Shown here: positions 1 to 64,000 of the stretch, piece by piece
Position numbering within the stretch: position 1 is the stretch's first letter
How the letters are laid out: the number at the start of each line of letters is the position of its first letter
DNA from: Telopea speciosissima
Taxonomy: Eukaryota > Streptophyta > Magnoliopsida > Proteales > Proteaceae
Direction: 5' to 3'
NCBI RefSeq assembly: GCF_018873765.1
Contig: NC_057924.1
Location: forward strand, 6,820,001 to 6,884,000
DNA: 64,000 bases
Position numbers and translations under genes: made by a program
The notes under the pieces: model-generated
What the model was told of the DNA's origin: nothing
What the model saw: only the letters and a program-made list of their open reading frames with translations
Databases searched by the model: none

Positions 1-195
1 TCACTCAAACCCAGATGGAAATGTACCAAATAGACTTAAAATTAAGCTTTTTTTGGAAGCTTTTAGTGTAGTTAATTACTTGAGTTGGAAGAGTTCTCCA
101 GTTTTGGGGGGTGGGATTTCACTGTGAACAAGGATCAATTATATGGGAATGTTCTAAACTTGTATAATAAGTTAATTTGTAATTGGATTTGACAG

Positions 196-360
196 GCAAG
201 AGAGTACGCACAAGCCATGAAAGCAACATTATTCTTCTCGAGTGCGACACACAATATCAATGTGAACAAGATCTTCAAATTCATCACTGCCAAGCTTTTC
301 AACTTGCCATGGACAGTGGAGAGGAATCTAAACATTGGAGAACCCATTATCGACTTCTGA
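196..360 (+). CDS. Last exon of a plant SGP/Tem1-like small GTPase gene (5' part outside window)
   Basis: An acceptor (ttgacag, ending at 195) opens a frame of 54 codons that ends with TGA at 358-360. The peptide starts AREYAQAMKATLFFSSATHN, continues INVNKIFKFITAKLFNLPW, and ends VERNLNIGEPIIDF. From memory this matches the C-terminal end of plant monomeric G-proteins of the SGP1/SGP2 type, related to yeast Tem1/Spg1, which act as signalling GTPases upstream of MAP4K-type kinases. The SSAT segment corresponds to the G5-type SA(T) guanine-binding motif of Ras-like GTPases. The G1-G4 motifs must lie in earlier exons to the left of the window. Nothing breaks the frame. The family assignment is fairly sure; functional details are inferred from the family. 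Confidence 0.8.
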   Translation, partial: AREYAQAMKATLFFSSATHNINVNKIFKFITAKLFNLPWTVERNLNIGEPIIDF

Positions 361-957
361 GTTTCTGAGGAGGTGAACTGGTGGGTTGGTCTTCTTCTTT
401 GTATCGATAAAAAACACATATCGAATCAAACCTGTACATAGCAAAAGTGATTGTGTAGTCGCAGAAGAAAAGATGTGGAAAGTTATTGTCTAGTGGTTTT
501 GGCTTTCTGTGTTTTGGGGTTTCTTTTTCTGAGCCAGAGTACCTACCCGGACGTGTAAGCTTCACGTATAGTTAGGTGATGACATGTGTCTTACCTGTTG
601 GCTATTAAAGAAGGCGGCTATCTCTTTTTTTGGTTAAATTAACGAAGGCGGCTCCCCTGGACAGCATTGGACACATGCCATTCTTACTTCCAAGAATGTC
701 CTTTTATAGGGGAGGTGTCAACTTTCAGCCTGAACCAGGTGAACCAATTGAAATGGTTAAAAAATGAATTAAACCCTTATTGGTTTGGTTTCATTTTGGA
801 TTTGCATGAAACTGGTGGAAAATGAATTGGACTGGGTCAATCGAAATGGAAACCGAACTGAACAGTGAACACCCCCCCCCCCCACCCACCCAAATGACAA
901 AAATTGAAAAATATTATAAAGAAAGGTTGCGGTAAACTAACATGCAACACCAATGGA

Positions 958-1218
958 GGAGTGGGATGGGGTATCATACAAGAAGGGCAAGGGTCATTTC
1001 AAGGGAGGAAGAGAGAAATAGGCACAATGGGCGCTAGTTTACGGTGTATCGGTGGTGTGCCCAGCCTTTTCCTATAAACTAAGATCGACACAAACAGGGA
1101 GAGTGGGATGGGGTATCATACAAGATGGGTAAGGGTCATTTCAAGGGAGGAAGAGAGAGATAGGCACAGTGGCACTAGCTTAAGGTACTGGCGGTGTACC
1201 CAGCCTTTTCCTATAAAA
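958..1218. repeat. Tandem duplication, about 145 bp period
   Basis: Two imperfect copies begin at about 958 and 1101. Both contain GAGTGGGATGGGGTATCATA and end with CCCAGCCTTTTCCTATAAA. The words resemble one arm of the fold-back elements at 14.1-14.3 kb and 27.34-27.47 kb (AAGGGTCATTTCAAGGGAGG, AGAGATAGGCACA). It is therefore probably a tandemly duplicated half of a small inverted-repeat transposon. Confidence 0.6.
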
Positions 1219-3198
1219 AAAACATATTTTCTTATTATTTTTAGGGGGAAAAAAAGGCTAACCGATCACGTAGTTCCTGTGCCCATACATAGGACTCTGT
1301 GAAATTATCACTCAATTCCTGTGAATTTAAAATCTCATTCAATCAAATGCTCTTGCACGTACTCTTACTGACTCTTGCACTAGTGCAAGCGTCAGCTACG
1401 CCACCAGACAATGATCTCTTGCATTATTTTTGATGTATATATATATATATATATGAAAAATTGAAATTGAATCATGTCTTATTGATTTTGTTTCAGTTTG
1501 GCCTAATACCATATTAAAACCGGTTCAAATTGATAAAAAATCGGATTGAATTGACTGATTGACAACCGAAGTATACACATCACATGAAGCTTACACTTAT
1601 GATCCAAACTCCATTTTTTTTATTTTGGCATTTGGAATCATGGATAAGAAGGAGACCCACCACATCTCGTGGGTCATCACAATCAGGGTAAGTAGGTTGT
1701 TTCTTAAGACATTTTGAACACTAAGAGCATTTCAGATATTCGTAAATAATAAATACAAATAGTGATTCTTACTGCATAATATTTTGTACTTCGTTAAAAA
1801 AATATTCTTAGTTGCACCACCAATCAGCGAACATTTTTACAAAGAAAAAGCAAGGATCTGATGCTTTATTTTCCGTGTTGATGTAGTCACATTAAGGTCT
1901 CTCTTTTGCTTTTTTACTTTTCTCTCTTCCTAATTTTTTAACAGAAAGAAGTGTTTCCTCTTTAAGAGATAGAGCACAAGGATAAGGACCAAACCACGGC
2001 TTTGAATCTTGCCAAGGTTGGTCAGGCTATGAACGATGTATATTACTTTAATGTTTAATGTTATTTTTTCTATTTTATCATAAAAAAAAAAAAAAAACCA
2101 TGGGCTTTGCGTTCTAAGATTTTAGCAAATAAGTTGATAATAAATTCGGATTTCCATCGAAGTCTGACATGCTCACATTAGTGAGATCATGGTTTGGTCC
2201 TAGTCCTTTTGGGTTCTCTCCCAAAAGAGATATATTAAAAAAAAAGGCCGTGCAGTCTTGGCATCAGAGTGGAGGTCAATGACAGCACGCGCATGAGTAT
2301 CAACACAGATGAGATTTTTTATTTTAGGAAAAATTTGACAATAATTTTGCTCACTCTTAAGTCTGGATATAGGAGTCGCACAAACAAGCATCATTCTTTT
2401 CTCCATAAAAAAAAGGTAAAATTGCAAAGTGAAATTTACTTTGCAATCAAATGGGTGAATGAGACCCATAAAAAACAATTTTCTTCTCAATTTGAAATTT
2501 ATCTGATTTTTCTTTGCATCCCTTGGCAATAATCAAACGAAACCTCAATGGATTAATCATTGTTTTTATTATTTAGGAAATCTTTAGAGATTTATTTAAA
2601 AAGGTTAAAAATTTGGAATGCATGCAAGGAATCAAATAATGTAACTGGTAATAAAATGAGGCTTATATCTTCCAAGCTCTGTTTGGTTGGAAGGAAAGGA
2701 AAATGAAATCATGAAATAAAAAGGAAAAGTTATAATCATGATTGTATAATATACCAAAAAGTTTTATCTTATTTGGTAAGGGAGAGGGTTCCCCACGTTG
2801 CACGTGTGGGAAGGAATCTGAACACCATACCAATGTGTATTTTGAAAAATCATTCATATGAGATCCATATTTTCAGAACAAGTGAGAGAAAATAATTAAA
2901 AAAATCTTGTGAGAGAGAAACTGCACATGGGTGACATGACCATCTTCTTTCCATCGTCATGTGATGTAATGAATATTATTAATTTGATTTTATTTTCTCG
3001 CACTTTATTTCCCTTATAACGAAACAAAGCTTAGGAAAAAGAAATCTCATAGAATCAGACAAATAACATTGCGGTTTGCTATTTCTGATTTTTTTAAAAG
3101 AGAGGATATTAAGAGAAAACAATACAAAAGAGTGCACTGATGAGGAGCCACAAAATTATTTCATACATGACAGGATAGCAAGATCTTGTCATGTAAAG

Positions 3199-3199
3199 A

Positions 3200-3252
<53 letters not shown>

Positions 3253-3265
3253 GTGTGTGTGTGTG
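3199..3265. repeat. Compound TG/AG microsatellite
   Basis: A run of (TG)n is followed directly by (AG)n and then a second short (TG)n. The open frames across it on both strands (VCVCV, RERER, THTHT) are products of the simple repeat, not genes. Confidence 0.95.
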
Positions 3266-4143
3266 CTCGCGTATGATCTCTTGGTGATTCTCTGAGCCAT
3301 CGTGATAAGGTATGCTAGCACCTCTATCTCTATCTCCTCTCCCTCTTATGTGAAATGACCTTATTGCCCTCTTACATACGAAACTATTTTATCCTCTTTC
3401 ATTGGTGCACTCCTTCTATGTCGAACCCTCTCTTTTTTTTTTTTTAATTTTAAAAATTAAAAAGTTCACCAGCCATGTATTTTTTTTTTTTTGGGTGAGA
3501 CTCACCATCTATGAATAGTTTAGCAATATACATGAACTGCTGACATTTCTAAACCGCGTTAGGGTCAAGAGAATAAAGATCAGATTGGATTAATGGATTG
3601 GGTCAGAGAAATCTGTAGGTATGCTGTCAATAGGCATCAGTAGTTACAGTTTTACAGAGAATTAATTATTTTTTTACCAAAACAAACAGAGAATTAATTA
3701 TTTGACTATGTGATGCCTTCGGCTTAAAAGAAGAAAGAAATAGTCTTTTTACCCATACTTAATAGTTTGGTTCCCTTTGGGAGTTTATTAAGACTGACAT
3801 ATCTTTCTGAGAACGTGACTATAACGTTTTCTAACCTAATCTTATACTTTTCCAAACCTTTAGGTGGACCTGGTAGGGGTTGGGGCATCAAAGAAATAAG
3901 CAAAAGAAAAAAAAAAAGGTTTAGGGAATCCTTAAAAAGAAAGGGTTAGGGGAATCAATAAAAGAAAAGTAAAAGTAGAGAGACCTCACAGGCAGAAGGG
4001 AAACCTTGAATTATATTATTAGAAAGCTTAAACAAAAAATTATTAAAGGATAATTGGAAAGCTGCCATTTGTCCCAAAAAAAAAATAAAAAAATCAATGA
4101 AAGTACTTGTAGCAATATCTATAAGTTTTTTTTTAATAAATGT

Positions 4144-4318
4144 AGGAGAAATGTTCTCTGTGTGGGACGCAGGGCCACACCCAAACAAATGGGGGCAGAA
4201 ATGACCGGCGTGCCCCCATAAATGGCAAAAATTCTGATTCCTAATGTGAAAGTTGCGGGTTCTCATTGGCTGTCGTGCACGGTGTGACCCCTGCGTTCCA
4301 GACAGAGAATACTCCCCC
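4144..4318. mobile_element. Small fold-back (MITE-like) element
   Basis: The left arm starts AGGAGAAATGTTCTCTGTG and continues through GGACGCAGGGCCACAC. The right arm holds GTGTGACCCCTGCGTTCC and ends ACAGAGAATACTCC, which is the inverted complement with a few mismatches. The interior contains AAATGACCGGCGTGCCCCC. The terminal words are shared with the elements at 39418-39545 and 62470-62604, so this is one family. No protein is encoded. Confidence 0.65.
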
Positions 4319-4989
4319 AATAAAAGTATTCCAAGAAAAATTAAACTTGGTGGAAATTTTTGCTTCTTTTTTCATTCTAGTTTCTAGGGTTCTGCCTGAA
4401 TTTGATCTGAGTTTGGTTTATCCCATGTCCAATTCTAGGTTGTTACACCTTAGTTGGTTTGCTCTAGCCAGATGGTTTATCGGCTCTACATGAACCTGTT
4501 TAAACCTGGGTGGTGTAATCATTAACCAGTTGTCTAGATAATATGTCTATTGATGGGTAGTATGTTTTGGTTTGACAAGATAAAAATAACCAAATAAGAT
4601 TGAATTGATGTGGTTCCACACTTCCACTTCCCTCATTAGGGTTAAAAGATTGGAATTAGATCAGTCGAATTGACCAATTAGAATCAGAGTCCACCAAACC
4701 CAATCCCGATTCATACCGATCCAAATCAGTCAATTTACATAAGGTTTCTAGGGTTCAGGCCAGTTTTGATAGGCTCCCTATGAATTCCGGGAGAATTAGA
4801 ATCGGAATCGACTGCTTACTTGACCCTTGCTCTACACCAACTGCCGCATCATTGACTAGATCATTTTTGTGCATAGACCATCAAAAGTATCAAGTTCAGT
4901 CATTTGAAGCTGAAATTAATGGCATGAGAGCATATATGATTGATTCATGATAAATTTTTTTGATATGTTACCAAACTATATCATTACCT

Positions 4990-5115
4990 AGGCTGCATTT
5001 GGTATGCAATTTGGGTCGATTTCGCATTCTTGGATGATAAAAATAATTTTTACTGTCCGAGAATGGAAAATTGACCCAAAATGCATTCCAAGAATGCTGA
5101 CCAAACTCAGCCTAG
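4990..5115. mobile_element. 126-bp MITE with TAGGCTGCATTTGGT-type inverted ends
   Basis: The left end TAGGCTGCATTTGGT is the near-complement of the right end ACCAAACTCAGCCTA. The interior is also largely self-complementary (TGCATTTTGGG type words against ATTTGGGTCGATTTCGCATT). These are the ends of a small non-autonomous DNA transposon, probably hAT-like by its terminal words. It has no coding capacity. Confidence 0.65.
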
Positions 5116-5562
5116 AATATCTAGATGGTGAAAACTTTTATCTAGAAAACCTTTTTGCCAAATTTAACAAAAAAAAAAAAAAAACCAAAACCTAATCACC
5201 ACCCATACACCTAGTAATGATCATAAAACCAAATGTACGACCAGGATTTAGCAAGAATAAGCAAAATCAGGGCGTAGGATGTATCCGACAAACCCAACCA
5301 CAGAGGGTAGTGGTGTTCTAGTATCTGTTGCTAAAGGCTCTGTTTGTTTTCATGTAAAAAGGCAGAAAAGGAAAAATTTCCAATAAAATAGGATTTCCCA
5401 TGGTTTGTTTAATGTTTAACATTAAAGGCTTAAAAAATCGAAAAAAAAAAATTTATATGACAAGAAATGGTAGAATTTCTGTCCTTTTTTTAATTAAATA
5501 AGTTACAATATATAAAGAATGGTCCAACAAACAAGACCTTGCAAAGCTACCTTGTGTATTTA

Positions 5563-8500
5563 TCATCTCCACCATGGAGATCCGGCCTCATAATGATGCT
5601 CTCCATCGTCCCATGAGATCTGACATGCTTGGAGACCAATAGCAATGCTTGGTTCCTTCCCATGCTGTGCAATCCACTCTTCAACGTCCTTTACTCTATC
5701 ATTCTCATCTGTATACTCTTTCTTACATTTACCAAATGGGTTAATTCCAGGGTTGGCCTTCTCTGCAATTGCAGCAGGCATGTACATTGAATCACCGACT
5801 ATAGGTGCTCCACAGGCAGCCAACTGTGCTCGGACCTGCATAAGGATGCCCAACCATAGTCAAAATAAGAACTTTGCTCCCACTGATGCCACTGAGATAG
5901 AACATGAGGGATGATATTTGATTCGTGAGTATATGTTGTTTTCCTTCATTATTAAAAATTGTATATGTATAACAAATAACTTATACATAAAAGGGGGGGG
6001 GGGGAGGGGGGAGAACAATATAGTTCATTTAATAATTCCCAAAAGGAAAGAACAATATAGTTCATTTAGTAATCCCCAAAAGGGAAAAGATTTTGCAGCT
6101 CTAAAGACTTGCAAATTACCCTTTTCTTATTGTTCAAAATCAAGCTACCAAAGCAGCACCAATGATTATTCTTCTTTTCGAAAAGAGCCTCACCTTAAGA
6201 GACCCTCTTCATTATCCTAACACCAAATGAGGGCAACCTTTAATCCTAAATGAAAACTCTACAATACTTGGAAATGTCAAAAATCTTTCAAAGTGTATAA
6301 ACCCATCCCTTCCTCCACCCCCCCCCCCCCCCCAAAGAGAAGCACGCGGTAATTGTGATCCTAATGATGGCAATAAAGTCAAAGATGGTAGGAGTGACAT
6401 AAAGAATCAAATGAGCCTTCAATTTTATAGTGTTTGATAGCAGCAGAACTAGATAAGTAAGGGAAAAGGAAAAGAGGCTGAATGTGTAAAGGAAAATTGA
6501 AGAACCTGGTGAGTTTTCCCTGTCAAGAGATTGATTTTACATTCATAAGCAACATCCTTTGAAGGCCATCCACAATCATCAACAGAATACTTCTCTTCGA
6601 TGATGGCATTTGGCCAGGGGACTTCCTTGCAGTCCAACACCTCAAGCTGGCACAAATACCATCCTTTCACATAATCTGCAAGTGTGAAATTTCTAGTTAA
6701 AAATACATGTCAGCAGATACTAGATTGATCAGAAAAAATCTCAAATTACATGTTATAAATGAGATTTTTATTCATAAACTTCACAGTGAAGCTTACTATG
6801 GTTCAGTATTAGTAGAGTATATAGCAAGGTTAAAAATATGATATAGAGACTCATTCCACAGAAACTGGCTAGGCTGATCAGATAACACTTCTATGCTCCA
6901 TCTAGTTCTGACCTCAAGACCAAGGGCTGTGATGACAAGGATTAATAGCTAGAAATAGTACATCTTTTCTTGATTTAATCAAATTTACTTAAGCAAATAA
7001 ATCCAACTGAGCCAAGAGAAGGAACTTGTATGCTTCCTGAAGATGTTTAAATTCTTTCTAAGCCAGGATCTGCAAATGATATTGCTAATGAGTTCGAAAA
7101 ACATTAGTTATGCAGCTTAGATTATGTACTAGAGACAGTTTTCCTCTTTGTGGGAAAGTATTTATCCAAGTATATTTCTTCTTATGAGTGATTTTTGGCT
7201 CATTTCCTTGCACATTCCCCTCTTTCTAAAGGGCGTACCCAGTGCACGAGGCTCCCGCCACTGCGGGCAGTGCGGGGTCTGGGGAAAGTCATAATGTACG
7301 CAGCCTTAACCCTGCTTTTGCAGAGAGGCTGTTTCTAGACTCGAACCCACAACCTATTGGTCACAATGGAGCAACCTTACCGTCGCACCAAGGCCTGCCC
7401 TCTACATTCCCCTCTTTCTCTCCAAAAATTTCCTTATATAAAAGAAGGAAAAAAAAATCCAGACTAAGACAAGGGAACCAGCAGCACTATCTAAGATTCA
7501 GTCCAGTGGGAATCCTTTTCTGTCTCTCTACAGATCTGGATTGTTTGGCAAAGGTAGCTTACATAACCTATTCTGAGTACCAAAGGTCTTACATGAATAT
7601 GGTTAAATCAATAGAAAGCAGTTTTAAAAAATAGGAAGAGATATCTTCTCAAAAAAGGGGCAAATAATGTTAAAAGAACAATGAATTGAGAAAATGAAAT
7701 GACAGTTCATTGAATTAGACAGTCAATTGAAATCTCAGGGCATGCCCTAAGAAATGGGTATCCTATAGAGGGACTGAACAGACAAAAACTATTTCTATTT
7801 CTTCCCTTCCCTATCTGTATATATTAAAAAAAATGGAATGGTGAAACAGGACCCATGTAGCTGACTCCATTTAGTTGGGAAAAGGGCTAGTTGAGTTGAG
7901 TTTAGGAAACATGAGGGGCAACCTTCATGCCTCCGTGTTTATGCTTTGTGCATTCCATACAAGTGCATTGCCTCTCAAGTATTCAGCCTTTTACACACCC
8001 AAAAAAAAAAAAAACAAAACAAAAAAAACACACACACGTTCGCTTACCTCAACCTTCAACCGAAGGTTCCCTGATCGTAGAGCACATAACTATGATCATA
8101 GACTAACCTTAGATTGAGTGACCTTAGTGCCCATGCTCGGGTAACCGGCCATAGCAAAAATTGTAGCTCCCGCTGCTGATCAACTCTTGCCTTTTAAATA
8201 AAAAATCTCATTTTTGAAGGAATTATTGCTAGAGCTAGTTTTAGTTCCTCATTTCTGATCATTTGTTTCACTTAAATGGTGTCAATACTTTATGGCAACG
8301 TTTTATGTTCTCTCTGTTGCAAACATGCACATTTCCCCACATGAAGGATACTTTATCAAAGCTCTAAAATAGTAGCTTGGAATTACACTTTTTGTTTGAT
8401 TATGTAATAGGGTTACCTTCTGAAATAAGTCTTGGAGCAATATTAACTGGGCGCATATAGTGGGTAATTATTCCAACGGACACAGGTGCAGCAGCAAGAG

Positions 8501-11500
8501 CACGATAAAGCTTTTTCACTTTTTTCTCCTGGCAATTTGGTAATTAAATAAAAATAAGTTAACTGCTCGTAATAACTACTATTATTGAAAACAAAAAAAT
8601 GTTTTCACATGGACTTCTAATTGAATGCTGGAGGTTCGATAATATAAGTTGCTTGTTGAGGCATTCTGATCAGTTAACGGCTTCACATATCCATTTAGGG
8701 ATATGTTGATGATTATGTCAGACAAATGGAAAGTAAAGTATGGAACCAATGGTGCAATCCCAAAATACATTACAATAGCTAATAAATTCAGGAACAGGAA
8801 AAAAATATGGTGCAGGATATGCTTGGGCATGATTTATTTTTACAAGGTAAGATACATAGATATTAACAACTTTGCACATATAAGTGCAGATACAAGTATA
8901 ATATATCAATATGGAAAAATTGTGTTTTTATACATACATAAGTAGAACTTGTTTATTTCTCTGCATCTATGGGTTCAGGATGTGATCCATAATTTCTAAT
9001 TTAAATAGTGTAAGAGAGGTAGTATATTGCCATTAGATGTAAATTTATGATGCAACTTATGCATATAGAGGAAAGTGCCAGTTCTCAACTTGTGCACACT
9101 CATGTTTGTATTCAGTTGACACATCTATTTAGCATCAAGAAAGCAAATTAAGAATTTACCCTGATCTTGCCATGAAAGACCGAGCAGTACTCTTTGGTCC
9201 TAGCGAACACAACACTGCAAACAAACAATTCTAAGCCATTATGGTGTTGGTATACGTAATTGGCACCTTAATCCATTTTAAAAACACATTACCAGCCCTC
9301 AGTGCAATTATCAATCTGATGGGTGGTCTTCAAAGGAGTAGTTAATCCCAAAGCACGACTGGCAAAAGTCGCGCAGCTTTCTTCAATGTTATCTGTTGTT
9401 CCTCCCACCTAACCCAAGTCAATATACATAAAACAAAGATAAATAAATAAATAACTAAACTTTACCATCTTTACAAACAAATTATTGCCACAAACATCAA
9501 ATTTACAGTAGATGCAACTTCTAATGACAGATTAGAAAATGAAATAGCAAGAATAACCAAATTTCAGGCAAGAATATTGATTCTGCAGTTAGAAAAAGAG
9601 GGGGTGGGGGAGCAACAACCTTGTCTTTGCAGTTGCTCTCTTCCAAAATCAATGTCATTTTCAGGAATATATGGTAATAAGAATATAGTGCTCATGTCTA
9701 AGTAGCGACGCAGCAGAAATATATTTACTGCATAACTGTAAATCTGTAATAAAGTATTTGCTTAAAGTAAGGTTAGTTTTTGTAATTATTTACTAAAATA
9801 AATTAGTTTATATACAACAAGAATAACCCCAAGCAAGCTAAACATGATGCACAAAAACTCCTTAAGAGTTTGATTGGAACAAATTGGATTGATATAGATG
9901 ACATTTTATTCATTTAAGAAAAAAAATACCTTTTGGCCAACGCTGTAAATTATAAAACAGATAATTTTTTTTTTTGTTTTTTTGTTCCATTTCATGAGCA
10001 ATATGGCTGGAGGAGCAGCTTGTTGCCAGGATGCTTTGAGATTTGGCCCTTAGTGCACATAAGCAACTGGACCAACATTTAACTGATGCTTCAAAATAGG
10101 TACCATATCCTACCTTTATATTAAGTTTGGTCCCCAGTATCAATGCCATGTACTTACAATGACTGGGTTATTTATGACTCAACCAACTCAACAAAAGGTC
10201 CCTTGCCAGGAGGTCATGAGTTCGATTCTCCTGTCTTCCTGTCTTCACCTTGTGCATTGAGGCACCCCACTCCCCCCACTTCCCCCTAATTCTCTAGTCC
10301 CCCAGTCCCCTCTCACTCTCTAGTAGTTGTAGTTAAAAAACAAAAGAAGGTACCTTGCCAATTTACGGAGTTTAATTTATTACTTCCAGTTCTATATTGT
10401 GCTCTCCAGCAATGTCAAGGCTTAATAGAGTTATAGGGACCGAGCAAAAAGTTGCTAGAGAAATTAAAAAAGATCAAATTTAGAAAAAGTTATCAGGCCT
10501 ACAAACCAAAATATCTTGAGGCTCAGTTCAGTCTTTGGAACGTCATTTCCATACATCTACTAACATACAGTATAACCTCAAACAACACCAGTATCTCTTT
10601 TCGATTCCACAAGACTTAATCTGCACTTAGTATTTACAAGTGTAGTTTTCTAAATAGTAATTACTGTTCTCAAAGCAACACTTTTATAGACATTATGACA
10701 TTAAGTTAATCAACAGTATCAAAATAAGGCACCATCTACATACTGATGTACCAGCAGGTTTGTCCAGAACTACATAGGATTCAGCCACGGCTATAATTCT
10801 TGATCTCCAATCAATTTCATAACACCTGCACAAAGTCCACCAGCCAATAACACATATATTATACTTCTGCGCTGGTTAAAGATGATGGGTGCGAGTAGTA
10901 GAGGATTCACCAACCAAACAAACACAAATTTTATACTTTTTCCCTTGGTTAAAAGTGACCATTAATCATGCAATGCAAATTGCATGAAAATCTCACGAAG
11001 CTCTCCTTCATTGTGATCAATCTCCATCCCTCAGCCTGCATATTCCACAATGGGAAAACAATGTTCTTCCTGAGTGGCAAGGACAATGACAGAGTTGGGA
11101 ACCAAATAAAGAGGTTTGAGTTTTCCTGCTTAATATTGAGGTGCATCCCGTGGAATGCATTCACTCAGCCACAATTTCATCTCATTCATTTTCCACAAAA
11201 CATCCAATTCACCAGGTAGTAATAGAATATTGCCTGAATATTGCCGAAAATCAACAGATTTCTACATAGTATAAATCAACCAGTTTTAAATTTTGTATAT
11301 TTCAACTCAACAAGGATTAAGGACCCAACAAGAAGCCCAGCAACCCAGAAATATTGATAAAAAAAAATAATGGATATTGGATGATGGTTACTTTGGGGGG
11401 TTTCTCAACTCAATAGTGAAGGCTAGAACTCCAATAGAAGTGAAGATATTAGATCAGTAATTAACACAGGTATGCAAGACAATCTGAGTCGTCAAACTCG

Positions 11501-13643
11501 GTCGAGTAAATGAAGACTTGCAATACAAAACTAAAATCACTCAAAATCAACTCCAAAATAATGCACAGTGATAACCCACAGAAGAACAAGGGTTAAAAGC
11601 TTTACAATCACAGCAAATTTATATCACCCCAAGATTCAGCAGATGGCATCAGTTACCAAGAAATTTTCCATCTCAAATGGGTGCAATATCCCTCAGAAAA
11701 CTCAGATATTTAGCAGTATAACCATGATTGGTATTCATTCACAAACTCCATCTTTGAAATTTGCCACATGTAAGTACCAAATAACACTCGAAAGGAGAAG
11801 TAGAAATCAAGGGTAAAAGGAGAGCTTCACAAGCTTCTCATTCTCCTCCGATAAGATTACAATCTAAATCCTGAATAGTAAAACAACAAAAAGTAATCAT
11901 GAAATAAACTCAAAGTCAAAGTCAACAAGAACATTCGTTAACTTAGAAAAAATAATCTCCATCATTAGCAGAAGAGATAAAGCTTCCTTTCCCATGTATT
12001 TTTAACTCTAAGATCTAAATAATTATTAGACAACAATATCAGTCTTGGACGTTTCTACTGCTCTCCTGAATCAGAAGGAAAAGAAGGTCCAAAGAGGGTC
12101 TAATGAAATTGGAAGGCTTAGTATCAATACATTACCTTGGGAAGCGTTTTGGGTGTATGTGCACTCGTAAGTATGTTCCAGCTTCAACAAACTCATTAGG
12201 ATGGGCTATCCGGAAAGTCTTCTGTGCTTCCCGCACAGTCTTTCCTTTAATGGACTGTCTTCTTTTCAAAACTGATGGTGCAGTCACTTCTTTAAACAAC
12301 TTAATTTGCTCAGGTGTCGCACTTGGAGGTGGCACTGGACACACTAATGCATAGTACACTGCTCCAAAATGGATAAGATCTGCAACGAACCTTCATGGAT
12401 AAAAAGTTTACCATTCATCATTCCTTCCTGACTAGTTCCAAGATAAACAAACAAAACAAGAAACCGCCACACCATTATATGAAGGAAATTAAGAAAAATA
12501 CAGCAACACTTACAAGTGAGGAAGATCCAAAGCATTACTAATATACTCAAGAACAGGCCCTCCTTCTGAAACAACTAGGTGTTCTACTCTTGGTGGCCCA
12601 TTTTGCAATGGGCACGGAAGTAAACGATTGTATTTGGGGTAGCTGCAATCAGACTAGGTCTCAGAAAATGCAGAACAAGAAGAAAAGAGTAAACAGATTT
12701 AAGGAGAATAATCCAGAGACATACTTTGATGTGAAACTAGCAAAATCCTAGAAGAAAGCAAAATGAACTCATTCATGCAGATCATAAGATACTCCTTGTG
12801 CTTTACTTTACCTTTACATTCAACATGGATACTACTATTTCATAAGTAAGCACTACAGAATTTTCACAGTAAGTGCCATATCAAACACTGTCTCCATGTT
12901 GGACACCAAGACCTGTATCAGTGTCCCTGTCACCTAGGCTAAAGTACGCTAGGTCATTGTAGAGGAATGAAAAATGAATCACATCTAAAAACAACTAGAT
13001 GTCATGGTAATTCTCTATATGACATATATGGCTTAGGTCAATGTGCAGAGATAGAAATCAAACCCTCTATCATGGTAATTCACATGAAACGTCAAACATA
13101 GGCAATGATTAAGTGACATTTTTCTGAAGCATTCAGAACTAAGTTTAAAACTCCTCCAAATTGTGTTCCTAGAAAAAAGCCTTTCTTGTATTGGTACACT
13201 AGAACTAAAATCAACAAAAACACAGTAGGTAGGAACAGGGAATTTCAAAATTGACGCCGGAAAACTCCCAAAGAGGAAAAAAATGAAAATTTTCATTAAA
13301 ATAGAAGTAAAATAATAGAACTTTCCGAAGAGAAAAGATGGAAGAAGAAGCGCAAAGCAGAAGAGGGAGGGTATCTGTATATAAATTTGGAAATGCCGAA
13401 GTACCTGTTAACCGCAGAGCTACTGATTACGGCGCCAACATCTGTTCCAGAAGCGAGACAGACTAGTGCGCCGTTGCTAGAATCCCCAGCACAATTAGCA
13501 AAGCTGCTCTTAAAGCGGTTCTTGAGAACATGGGAAGCAGCTAATGTGCAGACGATACCAATGGAGCCCCTAGTACTCCTGCAAGTCGAAGCAATGAAGC
13601 TGCCGGTGATGACGGAAGAGAAACTCAGTGCGCCAAACGCCAT
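5563..13643 (-). CDS. RluA-family RNA pseudouridine synthase, chloroplast type (nine exons, 476 aa)
   Basis: Exons on the minus strand are 13405-13643, 12514-12642, 12136-12390, 10744-10825, 9293-9408, 9160-9214, 8417-8528, 6506-6675 and 5563-5835. All borders are GT-AG and the phases close to exactly 477 codons. Residues 1 to about 60 are Ser/Ala/Thr-rich with few acids, as in a chloroplast transit peptide. The RluA-type catalytic core has HQIDNCTEG with the catalytic Asp near residue 268; the usual HRLD is here HQID. The later GKTHQVRAQLAACGAPIVGD, around 382-401, is the conserved RNA-contacting motif. The C-terminal ICW-type tail (GLQACQISWDDGEHHYEAGS) and the length match my memory of Arabidopsis RNA pseudouridine synthase 6 (At4g21770). 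The enzyme would isomerise uridine to pseudouridine in organellar RNA. An in-frame upstream ATG at 13745 would add 34 residues; I chose 13643 because MAFGALSF begins a transit-like segment. An Au SINE lies in intron 7 and a SINE candidate in intron 4. Confidence 0.9.
7228..7403 (-). mobile_element. Au-type SINE in intron 7 of the pseudouridine synthase gene
   Basis: On the minus strand the element begins with a tRNA-like head (TTGGTGCGACGGTAAGGTTG as the A-box region, then GGGTTCGAGTC as the B box) and ends GCACTGGGTACGCCC. This matches my memory of the Au SINE of grasses and other angiosperms. It is flanked by a perfect 16-bp duplication, ACATTCCCCTCTTTCT, at 7212-7227 and 7404-7419. That is direct evidence of retroposition and of a fairly recent insertion. 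It is in sense orientation with respect to the host gene. Confidence 0.92.
10160..10350 (+). mobile_element. Candidate tRNA-derived SINE in intron 4 of the pseudouridine synthase gene
   Basis: A B-box-like GAGTTCGATTC lies near 10219-10229, with a tRNA-like stretch (GACTCAACCAACTCAAC...GGAGGTCATGAG) before it. A C-rich body follows, then an A-rich tail (TTAAAAAACAAAAGAAGG). No clear target-site duplication was seen, so this is tentative; it could be another short tRNA-like repeat. Confidence 0.4.
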
Positions 13644-15466
13644 TTTGCATTCTGCACTCTGTAGATGATGTGAGCGAGTCAGGGAGAAATTGTTATCTTT
13701 CTCTCCACTGCAAGTCTGTAACTTGCCGTCGTTAGCTTGAGACAATCGACCTTTACTCTCTCCTTCACCACCGATTGGCGAGGGAAGGCTATGGATGTCA
13801 AATTCCTGCGCGATCCGGCCGAACCGATCAAAATTGACTTGTTTCCAAATTGAATACTTCTCGGTTTGGTTTCATTTTGGGGTTTTCAAAAGCGGTAGAA
13901 TTTGACACCAATCAGACCGACTGAAACTGGAAACCAATCCGATACTTCCTATGGTGGTGGAGCTAGCGGGGGCGCCTAGTGAACCATCCCCGGTTCTAGA
14001 GCTGACGGATTCAACCAAGAAGTCTTGCCACCTTGTCTGCTTAGGGGTAAGCTTCTTCTATGTTTGAAAATAGAAGGTGGCTATGTTATCTATTCCAACA
14101 ATGAATTTTGACCCGTTATTGTTTTTTAAATGGGGAGATGTTTCTATCCAAGAGTGTGGCCTAAGCCAGGTTCCTTGTGCCTCTATTTCTCTTCCCCCAA
14201 TTGGGGGGTAGAGATGTCATTTCAAGGGGAGGTGGAGGAGAGATAGACACAAGGGAGTAACTACGCTCCAAGGTAGAAAACATTTTTCCTTCTTAAATAT
14301 ATAGAAAATTGAAACCAATCCAGACCAAATTCGATAGGGGACTTAAACTAGAACGTTAACAAAAGCCGATAAAAAAAAAATCCACCCCAAACAAAGGTTT
14401 GCCTTAGCGGTTCAGCTTTGACTTGACCTAGTTTTGGACCAAAACAGATTCAATCTATCTGAAACTAGACCGAACCGACCATTGAAACCCTTATGCAGGT
14501 TCATTTGCATAGCTTTGCCCTAGTTCAGGCCAATTAACATATTACAAGTTAATTTCTACCCAAAAAAAAACACATTCCAAGTTATTTAGTTAAATTAATA
14601 GAATCAAACCATAAGAACCAGTATCTACTTAGATGTAATTCTTCTTTACAACCCCTGGTGGGAATGGGGGATGCATAAAAATGGCACACTAAGTGGAAAA
14701 ATTCTAATATTTAATTCCTACCAAGATTTGTTGTTTTTGTTTTGTTTTTTTTTTCACATTTCAGAGATAGCCCTGCATCACTTCCAAAAGGAGAGAAAAA
14801 GCATCTCTCTATTGCACCAATTCTTTAGGTGCAATTCCGAAGAGCCCATTGTTTCTCCGGCAATAAGAGGGAACCATACCCAGTGCACGAGGTTCCAGCC
14901 ACTGTGGAGGGTCATTATGTACACAGCCTTACCCTTGTTTTCACAGATTAGCTGTTTCCAAACTCGAACCAGCAGTGACCACTTGGTTACAATGGAGCAA
15001 CCTTTACTGTTGCACCAAGGCCCGCCCTCTCATCTAATTAATTTAAACTAAACTATTTTAACACACAGATGTTTATTATATAAAAATATAAAATAAAGTC
15101 TAAGAAATAAACAAACATGAATTCAATAAAAAAATCAAGAGAAAAATCCATACATGACAATCCGTATGATTAAGATACCAAACTTGATTAGAGGCCTGTG
15201 GTGAAGATCACTGTAAATACCATTTGATGCAGGTCAGATTTTACCAATACAAACTTGCTGCTTTTACTTTTAGCTGAGAGAATATTTATTTATTTTTTCC
15301 CAAGAAAATATTGTTTTTTTAGCTAGCAGAGAATGTTTTGATTTGCTGACTTCCAAAATGCCTCACTCTTACTACTACAACTGAATGGAAAGTTTGAATT
15401 CCAAGCATACTCCCCAAATGACTTCACAATTTATGAACTTAACACTGTCACCCTATACAAAATGCA
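13644..15466. other. Intergenic region between two minus-strand genes
   Basis: This holds the 5' flank of the pseudouridine synthase gene (to about 13800) and then degenerate GGTTTGGTTT/CCGAACCG-type repeats at 13800-13930 and 14280-14480. It also has a fold-back element around 14110-14290 and an Au SINE at 14868-15030. The right end is the 3' flank of the next gene. No gene recognised. Confidence 0.55.
14868..15030 (-). mobile_element. Au-type SINE (older, diverged copy)
   Basis: On the minus strand it carries the tRNA-like head GGTGCAACAGTAAAGGTTGC, the B-box region GGTTCGAGTTTGG, and the tail words CCTCGTGCACTGGGTATGG. It differs from the copies at 7228 and 18946 by many substitutions and a short internal deletion. 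I saw no convincing target-site duplication, which fits an older insertion. Confidence 0.85.
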
Positions 15467-18400
15467 TTACTCAAGTTTGATTTCTTCTCTTTTTGGGGGA
15501 TCCAGCTCCAAATAGTAAAATGGATCTGTGGGCTCCTCCCTGCACAAAACAAAGAGGGAATACAAATTTTATAACAAAGATAGAATAAAATCAAGTGGTA
15601 ATTAAGAATATGCAGTAAAAATGAGCTAGAGCGAAGAATTAAAAAAATTTCCTATTATTTTGTAAACATGAAATATCCTCTTGTAATGGTTATATCAAGT
15701 TTTGAAGTTGTTAAGTTCATAAATACTATGACAATAGTTTTAAAAATACACAGTTAATGTATTATGAACACATTTACGGTTTGAGATTTATCGAAAAATA
15801 GAAGGTTATGGAGTTGTCACACAGTCAATGAGGCGTCAAGCAACTGAGCAAGCACACCAACTCATTTAAAAACTTTACTTACCCTTAAGTTAACAAACCA
15901 CCGACATACCTCACAGCTTCCAGTTTTAAATTGAAGTTCTAAATATAGTTTTATTAATCCAGGTAGAAGAGCAAGCATACCCTGGTTTAGAGCGCATGCA
16001 TTGCCAGAAGAGCTTGAAAGGACCTGGAACTGTTTTAAATGGATTTCCTTCAAAGCAAGCCTACAGAATTTCCAAATGGCAAAGGTGTTATCATATAAAT
16101 CAAAAGCATAGAAAAATAAAAGAATTTTAGATCCAAATAACTACAATACAATATGATGAAAACAGATGCAAATACTTTCACTGAAAATGCATGCCCAACG
16201 CGAGGGAAGAAAGATCTCCAGTGTACCCTGATAAAAATTTGGTATAAAAACCAGATTTAAAAGACAGTTGGCAACATTTGAGCTTATTCGGGAAAGAAAG
16301 AATGAATTAATGAAATGAAGGTCAAATATGGTAAACATTTTCTTGAATCTCTAGTACATTCAAAATTTCCTGCTGCCAAGAAAATAAACATTTGAATGAA
16401 GAGACACAAAACAATTGAGAAGAGATTCTATTGTCAAACCTTATAGGATCAACAAACACAAAGACCAACTGTGCAATTGTAGGTTGTTCAATTTTTTTCC
16501 CTTATCAAACCATTGTTCCTTTAATAAAATAAATAAATAAAGTAAATTTTGTCATCATGATCAATGTTGTGAATGACTAGGGATTAAATGAAGGGATTGT
16601 AACTGATCCGGCCTTTGTGCCATGTTAGCATAATTGGTGGAATGATGGGGATAACCAACCGATAACCACCTTGATGGGAGGGGTTATCGGAAAGGTTAAT
16701 ATATAGGTAATTGGGTCCCTGGTTTCGGTATTGGAGGCTTTACTCTCCATCAGAGCAGCCATATGGAATACCCATAAACTAGAAGCACCCCTACCGCCAC
16801 CACCATTGTTGTCCCTGTGGTTTGCCATCGCCGGAGAAGAAGATAAAAAGCGTCAGCTGGAATTGGACAGCAGGCAAGCTTTCACGATCCTTCACGGAGA
16901 GGTAAGTCCGCATACTCTCCCTTAAGTTTATGCTTTCAAGGATAAATAAACCAGAAAACCATTTCATTGACATGAGGCCTTGTATGGTTAAGTAAAACCT
17001 AATGACAGATGAACCTACTGAGAAAATACCCAAAATCTGAATAAATTCATTAAAATGTCAGAACATCCATTTCACATTGTAGAATCTGTGACAAAATCTA
17101 TCAACGCAAGCTACTTCAATAATATATTCTGAAGGGAGTAGTGTTGAAAAGGCACAATGTGGAGCCATTCTCTTTGGTTCTCTCCCATTTGCCATGTCTT
17201 GAAGGTTCTCCCTCTCCACTAAAAGAAAGAAAAAGGAAGAAAACTAAGAAAGAATCCTCTACCAAACGGATGAAAGAAGTTTTTTGTTCATCCTTATTTG
17301 CCTTGCAGTTTTTTCTTCCCATTTCTTCTCCCTCATATTATGTTTGGTTGTTTTATTCTTAATAGTTCTCTCTGTCAAGTCCCTGTCTACATTTTATTGT
17401 AAGTATCTCATTCATTTCTCTTCCCTTTTTATCATCCCCAAGTTTTTCCTTTTCTTTCTTCTAAAGAACAATAGATTTTATTACAAGAAAAAAGAGGAGC
17501 TACACTGTCATAATTTACAACAACAACAACAACAAGAGAAATGCCGAAGGCCACCATCCCCAAATCCAATTACAAGAAAGGTATTTTCCCAATTACGTAA
17601 CTTGTTCATCCACAACCACTTCAGCCAACTCTCTACAAATGATAAAGAATGAATCACCTTCAATAATAGCACCCTTAATTCGTGAGAATCTTCATTCCCT
17701 TGATAACCACCTCCAGATCCACTGTGATAATCACAGAGCCCAAATGGTCCAGAAAATAACTATAAGATATTGCCCACCCACCCACCCACACATTACAGTT
17801 GAAAAAGGTGGGGGTTTGGGAAGTAGAAGATTGAAGCAGGATCTCTACTTTTGTGAAGGGTAATGGATAAGTCAAGAAAAGATCTAAATGAAAGAAACGG
17901 TAGAGGAATGGACATAAATATGACCTCTCCTCTTCTATATGCTGGGTATAGTTGGTAAGTTGGCTACCTGATGACCGTGTGGTGTCCCATTTACATTTTC
18001 TTATACCATGTAGTTATCTCTTTTGCTCTGAAACCAACCAATATAAGGGAAATCAGCGATGACCATGACCGCTTTCCTAAATACCTAAATTATTTTTTCC
18101 AACACTATAATCACAGTAAAATTTAAACACTAAATTGGATTTAAGGAATATAATATTTGGGATATTGTGTTTCCTGTTTCAGGAACATAAGTGAACTCTC
18201 ATGTAATGATCTAAAATCTGGCTTCCACATGACTGATGATCACAAGTTTATACATTCTTAAAAATGCAGTTTTTGTTTTCTTAGTAATTTTTCAATGTTT
18301 CTTTCCTACTTAATCTATTTTCTTCTTTTTAAACAAATAAACACCATCAAATTATAGCTTTCCCCAACTAATTAACGATTATATTAGCTCAATTTGTATC

Positions 18401-20357
18401 CACAAAGAAAAAGACCCACATTTGGCCATACATGATTGAAAGATTCTTAGAAGTGAGCATCAATTTAAGTGTCCAAAGTTAATACCAAAGCATTCAATTA
18501 GTTTAGCCATCTACTTATGCTAAAGCTGAGGATAATTTTAAGTCTACTAATTATATTTTGGCTATCCTTATTAATTATTCCCATTGAACAAATGAATGAT
18601 GTATCTTTTCTTCTTTCCCAAACATGGAATCTAATCGTGCATGTTTATCTATACATAAAGAGCACACAATCAAACTGATAATCGGTCAATTATCAAGCAC
18701 GTACTGAAAGATTAAACAGTAATCACTGAAGTAATAACAAAATAAAGAGGCCTTATTACTTAATTGAAGGAGGAAAAATAGGTCTTATTACTAAATTCAA
18801 GGCAGAAAAACAATAACAACAAATCATGTGAAATTTTATGCTGCAGTAGTTCCTTTTTGTATAAGATTTTGTTGTCTATGATTTATAACAATACTCCATC
18901 AATAATTCCTTTTCTGCAATAACGTCATGCATCACAGGCTTGCTAATAAAAGGATGTACCCAGTGCACGAGGCCCCTGCCACTGCTGGGTCTAGGGAGGT
19001 TCATAATGTATGCAGCCTTACCCCTGCTTTCGCAGAGAGGCTGTTTCCAGACTCGAACCCCTGACTACTTGGTCACAATGGAGCAACCTTACTGTTGCAT
19101 CATGGGCTTGCTACTGTGTAGATAAAATTGAGACCTTCTACCCCAAATCTTTCCAAGGTCTAATCATTCAAATAAAACACAGGAAATTAGTAGTCTACTA
19201 GGAAACAAGGACAAGGAAATGGATGTTGGTATCCGACGCCCATCCAGGATACCCAACATGGCACCTGCTGTGAAAATTACATAGGCTTACAAAGATAAAA
19301 CTGAAATGGCCAGGGATACGGCCATACGGGTGGTTTGACATGCAGAATTTCAAAAGATGAAGTGCATGTCCTCTATCTTCGAGCCTTACAACATTCTTCC
19401 AAAATCTTTGCCATGATCAAAGCCCACCACAAAAGACTGCAGTCACTGCACCTAGGCATCAACTCCATCATAATTTAATTTGTATTCAACAGACAACTCA
19501 TATCCAATAAAATCATTCTCCATGATCAAGAAATAACAGAGAAGTCTGAAAGGGGGGTGGAACTACCTTGGGCTGAGTCATCCTTCATCAGAAGGCATAC
19601 AAGTGATCTGTTCAGTCTGTTCATGGGATGCTTTCACTTTCATTAGAAAATGAAAAGAAAAAAAAAATTTATGGAAAAATATGCACCAAACCAAGCTCAG
19701 TATGTGAACCGGAAATCCAGATCAATTCAACCATCATGATCTGATAAAAGTAAGGTTTTAAGTAAGATGATCTATCATGATGTTATCACCATTACCATCA
19801 CTGAAACTCCACTAATTCTGAAAACCAAACCAACCAAAGCCAATATACATCTAACATCCCAAATTAGAAAACCACTCCACCACATTAACTCTAAAATTAT
19901 TGGTATACAAATTCAATTGGCATCAATTTCACTTCCTAGTATCCAAAGCCAATATATGCCACAAAAACCGCTTGAATGAGACCACCAATGCAACAAAACC
20001 CAAGAAGAATTTCGGCTTTTCCTCAACCTTATACAACTAGAATGGATGACTGTTAATAACTGGTAAGAGATGTTGCATAATCCACGGCTCTTCTTTTCTA
20101 AATTTTTCTATGTAATGCTAATACACCCACAAAATCAAAGAAAAGCTAAGGTAAATCTCTTGACAGAAGTTTGCACCGCAGGAAAAGGATTTCATTATAG
20201 AAGCAGAAGCAATGGGTAATTGGGAATCTCTCATATCATCAAATACCTGAATTACATCCTCAGCTCGATCATTACACCTATGTGCCTGAGGTTGACGATT
20301 GTCTCCCTCTGGCAATCCCCATGGGCTCTCTCTCCTTGGCACCGGTCTCGAACTCAT
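15467..20357 (-). CDS. Small conserved plant protein of unknown function (three exons, 87 aa)
   Basis: Exons are 20247-20357, 15981-16060 and 15467-15539. Borders are GT-AG and phases close to 88 codons, including TAA at 15467-15469. The protein starts MSSRPVPRRESPWGLPEGD and has NDRAEDVIQACFEGNPFKTV across the first junction, which joins codons 37 and 38. It continues PGPFKLFWQCMRSKPG and ends with PPKREEIKLE. The middle, around GNPFKTVPGPFKLFW, is very like a plant family I remember but cannot name with certainty; I believe it is conserved in angiosperms. It has no signal peptide or clear membrane span. Intron 1 is very long (16061-20246) and holds an Au SINE and inverted repeats. The gene is divergent from the TMEM97-like gene. 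A mitochondrial or complex I link is only a thought and is not claimed. Confidence 0.85.
18946..19104 (-). mobile_element. Au-type SINE in intron 1 of the 87-aa protein gene
   Basis: On the minus strand it has GATGCAACAGTAAGGTTGCT, GGGTTCGAGTCTGGAAACAG and CAGGGGTAAGGCTGCATACA, and ends CCTCGTGCACTGGGTACATC. The sequence GGCTTGCTA occurs just outside both ends (18937-18945 and 19105-19113) as a 9-bp target-site duplication. It is in sense with the host gene. Confidence 0.88.
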
Positions 20358-20829
20358 CTTCCCTTCCTCTTCTTCTTCTTCTTCAATACCACTAAGTGTC
20401 AGTCAACACTGAAAATAGAGATAAGGAGGGAGGAAGGGCTTAGGGTTCTTCTTCCTCTTCGTCGGTTCTTCCAGCTACGGGAATCTATCAAGCTTGCTAT
20501 GGACGTACACGGATGCTGGATGCACCATACTACTTCTCTGTAGATTGCATCGTGACCGTCCATCAGAAATACTCAGATTAGCTCCACCAAAAATCTGTAC
20601 TACCTGACACATCTTAAAATTTTCCATTTTTAATAAAAAAAAACAATTTTTTTATCCCGATCGTGCAGGTGTGAAAAAAATAAAGAAAATATTTTCTTTG
20701 GCTGTTAATCTCTGTTCGATTCAAAAACTTCAAAAAGAGCTTCAAAGCAAGATCCCCATTTCATTGATTCATTCTTCAATACGGAGAAGAAGAGAAAGAC
20801 GAAGAAGATTATAACTTGCAGGAATAATA
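20358..20829. promoter_or_regulatory. 472-bp head-to-head intergenic region, probable bidirectional promoter
   Basis: The two start codons point away from each other (minus gene at 20357, plus gene at 20830) with only 472 bp between them. The left part is a CT/GAA-rich tract (TTCTTCTTCTTCTTC at about 20369-20383), typical of plant 5' UTRs. The middle (20590-20700) is AT-rich. No specific factor site or TATA box is asserted. Confidence 0.55.
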
Positions 20830-21435
20830 ATGGGGTTGTGCAAGCTAGTGGATGCGATTCTTTTCCTCTTCTTCCTGGTTATAGCGGTGGTAGTTCCGCT
20901 TCTGGACTCCCAGACTTGTTTACCAATGCACCTGTTTCCAGATTTCCTCATCGACCTCAGTTCCTGGTACGCCCGTGAGTATGGAGATTACCTCATCGTT
21001 GAAAAGCCTGATTTCTTTGTTGCGCTTGTCTGGCTTGAGCTCATCCTCCAATGGCCCCTTTCCATTGCCAACCTTTACGCCATTCTCTCCAGGAAGTCCT
21101 GGTTCAGCAAGACTTGCTTGATCTACGGTGTCTCCAGTACCACTTCCATGGTATGTTTCTATATTCAAGGAGATCGCTGATTGATATTATATTTTCTGTA
21201 AAAGCACCCATTAAGACTCTGAATCTTCCTTTGTGTGATGGTCATTCATTCTCAGGTTGCGATTTTAGGGGAAATGATTGGTTCGCGCAAGGCATCGGAC
21301 AAGCTTATCATGATGTATTCTCCGTTCTTGGGTTTTGCTGTCCTTGCGGTTCTGCGTGGGCTGGTGCCAAGCGGGGGCAGGAGCAGGAAACCTACTTCAA
21401 CTAATGCCACAATGGCTAGGAAAAAGAGGGCTTGA
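20830..21435 (+). CDS. TMEM97/sigma-2 receptor-like EXPERA-domain membrane protein (two exons, 166 aa)
   Basis: Exons are 20830-21150 and 21256-21435, joined at ATG|gtatgt ... ctcag|GTTGCG, for 167 codons including TGA. The protein begins MGLCKLVDAILFLFFLVIA, a membrane segment at about residues 5-27. Acidic and aromatic residues after it (DLSSWY, EKPDFFVALVWLELILQWPL) and three more hydrophobic helices give the four-helix EXPERA fold of TMEM97. The C-terminus is basic (RSRKP...ARKKRA), which fits the ER-retention-like lysines of this family. TMEM97 in animals is an ER sterol-related protein and the sigma-2 receptor; the plant role is not established. The start is the first ATG of the frame, after a long purine-rich leader. 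Confidence 0.9.
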
Positions 21436-22433
21436 AGGTTCACACTACATAACCCACCAACCCATCTTCATTTTTGTTCTGATTTTCGTATTTGTTCTTC
21501 TAGCATTCTTGAAGAGGAAAAAATATTCCATCTTCTAATGTGTTTTTTGTTTTTAGAGCAAGAGATAGAGAGAGAAAGGTATTCCCTCTTCTAATGTTTT
21601 TGTTTTTGGAGCTAGAGACAGTGAGAGAGAGATCTTTGAATCTGATGTATCCATTCCCTTGAATTCTGATCCTTTCGCAACTTTTATCAAACAATTGGAT
21701 GGTGCAATTATTTACTTTATTCTTCTATCCAGTCACATCACGTTGCAATTATACTGTCTTTTCTCAGAAATAAGAAGAAAATAAAAGAAAAAGAAATCAT
21801 AGGAATTGCAATCTAATAGAGGTCCTAAACATTGTCCCACCGTTTACAGAGACAGAGAACATTCAATCCACCTCAATACAACACGAAGGACAAACCTTTG
21901 ACCTCGAAAACACTCATTGCAAATGGAAGTTAACAATATGAAATTGGTTAGAAATAAAAAACATATCATAAGAAGATCAATCTCTTTGACTGCTAACTAA
22001 ATTTGTAACCAAATCACTAATTGATTTGGTGAATTGATAAAAATGTCACAATTTTCCCCATGCCAAAATTTAGTCTAGGTGGATAAACCTGACCGATTTC
22101 CATTTTTCTTGATTGAGTTTTGAGAGTCCCAAAAGTGATACCCTGAAATTGGATCGGTCAGTGTTCACACCTCCAAAAGTGAATATTTATTTTCCATGTC
22201 TTAGTAGCAATGCAGAATGTGTAATAAATTGATAGCCCAAGACTTAGCTTATACAAATATATCCGGACATGTCATGGCTCTTCTCCATTTGAAGGTTCAT
22301 TACTTGGATTAACCCAACCTCCCCATGCCCACCCCCACCCCCACCAAAAAAATAAATAAAAAAATAAATAAAAAAATAAAATAAAAAACAAAGATCCACT
22401 ACTTGATGGTTTCATTTACGTAGTTGGAAATGA

Positions 22434-22790
22434 GATTCATATTGATCTAGTGTAAAATTGTAGATTACTTCTGATATCAGGTATCATACATTTCTATAGA
22501 ATGGAAAGCTTCATTTTTAAGGATTTATAACCTTTCAGGACATGCCTGGTTAGGAGGCAGATGGATACAGGTTGTCATGAAATGATTTATCATTGAGGAG
22601 CAGATGATTTGTGTTACTGAGTTCGACATGAAAATCATATTGATCTAGTGTAGACAACTTCTGATATCAGGTATCATACATGTCTGTAGACTGGAAAGCT
22701 TCATTTTTTAAAGCTTTATTACCTTTCAGGACATGCCTGGTTAGGAGGCAGATGAATATAGGCTGTCATGAATTATATATCATTGAGGGA
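22434..22790. repeat. Tandem duplication, about 198 bp period
   Basis: Two copies start with ATATTGATCTAGTGTA at about 22439 and 22637. Both contain CTGATATCAGGTATCATACA and CAGGACATGCCTGGTTAGGA. Small substitutions and a short deletion separate them. Confidence 0.8.
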
Positions 22791-25700
22791 TGCTTTTGTC
22801 AATGGTGCATTACTATTAACAAGTAATCCGGACTTCCATACAGTGAACTTGCTATGAATAATCAATTTTGGAGCTTGTTGATTTACACAAGTTCATAAAT
22901 TACATATTTATCTGTATATTTCAACTAAGATTAGGAGTAATTGTAGTTGTTTGTAGGTAAAGAATATATATGAAGCATCGGAAAGAAATTTTAAAGGATC
23001 TGAGCTTCCTTTTATAGCACTGTAATCTATAGATTCAACATAAATGCAGTACAAGTAGTTTTTAATTGAAGACCATCTGAGTGGAGCAGGGTAATTGAAA
23101 ATCTAGAATAACCTTACTCCTTAGTAAAAGTATTAGTGGCTCTGACTTATCCGTAAGTTCTTCATTGATTATAAAGCTAAAGGAGCAATTCTAAAACAAT
23201 ACCAAGAAGCCTTCCGATGAATTGTGGGATGAAACTAAGGTAGAAACATCTAAATAAGAACCAATTAAAGAGCAAAAAAAAAAAAAAAAAAAAAAAAAGG
23301 GGAGAAAAATGTGCTTACAAACCCAATAGCTACTCCCAGATTTCATGTGGAAATCAGAGGTGGTGTTGTAGATGCTAGAATGTATTACAAGCTCAAATGG
23401 GTCAGGGAGCAACTGCCTCAGAAACAAACAAACCATGCTGCCTCCAGCCATGAAACTATCAGATCTCTACCTTTCTGGAGTTCGTAAGTTACAAGATCAG
23501 ATAGTCGCTTTTGTGGGAAAGATTGACAAGCTGTCTAACATTTATTGGTTCTCTATTTCTATAACAACAAGCAAATCAATCAAAGGATCAGTCTCGATCT
23601 ATATGATTTCTGAGGCTGTTTCAACATTATGAAGGTCTGAAATATCTTGTGGGAATAGTGATGAAATTTCTTCCGTAATACATGTACAGAAAAAGAAAAA
23701 TTATGTCATGTACAGAGTCTTGGTTGGTTTATGATGGCTGCTCGTGAGAGCCAGTGAGACCCATGCATTTCTCAAGAAAAATTGCAACTGATTCATTTCA
23801 TATTTGTTTTCTGTACAACCACCTTAACCATCTCAAGATAAGCAAGATAAAATCTTGGTGTCTCCCAAACTCTGTCAATCATCACAGGGAAGTTCAAAAT
23901 ATAAATTCCTGAAACCAGATGTAAACAATGAGTCATGAGCTGATCGATGAAAGCCAAAGGAAAATGAGAAGTGGATCATAAAACCTGACATCATGAAGTG
24001 TGTTCTATGATTAACTGCACTGGAAAGAAAAAATATTATCCCTGGGAGCTTGAATCTTTCCAAGCATGTCTTTAATGTGTCAAGTGGGCGAGATTTACCT
24101 GTTGCAGTGTCAGCTCAGTAGGGAGTTCCTGTTTGTCTGTAAAAATAGTTGTTGTAATGATGCAAGTTGTTTAATTATTAGAAGGCATCATATAACTATG
24201 TGATTCCTTAAAAGAAAATATTCAAATCGAGGGCAGTTATTGCAAGTAATCAAACAATATGGATCCCTAAGCCAATTCTGATTAGGAAGAAAGCTGGGAT
24301 TCTTGCCTTCCTACCCGGAATGGATTGTTTTGACTACTTTGACCCCCTCCATGGGACAAGTCGGTTTCTCTACCGTTTGTTGTTCATTCATTGGGAAAGG
24401 ATAGGCAGATTAATCTTGCTATAATAGATGAGAGCTTATTTGGTAGCCCTTGAGGTACCATATTAAATGGTCTCAGGTTGCAGACATCCTGGATCCTGGA
24501 ATTCAAATTCTATCAGGCATAAGCAATCTATAGTTGATTCCTTGTATTAATGCAGTTTGAATGCGGCAAATTAAACAGTTTATGGAATTTATAAATGAAA
24601 AGGGAATTCATGACACTTCACAGTTGTGTATTGCTCTGTTGAAGCCCAATGTTTGGGAGAGTTATCTAAGATTAGGTGGACTAACAAGCAAAACATATTA
24701 TTCATCAGAACTTGTATCTTTCCAAGCATGTCTTCATTGTCAAGAGTATGGGAAACATGGAGGAAAAGGTCACACATAATTAAATGTAGGAAACATGTGT
24801 ATATTAAAAAAAAAGGAATGATAAATGATGTAAGAACTTGCTGAACTTATATATTCCTTAGAATAGGGGAAAAGAAAATCTACAAGTTTCCCAAGGAACA
24901 CTAACCATATAAGAAAATCAACTATATGCCTTTAAAAGCCTGACTGCTGATAATTATGGATGAGAGACATTTTAGGTAATTTTGGCTTCTCAAGATTCAA
25001 TATTATGGGGATTACGCAGTAGTCTCTATGTAGGCTTAGCTGGGCAATATGGGCAAGCTAATCGTTCCTTTCATCAACTCAATCCAAACACCTGAAGTTG
25101 TGCCATTCATTATATTGCAATGAGTACCAATTAAAATGGAAGCCAGTGATTTCCCAGATAATTTAGCTTCAAACAAGAAAAGGAAAGAAAATAACTTTAT
25201 TTTATTTTTATGCAAGTGTAGAGTGTTCAAAAAACTTAAGGGGGAAAAAATGATAAAGCATGGCTTCGAAAGAAGCTATGCCTCGTTAATAAAACTATGT
25301 AGCTGATTATCCTCTGTTTGAAACCTTGAGGACATCTGACCTCATGGATTGCTAACTAATTATCGGTAACAGCAGATATCTTGGACTTAATACACTATAT
25401 CATATATGTTTCTCCAATGGTTGTAGGATAAACCTAATCAGTTCTGCACCAGCAAAAGTATCTGTTTTGCAGCACACAACTCTGCACCAAGGGAGAGCTT
25501 CTTGCAATCCCTTAATGAGCACCAACCAAACACCGAATGCTTGCTTTGCAACTCATAATGCCATGATTTAATGCAGTCTCAATCAGGTGAATTCAAAAGA
25601 CCCAAAAGGGTGTTATGTGAACAACTTCCAGAAAGACCTGCCTTTTTTCCATACAAGATGTCCCCTCCAACCCCCCCCCCCCCTCCTCCTTTTACCCCTG

Positions 25701-26419
25701 GTTAGATTAAAAAGTTGGAATACAACAATAACGGCACTAACTAAGTCTGAGGACCTGGGAAAAGTAAACAACAGTAGCAGCTAAGAAGACTCAACTAGAG
25801 TGACTACCTCAAGAAGCAGAGAGATGATTACCAGATTCATCAGACCCTACATAGACATCTCAATTATAAGTTGATGATATGTTAAGAGTGTTGGATAAAG
25901 CTCATTATGAACATGTTTTAACCAGTCTGTGTTGTTAATAATATGAGCTGGTGTAACAACTGTGACTGTCTTGGAATGAGGGGCCATTCTTTAAATCTAA
26001 TCACCTTATGGAAATAAATTAAGGACTTTGTTTACCTTTAAAATTTGCTATTGTTAAATTACTTTCCACCTTAAGTTGATTTCACATGGACCACTTCTGT
26101 TGTAGATTGTTGTTTACTTTCTTGCCATTATAATTGTCAAGGCGCCGCCTAGGCGTCTAGGTACCTTGGTCGCTTTAATTACTTAGATTGCCTTGCATCC
26201 AGGCCCTCTCCAACACCTTGGATTGCCTACACGCTGTGACAACTATGCTTGTCACAACTTGAGATGATTATTGATTTAAAAAATAAGGTAAGAACATACA
26301 TCAAAGTAATGAGAAGAAAATGTATCACTATTCATTTCTTGTCAGTGAAGCAGTAAAAATGTAAAATCAAGATTCTACACACACATATGATAGCCTTGAA
26401 AAGGAAGTGAAAGTCAGTA

Positions 26420-26830
26420 TCTTTAGGACTGGTGTTGGTCGGTTTTTCTAAGCATAAATCAGGTCGGACCGAAACTGGACCGATTATTGGTTGGTCTGTA
26501 AAATCCAAACAAAGCTGATAGCTGTCAATCTGGTTCATTTCAGTTCCTTATCAGTTTCATTTATCGGTCTCTTGAGATCAGTCGAGTCTCGGTTTTTCAT
26601 ATATAAAAAAATACAAACAAAAATCTAATTTTATTGGTTTTATCGGGGTTTTCCAGTTCTTTATCAGTTTTTCGATTTCAGTCCAAACAATTGGTTTTGG
26701 TCGATCAGTCCAGTTAATTTAGACCGTACTGGGAGTTTTTTGAAAACCCCAAACTGAAGCCAAGCCAATAAGGAGATTGGATCAGTCCGGTCGTTTTCTG
26801 GCTCGGTTCAGCCCGGTGTCTTAAGTGAGA
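26420..26830. repeat. Degenerate CGGTT/TCGGTTT-rich repeat
   Basis: The segment is a dense, imperfect series of words such as TCGGTTTTTC, GGTCGGACCG, AACTGGACCG and TTATCGGTTT. Similar patches lie at 13800-13930, 14280-14480, 22020-22160, 38573-38880 and 58100-58450. No unit length is regular enough to call a satellite. Confidence 0.6.
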
Positions 26831-27340
26831 GTTTTTGAAGCTAGACTGGACATTTAACAAGAAAGAAGAGCTTTTATTTTGCTTTATTCTCTAAATTTAA
26901 CTTCCATTTTTCAATAACAAACTGGATCTAAACAGAAAAATTGGAAGGGTGGCTGATTTGCTTAAACCTGGTTTGACCACTCTTGTTATCCAGTTTGTAT
27001 GGAACTGATTTTTTTTTACCCCCCAAAAGGCCTCAACCCAACCTAACCTTGGATTTCCATTTTTTAAGCCCAAGCCCCCAACCCAAGGTTAAAACATTCA
27101 GCCCAACCTCAAGTATTTTTGGGGTTGGACTTTGATGGATTTTGATAAATCCGCCAAAGTGCCCACCCCAATATCCCCCCCCCCCCCCACATTCCCCTTA
27201 AAAATGATAAGATTCTCTTGGGCACACAAAGAGATGTGCAGTAATGGGTATGGTTTCATCAGTTTATTTGAAAAAAACCTGTGACTCGTAAAAGGAATTT
27301 TATTGTAAAAAAAAAAAAGAAAGGAAAAAGAACTCTCTCT

Positions 27341-27474
27341 GAGAGTGTGGGCTACACCAGCACTCCCATGAGTCTATCTCTCTCATTCCCATATGAAAAA
27401 GACACCTCTGCCCCCTTTGTTTTGAGGAGGAGAGATATAGACACATAGGAGCACTGGTGTACACCACACTCCTG
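27341..27474. mobile_element. Fold-back element, about 50-bp arms
   Basis: The left arm has GAGTGTGGGCTACACCAGCAC and CATGAGTCTATCTCTCTC. The right arm has GAGAGATATAGACACATAGG and CACTGGTGTACACCACACTC, its inverted complement. The loop contains CCCCCTTTGTTTTGAGG. It is the same family as the element near 14110-14290 and the half-copies at 958-1218. Confidence 0.7.
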
Positions 27475-27827
27475 GACAGAAAACTGCTTCCAAAAAATAA
27501 TAAAATAAAAGGAACTATATGGGTATGAGATTATAAAACATAGAATCGGATCTAGGATTGGCCTCCATAGATTCCGAACTGAATTGGCCAGACTCAGTTA
27601 GACTTAGTAAGCAAAAAATCGTTGTTAATTGGGATTGACATAGTTCGAATCCTAGTCAAGTTGGTCGATTCCATTGATTCAAATTTGGCAAGGATACAGA
27701 TCAAATTCGGCTCAGATACGGATTGGATGTGATCGGATCCGGATATTCCCTGCCCGAATTCGGATACCTCTAATCGGATTCTGATGGATTCGGATGCAGA
27801 TCAAATTCAGATTTTCAATAGGGGTGC

Positions 27828-28345
27828 AAGTTTGGTCCTGTCGGCCCAAACCCCCCTTGAGCCCAAATAGGGCTTGGACTGAGATATTTGGCCCTGAGGG
27901 CGGATCAGGGCTGGAAATTTCTGGCCTTGAGTTAGGGTCGGGTCGGGCTAGGGTTGAGGCCTCAAGCTAAGCTTGACCCAGCCCGGCCCGACCCTGATTT
28001 AAGTTATACTATAAAATATATATTGATATAATATATACCTTATAAACTTTAAACGTCATCAATATTTTTTTATATAATATATTATATATGAAGACAATAA
28101 GTGATATATCTTATTATAGTGTTATTTTATGTAAAATTGATAATGTTCTCCCCGGCCCATTCTAGCCCATGCATTTCTTTCCCCCTCCCTATGATTAGGG
28201 TCAATCAGGGTCAGCCCGGCCCGACCTTGAGGCCTTGAGTGAGGGTCCGGTAGGGTCTGGCCTGGGCCCAGCTAAGGGGACTTAGGGTTGGGCTAGGGTT
28301 CTATAAAGCCCGGCCCAAACCGACCCTGTTGCAGCCCTAATTTTC
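27828..28345. repeat. GGGTCGGGCC-rich repeat with inverted ends
   Basis: The ends AGGGGTGCAAGTTTGGTCC and GACCCTGTTGCAGCCCT are roughly inverted. The body is dense in CCCGGCCCGACC and GGGTCGGGCTAGGG words, interrupted by an AT-rich stretch (about 28005-28140). It is probably a non-autonomous DNA element with degenerate internal repeats, not a gene. Confidence 0.5.
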
Positions 28346-29287
28346 GATCATTCGTTTACATTTCTGCCTTGTGGAACCTCGACTTTCCTCTCCCTAGTAG
28401 ATACAATTCACTCTCAATCCATATCTCTTAGATCATGATTCTCTTTTCCTCATATTCTAGAACCCTTGAATCTTCAAAAACCCTCAAGATCATTTTTTAT
28501 TATTAAGTATTCGGATTTTTTTTCAGACGGATTTTTATCGAAGTATTCAGATTTTTTTCCGAATATCTCTAAACGAATAATGATGTCCCTAAATGGATAT
28601 GGATGCGGATCGGATTCAAATTTTTGGTTTTCTAATTACATCCCTAGTCTTAGTACCACAAGCAGGTAAGAACGTGATTTATAAACCAATTCAATTATGG
28701 TTTTCACTAGTACCACTAGCATGAAAAACATCCATTGATTGTGAACAACTAACCTATAATTTTCTCTAATATGAGAACACTTATATACCATTTCTCTTGG
28801 GGGTTGGGGGGAATTGGAAAACTCGACCTAGACCAAAACAATACTGCGCATTTGGATCTCCTTATTACTATTTCATAAAAAGAAGAGGGATTTATATGCT
28901 AACATCATATACGTTAAAAAGAAAAACGTTCCTTTCAACAAGTGTCAGAATGTATACATGGGTTTTTCATATTAATAATGAGAAAATAGAGAGATTATGT
29001 GAGAAGACGTATATTTTAACACCCGTGTGTCATTCTTTTTCCCTTCACAAAATAGGTTTTTTTTTTTTTTTTTTTTTTTTTTTGTAATACCTTCATAAAA
29101 TAGATAAAACCATGTAAAAGGAAAATTTTCAAATAAAAACATAAACAGTAATTTTTTTTTTTCCATGTTTTTTAATTAAACGAATGATGCTTAAAAACAG
29201 AGCGAAGGAAGAAAAAAAAAAAAAAAACTCTCAAAAAATAATGGCCTATCTTCTTTTTTTTTTTATAGGTTAAAATTATTTCTTATG

Positions 29288-29288
<1 letters not shown>

Positions 29289-29368
<80 letters not shown>
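29289..29368 (-). tRNA. trnL-UAG: tRNA-Leu (anticodon UAG)
   Basis: On the minus strand the RNA runs GACAGTTTGGCCGAGTGGTC ... CCCACAGCTGTCA, 80 nt. The acceptor stem GACAGTT pairs with AGCTGTC, with one G-U pair, and the discriminator base is A as expected for leucine. The D arm has TGGCCGAGTGG (A box). The anticodon stem CCAGA/TCTGG encloses the loop TTTAGGC, giving anticodon TAG. A class II variable arm (TCCGAAAGGGCG) is present, and the T arm holds GGGTTCAAATCCC (B box). There is no intron. A poly-T run (about 29253-29266), the Pol III terminator on the transcribed strand's complement, is not in the expected orientation, so the terminator is not asserted. Confidence 0.95.
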
Positions 29369-29996
29369 AACTGGTTGATACTGTTCATACCGAATAACCA
29401 ACTATAGCCATCAGTCCTCGACTACGTAAAGATTTCTTTACTTCAATATATAGACAAGTTTTCATCAATTTGAAAGCCCATCTATTAATTTAGATTTGTC
29501 GAGAACTTGATCATATCTTTGTTGGTATTTACAGTCCCAAGTCGTTGAACAACAATACAAAGATGGATTCGACATGGCAAAGCAAACAGAATTGAACATG
29601 TAATATTGGCCATTTGGCCCGGTGCTTACACACATTGGCCCCCGCATTGGTGCAGAGGTCGTGCTACCTTTCAGGGAATCCTTTTCTTAAATTTTATTAC
29701 ATTTTGCAATCAAATTCTTTGATTTTAAGACGAAAAATAAGGATTTCATTTTAAAATTATAGTTATCAAAGAATTTAAGGTAAGTCCTCACAATTTCAAA
29801 AATTTCTATCTTCTTTTTTAAATCAATTTCATTTTCCTTACCTTATCTCCATAATACCATCTTCTTCCATCTCTCAATCCGAACCCAAAATACTTTTATA
29901 ATTTGATTTTGATATAGAATAGATGTGATTTCATATTGTCACCTCAAGGGAGGGTCCAACACCGTAATTATAGTATACCTCTTTGTACTTGGGTTT

Positions 29997-30146
29997 CCTC
30001 CAGTCGTGGCAGGAGCTGATCGAAGGATCCAACCCAGCAAATATAGGGGGGATTTGATCATTTCACAGGGACCCATCTATGAAATGAACCAAACACCCCC
30101 TGATTTGTTGGGCTGGATCCTCTAGCTCCCACCACAACTGGAGGAG
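29997..30146. mobile_element. Fold-back MITE-like element
   Basis: The left arm CCTCCAGTCGTGGCAGGAGC, then GGATCCAACCCAGCAAATATA, is the near-complement of the right arm TTTGTTGGGCTGGATCC, then TCCCACCACAACTGGAGGA. Arms are about 50 bp around a loop of about 50 bp. Non-coding. Confidence 0.7.
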
Positions 30147-30527
30147 AGCCAAATTGTACCTCTTTTTCCATGTTACTCTGAACCTTTAAAATTACTTTGA
30201 TGGACAAGGTTTTTCATCATGGCAGATATGGAATCGTGCTTCGGTCTCACATGGTAAGGTCGCCCATGTAAGGATTATAAAGCAAGTAGTGCTAACTGTG
30301 CGTTGCGATGTCTCTTTGGTCAGTGCCAAGTACGGGCTCTAACGCAATCCGTGTAATGCTTGTGTTAAGGTGAATCTTTCACGCTACATCAATCACAATT
30401 CACAACACAAGAAAAGACTTTATAAACAAAAGATCCACATGATTAAAGAGGAGGGAACACGTTAGTACATGCAAGACCCATACAATAAAAAATGTGAGAG
30501 AGAGCGTGAAAAAGCATTTGCATAGGA

Positions 30528-30713
30528 CGGATCCAGATCCTCTATTGCCGAGCTGCCTAACAGGATCGTGCTGCCCAGGCACGGTGATGCGTGCAATGAC
30601 CGCCTTACCCCCACTCGAGCAAGGCGTTTGGGCAAGGGTAAGGCGGACATTACGCGCAACACCGTATCTAGGCAGCACGGTCTTACCGGGCAGCTCGGCA
30701 GTAGAAGATCCAA
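30528..30713. mobile_element. GC-rich fold-back element, about 85-bp arms, upstream of the gene at 30985
   Basis: The left arm holds GGATCC...TATTGCCGAGCTGCC, CGTGCTGCCCAGGCACGGTG and CCGCCTTACCC. The right arm holds GGGTAAGGCGGACATTACGC, AGGCAGCACGGTCTTACCGG and GCAGCTCGGCAGTAGAAGATCC. These are near-complementary, so the whole can fold into one long hairpin. Related half-copies appear around 47125-47225 and 47640-47720. The open frames that cross it on both strands are products of this GC-rich symmetry. Confidence 0.75.
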
Positions 30714-30984
30714 ATTTTTGCCTATTTTGATTATGCTTCGTATCTCTCTCATTTCTCAAAAGGTTTTAAATAACATCTTGTATAAGGTTGGTTTGTCTGC
30801 CAAGTATAAAACTATAATTAAAAAGTTTAAGGGTAAAAGTGGAAAGAAAATGATGGGAAAGTCCAGAAACTCTCTCTCTCTCTATTTATGGGCAATACAT
30901 AGCGGATTTCTTGTTTTGTTTGTTATAGAAAAAAAGGTTTCACAACAAACAAAAACAAGGTGAGAAGAGAAAAATCAACTTGAG

Positions 30985-31275
30985 ATGATGAACACATTAC
31001 AGAGATCAAATATCTCATTCCGGAGGCAAGGATCCTCCGGTCAGATTTGGGATGATCGGCTTCGCATCCACGAAGCAGCGATCGGCTGCGGAAAAGGGCC
31101 GACGGTGACCATTGACAAAGGAAGACATCAAGTGCATGAAGAGCAATTGCCTGAGAAAGATAAGATACAAGCATCCATATCTGGACTCTCCCCTAATACC
31201 AAATCTCAGCCAAGAACACAAAGGTGTGGTCTTTCTGCTGTTTTCGGAAAATGTGTAGGTTCTCATTCTACATGA
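30985..31275 (+). CDS. MAPK kinase substrate (At1g80180-like) family protein, single exon, 96 aa
   Basis: The frame opens with MMNTLQRSNISFRRQGSSGQ and then IWDDRLRIHE. From memory the LQRS..SFRRQGSSG..WDDR block is the hallmark of the small plant family around Arabidopsis At1g80180 and At1g15400, described as MAPK kinase substrates involved in MAPK signalling and stomatal patterning. The C-terminal RCGLSAVFGKC block also fits the conserved end of the family (GFC.AFGK). The middle (about residues 35-75) is polar and low in order, as in relatives. Length and the lack of introns agree with the family. Ser residues in SFRRQGSSG are plausible phosphorylation sites, by inference. The next ATG, one codon later, could be the start. 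Confidence 0.82.
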   Translation: MMNTLQRSNISFRRQGSSGQIWDDRLRIHEAAIGCGKGPTVTIDKGRHQVHEEQLPEKDKIQASISGLSPNTKSQPRTQRCGLSAVFGKCVGSHST

Positions 31276-32288
31276 TATCAACCTAACTCTATGTTCTTTG
31301 TATATTTTCTTCATGAAATGAACAAAGAAAAAGATAAGATTTGTTAATTATGGGATTAGAAAGCAAATTTGGAATTCTTCTGTATCATGTTCATTCATCC
31401 AACACCTTAATGGATTTTTCTTGGTAATATCCTCTCTTTCTTTTTTCCTTTGAGGTGCATGATATGAAGGGGTTTTTTTTTTTTTTTTTTTGTGAGTAAA
31501 TAATATATTCTATCGAAACAAATCGAAAACAAAAGCACCCAAGAGGAAGAGGAGAGAGAACCAAAGCGCTACCCAATTGAGCTAGCTATCTGTCGAATTG
31601 ATCAGTTAGACGCATAAGCAGATATTTTTCTTGTAAAATCTAGCTTAATTCAAGTTTTCCTTCACCATGGATGAATGAAAAATCTCCTCATATAGACATC
31701 TAATTTCTCTTACTAAACCCTCGAGGGGCATTTGTGATCATGAACAATGAGGTATGAAAAGTTAATGATGAATGTAGAGTCCAATCATAGGATCACATCA
31801 TGGGTTTTTTTTTGTACGGTGAAGGAAAACATAGAATATTAATGGTAATCTATTTTATTGGTGTAGAATTTTATAAATAGATTAAAAAATAAAATTAAGG
31901 ATGAGCTGTTAATAGATGCCCAGTGTAGATCGAGATATCTGTTTATTTAGTTCTTGTTCTTCAGTTTTAGTGTTTCTCCTCTCTATTGATGGCATTGCCT
32001 TAGGTGAGAATAGGTTTTTCGCAAATTTCTTTGTAGTTTACGTCTGGATTTTGTCTGGTTCTTTGTATACTATTTTTCCTTTCTAATATAAATGATCCTT
32101 TTAACAATAAAAAGTAGAATTTAACAAATAAATCTTCAACCTTCAATTAAAAAGCAGAAGCAATTGCACAATTGGAAGGGTAGAGACAAAATATCACAAA
32201 CATTTAATTTTATTTTCTTTCAACTTTTCTCCCCTTGGCTGAAACACTTAAACATACACACAACACACACACAACAAGAGACTAAAAA
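31276..32288. other. Gap between the MAPK-kinase-substrate-like gene and the first F-box gene
   Basis: From about 31335 the sequence matches the flank at 49155-49360 (TTTGTTAATTATGGGATTAG and GATATTTTTC words), so it is the outer edge of the F-box duplication unit. A poly-T run (31470-31491) sits inside. The stretch from 32128 (AATCTTCAACC...GCAGAAGCAATTGCACAATT) recurs at about 38948 and 45098, just downstream of each F-box gene. No gene recognised. Confidence 0.6.
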
Positions 32289-33889
32289 TTACTGTATCGA
32301 AACCAACAGGTTAGGAGAGGCTCTCTCAAAACCTAGAACCCTTTGAGCTTTTTGAAAGTACAAGTCAGGAGGTTCATCATCAATATCCATTTCCTTACAA
32401 GTACTTATACTTATCCTTTCCAAGACCTGAGCTTCTTTCATAAGATATTGTAGTAGTTCTTCTTCATATTTAAACCCTAGGAAGCCTTCTACCTTTATCA
32501 CTTTTAAATTTTCTCGCAAGCAGCAAAAACGCACTTGCATTTCGCGTTCTTTACAGAATCCTTTAAAATCAAACTCATCAGAAGAGCCTTCATCCTGAAA
32601 TGCAGATAGATATATGGTAATTAATTAAATTGTTAAACAATGTGGAAATGACCTAAAAATGAAATTACTGTAATTTCTTAAGGCACTTACTATGTGTCTT
32701 TTGAAGGATTTCATTTTGAGTTTTCCCCCAAATCCCATTTCAATTGAAAGAGTGTTTAACTTAGGGCAATACATGAGCAATGCCAAGATCCCAAGTAATT
32801 CTCTTGATTCCAATCCAACCTTTAAGATCAAATGCTTAGTTTCAAGGTATTTTGAAGGTGGAATAAAATCCAGTGTCCTCTTAGGAAGAACCTATTGAAC
32901 AGAAAGAGGTACAATACAAAGAGTTAAACAAAAAAAGGAGAAATATTAGAAGGTGGTTGAGGAAATTTATATACCTGAGTCACATAAGAGCAAACAGTTA
33001 AGCACTTCACTAGATGAAGACCTGGAAGAATGAGATAAAGGAAATATCTGAACTTATCAGATTGTATATATGCAAATTTAAATTCAAGTTCAGCCTTCTC
33101 AATGCTTGGTAAGTGTTGTAGTTCTAAGCTTCTGATTGATCCAAAATATTTGAAGAATCTAAGACTTGGTAAGGAGATCTTGATCCTGCTTTGAAGGGGA
33201 GAACAATCACATATACACAATTTTCGCAACCGGGTTTCTGTTCCTTCATACAGTTTTATATCTTCAAGATCAACACAATTCTTGAGATTTAGGGTTTCAA
33301 GTGATGGACAATTTGAAACCAAATCCTCAAAAACCCTTTGTGATAATCTGATATAACCTAGTGAGAGGTTCTTCAGTGAGCTCAAGTTTTTGAACATTGA
33401 AATATTGAGATTACAAACAGATAAGCTCAGTGATTGGAGTCCTCTATGTTTAAACAAACAAAAGGGTATATCAAAAAATGCTTCAGGATCTGATGGAAAC
33501 TTTCCTTCCCATCCTAACCCATAGAAGTTGAGATCAATTTCGTCTACTTTCCGATTTATGACAACCCTAATCCATTGTTCAATTTCGGAATTGAACTCAT
33601 TAGGGTAACCGAACGATAATCGGAACTTATCTACCTTCGGTTCTTGGTACTTCATCATCCATTTTCGGGCAAATTCGATGAAATCCCTCCTCTGAGACTC
33701 TTCTTCATCATCACCTTCAAGCAGATTACCCCTCATGAAGAATGTCTCATCGAATTCTATGCTTTTGGTGGACTGCCATATATATCTCCATCGTTTGGAG
33801 AGTATGCTTGTCTTTGCAGCTTCTTTGAATGGAAGAAAGGAAATGATATGGATAAGAACCAAGTCTGAAACAAAATCAAACAGATCCAT
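32289..33889 (-). CDS. F-box/FBD/LRR protein, copy A (three exons, 473 aa)
   Basis: Exons are 32975-33889, 32691-32891 and 32289-32594, with GT-AG borders; lengths of 305, 67 and 102 codons close in phase 0. The N-terminal F-box at about residues 4-45 includes LIHIISFLPFKEAAKTSILS and KRWRYIWQS. Leucine-rich repeats follow at about 120-300, such as LKNLSLGYIRLS and LETLNLKNCVDLE. Exon 2 carries YCPKLNTLSIEMGF, and exon 3 the FBD domain (CLRENLKVIKVEGFLGFKYE and KEAQVLERISISTCKEMD). Such proteins are substrate-recognition subunits of SCF E3 ubiquitin ligases: the F-box binds SKP1/ASK and the LRR-FBD part binds the target. The target is unknown. It is the first of three tandem copies on the same strand, with short introns (83 and 96 bp). 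The start is the ATG of MDLFDF, conserved in position with copies B and C, which have a few extra N-terminal residues. No breaks were seen. Confidence 0.92.
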
Positions 33890-34899
33890 ATTTCTCAGGG
33901 AATGGTTGTAATAATGGATCTAACCCAAGAAAATGAAAAAGAGTTTCAGGGAGAGGACTAGATTGAGGAAGAGAGGTCAGGAGAGAAAGATTAGGATGAC
34001 AAATGGATTGTTGATGGACCTTACAAGGAGTTGCAGGTGGGTATTTTATAAGAATCTACAAGAAAGGTTTTTGGAAATGTAATAAGCATGGAAATGCATG
34101 TCCAATTTTTCCTTTTGCAGGCCAACGGGCAAATACTAATTAGGGTTTTTTTCTACAGTACTTCTTATGTATACGTACATGCACTAATCTCTGTGTATTT
34201 TATCTCTGAAATGGAAAATCTCTATGCCTTTGGGTATTTATGAATCCAAAGGGAAAGTGAATTATTCTATTTCCTTGGCTGCCAGCCTTGTTGCAGGAAC
34301 ATTTCGGCTACTAGTGTAGCAGCAAAATTTCGTCCCTAGAGAAATCATTATCATTAATTAAGATTTATCATGCATGGGTTCTTGCCAGTTTTGTCTTGGC
34401 GCGCCTTTGAACGTAACGCTCACTCTAAGCGTTAGTCAAATACCAAACTTTGAAACCGTCTTGTCCTTAACTGAGAAATGGAAAAAAAGGAGTAAAAACA
34501 CAAGGGCTACACTGTATACTATACAATTTTGATAAGATTATACCAATAGTCTTGATTCTTGGGGATAACGATTAGCTGTGAGTTGAGTTTATGCTTATAT
34601 TCTTAATTAAGAAAATAACATTTTAAGTAAGGGCAAGAGGTCTCTAATTGGTCGCATGGTCTCTACACAAGCATTTGGGCCAATGGGTGAGCACGTCTGG
34701 GTATCTACCCAATGGGCAGAAGTGTCATCTCACGGTGCCCTGTGAGAGCGACTTGATACATGCTTCTAACCCATAAATTAGAAAATGTGTATAATGTGCG
34801 AATGGGGGTACAATTGAAGGTAAAAAAAAAAATGCTATGTTAAACGATTCAATTCTGTCAGTTATCCCTAACAAATTATGGCCAATGAACTAAAGAAAA

Positions 34900-36253
34900 A
34901 AAATTCTGGCACTAAAATATTAAATTTTATTGATGCGTAGTTTAGATGTTTGTTTTTTCGAAGGATCTTCTAATGTTCTACTAAAATCTAATCAGAACCA
35001 TTAATCATAAATGAATTTGTTAAGTAACATGCATGCGTACTTCAATCTTATACTAGTATACTTCCAGTAGTTGTGCGCAATAAAGTAGGAGTTATCCGCT
35101 ATGCCGGTAATCAAAATATGTTGACAATCTTGAAGTATCTAAAAATATAAGAAGATTATCGCCTCAATGATAATGCACTAATGAAAACACTTTCTCTAAG
35201 CATTAACACAAGTAGTTTTTTTTTTTTTTTTTTTTTTTTTCTTTTTCCAGTGCACATTAAGATAAGTATTTTAGATGTTCAACTTGTATGAGAATCCTCT
35301 TATTCTCCATTAAAAGCTACTCAGAATATCTTACAACATGTGTGAGTACCACTCAGAGATCTCATGAAGTTCTCGATCGACAGAGCATCGTCAAAGAAAA
35401 GCCTATTAATGCATGTAACCCTAAATCCCTAAAAATGATAAATGATGCCGCTAAATTTTGATGATTTTGTTAGGAACAGTAATCATGAATGAATTTGTTA
35501 AGTTTCATGTACGTAAATCTTATACAAGTTTCATGTACTTCGATCTTATACAAGTGTACTTTCAATATCTATGCGCATACATTTGGAGTTATTTGCTATG
35601 TAGAAGCTAGGAATGTATGTTCGACAAGATTGTATCTATAGATCTAAGATGATTATGGCCTCACTAATAATGCATTTAAGAAAAAGCTTCTTCTAAGCAT
35701 TAAAAATTTAATTTAATGATGAGTAGTTTAGATGTTCAATTAGTCCGAGCATCCTCTAATGCTCCACTAAAAGCTACTCAAAATATCTTGCAACGCGTGT
35801 GACTCAGAGATCTCATGAAGTACGTTCTTGATCGCCAGAGCATCGTCAAAGAAAAGCTCATTTATGCATGTCACCCCAAATCCCTAAAAATGATAAATGA
35901 TACTACCAAATTTTAATGATTTTGTTAGGAACATTAATCATGAATGAATTTTTAAATTTCATGTACATCAATCTTATACTAGTGTACTCCCAATATCTAT
36001 GAGCCATAAAGTAGGAGTTATTCGCTATGTAGTAGCTAGTAATGTATGCTTGGCAAGATACGTTGATAATCATGACCTTAGTTCAGTATATAAAGACCTA
36101 ATGGTTATGACCTCACTAACAATGCACTAAAGAAAACGCTTCTTCTAAGTATTAAAAATTTAATTTATTGACGAATAGTTTAAATGTTCATTTTGTTTGA
36201 GGATATCCTCTAATCTTCCACTAAAAGCAACTCAGAATATCTTGCAACACGTC
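34900..36253. repeat. F-box-spacer repeat, 455-485 bp period (first block)
   Basis: A unit containing GAGGATCCTCTAATGCTCC, GATCGACAGAGCATCGTCAA, AAATGATAAATGATGCCGC and GAACATTAATCATGAATGAA recurs at a spacing of 455 bp here (cores near 35381 and 35836). Similar units occur at 37992, 42726, 43746, 48126 and 48604. The copies are clearly diverged and none encodes a long protein. Confidence 0.75.
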
Positions 36254-36511
36254 TCTTCGGTCTCTGATTTTCCCTCTTCTATTAATTCGTCCCTGCTTGA
36301 TGATGCTTTAGGCTGTCTTCGGTATAGATTTTGCTAGTGGGTTTCACCCTTGTTGGAGTTTTTGCTGTTTGGGTAAGGTTGTTTTTCCCTATTTTGGTGT
36401 TTTTTTTGTAATCATCTGGGTATGCCTAGAAGTTAGACATTTGTATTCTAGAACTCTTTTAATATATTCTTTGCTGATCTTTAGTAAAAAATATATATAT
36501 ATATATATATA
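36254..36511 (+). mobile_element. 5'-truncated LINE 3' end inside the spacer repeat
   Basis: The insert interrupts the repeat at TATCTTGCAACACGT and ends in an A/AT-rich tail (TTTAGTAAAAAATATATATA). Directly after it the repeat restarts with ATCTTGCAACACATGTGAG. That gives a target-site duplication of about 14 bp (ATCTTGCAACACGT against ATCTTGCAACACAT, one mismatch). The body (CTGCTTGATGATGC ... GTAATCATCTGGG) is non-coding and looks like a LINE 3' UTR. Confidence 0.7.
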
Positions 36512-36542
36512 TCTTGCAACACATGTGAGCACCATTTAGAGA

Positions 36543-36950
36543 CACTACAAGAAAGAATTTTTATCCTCTTCTGTTATCGTATGGTGCAGTATTGCATCGT
36601 GCAGCGCTGCAGAGACCATGTGGCACAGTGGACCCCACATAATACATATGGCCTCTGCAACCACCGCACGATGCATTACTGCACCGTGCAGTAAAAAGAG
36701 AGGATAACGATTCCTACAAGAGAAGTACTCTACGGTGGCGATAATTACCGCCTTTGTCCGCCAAAAATGGGCAACGATTATATTTTGTCCGCCAAAAATC
36801 GGCCGTACAATGGACTGCCATATTTGAACAGTAGGGGTATAACAGTTCAACCATGTATTTACTATGTAGCGGAGGTTTTCCTAAATCACTGTCATTGAAT
36901 AAACCTATTATATATGGTGGCATTATTTTACCATACACAAGGGACATTTA
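36543..36950. mobile_element. CACTA-like non-autonomous element fragment with a nested fold-back
   Basis: CACTACAAGAAA at 36543 is the typical end of plant CACTA (En/Spm) elements. The segment GGTGGCGATAATTACCGCC at about 36733 fits inner parts of such elements. Relatives lie at 38435-38935 (AACAAGAAAAGCGCTCAACA) and 49075-49150. A self-complementary piece (about 36560-36705, CCTCTTCTGTTATCG against TAACGATT-type ends and TGCATCGTGCAG against CTGCACCGTGCAG) is inserted inside, with CTACAAGAAA/CTACAAGAGA at its two borders. No transposase is present. Confidence 0.55.
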
Positions 36951-37355
36951 TATCTATGCCAGCTTTGTCTTGGCGGCTCTGTCTCCACGAGATTTACTTT
37001 ATTTATAGGAAGGTTATGTTTCTCTCAAATATTGACAACCGTGTAAACAATTAGGAAAAGAAATAAATGCTTCCAGCTGGTGAGAGTAAAGATACCGAAT
37101 AGAAACCGTATTATGCTTATCTGAAAGTGGAAAAAAGGAGCAATAACACAAGGGCTACACTGTATACTGTACAATTTTAATAAGATTGTGCCAATATGTA
37201 TTCTTGATTCTTGGGATAACGATTAGTTGAGTTGGGTTTATGCTCTTTTACTTAATTAAGAAAATATATTTTAAGTAATTAATAAAGACTTTGAAAAGGA
37301 AAAAAGTTACCTTCTAATGATTAATTGGGATCATTATCGTCTCTGGTTCTCTGTT

Positions 37356-37491
37356 CGGAACAGTTGTTGGTTCCTCTCATAGGGGGTCAGAAATGACGAC
37401 CTAATCCTTGCCCGAACACACTGCCTGAGTGAGATTAAGTTGTCATTTTCGCCTCCCTATGAGAGGAACTGGACAACCGTATGTACCGGGC
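37356..37491. mobile_element. Fold-back element
   Basis: The left arm CAGTTGTTGGTTCCTCTCATAGGG is near-complementary to the right arm CCCTATGAGAGGAACTGGAC followed by AACCG. The inner part GTCAGAAATGACGACCTAATC pairs with TAAGTTGTCATTTTCGCC. Arms are about 45 bp. Non-coding. Confidence 0.7.
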
Positions 37492-38572
37492 AGGAAAAAA
37501 TTTCTGATTAATTGGCACATAATCCTTTAAGATTCTCTCCATTCCACCAGCTAGCTACTTAATACATTCTTCTTGCCTATATATTATAAAATGTCTATAA
37601 TGTGTGAATGGGGGTAAAATTGAAGGTAACATGCATGCATACTTCAATTCTATACTAGTGTACTTCCAATATATGTGCGCAATAAAGCAAGAGTTATCCG
37701 CTATGTACATAGTAGCCAGTAATATTTCAAAATACAACGGCAATCTTGACCTTAGTTAAGTATCAAAAAATATAAGATGATTATGGCCTCAATGATAATG
37801 CACTAATGAAAACACTTCTTCTAAGCGCTAATACAAATAGTTTGTTTTTTTTTCTGGCACACGTTAAGATAAGTAGTTTAGATGTTTGATTTGTTGGAGG
37901 ATCCTCTAATGCTCCACATCCTAAAAGCTACTCAGAATATATTGCAACATGTGTGAGTACTTCTCAGAGATCTTATGAAGTTCTCGATTGACAGAGCACC
38001 GTCAAAGAAAAGGCCGTTAATGTATGTAACCTCAAGTCCCTAAAAATGATAAATGATGCCACTGAATTTTGATGATTTTTTTAGGAACATTAATCATGAA
38101 TGAATTTGTTATGTTTCATGTACTTCGATCTTATACAAGTGTATTTCCAATATCAGTGCGCCATAAAGGAGGTGTTATACGCTATGTAGAAGCTAGTAAT
38201 GTATATTCAACAAAATACATTGATAATCATGACCTTATTTATGTATCTAAAGGTCTAAGATAATATGGCCTAACTAATAATGCATTTAAGAAAACCCTTC
38301 TTCTATGCATTAAAATTTTAATTTATTGATGAGTAGTTTAGACGTTCGCTTTGTACGAGGATCCTCTAATGCTCCAATAAAAGCAACTCAGAATATCTTG
38401 CAACACATGTGAGTAACATTCACAGACATAACAAGAAAAGCGCTCAACAGTGGCGGTAATTACCACCGTTTTTTGTCTAAAACCATTGGCACAGACATAC
38501 AACGCTTATGTTTTGTATGCCAAAAGTCGGCTGTAGAATGGACTGCCATATTTGAACTATAGCGGTATATTT

Positions 38573-38880
38573 AAGGGTGTTAATCAGTTCGGTTCGGTTC
38601 AAATTGTTTAACTGAACGATCTCAACTTTGAAAACATAATCGAACCATTTATTAAACGGTTTTACGGTTTCGATTTTAAAAGGTTCGATTCGATAAACGG
38701 TTTCTATTTGCTTTCGGCACATTTATGTACATTTGAGAGTGTTAAACGGGTTGGTTCAGTTCAAATCATTTAACTAAACAGCCTCAATTATGAAACCATA
38801 ACCAAACCATTTATTAAACAATTTCACGGTTTCAGTTTAAACGGTTCGATTCAATTTCGGTAAATGGTTTCAGTTTGATA
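38573..38880. repeat. Two copies of a 145-165 bp CGGTTCG-rich repeat
   Basis: Copies start at about 38573 (AAGGGTGTTAATCAGTTCGG) and 38736 (GAGAGTGTTAAACGGGTTGG). Both continue with AACCATTTATTAAAC. They interrupt the CACTA-like sequence that resumes near 38884 (TATAACAGTTCGG), so they inserted later than it. Confidence 0.65.
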
Positions 38881-39056
38881 CTTATGTATAACAGTTCGGC
38901 CGTGTATTTACTATATAGCGGAGGTTTTATTTACCTCTTCTATTGTCTTCAATCTGCAATTAAAAAGCAGAAGCAATTGCACAATTGGAACCAACAAGTT
39001 ATGGGAGGCTCACTACTGTATGGAATATGTCCTTACATAAATAGAATCTCTCCACT

Positions 39057-41206
39057 TTAGAGGATTGAAACCAACAAGTTATGGGAGGCTCTCTCAAAAT
39101 CTTGAACCCTTTGAGCATTTTGGAAGTACAAGTCAGGATGTGCATCATTAGGATACATTTCCTTACAAGTATTTATAGTTATCCTTTCCAGGACCTGTGC
39201 TTCTTTCATCAGATACTGCACTAGATCTTCTTCATCTCTCAACCCTTGGTAGCCATATACCTCTATCACCTTTAGATTTTCCTTCAAGCAATGAAATTGT
39301 ACTTCACGTTCTCTACAATAATCTTTAAAATCGAATCCATGACAAGGTTCATAATCAACCTGAAACACAGATATTGTGGTAAATTATCAAACACTATGGA
39401 AATGACCTAAAATTAAAGGGCTCATGTTCTCTGTGCCGCAGCGCAGGCTGCACCCAGACACATGGGCCTGCCACTCAGGGGGCAGGGTGGTCATTGCGCC
39501 CACCCCCATTTGTCTGGGGGCAGGGCACAGAGAATATTCTCCCAAAATTAAATTAGTGTTAAGTTATTGAATTTTGATCTTTTCTTAAGATACTCACTAT
39601 GTATCTTCCAAAGGAATCCACTTTGGATAGTTTCCCAAATCCAATTTCAATTGAAAGAGTGTGTAACTTGGGGCAATACATGAACAATGCCAAGATCCCA
39701 GGTAATTCTATTTCATACAATCCAACCTTTATAATCAAATGTATAGCTTCAAGGTAAATAGGAGGTAGAATAAAAGCCATTTCCTTGTTGTGAAGAACCT
39801 ATTAAACATAAGGGAGTAAGATACATGAGTTAAATAGCAAAATAAAAAAAGAGGGGTAAATTACACGTCACCCCTTGATTTTCAAACGAAACTCAAATGA
39901 CCCCTTGGTTTTTGAAAATACTTAAATCACCCCTGTATTAGACCCCAATATGACAAATTAGTCCCAACCGTTAGTTTTATGCTGTTAAGTGATGATGTCA
40001 GTCAGTTAAATAAATTTAAATCCCTAAACTACCTTTGACATCCAACCATAGATTTTGAAGGATAGTATTGTAAATTTAATTCTAATGTTTTAGTACAAGG
40101 GTAAAATAGTTTTTTCACACCAATAACTAACAGCAGACTAACACTGTTATTGTAGAGGGGGACGAATGAGTATTTTCAAAAACTAGGGGATGATTTGAGT
40201 TTCGTTTGAAAACCAGGGGGAGACGTGTAATTTACCCAAAAAAAAAAGGGAGAAATAAAAAATGGGTTAGGAAATATACCTGAATTGAATAAGAGCATAC
40301 GGTTAAGCGTTTCGCGAGATGAACACCCCAAAGAATGAGATAAAGGAAGTATCTAAATGTATCAGAGTGTACATACGAAAACCCGAAATCAAGATCTGCC
40401 TCCTCAATGCTTGTCAAGTGTTGTAGTGTTAAGTTTTGGATTGACCCATTATATTTGAAGAATCTAAGACTTGGTGTGGAGATGTTGATCCTGTTATGAA
40501 TGGGAAAACAATTGGATACACACAATTTTCTCAGCTGTGTAGCTTTTGATCTTCCATTCAATTCCATATTATAGAGATCAACACAATTCTTGAGACTCAG
40601 GTTTTCAAGTGATGGACAGTTTGAAAACAAATTCTCAAAAAAAGTGTTTGATATTTTAACCCACTCCAGCGAGAGGTTCTTCAGTGAGCTAAAGTTTTTG
40701 AACATTGAACTATTGAGATTGCAAACGGCCAAGGATAGTGATTTGAGTCCTCCATATTCATGCAAACAGGAGGGGATTTCAATTGAATCTGCAGGATTTG
40801 ATGGAAACCTTCCTTCCCATCCAAACCCATTGAAGTTGAGATCAAGTTCCTCAACATTCCGATTTACGACAACCCTAATCCACTGTTCAATGCCAGAATA
40901 GAACTCATTAGGGCAAGAAAAGGATAATAGGAACTTATCTACTTTGGGTTCCTGGTACTGCATAAAAAATTTTCGGACATAGTCAATGAAAGCCCTTTTT
41001 TTAGATTTTCTTTCATCATCTTCAAGCAGATGATCCCTCATGAAGGATCTTTCGTCGAATTCTATGTTTTTGCAGGAATGCCATACATATTTCCATCGCT
41101 TCGAGAGTACGCATGTCCTTGCGGCTTCCTTGAAGGGAAGAAAGGAAAGGATCAGGATTAGAATGGAGTCTGAAAGAAAATAAAAAAGATCTATATTCCC
41201 TGTCAT
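39057..41206 (-). CDS. F-box/FBD/LRR protein, copy B (three exons, 476 aa)
   Basis: Exons are 40280-41206, 39598-39798 and 39057-39359, in phase (309, 67 and 101 codons). The F-box at about residues 7-48 includes ILILILSFLPFKEAARTCVL and SKRWKYVWHS. LRR-type segments follow (LKNLSLEWVKISN, LENLSLKNCVDLYN), then YCPKLHTLSIEIGF in exon 2 and the FBD domain in exon 3 (CLKENLKVIEVYGYQGLRDE, KEAQVLERITINTCKEMY). Its role is as for copy A: substrate adaptor of an SCF ubiquitin ligase, target unknown. It differs from A and C in its introns: intron 1 is 481 bp and intron 2 is 238 bp, each swollen by one DNA-transposon insertion (39854-40237 and 39418-39545). Both splice junctions look undamaged. The start ATG (MTGNIDLF) has counterparts in copy C. 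Confidence 0.92.
39418..39545. mobile_element. Fold-back element in intron 2 of F-box copy B
   Basis: The left end TGTTCTCTGTGCCGCAGCGC and right end CAGGGCACAGAGAATATTC form inverted ends (TTCTCTGTGCC/GGCACAGAGAA). The interior is GC-rich (ACATGGGCCTGCCACTCAGG). Copies A and C lack it at the same intron. It is the same family as 62470-62604 and, more distantly, 4144-4318. Confidence 0.75.
39854..40237. mobile_element. Mutator-like MITE in intron 1 of F-box copy B
   Basis: The ends are GGGTAAATTACACGTC and GACGTGTAATTTACCC, an exact 16-bp inverted pair. The inverted similarity extends inward (CAAACGAAACTCAAATGA against GATTTGAGTTTCGTTTG; TTTTTGAAAATACTTAAATC against GAGTATTTTCAAAAAC). The element sits between A-rich sequences of 9 bp or so, as expected for a Mutator-type target duplication, but A-runs make this hard to define. 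There is no transposase. Parts match the larger element at 60295-61890 (CACACCAATAACTAACAGCA). Confidence 0.8.
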
Positions 41207-41783
41207 GGCTAGCTAGCTATGATAGACCCAAGAGGATGAAAAGATTTGCAGGGAAAGGAGAGGAGAGGAAAGATGAGGAAGACAAGGGAATTGGTGATGG
41301 AATTTACAAGGAGTTGCTGGTGGGTATTTAAGTATCTAAGAGAAAAGGTTTTTGGAAATGTAAGGATGGATACACATATTAGGGTTTAATTTTCCACAGT
41401 ACATCTTTCTGGGTGTGTGCTTGCACTTGGCTGTTACACATTCCTTATTTGTATGCGTATTTATGTGAGTAACAGAAAAGAAATATATGCTTCCAGCTGG
41501 TGAGAGTAAAGATACCAAATTGAAACCATATTGTGCTTATCTGGGAGCAATAACACAAGGGCTACACTGTATACTGTACAATTTTGATAAGATTGTGTCA
41601 ATATATATTCTTGATTGTTGTGATAATGATTAGTTGAGTTGGGTTTATGCTCATATTCTGGATTAAGAAAATATATTTTAAGTAATTAACAAAGACTCTG
41701 AAGAGGAAAAAAAATTACCTTCTAATGATTAATTGTTACAAAATCTTTTAAGATTCTCTCGATACATGCTTCTTGCTAGGGAT

Positions 41784-42166
41784 GTAAAGGGTACCCAAAA
41801 ATCCGAATTCAATTCGTATCTGTATTTGTTTAGGGTATCCGTATCTGTTTAGGGGTATTCGAATTTTTATTCGAATAATTTGGAAAAAAATTACCCGATC
41901 CAAATAGATATCCAACTAATGATATAGAGGATTTTTGTAGATTCAACAGGTTCTAAAGAATGAGGAAATGAGAATTTTGAGACTAAAACATGGATTGAGA
42001 GTGAATCGTATCCATTGGGGGGGGGGGGGAGGAAGGCCTGAGTTACACAAGTCAGAGATGTAAACGGATAGTCGAAAATCCGAATTCGATTCACATCCGT
42101 ATCCGGGCAGGGAATATCTGGATCTGATCACATCGGATCCGTATCCGATCCGTTTACATCCCTACT
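41784..42166. mobile_element. Non-autonomous element rich in ATCCGAATT/GTATCCG words
   Basis: It begins AGGGATGTAAAGGGTACCC and ends GATCCGTTTACATCCCT, inverted ends of about 12 bp. The body has repeated ATCCGAATTCAATTCGTATC- and CCGTATCCG-type words and a G-run (42018-42029). A partial relative is at 52108-52180 (GGGGTGTAAATGGATAATTG). Its class is uncertain. Confidence 0.5.
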
Positions 42167-43062
42167 TCTTGCCCATATATTAGAAAATGTGTATAATGTC
42201 TGAATGGGGGTGAAATTGAAGGTAAAAAAAGAAATACCTACCATGTTGAATGATTTTGTCAATTATCCCTAACAAATTTTGGTCAATGAACTAAAGAAAA
42301 AAATTTCTCAGTATTAAAATATTTAAGTTTACTGATGAGAAGTTTAGATGATTGTTTTTTTTCCGAAGGATCCTCTAGTGTTCCACTAAAATCTAGTTAG
42401 AATCATTAATCATAAACAAATTTGTTAAGTAACATGCATGCAAACTTCAATCTTATACTAGTGTACTTCCAATATCTGTGCACAATAAAGTAGGAGTCAT
42501 CCACTATGTCGTAGCTAGTAATGTATTTTCGACAAGATATGTCGGCAATCTTAACCTTAGCATTATGATGAGTAGTTTTTCTTTTCTATTTCCGGTGCAC
42601 ATTAAGATGAGTAGTTAAGATGTTTGATTTGTCCGAGGATCCTCTAATGCTCCACTAAATGCTATTCAAAATATCTTGCAACACGTGTGAGTATCATTCG
42701 GAGATCTCATGAAGTTCTCGATCGACAGAGCACCGTCAAAGAAAAGCCCATTAATGTTTGTAACTCCAAGTCCTTAAAAACGAAAAATGATGTCGCCAAA
42801 CCTTGATGATTTTGTTAGGAACATTAATCATAATTAAATTTGTTAAAAAAGTTTCATGTACTTCAATCTTATGTAGTATACTTCCAATATCTGTATGCAA
42901 TAAAGTATGAGTTATCCGCTATGTAGTAGGTAGTAAGGTATGTTCGACAAGATACGTTGGCAATCTTGACCTTAGTTAAGTATCTAAAAATATAACATGA
43001 TTACGACCTCAATGATAATGCACTAAAGAAAACACTTCTTCTAAGCATTAAGTCGAGTATGC

Positions 43063-43598
43063 TGGTCAACGCCATTTTGTTGCTTATGCTGGTCAGGTTT
43101 GGAATGTAGAAACCATTTATTCTTTGAATGTAGTTTTTCTAGTCAGATCTGGAGAGACATTTGTCGGCTTTGCTCTTCTAGAACCTTGACCTCGGATGTT
43201 ATAGTTGAAGCTAAGTGGGTTGTTAGGGAGTTTGGAGGTGACCAAATGGGAAGCATTGGTAAGGTGGCATTTTGTATGACTATACCTCACTTGTGGATGG
43301 AGAGAAATTTCAGGATGTTCCGGAACAAAGTACGGACTAGACTTTCCATTGTTCAAGATATCACTACTGATGTGAGAAATCGTTTTTACTCCATTACCCT
43401 AAGGGGGAAGAGATCTGCTCGAAAATTTTGCTTTATTGATAAATGGGGGCTGGATGCTATTCTTTTGGGGTAGCTGTGTCGGTTATGATTAGTGGCCACT
43501 AGGTCCTTTCCTATTGGATTCTGGGGCTGTTGTGTGCCTCTTGTTTGTATATTCTTTCTTTTTTGTTCTATATATTTGATTTACCGATAAAAAAATTG
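43063..43598 (+). mobile_element. 5'-truncated LINE (L1-type) with zf-RVT C-terminus
   Basis: A plus-strand frame from about 43099 reads CRNHLFFECSFSSQIWRDIC, the zinc-finger-like end (HLFFeC...iW) of plant L1-type LINE reverse transcriptases, and continues 124 codons to a stop at 43471. A 3' UTR and an A-rich end (GATAAAAAAA) follow. Short similar sequences (GTCGAGTA before, ATTGAGTA after) may be a diverged target-site duplication. It interrupts a spacer-repeat unit, which resumes at TTTTTTTTCCCGATGCACATT. The 5' part, with the endonuclease and RT core, is absent. Confidence 0.82.
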
Positions 43599-43908
43599 AG
43601 TATTTTTTTTCCCGATGCACATTAATATGAGTAGTTTAGATATTCAATTTGTCCGAGGATCCTCTAATACTCCACTAAAATCTACTCAGAATATCTTGCA
43701 ACACGTGTAAGTACCACTCAGAGATCTCATGAAGTTCTCGATCGACAAAGCACCGTCAAAGAAAAGCCCATTAATGCATGTAACCCCAAGTCCCTAAAAA
43801 TGATAAATGATGCCTCTAAATTATGATAATTTTCTTAGGAACATTAATCATGAATGAATTTGTTAAGTTTCACATACGTCAATCTTATACAAGTGTATTT
43901 TCAATATT

Positions 43909-45014
43909 TGTCATACCCCATACCCAGAAAAATGGTTAATTTAAATTTTTTTCTTATGGTTGATAGGTACTATACGGGTTCTTTTGAGGAATCCACCTAT
44001 GTTGGTCCTATGAAGGGTATTAACACCTACAACTAATTATGGTCCATAGTTTATTGATTTAAGTTAAGTGAAAGGTTATTAAAGACTTAATTAAACGAGT
44101 TAAGTTGACCCTAAGACTAGTTTGGACCCCACTAATGGTACACAATAAAGTGTTGGAACTATCAGTTATATAGTTTGGGGTGAAGCAGAGGCTTCACATG
44201 GTTTTAGAGAAACTTATATTCGACGTTGGGGAAGCCCAAAACATGAAAAGTGGAAGTAATTGAATTACCTTTTGAACGGAAAAATAATCAGGACAATCCA
44301 AATCCTACCGAGAGAGATATGGCTAGCTGAGTTGGCAAGGGTCAATGGATTAGATCCTGAAAACAAGATCTGATCGACCGTATCATGGTGGCAGTCGACC
44401 GGATGGCCATCAGACATAACTCATAGTGAGCAATCGGATGGAACCAGATGGTCAATCGGTCGACCAGATCAGTCCGAAAGATATGGCAGTTGACCGGTAT
44501 GCATCTAAATAGTTCAACAACTTAGTCGGTTGAGAAACTGGTCGACCGATTGGTCATGGCAGTTGACCGGATGAACTCGAAATAGGTCACTTAAAATGAT
44601 TTTGGTTCACTTCTCCACTATTCCAAGAATTGAAAAATAGAAATCAGAGAGTTAGGGTGTGGGAGTTAATGATGAACCCAAATCCAATCAAAGGGTCTTT
44701 AATGAGGTTTTGGTGTCTTGATTTCTAATGATGGACTGCTGTCTTAAGGACTATATGGGTATTTCGGTAAATTTCCTTTATAGGGTTTCGCTATAAATCT
44801 GTAGTGAGAGTTCTTTCTCTGTATTGAAAATTTGAGAGAGGTGTGAGTGGAACGAGCGACTGTAATCCTATTCTCCATTGATAGTGAAACAGATCTCATC
44901 TCACCATAGACGTAGGCAATCTTGCCGAACCACGTAAATCTTTGTGCCCATTGTGTGATTGTGTTTGCGATTTCCATTCTTCTCTGTATCATGTTAGGTT
45001 TTACAGTCTCAACA
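43909..45014. mobile_element. Probable solo LTR of a Ty1/copia-like element (fossil)
   Basis: The segment starts TGTCATACCCCATACCC and ends TACAGTCTCAACA, so it has TG...CA ends. It contains a promoter-like AT-rich stretch and the words ACGTAGGCAATCTTGCCGAAC and CACGTAAATCTTTGTG, common near the ends of plant copia LTRs. No internal protein domains are seen. It lies across the left side of copy C's duplication unit. Ends are approximate and no target duplication could be confirmed. Age cannot be judged from a single LTR. Confidence 0.5.
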
Positions 45015-45317
45015 TCAGTTCCTTCTCTAGGATGAAGGAAAACTTAGTTGACATAAAATTAATCTATTTTGTTGGTGTAGAACTTAACAAATAAAATCTT
45101 TAATCTGCAATTAAAAACTCGAAGCAATTGCACAATAGGAAGGGTAGAAATCTAAAAGATGATATTAAATCTAAAATTCACAGAAACACTTTATTTTATT
45201 TTCTTTCAGCTTTTTCCCCCTTGCTGAAACACTTAAACATACACAACTATTCGGGAAGACAAACTAAAACAGAAAACCAAGGGAAAGGGTCCAGAGTCCA
45301 GACAGACAAGTAACTAA

Positions 45318-46917
45318 CTACTGTATTGAAACCAATAGGTTATGAGAGGCTCTCTCAAAACCTTGCATCCTTAGGGCATTTTGATAGTACAACTCAGGAT
45401 CTTCATCATCATCAAGATCCATTTCCTTACAAGTAGTTATAGTAATCCTTTCCAGGACCTTTGCTTCTTTCAACAGATACTGCATTAGTTCTTCTTCATC
45501 TTGAAACCCTTGGTAGCCATCTACTTCTATCACCTTTAGATTTTCTTTCAGGCACTGCAAACCCACTTGCCTTTCACGATCTCTACAAAATTCTTCAAAA
45601 TCAAACTCATAAGAAGGATCCTCATCCTGAAACATATACAGATATTATTGGTAAATTGTTATAAACAATGTGGAAATGACCTGAAAAAAAAAATGAAATT
45701 AAGGCACTCACTATGAGTCTTCCAGAGGCATTCACTTGGAATAGTTTCTCAAATCCCATTTCAATCGAAAGAGTGTTTAACATTGGGCAATACTTGAGTA
45801 ATGACAGTATTCCAGAAAATTCTCTTTCTTTCAATCCAACCTTTAGGATCAAATGCTTAACTTCAAGGTTTAGAGGAGGTAGAATAAAATCCAGTGCCCT
45901 GTTGTAAAGACCCTATTGAACATAAAGGAGTAAGATACAGAAGTTAAACAGCAAAAACCAGAAGAGAAGTAGAAGATGGTTAATGAAATATACCTGAGTC
46001 ACATAAGAACATAAGGTTAAGCACTTCGAAAGACGAATATCCGAAAGAATTTTATGAAGGAAGTATCTAAAAATATGAGGGTTTACATATGTAAACTCAA
46101 AATCAAGATCTGCCTCCTCAATGTTTGGCAAGTGTTGTAGTGTTAGGTTTTGGATTGACCCATTATATTTGAAGAATCTAAGAATTGATGTGGAGACGAC
46201 GATCCTGCTACGAAGAGGAGAACAATTGGATACACACAATTTTCTCAGTTTTGTAGCTGTTCTTCCCTTCAATTCCATATTATAGAGACCAAGACAATTC
46301 TTGAGATTCAAGCTTTCAAGTGAAGAACATTTTGAAAATAAATTCACAAAAAATGTTGTTGATAGTCTGGCACACTCCAGTGAGAGGTTCTTTAGTGAGC
46401 TAAAGTTTTTGAACATTGAATCATTTAGATCACATGCAGCTAAGCTTAATGAATGGAGAGATTTATTTTCATATAGACATGATGGCATAACAAATGAAGC
46501 TGCTTGATTTGGTGGAAGACTTCCTTCCCAACCCAACCAGTAGAAGCTGAGATCAAGTTCCTTAACATTCCGATTTATGACAACCCTAATCATCTGTTCA
46601 ATTTCGGAATAGAACTCATAAGGGCTAGAGAACGATAGTCGGAACCTCTCTACCTTGGGTTCCTTGTACTGCATCATCCATTTTCCGACGTAGTCGATGA
46701 AAGCCCTTTTCTGAGACTCTCTTTCATTACCTTGAAGGAGATGACCCTTCATGAAGGAACTCTCATTGAACTCTATATTTTTGCAGGAATGCCATACATT
46801 TCTCCATCGTTTGGAGAGTATGGATGTCTTCGCTGCTTCTTTAAAGGAAATAAAGGAAAGGATCAGGATAAGAATAGAGTCTGTAAGAAAATCAAACAAA
46901 TCCATTTTTCCAGGCAT
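45318..46917 (-). CDS. F-box/FBD/LRR protein, copy C (three exons, 477 aa)
   Basis: Exons are 45994-46917, 45712-45912 and 45318-45626, in phase (308, 67 and 103 codons). The F-box at about residues 5-48 includes LILILSFISFKEAAKTSILS and KRWRNVWHS. LRR segments such as LKNLSLECARLS and LESLNLKNCLGLYN follow, then YCPMLNTLSIEMGF in exon 2 and the FBD domain in exon 3 (CLKENLKVIEVDGYQGFQDE, KEAKVLERITITTCKEMD). The tail ERASHNLLVSIQ is the same as in A and B apart from single changes. Introns are short (81 and 85 bp), as in A. Its role is inferred as an SCF substrate adaptor. Two start codons are possible, MPGKMDLF and, four codons later, MDLF; the longer is given because copy B has a counterpart. 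Confidence 0.92.
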
Positions 46918-49570
46918 AGCTGTAATGGATCTAACCCAAGAAAATGAAAAGAGTTGCAGGGAGATCGAGGACTAGTTTGAGGAGAGGCCAGGAGAGAAAG
47001 ATTAGGATGAAAATGGATTGTTGATGGAACTTACAAGGAGTTGCAGGTGGGTATTTATAAGAATCTAAGAGAAAGGTTTTTGGACAACAGGCAAATACTA
47101 ATTAGGGTTTTTCCACAGTACTTCTCGGGCAAGGCGCTCAGGCAGGAGTAAGGCCGTCATTGCACTGTGCCTTGTTTGTGCGCCGCTCAGGCCACTACAG
47201 GTAGACGCGTCGTAGAAGATCTGGATTAGTGTATTTTATGTCTGAAATGGAAAATCTCTATTTCTTCAAGTGTAGAGAAATCTTTTTCATTAATTGTAAC
47301 GTTTATTATGAGGTTCTTGCCAGCTTTGTCTTGGCGCCTTTGAACGTAACGCACGCTCTAAGTTTTAGTCAAATACCAAACTGTGAACTCCCCACGAGAT
47401 TTACCCTTTAGGAAGGTTATGTTTCTCTCAAATATTGACAATTGTATAAACAATTAGGAAAGAAATAAATACTTCACGCCAAGAATACAGACTACAAATA
47501 CCATATTGAAACCGCCTTGTGCTTTACTGAAAAATGAAAAAAAAGGAGTAAAATCACAAGGGCTACATTGTATACTCTACAATTTTGATAAGATTATGCC
47601 AATATTCTTGATTCTTGGGGATAACGATTGGCTGTGAGCAGGGGTGAGGCAGTCTTTTCATGCCTCACCAAGTCCGGCATTGCACATGCAGCCCGGGCGG
47701 GATGTTGGACAGAATCCTTTTGGGTATGCTCATATTCAAGATTCTCTCCATTCCATCAGCAAGCTACTTGATACATTCTTCTTGCCCATATATTAGAAAA
47801 TAATGTGTATAATGTATGAATGAGGTAAAATCGATGATTAAAAAAAAAAATACTATATTAAACGATTTAATTTTGTCAATAATCCCAAACAAATTCTGGC
47901 CAATGAACTAAAGTAAAAAATCCGGCATTAAAATATTTAATTTTATTGATGAGTAGTTTAGATTTTTGTTCTTGTGAAGGATCCTCTAATGTTCCACTAA
48001 AATTTAATCAGAACGATTAATCATAAATGAATTTGTTAAGTAACATGCATGCATACTTCAATCTTATACTAGTGTACTTCCAATAGCTGTGCGCAATAAA
48101 GCAAGAGTTATCCATTCTCGAACGACAAAGCACCGTCAGAGAAAAGCCCGTTAATGCATGTAACCCCAAGTCCCTAAAAATGATAAATGATGTCGCTAAA
48201 TTTTGATGATTTTGTTAGGAACATTAATCATGAATGAATTTGTTAAGTTTCATGTACGTCAATCTTATACAAGTTTCTTGTACTTCAATCTTAAACGAGT
48301 GTACTTCCAATATTTGTGCAGTATAAATTAGGAGTAATTCGTTATGTAGAAGCTAGTAATGTATGTTCGACAAGATACATTGATAATCATGACTTTCGTT
48401 ATGTATCTAAAGATCTAAGATGATTATTGCCTCACTAATAATGCATTTAAGAAAGCGTTTCTTCTAAGCATTAAAATTTTAGTTTAATGATGAGTAGTTT
48501 AGGCGCTCGATTAGTCCGAGGATCCCCTGATGTTCCACTAAAAGCGACACAAAATATCTTGCAACACGTGTGAATCATAAACCTCATGAAGTTTTCGATC
48601 GACAAAGCATCGCCAAAGAAAAACCCATTAATGCATATAACTCCAAGTCCCTAAAAATGATAAATGATGCCGCCGAATTTTAATGATTTTGTTAGGAGCA
48701 TTAATCATGAATGAATTTGTTATGTTTCATATACATCATTCTTATACAACTTTCATTACTTCAATCTTATACAAGTGTACTTCCGATATTTGTCTGCCAT
48801 AAAGTAGGAGTTATTCGCTATGTAGTAGCTAGTAATGTATGTTCGACAAGATACGTTGATATTCATGACCTTTAGTTATGTATATAAATACCTAATGATT
48901 ATGGCCTCACTAGTAGTGCACTAAAGAAAACGCTTCTTCTAAGCGTTAAAAAATTCAATTTATTGATGAGTAGTTTAGACGTTCGATTTGTCTTGTCTAA
49001 GGATCCTCTAATGCTCCACTAAAAGCAACTCAGAATATCTTGCAACACGTGTGAGTACCATTCAGACATTACAATAAAAGCCCTCAACGGTGGTGGTAAT
49101 TATCGTCGTTGTATGTCCAAAAACCACTATCACAGACATATAACGATTTTGCTTTGTTAATTATGGGATTAGAAAGAAAATTTGGAATTTCTCAATAACA
49201 TGTTCATTCTTTGTAATTTCCTCTTTTTCTTTACCTTTCGGGTGCATGTTCATTATAAAGCTTTTCAACATAGATGCATAAGTAGATATTTTTCATATAG
49301 AATCTAGATTACGATTGATATAAAGAACCAAGTTTTCCTTTACCATGGGTGAAAGAAGAATCCACATAAGTAAATATTTTTCATATCTGATTCTTAGAAA
49401 TGAGGACAAGATCCGATATGATGCAGGTATAGACAGGTTTGTGGTGGTGAAGTCTAATGTTAGAGATGGTGGGTGGAACCTAGGGCGCGTCAGGTAACTT
49501 ATTGAACCTCCAGTGTGTTTGGGACTATCTGGGCTGCATTATTATTTCGAGTGATTTTGTAGCTGACTCC
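46918..49570. other. Region upstream of F-box copy C: repeats, then start of a fourth unit without a gene
   Basis: The 5' flank of copy C is followed by GC-rich half fold-backs (about 47125-47225 and 47640-47720) and the repeated upstream block (about 47320-47640). Spacer-repeat copies follow at 47780-49075 (period about 478), then a CACTA-like fragment (49075-49150). From 49155 the sequence matches 31335-31760, the downstream edge of unit A. No F-box gene follows, so a fourth unit seems cut off. Confidence 0.6.
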
Positions 49571-49951
49571 TATAAGAGATAAGAATGACAGGGCTAACCC
49601 AGCTAGCGCAATCACAACAAGATCTCATTCAAATGGAAAGTCTCAAGACCAACCCAAAGAGATCAGCTCCAAGGACGTTAGCTATGATCCAATCTTGAAA
49701 GGATAAGGAATTGATGATTGTACATGTTAGGAGAAAATGATGGCAAGAGATATATTTGTACATGGTAACTAAGATAATACAAAAACAAAAGGAAACATGT
49801 ACAATCATTAGTTCCTTATCCTTTGGAGATTGGATCATAGCTAAGGTCCTTGGAGATGATCTCTTGGGATTGATCTTGAGACTTTACATTTAAATGAGAT
49901 TTTGTTGTGATTGCGCTAGCTGGGTTAGTCGTGTCATTCTTATCTCTTATA
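49571..49951. repeat. Long inverted repeat: two 158-bp arms around a 65-nt loop
   Basis: The left arm, 49571-49728, starts TATAAGAGATAAGAATGAC and runs through GCTAACCCAGCTAGCGCAATC to ATTGTACATGTT. The right arm, 49794-49951, starts AACATGTACAATCATTAG and ends GTGTCATTCTTATCTCTTATA. The arms are equal in length and pair almost throughout, with scattered mismatches. The loop is AAGAGATATATTTGTACATGG-like and A-rich. Transcribed, it would form one long hairpin. It may be a fold-back transposon or a source of small RNAs; the open frames over it are shadows of the symmetry. Confidence 0.88.
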
Positions 49952-51420
49952 ACTCCTTTATTTGGAAAGGTGTTTCTTCTCCACAAGATCGACTTGGGAC
50001 ATTATCAGAAACCTTCACCCTAGATGCATTTTTTTAGTGGAAGTCTTGTTTATGTCTTCAGTTGCAATTGGTTTCAGTTTCTTGTCTTTTGTAACATTTT
50101 ATTCTCGAGAATATACATACATCATTTTGAAATGGACATTTTTTTATTGTCTATTGTGTACACATTTGATTATTTGCCTACTTCAGATATTTGAGGCTAT
50201 GTGGTATATTTGCCTCCTTTGGTATTTGAGGCCTTCAGTAAATACACACATTTTTTTTCACTAGTAGAGCCTCATTCAGTTTCGGAGACTTGTACTAGTG
50301 TGTTGGGACATTCAGACCCAGTCCCAATGAGTTTCCTTGTGTGAAGCGTTAGCGTTTATGTGATGCATATGGTTAATGAGACCTTCAGTATTTGTCTCAT
50401 GAGGCTCATTCGGTTTCGAGTCTGGATCAATATGGACATTGGCATGTTGATCACTATTTCATGCAATTTTCATACCACATTTTCATATTGTTCAGCCCAA
50501 GTTAATGAGGTTATGAATACTTTGACGTGTTTGGTCCTATGTCGCCTTAGATGTGATGACCTGCACGGTTGGGTGTTTGTAATTTTCATTCAGACCAAGG
50601 CATTTGGTTTAAGGTGTACTCTACATCAACACTTTTGTTTGTGGCCACATTTAGTTTGTCTAAACCGGAGAGTCATTTTAAATCTAAAACTTGTGACATA
50701 TGCTGCCCAAGTGGGAGTTGTAAGATTTCCATTAGGTGGGCAAGCATAATCCAATATTTGGTTTCTAAAACCAGCTTAGAGGTGTTAACTACGGTTGGAG
50801 TGAGCTTGATTCAATACTAGTAAGTGATCATTTGTATAGTATTGGGTCAGATTAAGTACACCTTAATGGTATGAAAATCAGGTTTTATGTGTGGACCTAA
50901 GGCATTAATCCTTTAATGGGAAAAGATGCACCAATTTGTGTTACAGGGTTGGTCTCTACCCTCACTCATATAAAGGGCTCATATTGTCCTATTAAGTCTT
51001 GAGCATAAGGAAAGATGAGAAGAGGGTAGACAAGGCAAACAAAAGGAGTTGTGAAGGGAACCAAAGGTTGTGGAACTTATCCACTTCAAACATGGATACA
51101 GGTATATCACCAAACCTCCTTGTTCTTGTTGATTGCATGCTCATTGATCTCCATGATTCGATTCCGCATTTAGTATACATTTATCGGAATATTTATGTTT
51201 GGACACCAATAGTTGGGCTCCCCTCTAAAATCATCATAGCATTTTGAAGCTCACTTATCTTGATAGTTTTTGTTTTTTCATCTATACATGGTAAGATCCT
51301 CCCTCTTTGTTTTCCATTATAGGTTAATCGAATCTCTTCTGGTTTCTGATCATTAGTTGGTTAAGTTTTCTTGAATAGTAGCTAATTTGCTAGTTGATTT
51401 CATTTTTGGTTTCATTAAAA
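49952..51420. other. Unassigned region, no supported gene
   Basis: T-rich DNA with several open frames of 60-130 codons that are hydrophobic or low in complexity and match nothing I recognise. A TATA-like stretch (TCATATAAAGGGCTCATATT, about 50966) followed by a purine-rich leader-like sequence could belong to an old LTR-type or other repeat. I cannot support either. Confidence 0.35.
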
Positions 51421-51621
51421 TCTCCTTAGTTTGTTTCTTGTTGGGATTTCTGAAGGTGTTGCAATGATGTCCTTGGATTATGCCCTCTCAGTGGGTTCTA
51501 GTACAGTTGGGATATCACCAGATCCCAGACCATTGTCAAGTTTTTCTGTTGACGATGTCTAATTCAACATAAAACTCAGGCATTACTGGCAATCCCTTTG
51601 CTTTACCTCCACTCCTGAAAA

Positions 51622-51818
51622 TAAGATCTAATAGATCATTGTATCGGATAGTTGGATCATAGTCACTTACCATAAAAATGGCTGGTTGCGCGGTAGCACC
51701 AACTATGAGAAATCTACCGATCCACATGTAATATGTGAACAACGAAAGTTGTGTACCATAGTCATTAGCTAGATATGCATAAGGGGGCATCGAATACATA
51801 TGGTGAGCTACAACAATA
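51622..51818 (-). pseudogene. psaA: Nuclear copy of a chloroplast psaA fragment (NUPT)
   Basis: On the minus strand the frame reads [40 protein letters not shown] and [17 protein letters not shown]. It aligns with PsaA of photosystem I ([48 protein letters not shown] as remembered). About 65 of PsaA's roughly 750 residues are present. Several changes hit residues that are histidine in PsaA (for example THHMW to TYYMW), so it cannot function and is decaying. It lies inside duplicated block 1 and is absent from the partner block. Confidence 0.9.
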
Positions 51819-52179
51819 ATAAAGAGCCTAATATAACTAGGTTAAGAGATAATTGAGCATGCCATGACGTTGTTAGGATCTCATAGAGGCCTTTATGACC
51901 TTAGTCATCACCCACTGAAGAACCGAACGTGAGGATTAAATTCTCTTACACTATTACCTTTCTTATGTCCAGAGGTGCAAAGCACTAGACAATCGAGATC
52001 TACTGCAGCTGCAGAGGTGGCAAAAAGTACCTGGTCTCTATGTCAAACAAATGAACGGAAAAAAAATTAGAATTTTAGATTGTAAATATAAAAGAGGGGA
52101 GAAAAATAGGGGTGTAAATGGATAATTGAAAATCCGAATTCGATCCGCATCCGTATTCGTTTAGGTGCATCCGTATTTG

Positions 52180-52182
52180 TTT

Positions 52183-52214
<32 letters not shown>

Positions 52215-52285
52215 AAAAAAAAAAACAAAAAACAAAAAAAAAAAAAAAAAAAAAAAAACACCTTTTTTTTTAAAAAACCACCCCC
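52180..52285. repeat. Irregular poly-A/T and C tract, possible assembly noise
   Basis: A-runs interrupted by single T or C bases are followed by a T-run, an A-run and a C-run, then a near-copy of the words just before it (CTCTATGTCAAACAAATGAACGG at about 52036 and 52291). Lysine-rich open frames over it are meaningless. Confidence 0.8.
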
Positions 52286-52790
52286 CCCGCCTCTATGTCA
52301 AACAAATGAACGGAAAAATGAGAGTTGAAGTTGAGCACATAAAATTAGGTTAAGGATGATGAAAATCCATAAAACGAACGGAGAACACGAGAAAACTACT
52401 ACGTCTCTGTGAAACGAATAAAAGGAAAAGAATTTTACAATTTTAGATTGCAAAATTTCAGATTAAGTACAATCTGTAGGGAAAAAAGGTTAGAGCTTTC
52501 CCCAAATAAAGTACAATTAAAAAAGTTTTTCGGATATTCATTTAATGTGATTTTTGTCAAATCAATCTTTATTGTTGTCTAATTGAATACAAAAATAATG
52601 AAAAAAATATCTTAACGAAGACCAATAACATAAAAGAAAATAGCACAACACAGAAAAGCCAATTCTAATAATGAAAAGTAATGAAAAAAATATCTTAACA
52701 AAGAACAATAACATAAAAGAAAATAGCACAGAAAAGCCAATTCTTTCCGAGTGGTATTAAGGCTATGATATCCAAACATGCCTCTACATC

Positions 52791-53986
52791 ATCTGCTTAG
52801 CTAAGAGAGCATCATTTTTAAAGGTTAAAATTTTGAATTACTTCTTTTCCCCGTTTTTAACAGCATATCAATCTGCTTTTATCCTTGAAAAAAAGGGGAA
52901 AAGGAATGATCTTTGAATGGTTTGTTAATTACTTCCTAATACTTTCCAAAGATAGGTTGTGGAGGAATTTATCTATCTATCAGGCTTGGAATAAGAGTTA
53001 AGATCAAGATGAATGACAAATAGGTGAGAGAAGGAGTTGGATATATAAGATGTTAAAGGAGTTCATCATCAAAGTCATTATTTCAATTATTCCAATTCTG
53101 GTAAGGTAAGCTGGTGATGATAGCTTTGATGCATTAGAAAAATATCTTGAGGATGAATGTTGTACCTAATTTTATTCTTTGAAAATCGAAGAAGGGGCTA
53201 CTGAGCAAGGACAACTGGTGAAATTGGTTATTTTGTATGGTGGGTCCCAATTTGGAGCAGTAGATTTACTTTTTTAGAATTTTGACCTTTCAGGGAAGGA
53301 GGGAGGCCAAGGAAGGAAGGAACGAAGAGCCGAACAACTCCTCTAGCTAGACATTTACTAAGCATGAGGTTCAGGTGCATATCAAAATGATGATTTATTT
53401 TCATCACAAGATAAGCATTCCTAGAACTGATCCTTGTTCACTTCATTTAATATGAGATGGTTAATAAATACCGCAATATTATCTTTTACATATCATGGAA
53501 GTCTATGGATGTAGGATTACGCAGGATTACATTGAGACATGGGAGGAAACCAATAAGAAGGTAAATAATTGAGTACTAATTATTAATTATTTATCATAGG
53601 TTTTGCCAAAAGCTCAATTCTAATAATTGTATTATATTTTTCAATATGGTTCATTTCACGGGTGTTTCATAAAGCAAAAAAAGGAATGGCAGTAAATCTC
53701 TACTAACATATAGTTATTTGTTTTTTACCATTAAATTTTTAGCCTAAAATCAACTTAGAGTAAACAATAAGAAGAAAACCCCAGATCTAATAGTCATTGG
53801 GTGGGTAAAGTGAGATGGTGGCTCTGTGTCGTGTTCTCTCTTTTCTCTTCTTTCTGAAATGATTCATGATTTGGAAAAATCTTATTGTATATCATATAAG
53901 GTTATGTAATTCGATCAATGGACGACATTTGTTGATGCTAATTCAGCGAATAGGATTCAACCAGACCACATATATGCTTAGCTGAT
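52791..53986. other. AT-rich region, nothing recognised
   Basis: No coding similarity, inverted repeat or tandem repeat of note was seen between duplicated block 1 and the triplicated element end at 53987. Confidence 0.5.
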
Positions 53987-54914
53987 CTTGACAAGAAAAC
54001 TTTTTGTCATATAATATAGGGTTAAATACGCATACCCCCTAAAATACACTCAATATTCCTCGTACCTCCTAAGGTTCTGACAATTCCACGTATCACCCCT
54101 GAAAATTCCACGTACCACCCCTATTTTACCCCCTAAAACCATTTAAATCCAAAGTGCTAAAAATGACCAAACTACCCTCTCTTTTATCTTTTCTAAAATT
54201 TGAAAAGACCTAATTACCGTGACCTATTTGTTAAAATTTAAAAAGACAAAAATACCCTCATCTTCCCCAAATCATCATCTTCTTTTACAATGTAGATCTT
54301 GACAAGAAAACTTTTTGTCATATAATATAGGGTTAAATACGCATACCCCTAAAATACACTCAATATTCCTCGTACCTCTAAGGTTCTCGACAATTCCACG
54401 TATCACCCCGAAAATTCCACGTACCACCCCTATTTTACCCCTAAAACCATTTAAATCCAAAGTGCTAAAAATGACCAAACTACCCTCTCTTTTATCTTTT
54501 CTAAAATTTGAAAAGACCTAATTACCGTGACCTATTTGTTAAAATTTAAAAAGACAAAAATACCCTCATCTTCCCCAAATCATCATCTTCTTTTACAATG
54601 TAGATCTTGACAAGAAAACTTTTGTCATATAATATAGGGTTAAATACGCATACCCCCTAAAATACACTCAATATTCCTCGTACCTCTAAGGTTCTGACAA
54701 TTCCACGTATCACCCCTGAAAATTCCACGTACCACCCCTATTTTACCCCCTAAAACCATTTAAATCCAAAGTGCTAAAAATGATCAAACTACCCTTTCTT
54801 CTATCTTTTCCAAAATTTGAAAAGACCTAATTACCGTGATCTATTTGTTAAAATTTAAAAAGACAAAAATACCCTCATCTTCCCCAAATCATCATCTTCT
54901 TTTACAATGTAGAT
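53987..54914. repeat. Three tandem copies of a 308-311 bp unit (left end of the NPH3-carrying element plus its flank)
   Basis: Copies are 53987-54297, 54298-54605 and 54606-54914. Each starts CTTGACAAGAAAACTTT and TGTCATATAATATAGGGTTA and ends with CATCTTCTTTTACAATGTAGAT. The unit joins host flank (CTTGAC...ATAATAT) to the terminal repeat (AGGGTTAAATACGC...), so the triplication happened after insertion, apparently at a short AGAT/GATC homology. Copies differ mostly by single-base indels in homopolymers (CCCCC against CCCC) and a few substitutions. Confidence 0.92.
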
Positions 54915-55395
54915 ACCCAATACTACCACAACCATCACCACCACCACCACCACCACCATTAACACTATCACCACCGGATTTATCCCTTGCGTTCTTCCAC
55001 CCACTTCTCCATCCTCACCGTCGGCCCGTGGAACCGTTAAAATCACTCTAGGTAATTCTACATGAAATTCAATGCTAAGATATTATTCCACGAATATAGT
55101 ATAGGCTGCAAGTGAGTCTGAGACTCTGAAAGCCTTGCTACGCTAATGGGTACAGGTTACTGATACGTATTATTTGGTTCGAGGTTGATTTTTATTTGAT
55201 ACATTCAGTTACTTGATTCCTTTTGACGGATAATACTTTCAGTTTTTCTCATCAATTGCATCAGATATTTATTTTTTACAGAGAACAATCTTGGTACATT
55301 TGGGTTCTTGTGGATGATTCCTGATCTAGAGCAAGTGTAAAAAATGGAATAAATTTATAAATGGATTTCATTGGAATTACATTTATAAACAAGGG
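54915..55395 (+). other. Candidate second captured segment with a possible intron, origin unknown
   Basis: After a proline-coding CCACCA run, the frame continues LSPPDLSLAFFHPLLHPHRR and then PVEPLKSL to a donor-like CTCTAG|GTAATT near 55051. A T-rich acceptor-like TTTTTTACAG ends at about 55281, followed by AGAACAATCTTGGTACATTTGG, which stays open for about 18 codons. The exon-intron-exon look suggests genomic capture of a gene piece. I do not recognise the protein. Confidence 0.35.
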
Positions 55396-55399
55396 TTTT

Positions 55400-56149
55400 T
55401 TACAAATGCCCCCCTGAACTAAAGCTTGAGCTCTTCTCCAGTGGCAGATTCACAACTATAGTCTCCAGCAGCAATCTCTGCTCTGTCTCCAAAGCTATAG
55501 ATGTTGTGGTTGATTTCCTATTGAAAAGAGAAAGGCCTGGAATGGATTTCTTGGCATACGATATTAGAGAGCTCTTGATGATTCCCAGGCTTAGATCTTG
55601 ATTTTTCATGGCAGAAATCAGTCGCTTGTAGATCGGCAAGCTAAGAACACCTAGATCTTCAAACCAGGGGTTGGCACTGGTGTTTTTAGTTTGGTTCTTC
55701 CCGCGCTTTCCAGTATCGATCCCATTCCAAAGGATCTGATTGGAAGCCTTGGCTGTGGTTATCCCTTCGTTCATCGGCCAATCAAACAATGAGGGATCTG
55801 TAGAGGAAGCTCTCGAAGCGATTGAGTCGATGCACCTTTGCGGAATGTTGAGGGTATCTGCGAGAGGCATGAGTGCTTCACAGGATTTCAAGGTCTTAAT
55901 GGATTCTTTGATGTTTCTGAGAACTGATTGGGTTAAGAAACTTTCAGTTTTGAGAAATAGAACAGCCTGGTGGGGCTTCACGATGGTGATGGTGTTAATG
56001 GTGGGTGGTGGTGGTGGTGGTATTGGTATTGGGTATCTACATTGTAAAAGAAGATGATGATTTGGGGAAGATGAGGGCATTTTTGTCTTTTTAAATTTTA
56101 GAAAAGAAAGAAGAAAGGGTAGTTTGGTTATTTTTAGCATTTTGGACAT
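55400..56149 (-). pseudogene. NPH3-domain gene fragment fused to terminal-repeat sequence in an open 249-codon frame
   Basis: The minus frame starts with ATG at 56147-56149 inside the terminal repeat (MSKMLKITKLPFLLSF..., about 40 residues). It runs through a proline-rich joint and from about residue 60 matches the NPH3 domain of NPH3/RPT2-type (NRL) phototropic signalling adaptors. Matching segments are FLKTESFLTQSVLRNIKESI, IPQRCIDSIASRASSTDPSL, FDWPMNEG, WFEDLGVLSLPIYKRLISAM and EQRLLLETIVVNLPLEKSS. Full NRL proteins have about 600 residues, with an N-terminal BTB domain and a long C-terminal part, both absent here. It is therefore a captured piece of a host gene, yet the frame is unbroken. 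It may be recent, or simply unexpressed. Confidence 0.82.
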
Positions 56150-57383
56150 ATATGGCTTCAGGGGTAAGTAGGGTTGGTATGTGAAATTTTCAGGGGTGGT
56201 ACGTGGAATTGTCAGAACCTTAGGGAGGTACGAGGAATATTGGGTGGATTTTAGGGGTACGCGTATTTAACCCTATAATATATGGGAAAATCTTGTCCTA
56301 ACCAATATTGGTAACAAAAAGATTGTAATATTTTTTTTACCCTCATAGTATAAGACACTTCTTTTTTCTATAAGGGTAAATCATGTCATTTCACATGGAT
56401 AATGACAACTACTTTAAAATGACATAATGATATATCACTTTCAACTTATTTTGCAAATAGGGTAAAGCTGATTGTAACCAACCCGGTTATAACAGATTTT
56501 GTAACCACATTTTTATACCCTTGCCCAAAGGAGAGTACAATATTTTGAGATGGGGATTGTTTTGTAATTGGACTTAAAAGATTGGGACCACTTATAAAAA
56601 GTTAGACTCCATATCAAAATAGAAACAAGGTTAGTTATGTAACTTTAAATTTGCAATTGCTAAAGCCAATCCGAGTCTTTTCTCTTCCCCCTCTTTCTCA
56701 ACCTTCTTCTCCGAAGTCAGCACCTCTGCAACTACAATGTTTCAGATGTGTTATCTTGAGATCCTTCAATCTCACGAAACTCACAATCCTCAAAGTAATG
56801 GCTGCGCAATGGATCGGAAGAGGGTGAGGAAGCCCAACCCTGTTGGTCGGTGTGAAAGTTGCCCCAACCTCCTCCTGCCAGCATCTTGCACCATGGCAGA
56901 CCGGCATTGCATCAAGCCAACAACCCAACAAGTTCATGGCTCCCTCTCCGTACATCATTGACACCGACACCACTGCCCCCGCCCCCTTCATCTCTCTCCT
57001 CGCAGCCCCAACTCTGTCGCCACTGGTCCTCTCCTGCTCCTTCCCGTTTGGTCTCAACTTCTTGAAAGCAAGAAGAATGCCATGAAAAAGTTCTACATTT
57101 ATCTAAACAAAATAGACACAAATCATGTCATAGAAAGGATTCACTTGCAGCAAAATCGATCGATCAACCATTCATCTCTATTTTCCCTATTTGAAACCCT
57201 CTAACTCTGATTTTCTACCTGATTTGTGTGAAAATCATTCTTCAGAGTCCCTTGATTTCTCCAAAATTCTTTGACAAACATCTCTTATGAGTTCATTGGA
57301 TACTGTGGAAAGATTAATGGGCTCAATTGAATTTTCAGTAAGAACTAGTTGTCTTACCTTTTCCTTACTATTGGTGGTTTTAG

Positions 57384-57681
57384 TGAGTTGCAATACTTGG
57401 ACTTGTCTTTTAAATCATTAATTGGAAATATTGATTCTTAATTAAATGGCTTAATTGGAATAAGAAGCATGAATTTGAGCTACAGCCGGTTCACTGGCTC
57501 TGTTCCTATCCAACTTGGTAAAGCAATGGTTTTGAAGTCCACACATCTAGTTTTCTTTGATCTCAGTATTGATCGGATTTCTAGGTCTATTCTTGATAGG
57601 ATAGGACATCTCTCCAAGTTGAAGACCCTCCTCTCATCAAATTATCTTAGTGGAGGAATTCTTGAGTCTTTCAAGGATTGA
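57384..57681 (+). pseudogene. Leucine-rich-repeat receptor-like gene fragment, broken
   Basis: In plus-strand frames, LQYLDLSFKSLIGNID is followed by a stop, and then MNLSYSRFTGSVPIQLGK, HLSKLKTLLSSNYLSGGILE and a stop at 57679-57681. The spacing and the L..L.LS.N.L.G.IP style are those of plant extracellular LRRs of RLP/RLK type. At least one stop and missing repeats show it is a fragment. It lies inside the inverted-repeat element 56468-58052, so capture is the likely origin. Confidence 0.65.
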
Positions 57682-57714
57682 GACACTATCTTGGTTCTCT
57701 GGTTATCCGAACGG

Positions 57715-57716
<2 letters not shown>

Positions 57717-57780
<64 letters not shown>
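57717..57780. repeat. (GA)n microsatellite, about 64 bp, followed by a G run
   Basis: A pure GAGAGA tract ends in GGGGGGGAG. The RERERE and SLSLSL frames through it are not genes. Confidence 0.97.
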
Positions 57781-57787
<7 letters not shown>

Positions 57788-58052
57788 AGATCAGACTTGT
57801 GGGCCCTGTCCATCGCCGGTGTTTCAAACAAGAGAGAAATTGAAAGAGAGGACGAAAGATAGGGTTGGTTGGGGTGCATAATTCTTTTTTCACCCTTTAC
57901 ATTAAGGAATCTTAGTTATTTCAGCCACTTGACATTATTATATGTGAAATTACCCCATTTACCCATGTGTTAAAAGTGAAGTCAGTTATGTTGAGGGGCT
58001 TATGAAGTCCAGTTACAAAGTCTGTTTGTAACCTTCTTGGTTACAAACAAAC

Positions 58053-60294
58053 GCACCCTTGGAAATATTGTTTTACCCGTGACTTATATAACTTTTGTGA
58101 ATAAAATAAGGGTGTTAAAATTGGGTCCCATCCGAATCAACCTAACAAAACCAAAATGGCCGGAACCAACTGCATCGAGGCCTTATTGGGCCGGCTTCAT
58201 ATTGGGGTATTCCGACCCCAAAACTGAACCAAACTGTCTCCAAAATCGATAGAGCCCAATATCAAAACAGGCTCAAAACCTGGACCGAAACCAAAACCAA
58301 ATCAATAAATCCCGGTAATTAAGAAACTAATTACAGTCCGAAACCAAATCGATAAACCCCGATAAGAAACTAATTACAGTCTGAAACCAAACCGAATCGA
58401 AACTGAACTTCCCTTATTGGTTTGGTTTGGGATTTACCATTCCCATACCAAAACTGACTCAACCCAAATCGAGCCATGATTATGAGATGGACTAACAATA
58501 AAAATTCAAAACGACTCCTAATTTCTAACCAACACGACTAGGACTAGTATTCACTCCTAAATTCACAAGGAAACATCATCGCAGTTCAAGATCTTTTTCT
58601 CTTGGTCTTTGGTACTGCATCTTTCAGTCTGAACATCTTTTGTGGAAAATAATAAGTTGTTAACATTACAAAAGTACTCATTATTGTTGTTTATGCCCTG
58701 AAAGGTTACCCATAACAAAATGGATAGTAGTTATAGTTGCTTGGCTATAACTACTGCATAGAGAAATGGCCTGTAACTAAGATGAGCAATAGAATATAAA
58801 TATTGTGTCTGTTGTTCTAAGCTATTTGTAGTTTTATCAGTAATATGTATACATATTGAATTTGCTTATTATTTTACAATATTATTTACACACAATATTT
58901 TCAAGTAACACATTGTTATGGCCATGTAATCGGATTCAAAGAGTATTGTTTCATCCTACGAAGAAAATGCATGACAAGGATCGATGTCCGTGGACTCGGC
59001 TACTCCCACTGGAGTTGGGATTTCTGATGGTGTCACAATGATGTCCTTGGATTCTACGCCCTTTGTACATTGTGGCCTTTTGGCGCAGTGGGTGTAGAAC
59101 TCAGGATTTAATGGCAATCTCACTTTAACCTCCCTTCCTATAAATAGGAATCAGTCACCACTCTGTGAAGAACTGTGAAGATCAAATTTTGTTTCTCACG
59201 GTGTAGGAACACAATTACCTTTCTTTCTTGTGTCAAGAGGAGCAAGCTAGGAGACTGTCGACTTCTGTTGTAGCTGCCCAGACGGAAGAAAGTACCAAGG
59301 CTCTGTGTCAAACAAATGAAAGAAAATGAATTTCAAAATTTCAGATTGTAAAATTTCAGCTAATTAAAGTACAATCTGTACGAAAAAAAGTTTAGAGCTG
59401 TCCCCAAATAAAGTGCAAATAAAATTAAAATGAGTGTTGTAATGCTCACCGCCGGACTCTGCTTTCACAATGTTTTCATCAAAAGATTCCACAATTCAGA
59501 GCAAATACTTTAAAATCTTTTTTGAATATCCATTTAAGCTGATCTTTGTCTAATTAATCTCTACTGCTGTTTAATTGAATACAAAATAATGAAAAGTAAT
59601 GAAAAAATATCTTAAGGAAGACCAATAACATGAAGAGAAAATAGCACAATACAAAAAAGCCAATTCTTTCCAAGTGGTATTTAGGCTATGTTATCCATAA
59701 CATGCCTCTACATCATTACAAAGTACTCATAGTTCTTGTCTATGCCCTGAAAGGTTACCCATAATAGAATGGATTGTAGTTATAGTTACTTGGCTGTTCA
59801 GTGTGGGCTTAGTTCAATCTATAGACTTTTAAGTCTTGTGTCTCATGTCTCTTTTTTTTATATTTTTGAAAATCGTAGTGCTATATGATTTTATTATGAA
59901 AGAATTAGTTAAGATGATATATAGTTCAGTAAAGATGGGTAAGAGAGACAAATGGTCAGTAACTAAGATGAGCAATAGAGTATATTATTTATTATATATA
60001 TATATATATATAATTAGTTCACATAATTATAAAGTACTTGAATCCTGAATAATACGCACATTTAATTCAAATAAAACATTGAGATGCCCCTCTTCAATTC
60101 CATGTGGAGTTTTTTTTATGGGTCTAATCCACGAGCAGCGTACCACTGAAGATTACGAAACTGTTCTTCCGAATGCACAATATACGAAAAAAATTTCAGA
60201 GATATGAAAACTGAGGACATAAGTCTATCAATAAACTATATATTACCACCCGAGAAATCCAAACCAATCAAAACAAGCATAACAAAGAAAAAAA
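58053..60294. other. Region between two inverted-repeat elements
   Basis: A degenerate AACCGAAC/CCGAAACCAAA repeat (58100-58450) is followed by AT-rich DNA and the partner copy of the duplicated block (59010-59725). A TA microsatellite lies at about 59993-60012. The phrase CCTGAAAGGTTACCCATAA occurs at about 58698 and 59747, a further local repeat. No gene recognised. Confidence 0.55.
59010..59725. repeat. Duplicated block, copy 2 (partner at 51430-52790)
   Basis: It shares TTGGGATTTCTGATGGTGTC, CAATGATGTCCTTGGATT, CTCAGGATTTAATGGCAATC (CTCAGGCATTACTGGCAATC in copy 1) and GAAAAGCCAATTCTTTCC-type words with copy 1. It lacks the psaA fragment, the noisy A-rich tract and the internal tandem duplication. 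Confidence 0.7.
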
Positions 60295-61893
60295 TGGTCG
60301 AAATTCAGATCACCCATTGAAATTTGAAAATACTCAGATCACCCCCTGCATTAGAGCCCTATACTCAAATTAGACCCTACCGTTAGTTAACTGATGAAGT
60401 CAGCTAGTTAAATTTTTTGAAAACCCTAAACTACCCTTGAGAAGAGTATAATTTCTATTTTACCCTTAGATCTAAAAACCTAACATGTACTCTTTTTTTT
60501 TTTTTTTTTCTTAATTAAAATAAGGAATCAGAGAGGGAATATTCCCTCTCCTTCCCAAATGTAGAGTTACTATTTTACCCTTGAACCTAAAACCCCAAAT
60601 ATCCATCTTCTTCCTCACATGACCTGCAACTTATAGGGTTTCAAAATTGCTGGTACAAACCTACAAATCGCGATTAACCGGAGTGGCCACCTGCCTACAA
60701 CTCCCGATGAAGGGATAAACTCATACGGTGACCAGTATGCCAGCGAAGGATACCGGAAAAAAACCCTTGCGACTTACAGGGGTTTCAAAAACCCTTGCGG
60801 TTTACCGGAGTGGCCACCTGCTCTCTCTCTCGTAACTCTCAGAGACGACTGCAGCGGTGGCGGTGGTTCAAGTCTTGTTTAATCGTAGCACCTAAGCTGC
60901 CTCTATTCGATTTACAAATCCATCAACCAATAAAACCCTAAAATCAAAACATGGGCTAAAAAACAAAATCAGTAAGATCTGAATCCAATAAGATGAATTG
61001 ATAATCGCTCGTTGGATGTTCCGTTGCTAGTTCTCTGTTCGCTGCCGACACTCCCTGTTAATTTCATGGGCAACACTGTGGAGGATTCGGTTGTTGACAG
61101 ACGCATTGAGACTGTGAATTTGGTCGACTCTGGGTTCTCTCCTGACTCCAGTGGACTTCGAAACAACTACTAGTGGATAGTGATGCAAATGCTTCCATGG
61201 ACTGGGAAGGTTTTGATACTCTCACTCCTGCAACACCCCATGTGGGACTCAACGTAGGCTGTTTTTCTGAGTTACTGGCTGAACCCCCTCTGGAACCCAC
61301 CAGTTTAATCTCTGCTGCACCCTCTGTTGCTTGACCCACTTCATCCACCGCGGCCTCAAGTGATGATTCATTTATTCATGCCCTACTAATAAAACCACCA
61401 CCCCCACACTTTTGAATTCCGCCTTTGATTTTTTTTCATTTTTTTAAAATCCTTTTTGGGATTTCTTTGTTTCTTCTTTAATTTTATCTTGTTAGCTTTT
61501 GAATTCAGAATTCATTCTCTGTAATCGAATGGTCATCTCGCAGTGACTTCGCCTGAGAAACCCACCTCCGGGAGTTACAAGAGAGAGATAGAAGAGAGAT
61601 GGAGCGTATAGAACATAACCATTGAAGATGCAGGTTGGTCGAACATGGAGAAGGAGAAGATATGGTTCCGATGCCGGTGCTGGAGAAGGTGAAACGCTTT
61701 AGTTCTTCATCCCACTTGATTTTGGGATTAAAATTGTCTTTTCAATTTACAAGGGTAAAATAGTCCTTTTACACCAATAACTAACAGCAGACTAACAGCG
61801 TTAGCGTAGAAGGGGTGATCTGAGTATTTTCAAATTTCAAGGGGTGGTCTGAGTTTCGACCCATTTTCAGAGGGTGTTTCGTAAATTTCCCAA
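60295..61893. mobile_element. Third inverted-repeat element, same family as the intron MITE of F-box copy B, with unknown insert
   Basis: The left arm (TGGTCGAAATTCAGATCACCC, TTGAAATTTGAAAATACTC, AGATCACCCC) is inverse to the right arm (GGGGTGATCTGAGTATTTTC, AAATTTCAAGGGGTGGTC, TGAGTTTCGACCCATT). The inner right arm GGGTAAAATAGTCC, CACCAATAACTAACAGCAG and ACTAACAGCGTTAG matches the MITE at 39854-40237. The interior (about 60560-61730) is richer in GC than its surroundings and has short coding-like stretches, for example DSDANASMDWEGFDTLTPAT, that I cannot assign. It may be a gene-fragment-bearing member of this MITE family. Confidence 0.6.
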
Positions 61894-62469
61894 AAAAATA
61901 ACACAAAAAATGATGGATATCTGATCAATAGTTTTATTGGATGTTTTTGAAAATACTTAACATCATCATTAGTTTAATAACTAAATTAAAAGGTAGAAGA
62001 ACATTAAAAGTAGTACGTTGAGTAAGGAATATTTCTTTTTTCTTCATATTTTTTTTTATTGGATGAATAAGGATTAATTCCATAAACAAGACTTCATATT
62101 GAAAAATTAGTTATTATATTGTCCATAATTTTGATATACACCACATACACATAGTTTGGGGATGTAGATAATTAGGGTTGTTATTGAGAGTTTATGGCTA
62201 TTAAATTAGAGAGGAGATCTACATTTGCTTTCGTTTTCTCAGAAGGTTCACAATGAAGTCAAGGTTTTTCCTACAAATGATAATGTTCTTCCTTTCTTTC
62301 TATTGAGAGACGGATCATTGGAGATGATCCACCTTCCTTTCTCGATCTAAATGGATCTAGAGTTCTTTCAACTCAGTAAGCTTTGAACCTTTTTAATGGA
62401 TCTTAATTGAAGGTTACAAGACTGTTTTGGTTTCCTATCACCAGTCCAGTTATATACATACTTAATGAG

Positions 62470-62604
62470 GCGTTGTTCTTTGTGCCGCAGCGCAGGCTGC
62501 ATCCACGCACATGGGGGTGGGCGCAATGACCACCCTGTCCCCCTGAGTGGCAGACCCATGTGCCTGGGCGCAGCCTATGCTGCGGCATAGAAAACATTCT
62601 CCCA
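62470..62604. mobile_element. GC-rich fold-back element, about 40-bp arms
   Basis: The left arm TTCTTTGTGCCGCAGCGCAGG, then CTGCATCCACGCACATGGG, is the near-complement of the right arm CCCATGTGCCTGGGCGCAGCC, then TATGCTGCGGCATAGAAAA. It is the same family as 39418-39545, whose words GTGCCGCAGCGCAGGCTGCA it shares exactly. Confidence 0.8.
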
Positions 62605-62928
62605 TACTTAATAATGTCGGCCCCCATAAGTTTACTTCCAGACTCTAGGGATACAGTTGAACTTGGAGATCTTCTGTTACGTGTATGGGTTGTTAGTTAT
62701 CTCTTGCATTACATAGATTATGGCGTGGGTTATTAGGGTGTGAACATGAGTATTAAGTTGTAGGCTGAAGTAGTGCAACGTGTATGGGTCTCTTTATTTG
62801 AACATGGTAGCAGTTATGTTAGTGGGTGTAGGCATATGGAGTGTCATGGTATTAGTGGGCTCTTGTAGTAGTAGTTTTCTTAACTGTTTGTACTCCTTAA
62901 GTAGCATACTAGTAGGAGTTCGGTTCCA

Positions 62929-63020
62929 CTGCACGTACCAATAGGTGAACGTACATGTATGGAAACAACATTAAAATGTGATTGGCTCTCACATGTACGT
63001 TCACTTGTTGGTACGTGCAG
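62929..63020. mobile_element. Fold-back element with TGCACGTACC ends
   Basis: The left arm CTGCACGTACCAATAGGTG, AACGTACATGT is inverse to the right arm ACATGTACGTTCACTTGTTGG, TACGTGCAG. Arms are about 29 bp, with a loop of about 33 bp. Non-coding. Confidence 0.75.
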
Positions 63021-63206
63021 ATGAAGGACTTTTGAACTACTAAATCTACTTGCCTAGAAGAGGCAGGGCTTCCTCGATAGAGCTCAACCCCCTACTTTTC
63101 CTCTTAAACTATCGTTTTCCTTCTAATCCATTTACCTTTCAGTTTATTATCACCATAGGTAGGAAGAATGTACCGTGTACATACCATCTTCGAGAATGAA
63201 TCATTT

Positions 63207-63349
63207 GCACATACCGACAAGTAAATGTACATATCAGAGCCAATTACATTTTAATTTTGTTTCCATAAAAACCCCGCCTCCCCTTGTTAATGGTAAAAAT
63301 AGGACAGATGGTTGACTCTCACATATACGTTCACCTTTTGGTACGTGCG
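63207..63349. mobile_element. Second, larger copy of the ACGTACC-type fold-back element
   Basis: The left arm GCACATACCGACAAGTAAATG, TACATAT is inverse to the right arm ACATATACGTTCACCTTTTGG, TACGTGC. It shares words (TTGACTCTCACATATACGTTC against TTGGCTCTCACATGTACGTTC) with the copy at 62929 but has a longer interior. Confidence 0.7.
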
Positions 63350-64000
63350 GAGGCCGAACTCACCATCTTCTTGCCTTGGTTTATTGGATTTAGATCTTCT
63401 ACAACCTAGTAGATAGCAGCAATCATCTGCCTAGCCCTCTGAGACCGGCACATGGATTTAGGGGCATCTAACGGTTAAGTTCAAACTGATTTGCTTTAAT
63501 GAGTGGATGCTACTAAACCGGTGACCAACCCAAATATCTGGGCAACCCGTTTTGGTTCGATAGCATGAACCAACTCCACCTGTAGGTAAATCCCCAAATC
63601 ACATCGAACTCATCGCTCTGCAATCACCGGCTTCTTCTTCTCCGTCGAACTCGTCACCACGAGCCAAATCGTGGCCGACTTCTTCTTCTCCGTCAAGATC
63701 TAAAATACGAAGGCTAATGCCCACATTTAAATCGAGTCTGTCTATCTAAATCCTGAAAAACAAAAGCTGGAATGAGAAAGGCGTCTTCTTCCTCCGTCAC
63801 TCTGCAACTCTGTGTGTACTACCGTGTCTCCGTTTCTCCTTGTGAAGAATCCTTCGGGTTGAAATCTTTTGTGATGCATCAAATACTGGGTTTAAAGCCA
63901 CACACACTCACAATGCACGAATCCTTGATTTAGAGTTCACGAGGGCTACAATTTCATATACAAAATGTAATTGTTTGGTTTCTTTTTGGGTTTTTTTTTG

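Follow-up and report, generated by a model that had tools for sequence, protein, structure and literature searches.

The stretch at 54019-56273 of the 64-kb DNA analysed here (the window hereafter) is very probably a Pack-MULE, that is, a non-autonomous Mutator-like element, which carries a piece of an NPH3-family gene and, as a passenger, an open frame that starts in one terminal inverted repeat (TIR) and continues into that piece. Gene capture with a frame that reads open is an ordinary event for a common kind of plant transposon, and the element is in this respect an ordinary Pack-MULE; its left end, which occurs in triplicate, is unusual. The post-insertion duplication proposed below for that left end is less sure than the Pack-MULE core.

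Element ends and Pack-MULE assignment

Long TIRs around captured gene sequence, and a target-site duplication of some 9 bp, are the features expected of Mutator-like Pack elements. The first-pass annotation had proposed a Pack-type DNA element with a host-gene piece, and this proposal is supported by the TIRs, the 9-bp direct repeat, the NPH3 match and the lack of a transposase-sized frame. Among the stop-to-stop frames within the element, the chimeric frame alone reaches 120 codons, and it has no transposase match in Pfam (frames of at least 120 codons were scanned). The element had been placed at 54018..56274; its existence is upheld, and its ends are better set one base inward on each side (Table 1). 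The TIR termini read GGGTTAAATACGC and its complement, and the 9-bp sequence TATAATATA, a likely target-site duplication, adjoins both on the outside. Between the innermost left TIR (54637-54976, 340 bp) and the right TIR (293 bp), 267 of 290 aligned bases are identical, with 53 gap columns, and the largest gap block consists of 38 bases missing from the right TIR.

Table 1. Features of the element and its borders (positions in the window)
Feature	Position	Strand	Evidence and remarks
Left tandem unit U1	53984..54294	+	25 bp flank, 9-bp repeat and left TIR from 54019; direct repeats, TRF
Left 9-bp direct repeat, likely target-site duplication	54010..54018		Exact match to 56274-56282; adjoins TIR end
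Left tandem unit U2	54295..54602	+	Against U1: 307 identical, 0 mismatches, 5 single-base gap positions (pairwise)
Left tandem unit U3	54603..54976	+	Flank, 9-bp repeat and full left TIR (54637-54976) with inner CACCACC-rich part; differs from U1 at 5 of 300 aligned bases
Interior	54977..55395	+	Donor-like site within the 12-mer at 55046; acceptor-like site up to 55281; short TAA-terminated frame; AATAAA at 55348
Stretch presumed to resemble a DNA-transposon end	55396..55419		Codes for most of the frame's final residues
Chimeric open frame, 249 aa	55400..56149	minus	TIR-derived start, NPH3 piece and short tail
Captured NPH3-family piece	55425..55980	minus	Inner boundary approximate; PF03000 match; GC 0.448
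Right TIR, about 293 bp	55981..56273	minus	Inverted repeats (best 25 of 32 pairs), local BLAST, alignment
Right 9-bp direct repeat	56274..56282		Directly outside right TIR end

The 9-bp sequence is close to palindromic, and four of its 8 occurrences in the window lie at the element ends; the bases beyond it match in inverted order at 8 of 12 positions in an alignment. Because of the near-palindrome and the inverted-order match, the TIR may extend further outward and the direct repeat may be partly fortuitous. In a local-alignment control, the score of the two 40-bp flanks was equalled or exceeded by 244 of 5000 random pairs, and the best match was an offset 8-mer rather than a TIR extension. 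One alternative direct repeat was found, 8 bp long with 1 mismatch, which is within chance by a rough estimate.

No second copy of the element or of its TIR was found in the window (BLAST of 53984-56300 at E 0.01, in which the element and its own TIR units alone matched), so that the TIR family is known here from one element. MULEs with long TIRs and gene fragments have been described (PMC3310237), and the present element shares with Pack-MULEs the long TIRs, the 9-bp direct repeat, the inner host gene piece, the chimeric frame and the missing transposase-sized frame. It shows no difference in kind from them, apart from the left end in triplicate.

Genomic context

The window has a GC content of 36.8%, and its gene content is that of plant DNA, with F-box/LRR frames that match Pfam models named for Arabidopsis proteins, and with NPH3 itself. 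Three of its stop-to-stop frames are longer than the chimeric one (352, 331 and 326 codons), and all three have F-box matches; F-box/LRR frames of one kind lie on the minus strand at 32924-33919, 40232-41212 and 45913-46971 (Pfam F-box, LRR_At1g61320_AtMIF1 and LRR_At5g56370). An EXPERA/EBP match (PF05241, E 7e-12) was found at 20815-21180 on the plus strand, and a tRNA gene (Rfam RF00005, 61.3 bits) at 29289-29368 on the minus strand. A plus-strand frame at 43045-43473 gave a weak, below-cut-off zf-RVT match (E 0.00089), perhaps marking a retrotransposon remnant. Six further frames of the window were compared with Pfam, of which five had no match at E 0.01; the sixth, at 56698-57102 on the minus strand just outside the element, had a weak MFS_MOT1 match (E 0.0019) below the cut-off. 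The frame at 50345-50749, one of seven window proteins scanned together, was likewise without a Pfam match. A perfect (AG)32 microsatellite lies at 57717-57780.

The captured NPH3 piece

Residues 162-241 of the chimeric frame match PF03000 (NPH3) at profile positions 3-83 of 258, with 55.6 bits against a cut-off of 27 and an E value of 8.4e-15, and the captured part as sole query gave 56.3 bits (E 4.8e-15). The match covers about 80 residues, about a third of the profile, and the complete domain is not present in the frame. The section from the TIR joint to residue 161 has no Pfam match above cut-off; from about residue 60 onwards it presumably resembles the stretch that lies N-terminal of the Pfam domain in NPH3/RPT2-like proteins. 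Of the roughly 190 NPH3 residues claimed in the first-pass annotation, about 80 are thus borne out by Pfam, whereas the remaining 100 or so fall outside the match and are presumed to be NPH3-like. NPH3/RPT2-like genes typically have a BTB domain upstream; a Pfam scan of the 249-aa frame, with E values up to 0.1 admitted, gave no BTB match.

Two other Pfam candidates for the frame, NELF-A_N (E 0.0024, 18.3 bits, cut-off 27) and Gag_p10 (E 0.089, 13.2 bits, cut-off 23.9), scored below their cut-offs and were set aside. A PDB sequence search at E up to 1 returned no NPH3 relative, its sole match being a histone H2B (E 0.22) that we regard as chance. A pattern search for relatives of the frame gave no match in viral contigs and 30 in genome contigs, none of them confirmed, and these viral and prokaryotic collections are uninformative on the parent gene. 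The captured piece has a GC content of 0.448, and the five other stretches of the element lie at 0.326-0.406, except 54977-55060 with 0.488.

The chimeric open frame

The frame has an ATG start and a stop-to-stop length of 288 codons. Its start codon lies within the right TIR, which joins the captured piece at about 55980/55981, and both the ORF list and the repeat mapping bear out the earlier description of an uninterrupted 249-codon minus-strand frame beginning in the inverted terminal repeat. At its C-terminus the frame runs off the captured piece and ends within 55396-55419, a stretch that we take to resemble the end of another DNA transposon; with up to 3 mismatches allowed, the window contains no other match to this stretch.

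In a control with 2000 first-order random sequences, each of 2317 bases and modelled on 53984-56300, no frame reached 288 codons; the longest had 216, and the longest frame per sequence averaged 96. This control exaggerates the rarity of the frame somewhat, because the captured piece is less AT-rich than the modelled stretch. The captured part contributes a stop-free stretch of 183 codons. Only 67 of the 1647 possible single substitutions in these codons (about 4%) would make a stop, so that openness is expected without selection at low divergence and argues weakly for function; moreover, a fragment of a single exon would inherit an open frame in any case. The absence of stops from the 183 codons also fits selection on the frame.

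The remainder of the interior

The part of the interior outside the NPH3 piece, about 450 bp, begins with a GC-richer stretch (0.488 at 54977-55060), followed by AT-rich stretches of 0.332 and 0.326. From the splice-like sites, the short frame and the AATAAA motif listed in Table 1, we conjecture that 54977-55395 may represent the 3' terminus of another host gene, one with an intron, which would lie on the plus strand and face the NPH3 piece. A second gene piece that retains an intron would mean capture at the DNA level. The conceptual peptide of this putative piece had no match at E up to 10, either in Pfam (43 aa) or in PDB (45 aa).

An element of this composition is comparable to the Pack-TYPE elements described by Gisby and Catoni (2022, PMC8903248), being likewise a DNA transposon with captured coding DNA, possibly from two places. 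According to the model outlined there, neighbouring insertions fuse. Pack-TYPE elements also contribute exons, and transcripts joining element and host exons are given in that account for three of four cases, and not for one (PMC8903248).

The left end in triplicate

TRF reports a tandem array at 53984-54914 with a period of 308, 3.0 copies and 97% match. TATAATATA directly precedes each of the three left TIR copies, and the 25 bp flank is common to all three units, being one base shorter in U3. The trinucleotide GAT is common to both tandem-unit breakpoints, as slippage or a microhomology-mediated duplication would leave. Besides its 5 substitutions relative to U1, U3 has two single-base gaps in a comparison that took U3 up to 9 bases before the end of the full unit. 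When the five differences between U3 and U1 are compared with the right TIR, one appears changed in U3 and two in U1/U2, while two fall at a gap of the right TIR; the unit differences would fit one older and one younger duplication. In a four-row alignment, columns 87-96 of U2 look like substitutions, whereas in the pairwise alignment they reduce to the loss of one base and the gain of another.

The left end was probably duplicated in tandem after insertion, to judge from the units themselves: because each unit carries the 9-bp repeat, the extra ones would have been made after insertion, provided that this repeat is the target-site duplication. On this reading of the 9-bp repeat, and unless merged haplotypes account for the units, the insertion would predate the divergence of U3 from U1/U2, and the capture in turn would predate the insertion. 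That the capture was recent, as the first-pass annotation suggested, is no more than a possibility.

It is possible, although rather doubtful, that the array has another origin, either as part of a longer TIR in a multiple-TIR MULE that moved as such, or as an assembly error. MULEs with multiple tandem TIRs have been reported (PMC3310237), and the inverted-order match beyond the 9-bp repeat would suit a longer TIR. Type 3 of that report is defined by an extra TIR, similar over 100 bp or more, on one side only, and the present element likewise has tandem extra copies at one end, in three left units of about 308 bp with 97% match. In the present element there are two extra copies, each behind the 9-bp repeat and 25 bp of flank. 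Among 61 tomato MULEs with extra TIRs, as presented by Ferguson and Jiang (PMC3310237), the internal TIR has no recognisable target-site duplication; the present array differs from these elements because TATAATATA precedes the internal TIRs, and the same repeat and flank on every unit argue against an array that moved as such. In the classification as set out in that source, the gene-carrying multiple-TIR MULEs are of types 1 and 5, not 3.

An assembly error, or merged haplotypes, is possible; the differences of U2 from U1 are single-base gaps alone, which look like consensus errors. The five substitutions between U3 and U1 exceed what plain copying error in an assembly would leave, though two merged haplotypes could give them. 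Taken with the repeat and flank on every unit, we favour tandem duplication of the left end after insertion.

Origin of the element

The most coherent account of these features is that a non-autonomous Mutator-like element copied part of one exon of an NPH3-family gene, at the DNA level, between its long TIRs, and perhaps a further stretch of host DNA was captured by the same element. A transposase supplied in trans would then have inserted the element at this site, leaving the 9-bp target-site duplication, and afterwards two tandem duplications would have copied the left end along with the adjoining outer 34 bp, which comprise 25 bp of flank plus the 9-bp repeat. The 249-codon frame would be open since the reading frame was preserved in the exon piece and, by chance, meets no stop in the TIR either. 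We suggest that the frame is a passenger without selected function, perhaps weakly transcribed from the TIR and silenced. Transcription of the element is possible, since promoters are reported to lie within Mutator TIRs (Ferguson and Jiang 2012, PMC3310237).

Expression and possible function

Two facing TIRs flank the NPH3 piece, and transcription from the left end would therefore be antisense to NPH3. The element might act through RNA, with sense and antisense transcripts from both TIRs yielding small RNAs on the parent gene, as could be imagined from rice genic MULEs, for which 24-nt small RNAs are recorded at interiors and TIRs (PMC4858842). We consider this improbable on the arrangement of the element, in which the NPH3 piece is single-copy between the TIRs: a read-through hairpin would yield double strands of the TIR and not of NPH3. 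The RNA of the 249-codon frame also shows no special folding (z -0.44), with 6 of 20 shuffles folding equally well or better.

A working gene, in which transcription from the right TIR would give a shortened NPH3-like protein able to disturb or modulate NPH3/RPT2-like adaptors, is highly improbable as judged from the frame. The ATG-initiated 249 codons exceed random expectation, the captured codons are free of stops, and the promoters said to reside in Mutator TIRs could serve such a gene. Nevertheless, the frame holds only the beginning of the NPH3 profile and has no BTB match, its N-terminus is TIR-derived, its C-terminus runs past the captured piece, and its openness could be inherited from the exon. 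A bacterial promoter scan found 2 sites against 2.8 expected and no terminator-like site, but its model is bacterial and not meaningful for plant DNA. A combined scheme, in which the right TIR would provide promoter and translation start for a selected 249-residue TIR-NPH3 fusion competing with NPH3-family adaptors while the tripled left TIR drives antisense that sets its level, is scarcely credible.

Significance

A literature search over part of the printed record returned no paper that joins Pack-MULEs with NPH3, nor one that joins NPH3 with a transposon and a gene fragment. New exon combinations in plants are known to arise through Pack-type elements, to which the present case adds one with an NPH3 piece. 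Beyond that, the left end may be a case of TIR multiplication that can be dated after insertion, since the copies carry the target-site duplication, and the chimeric frame, if expressed, would be a testable new protein of the NPH3 family.
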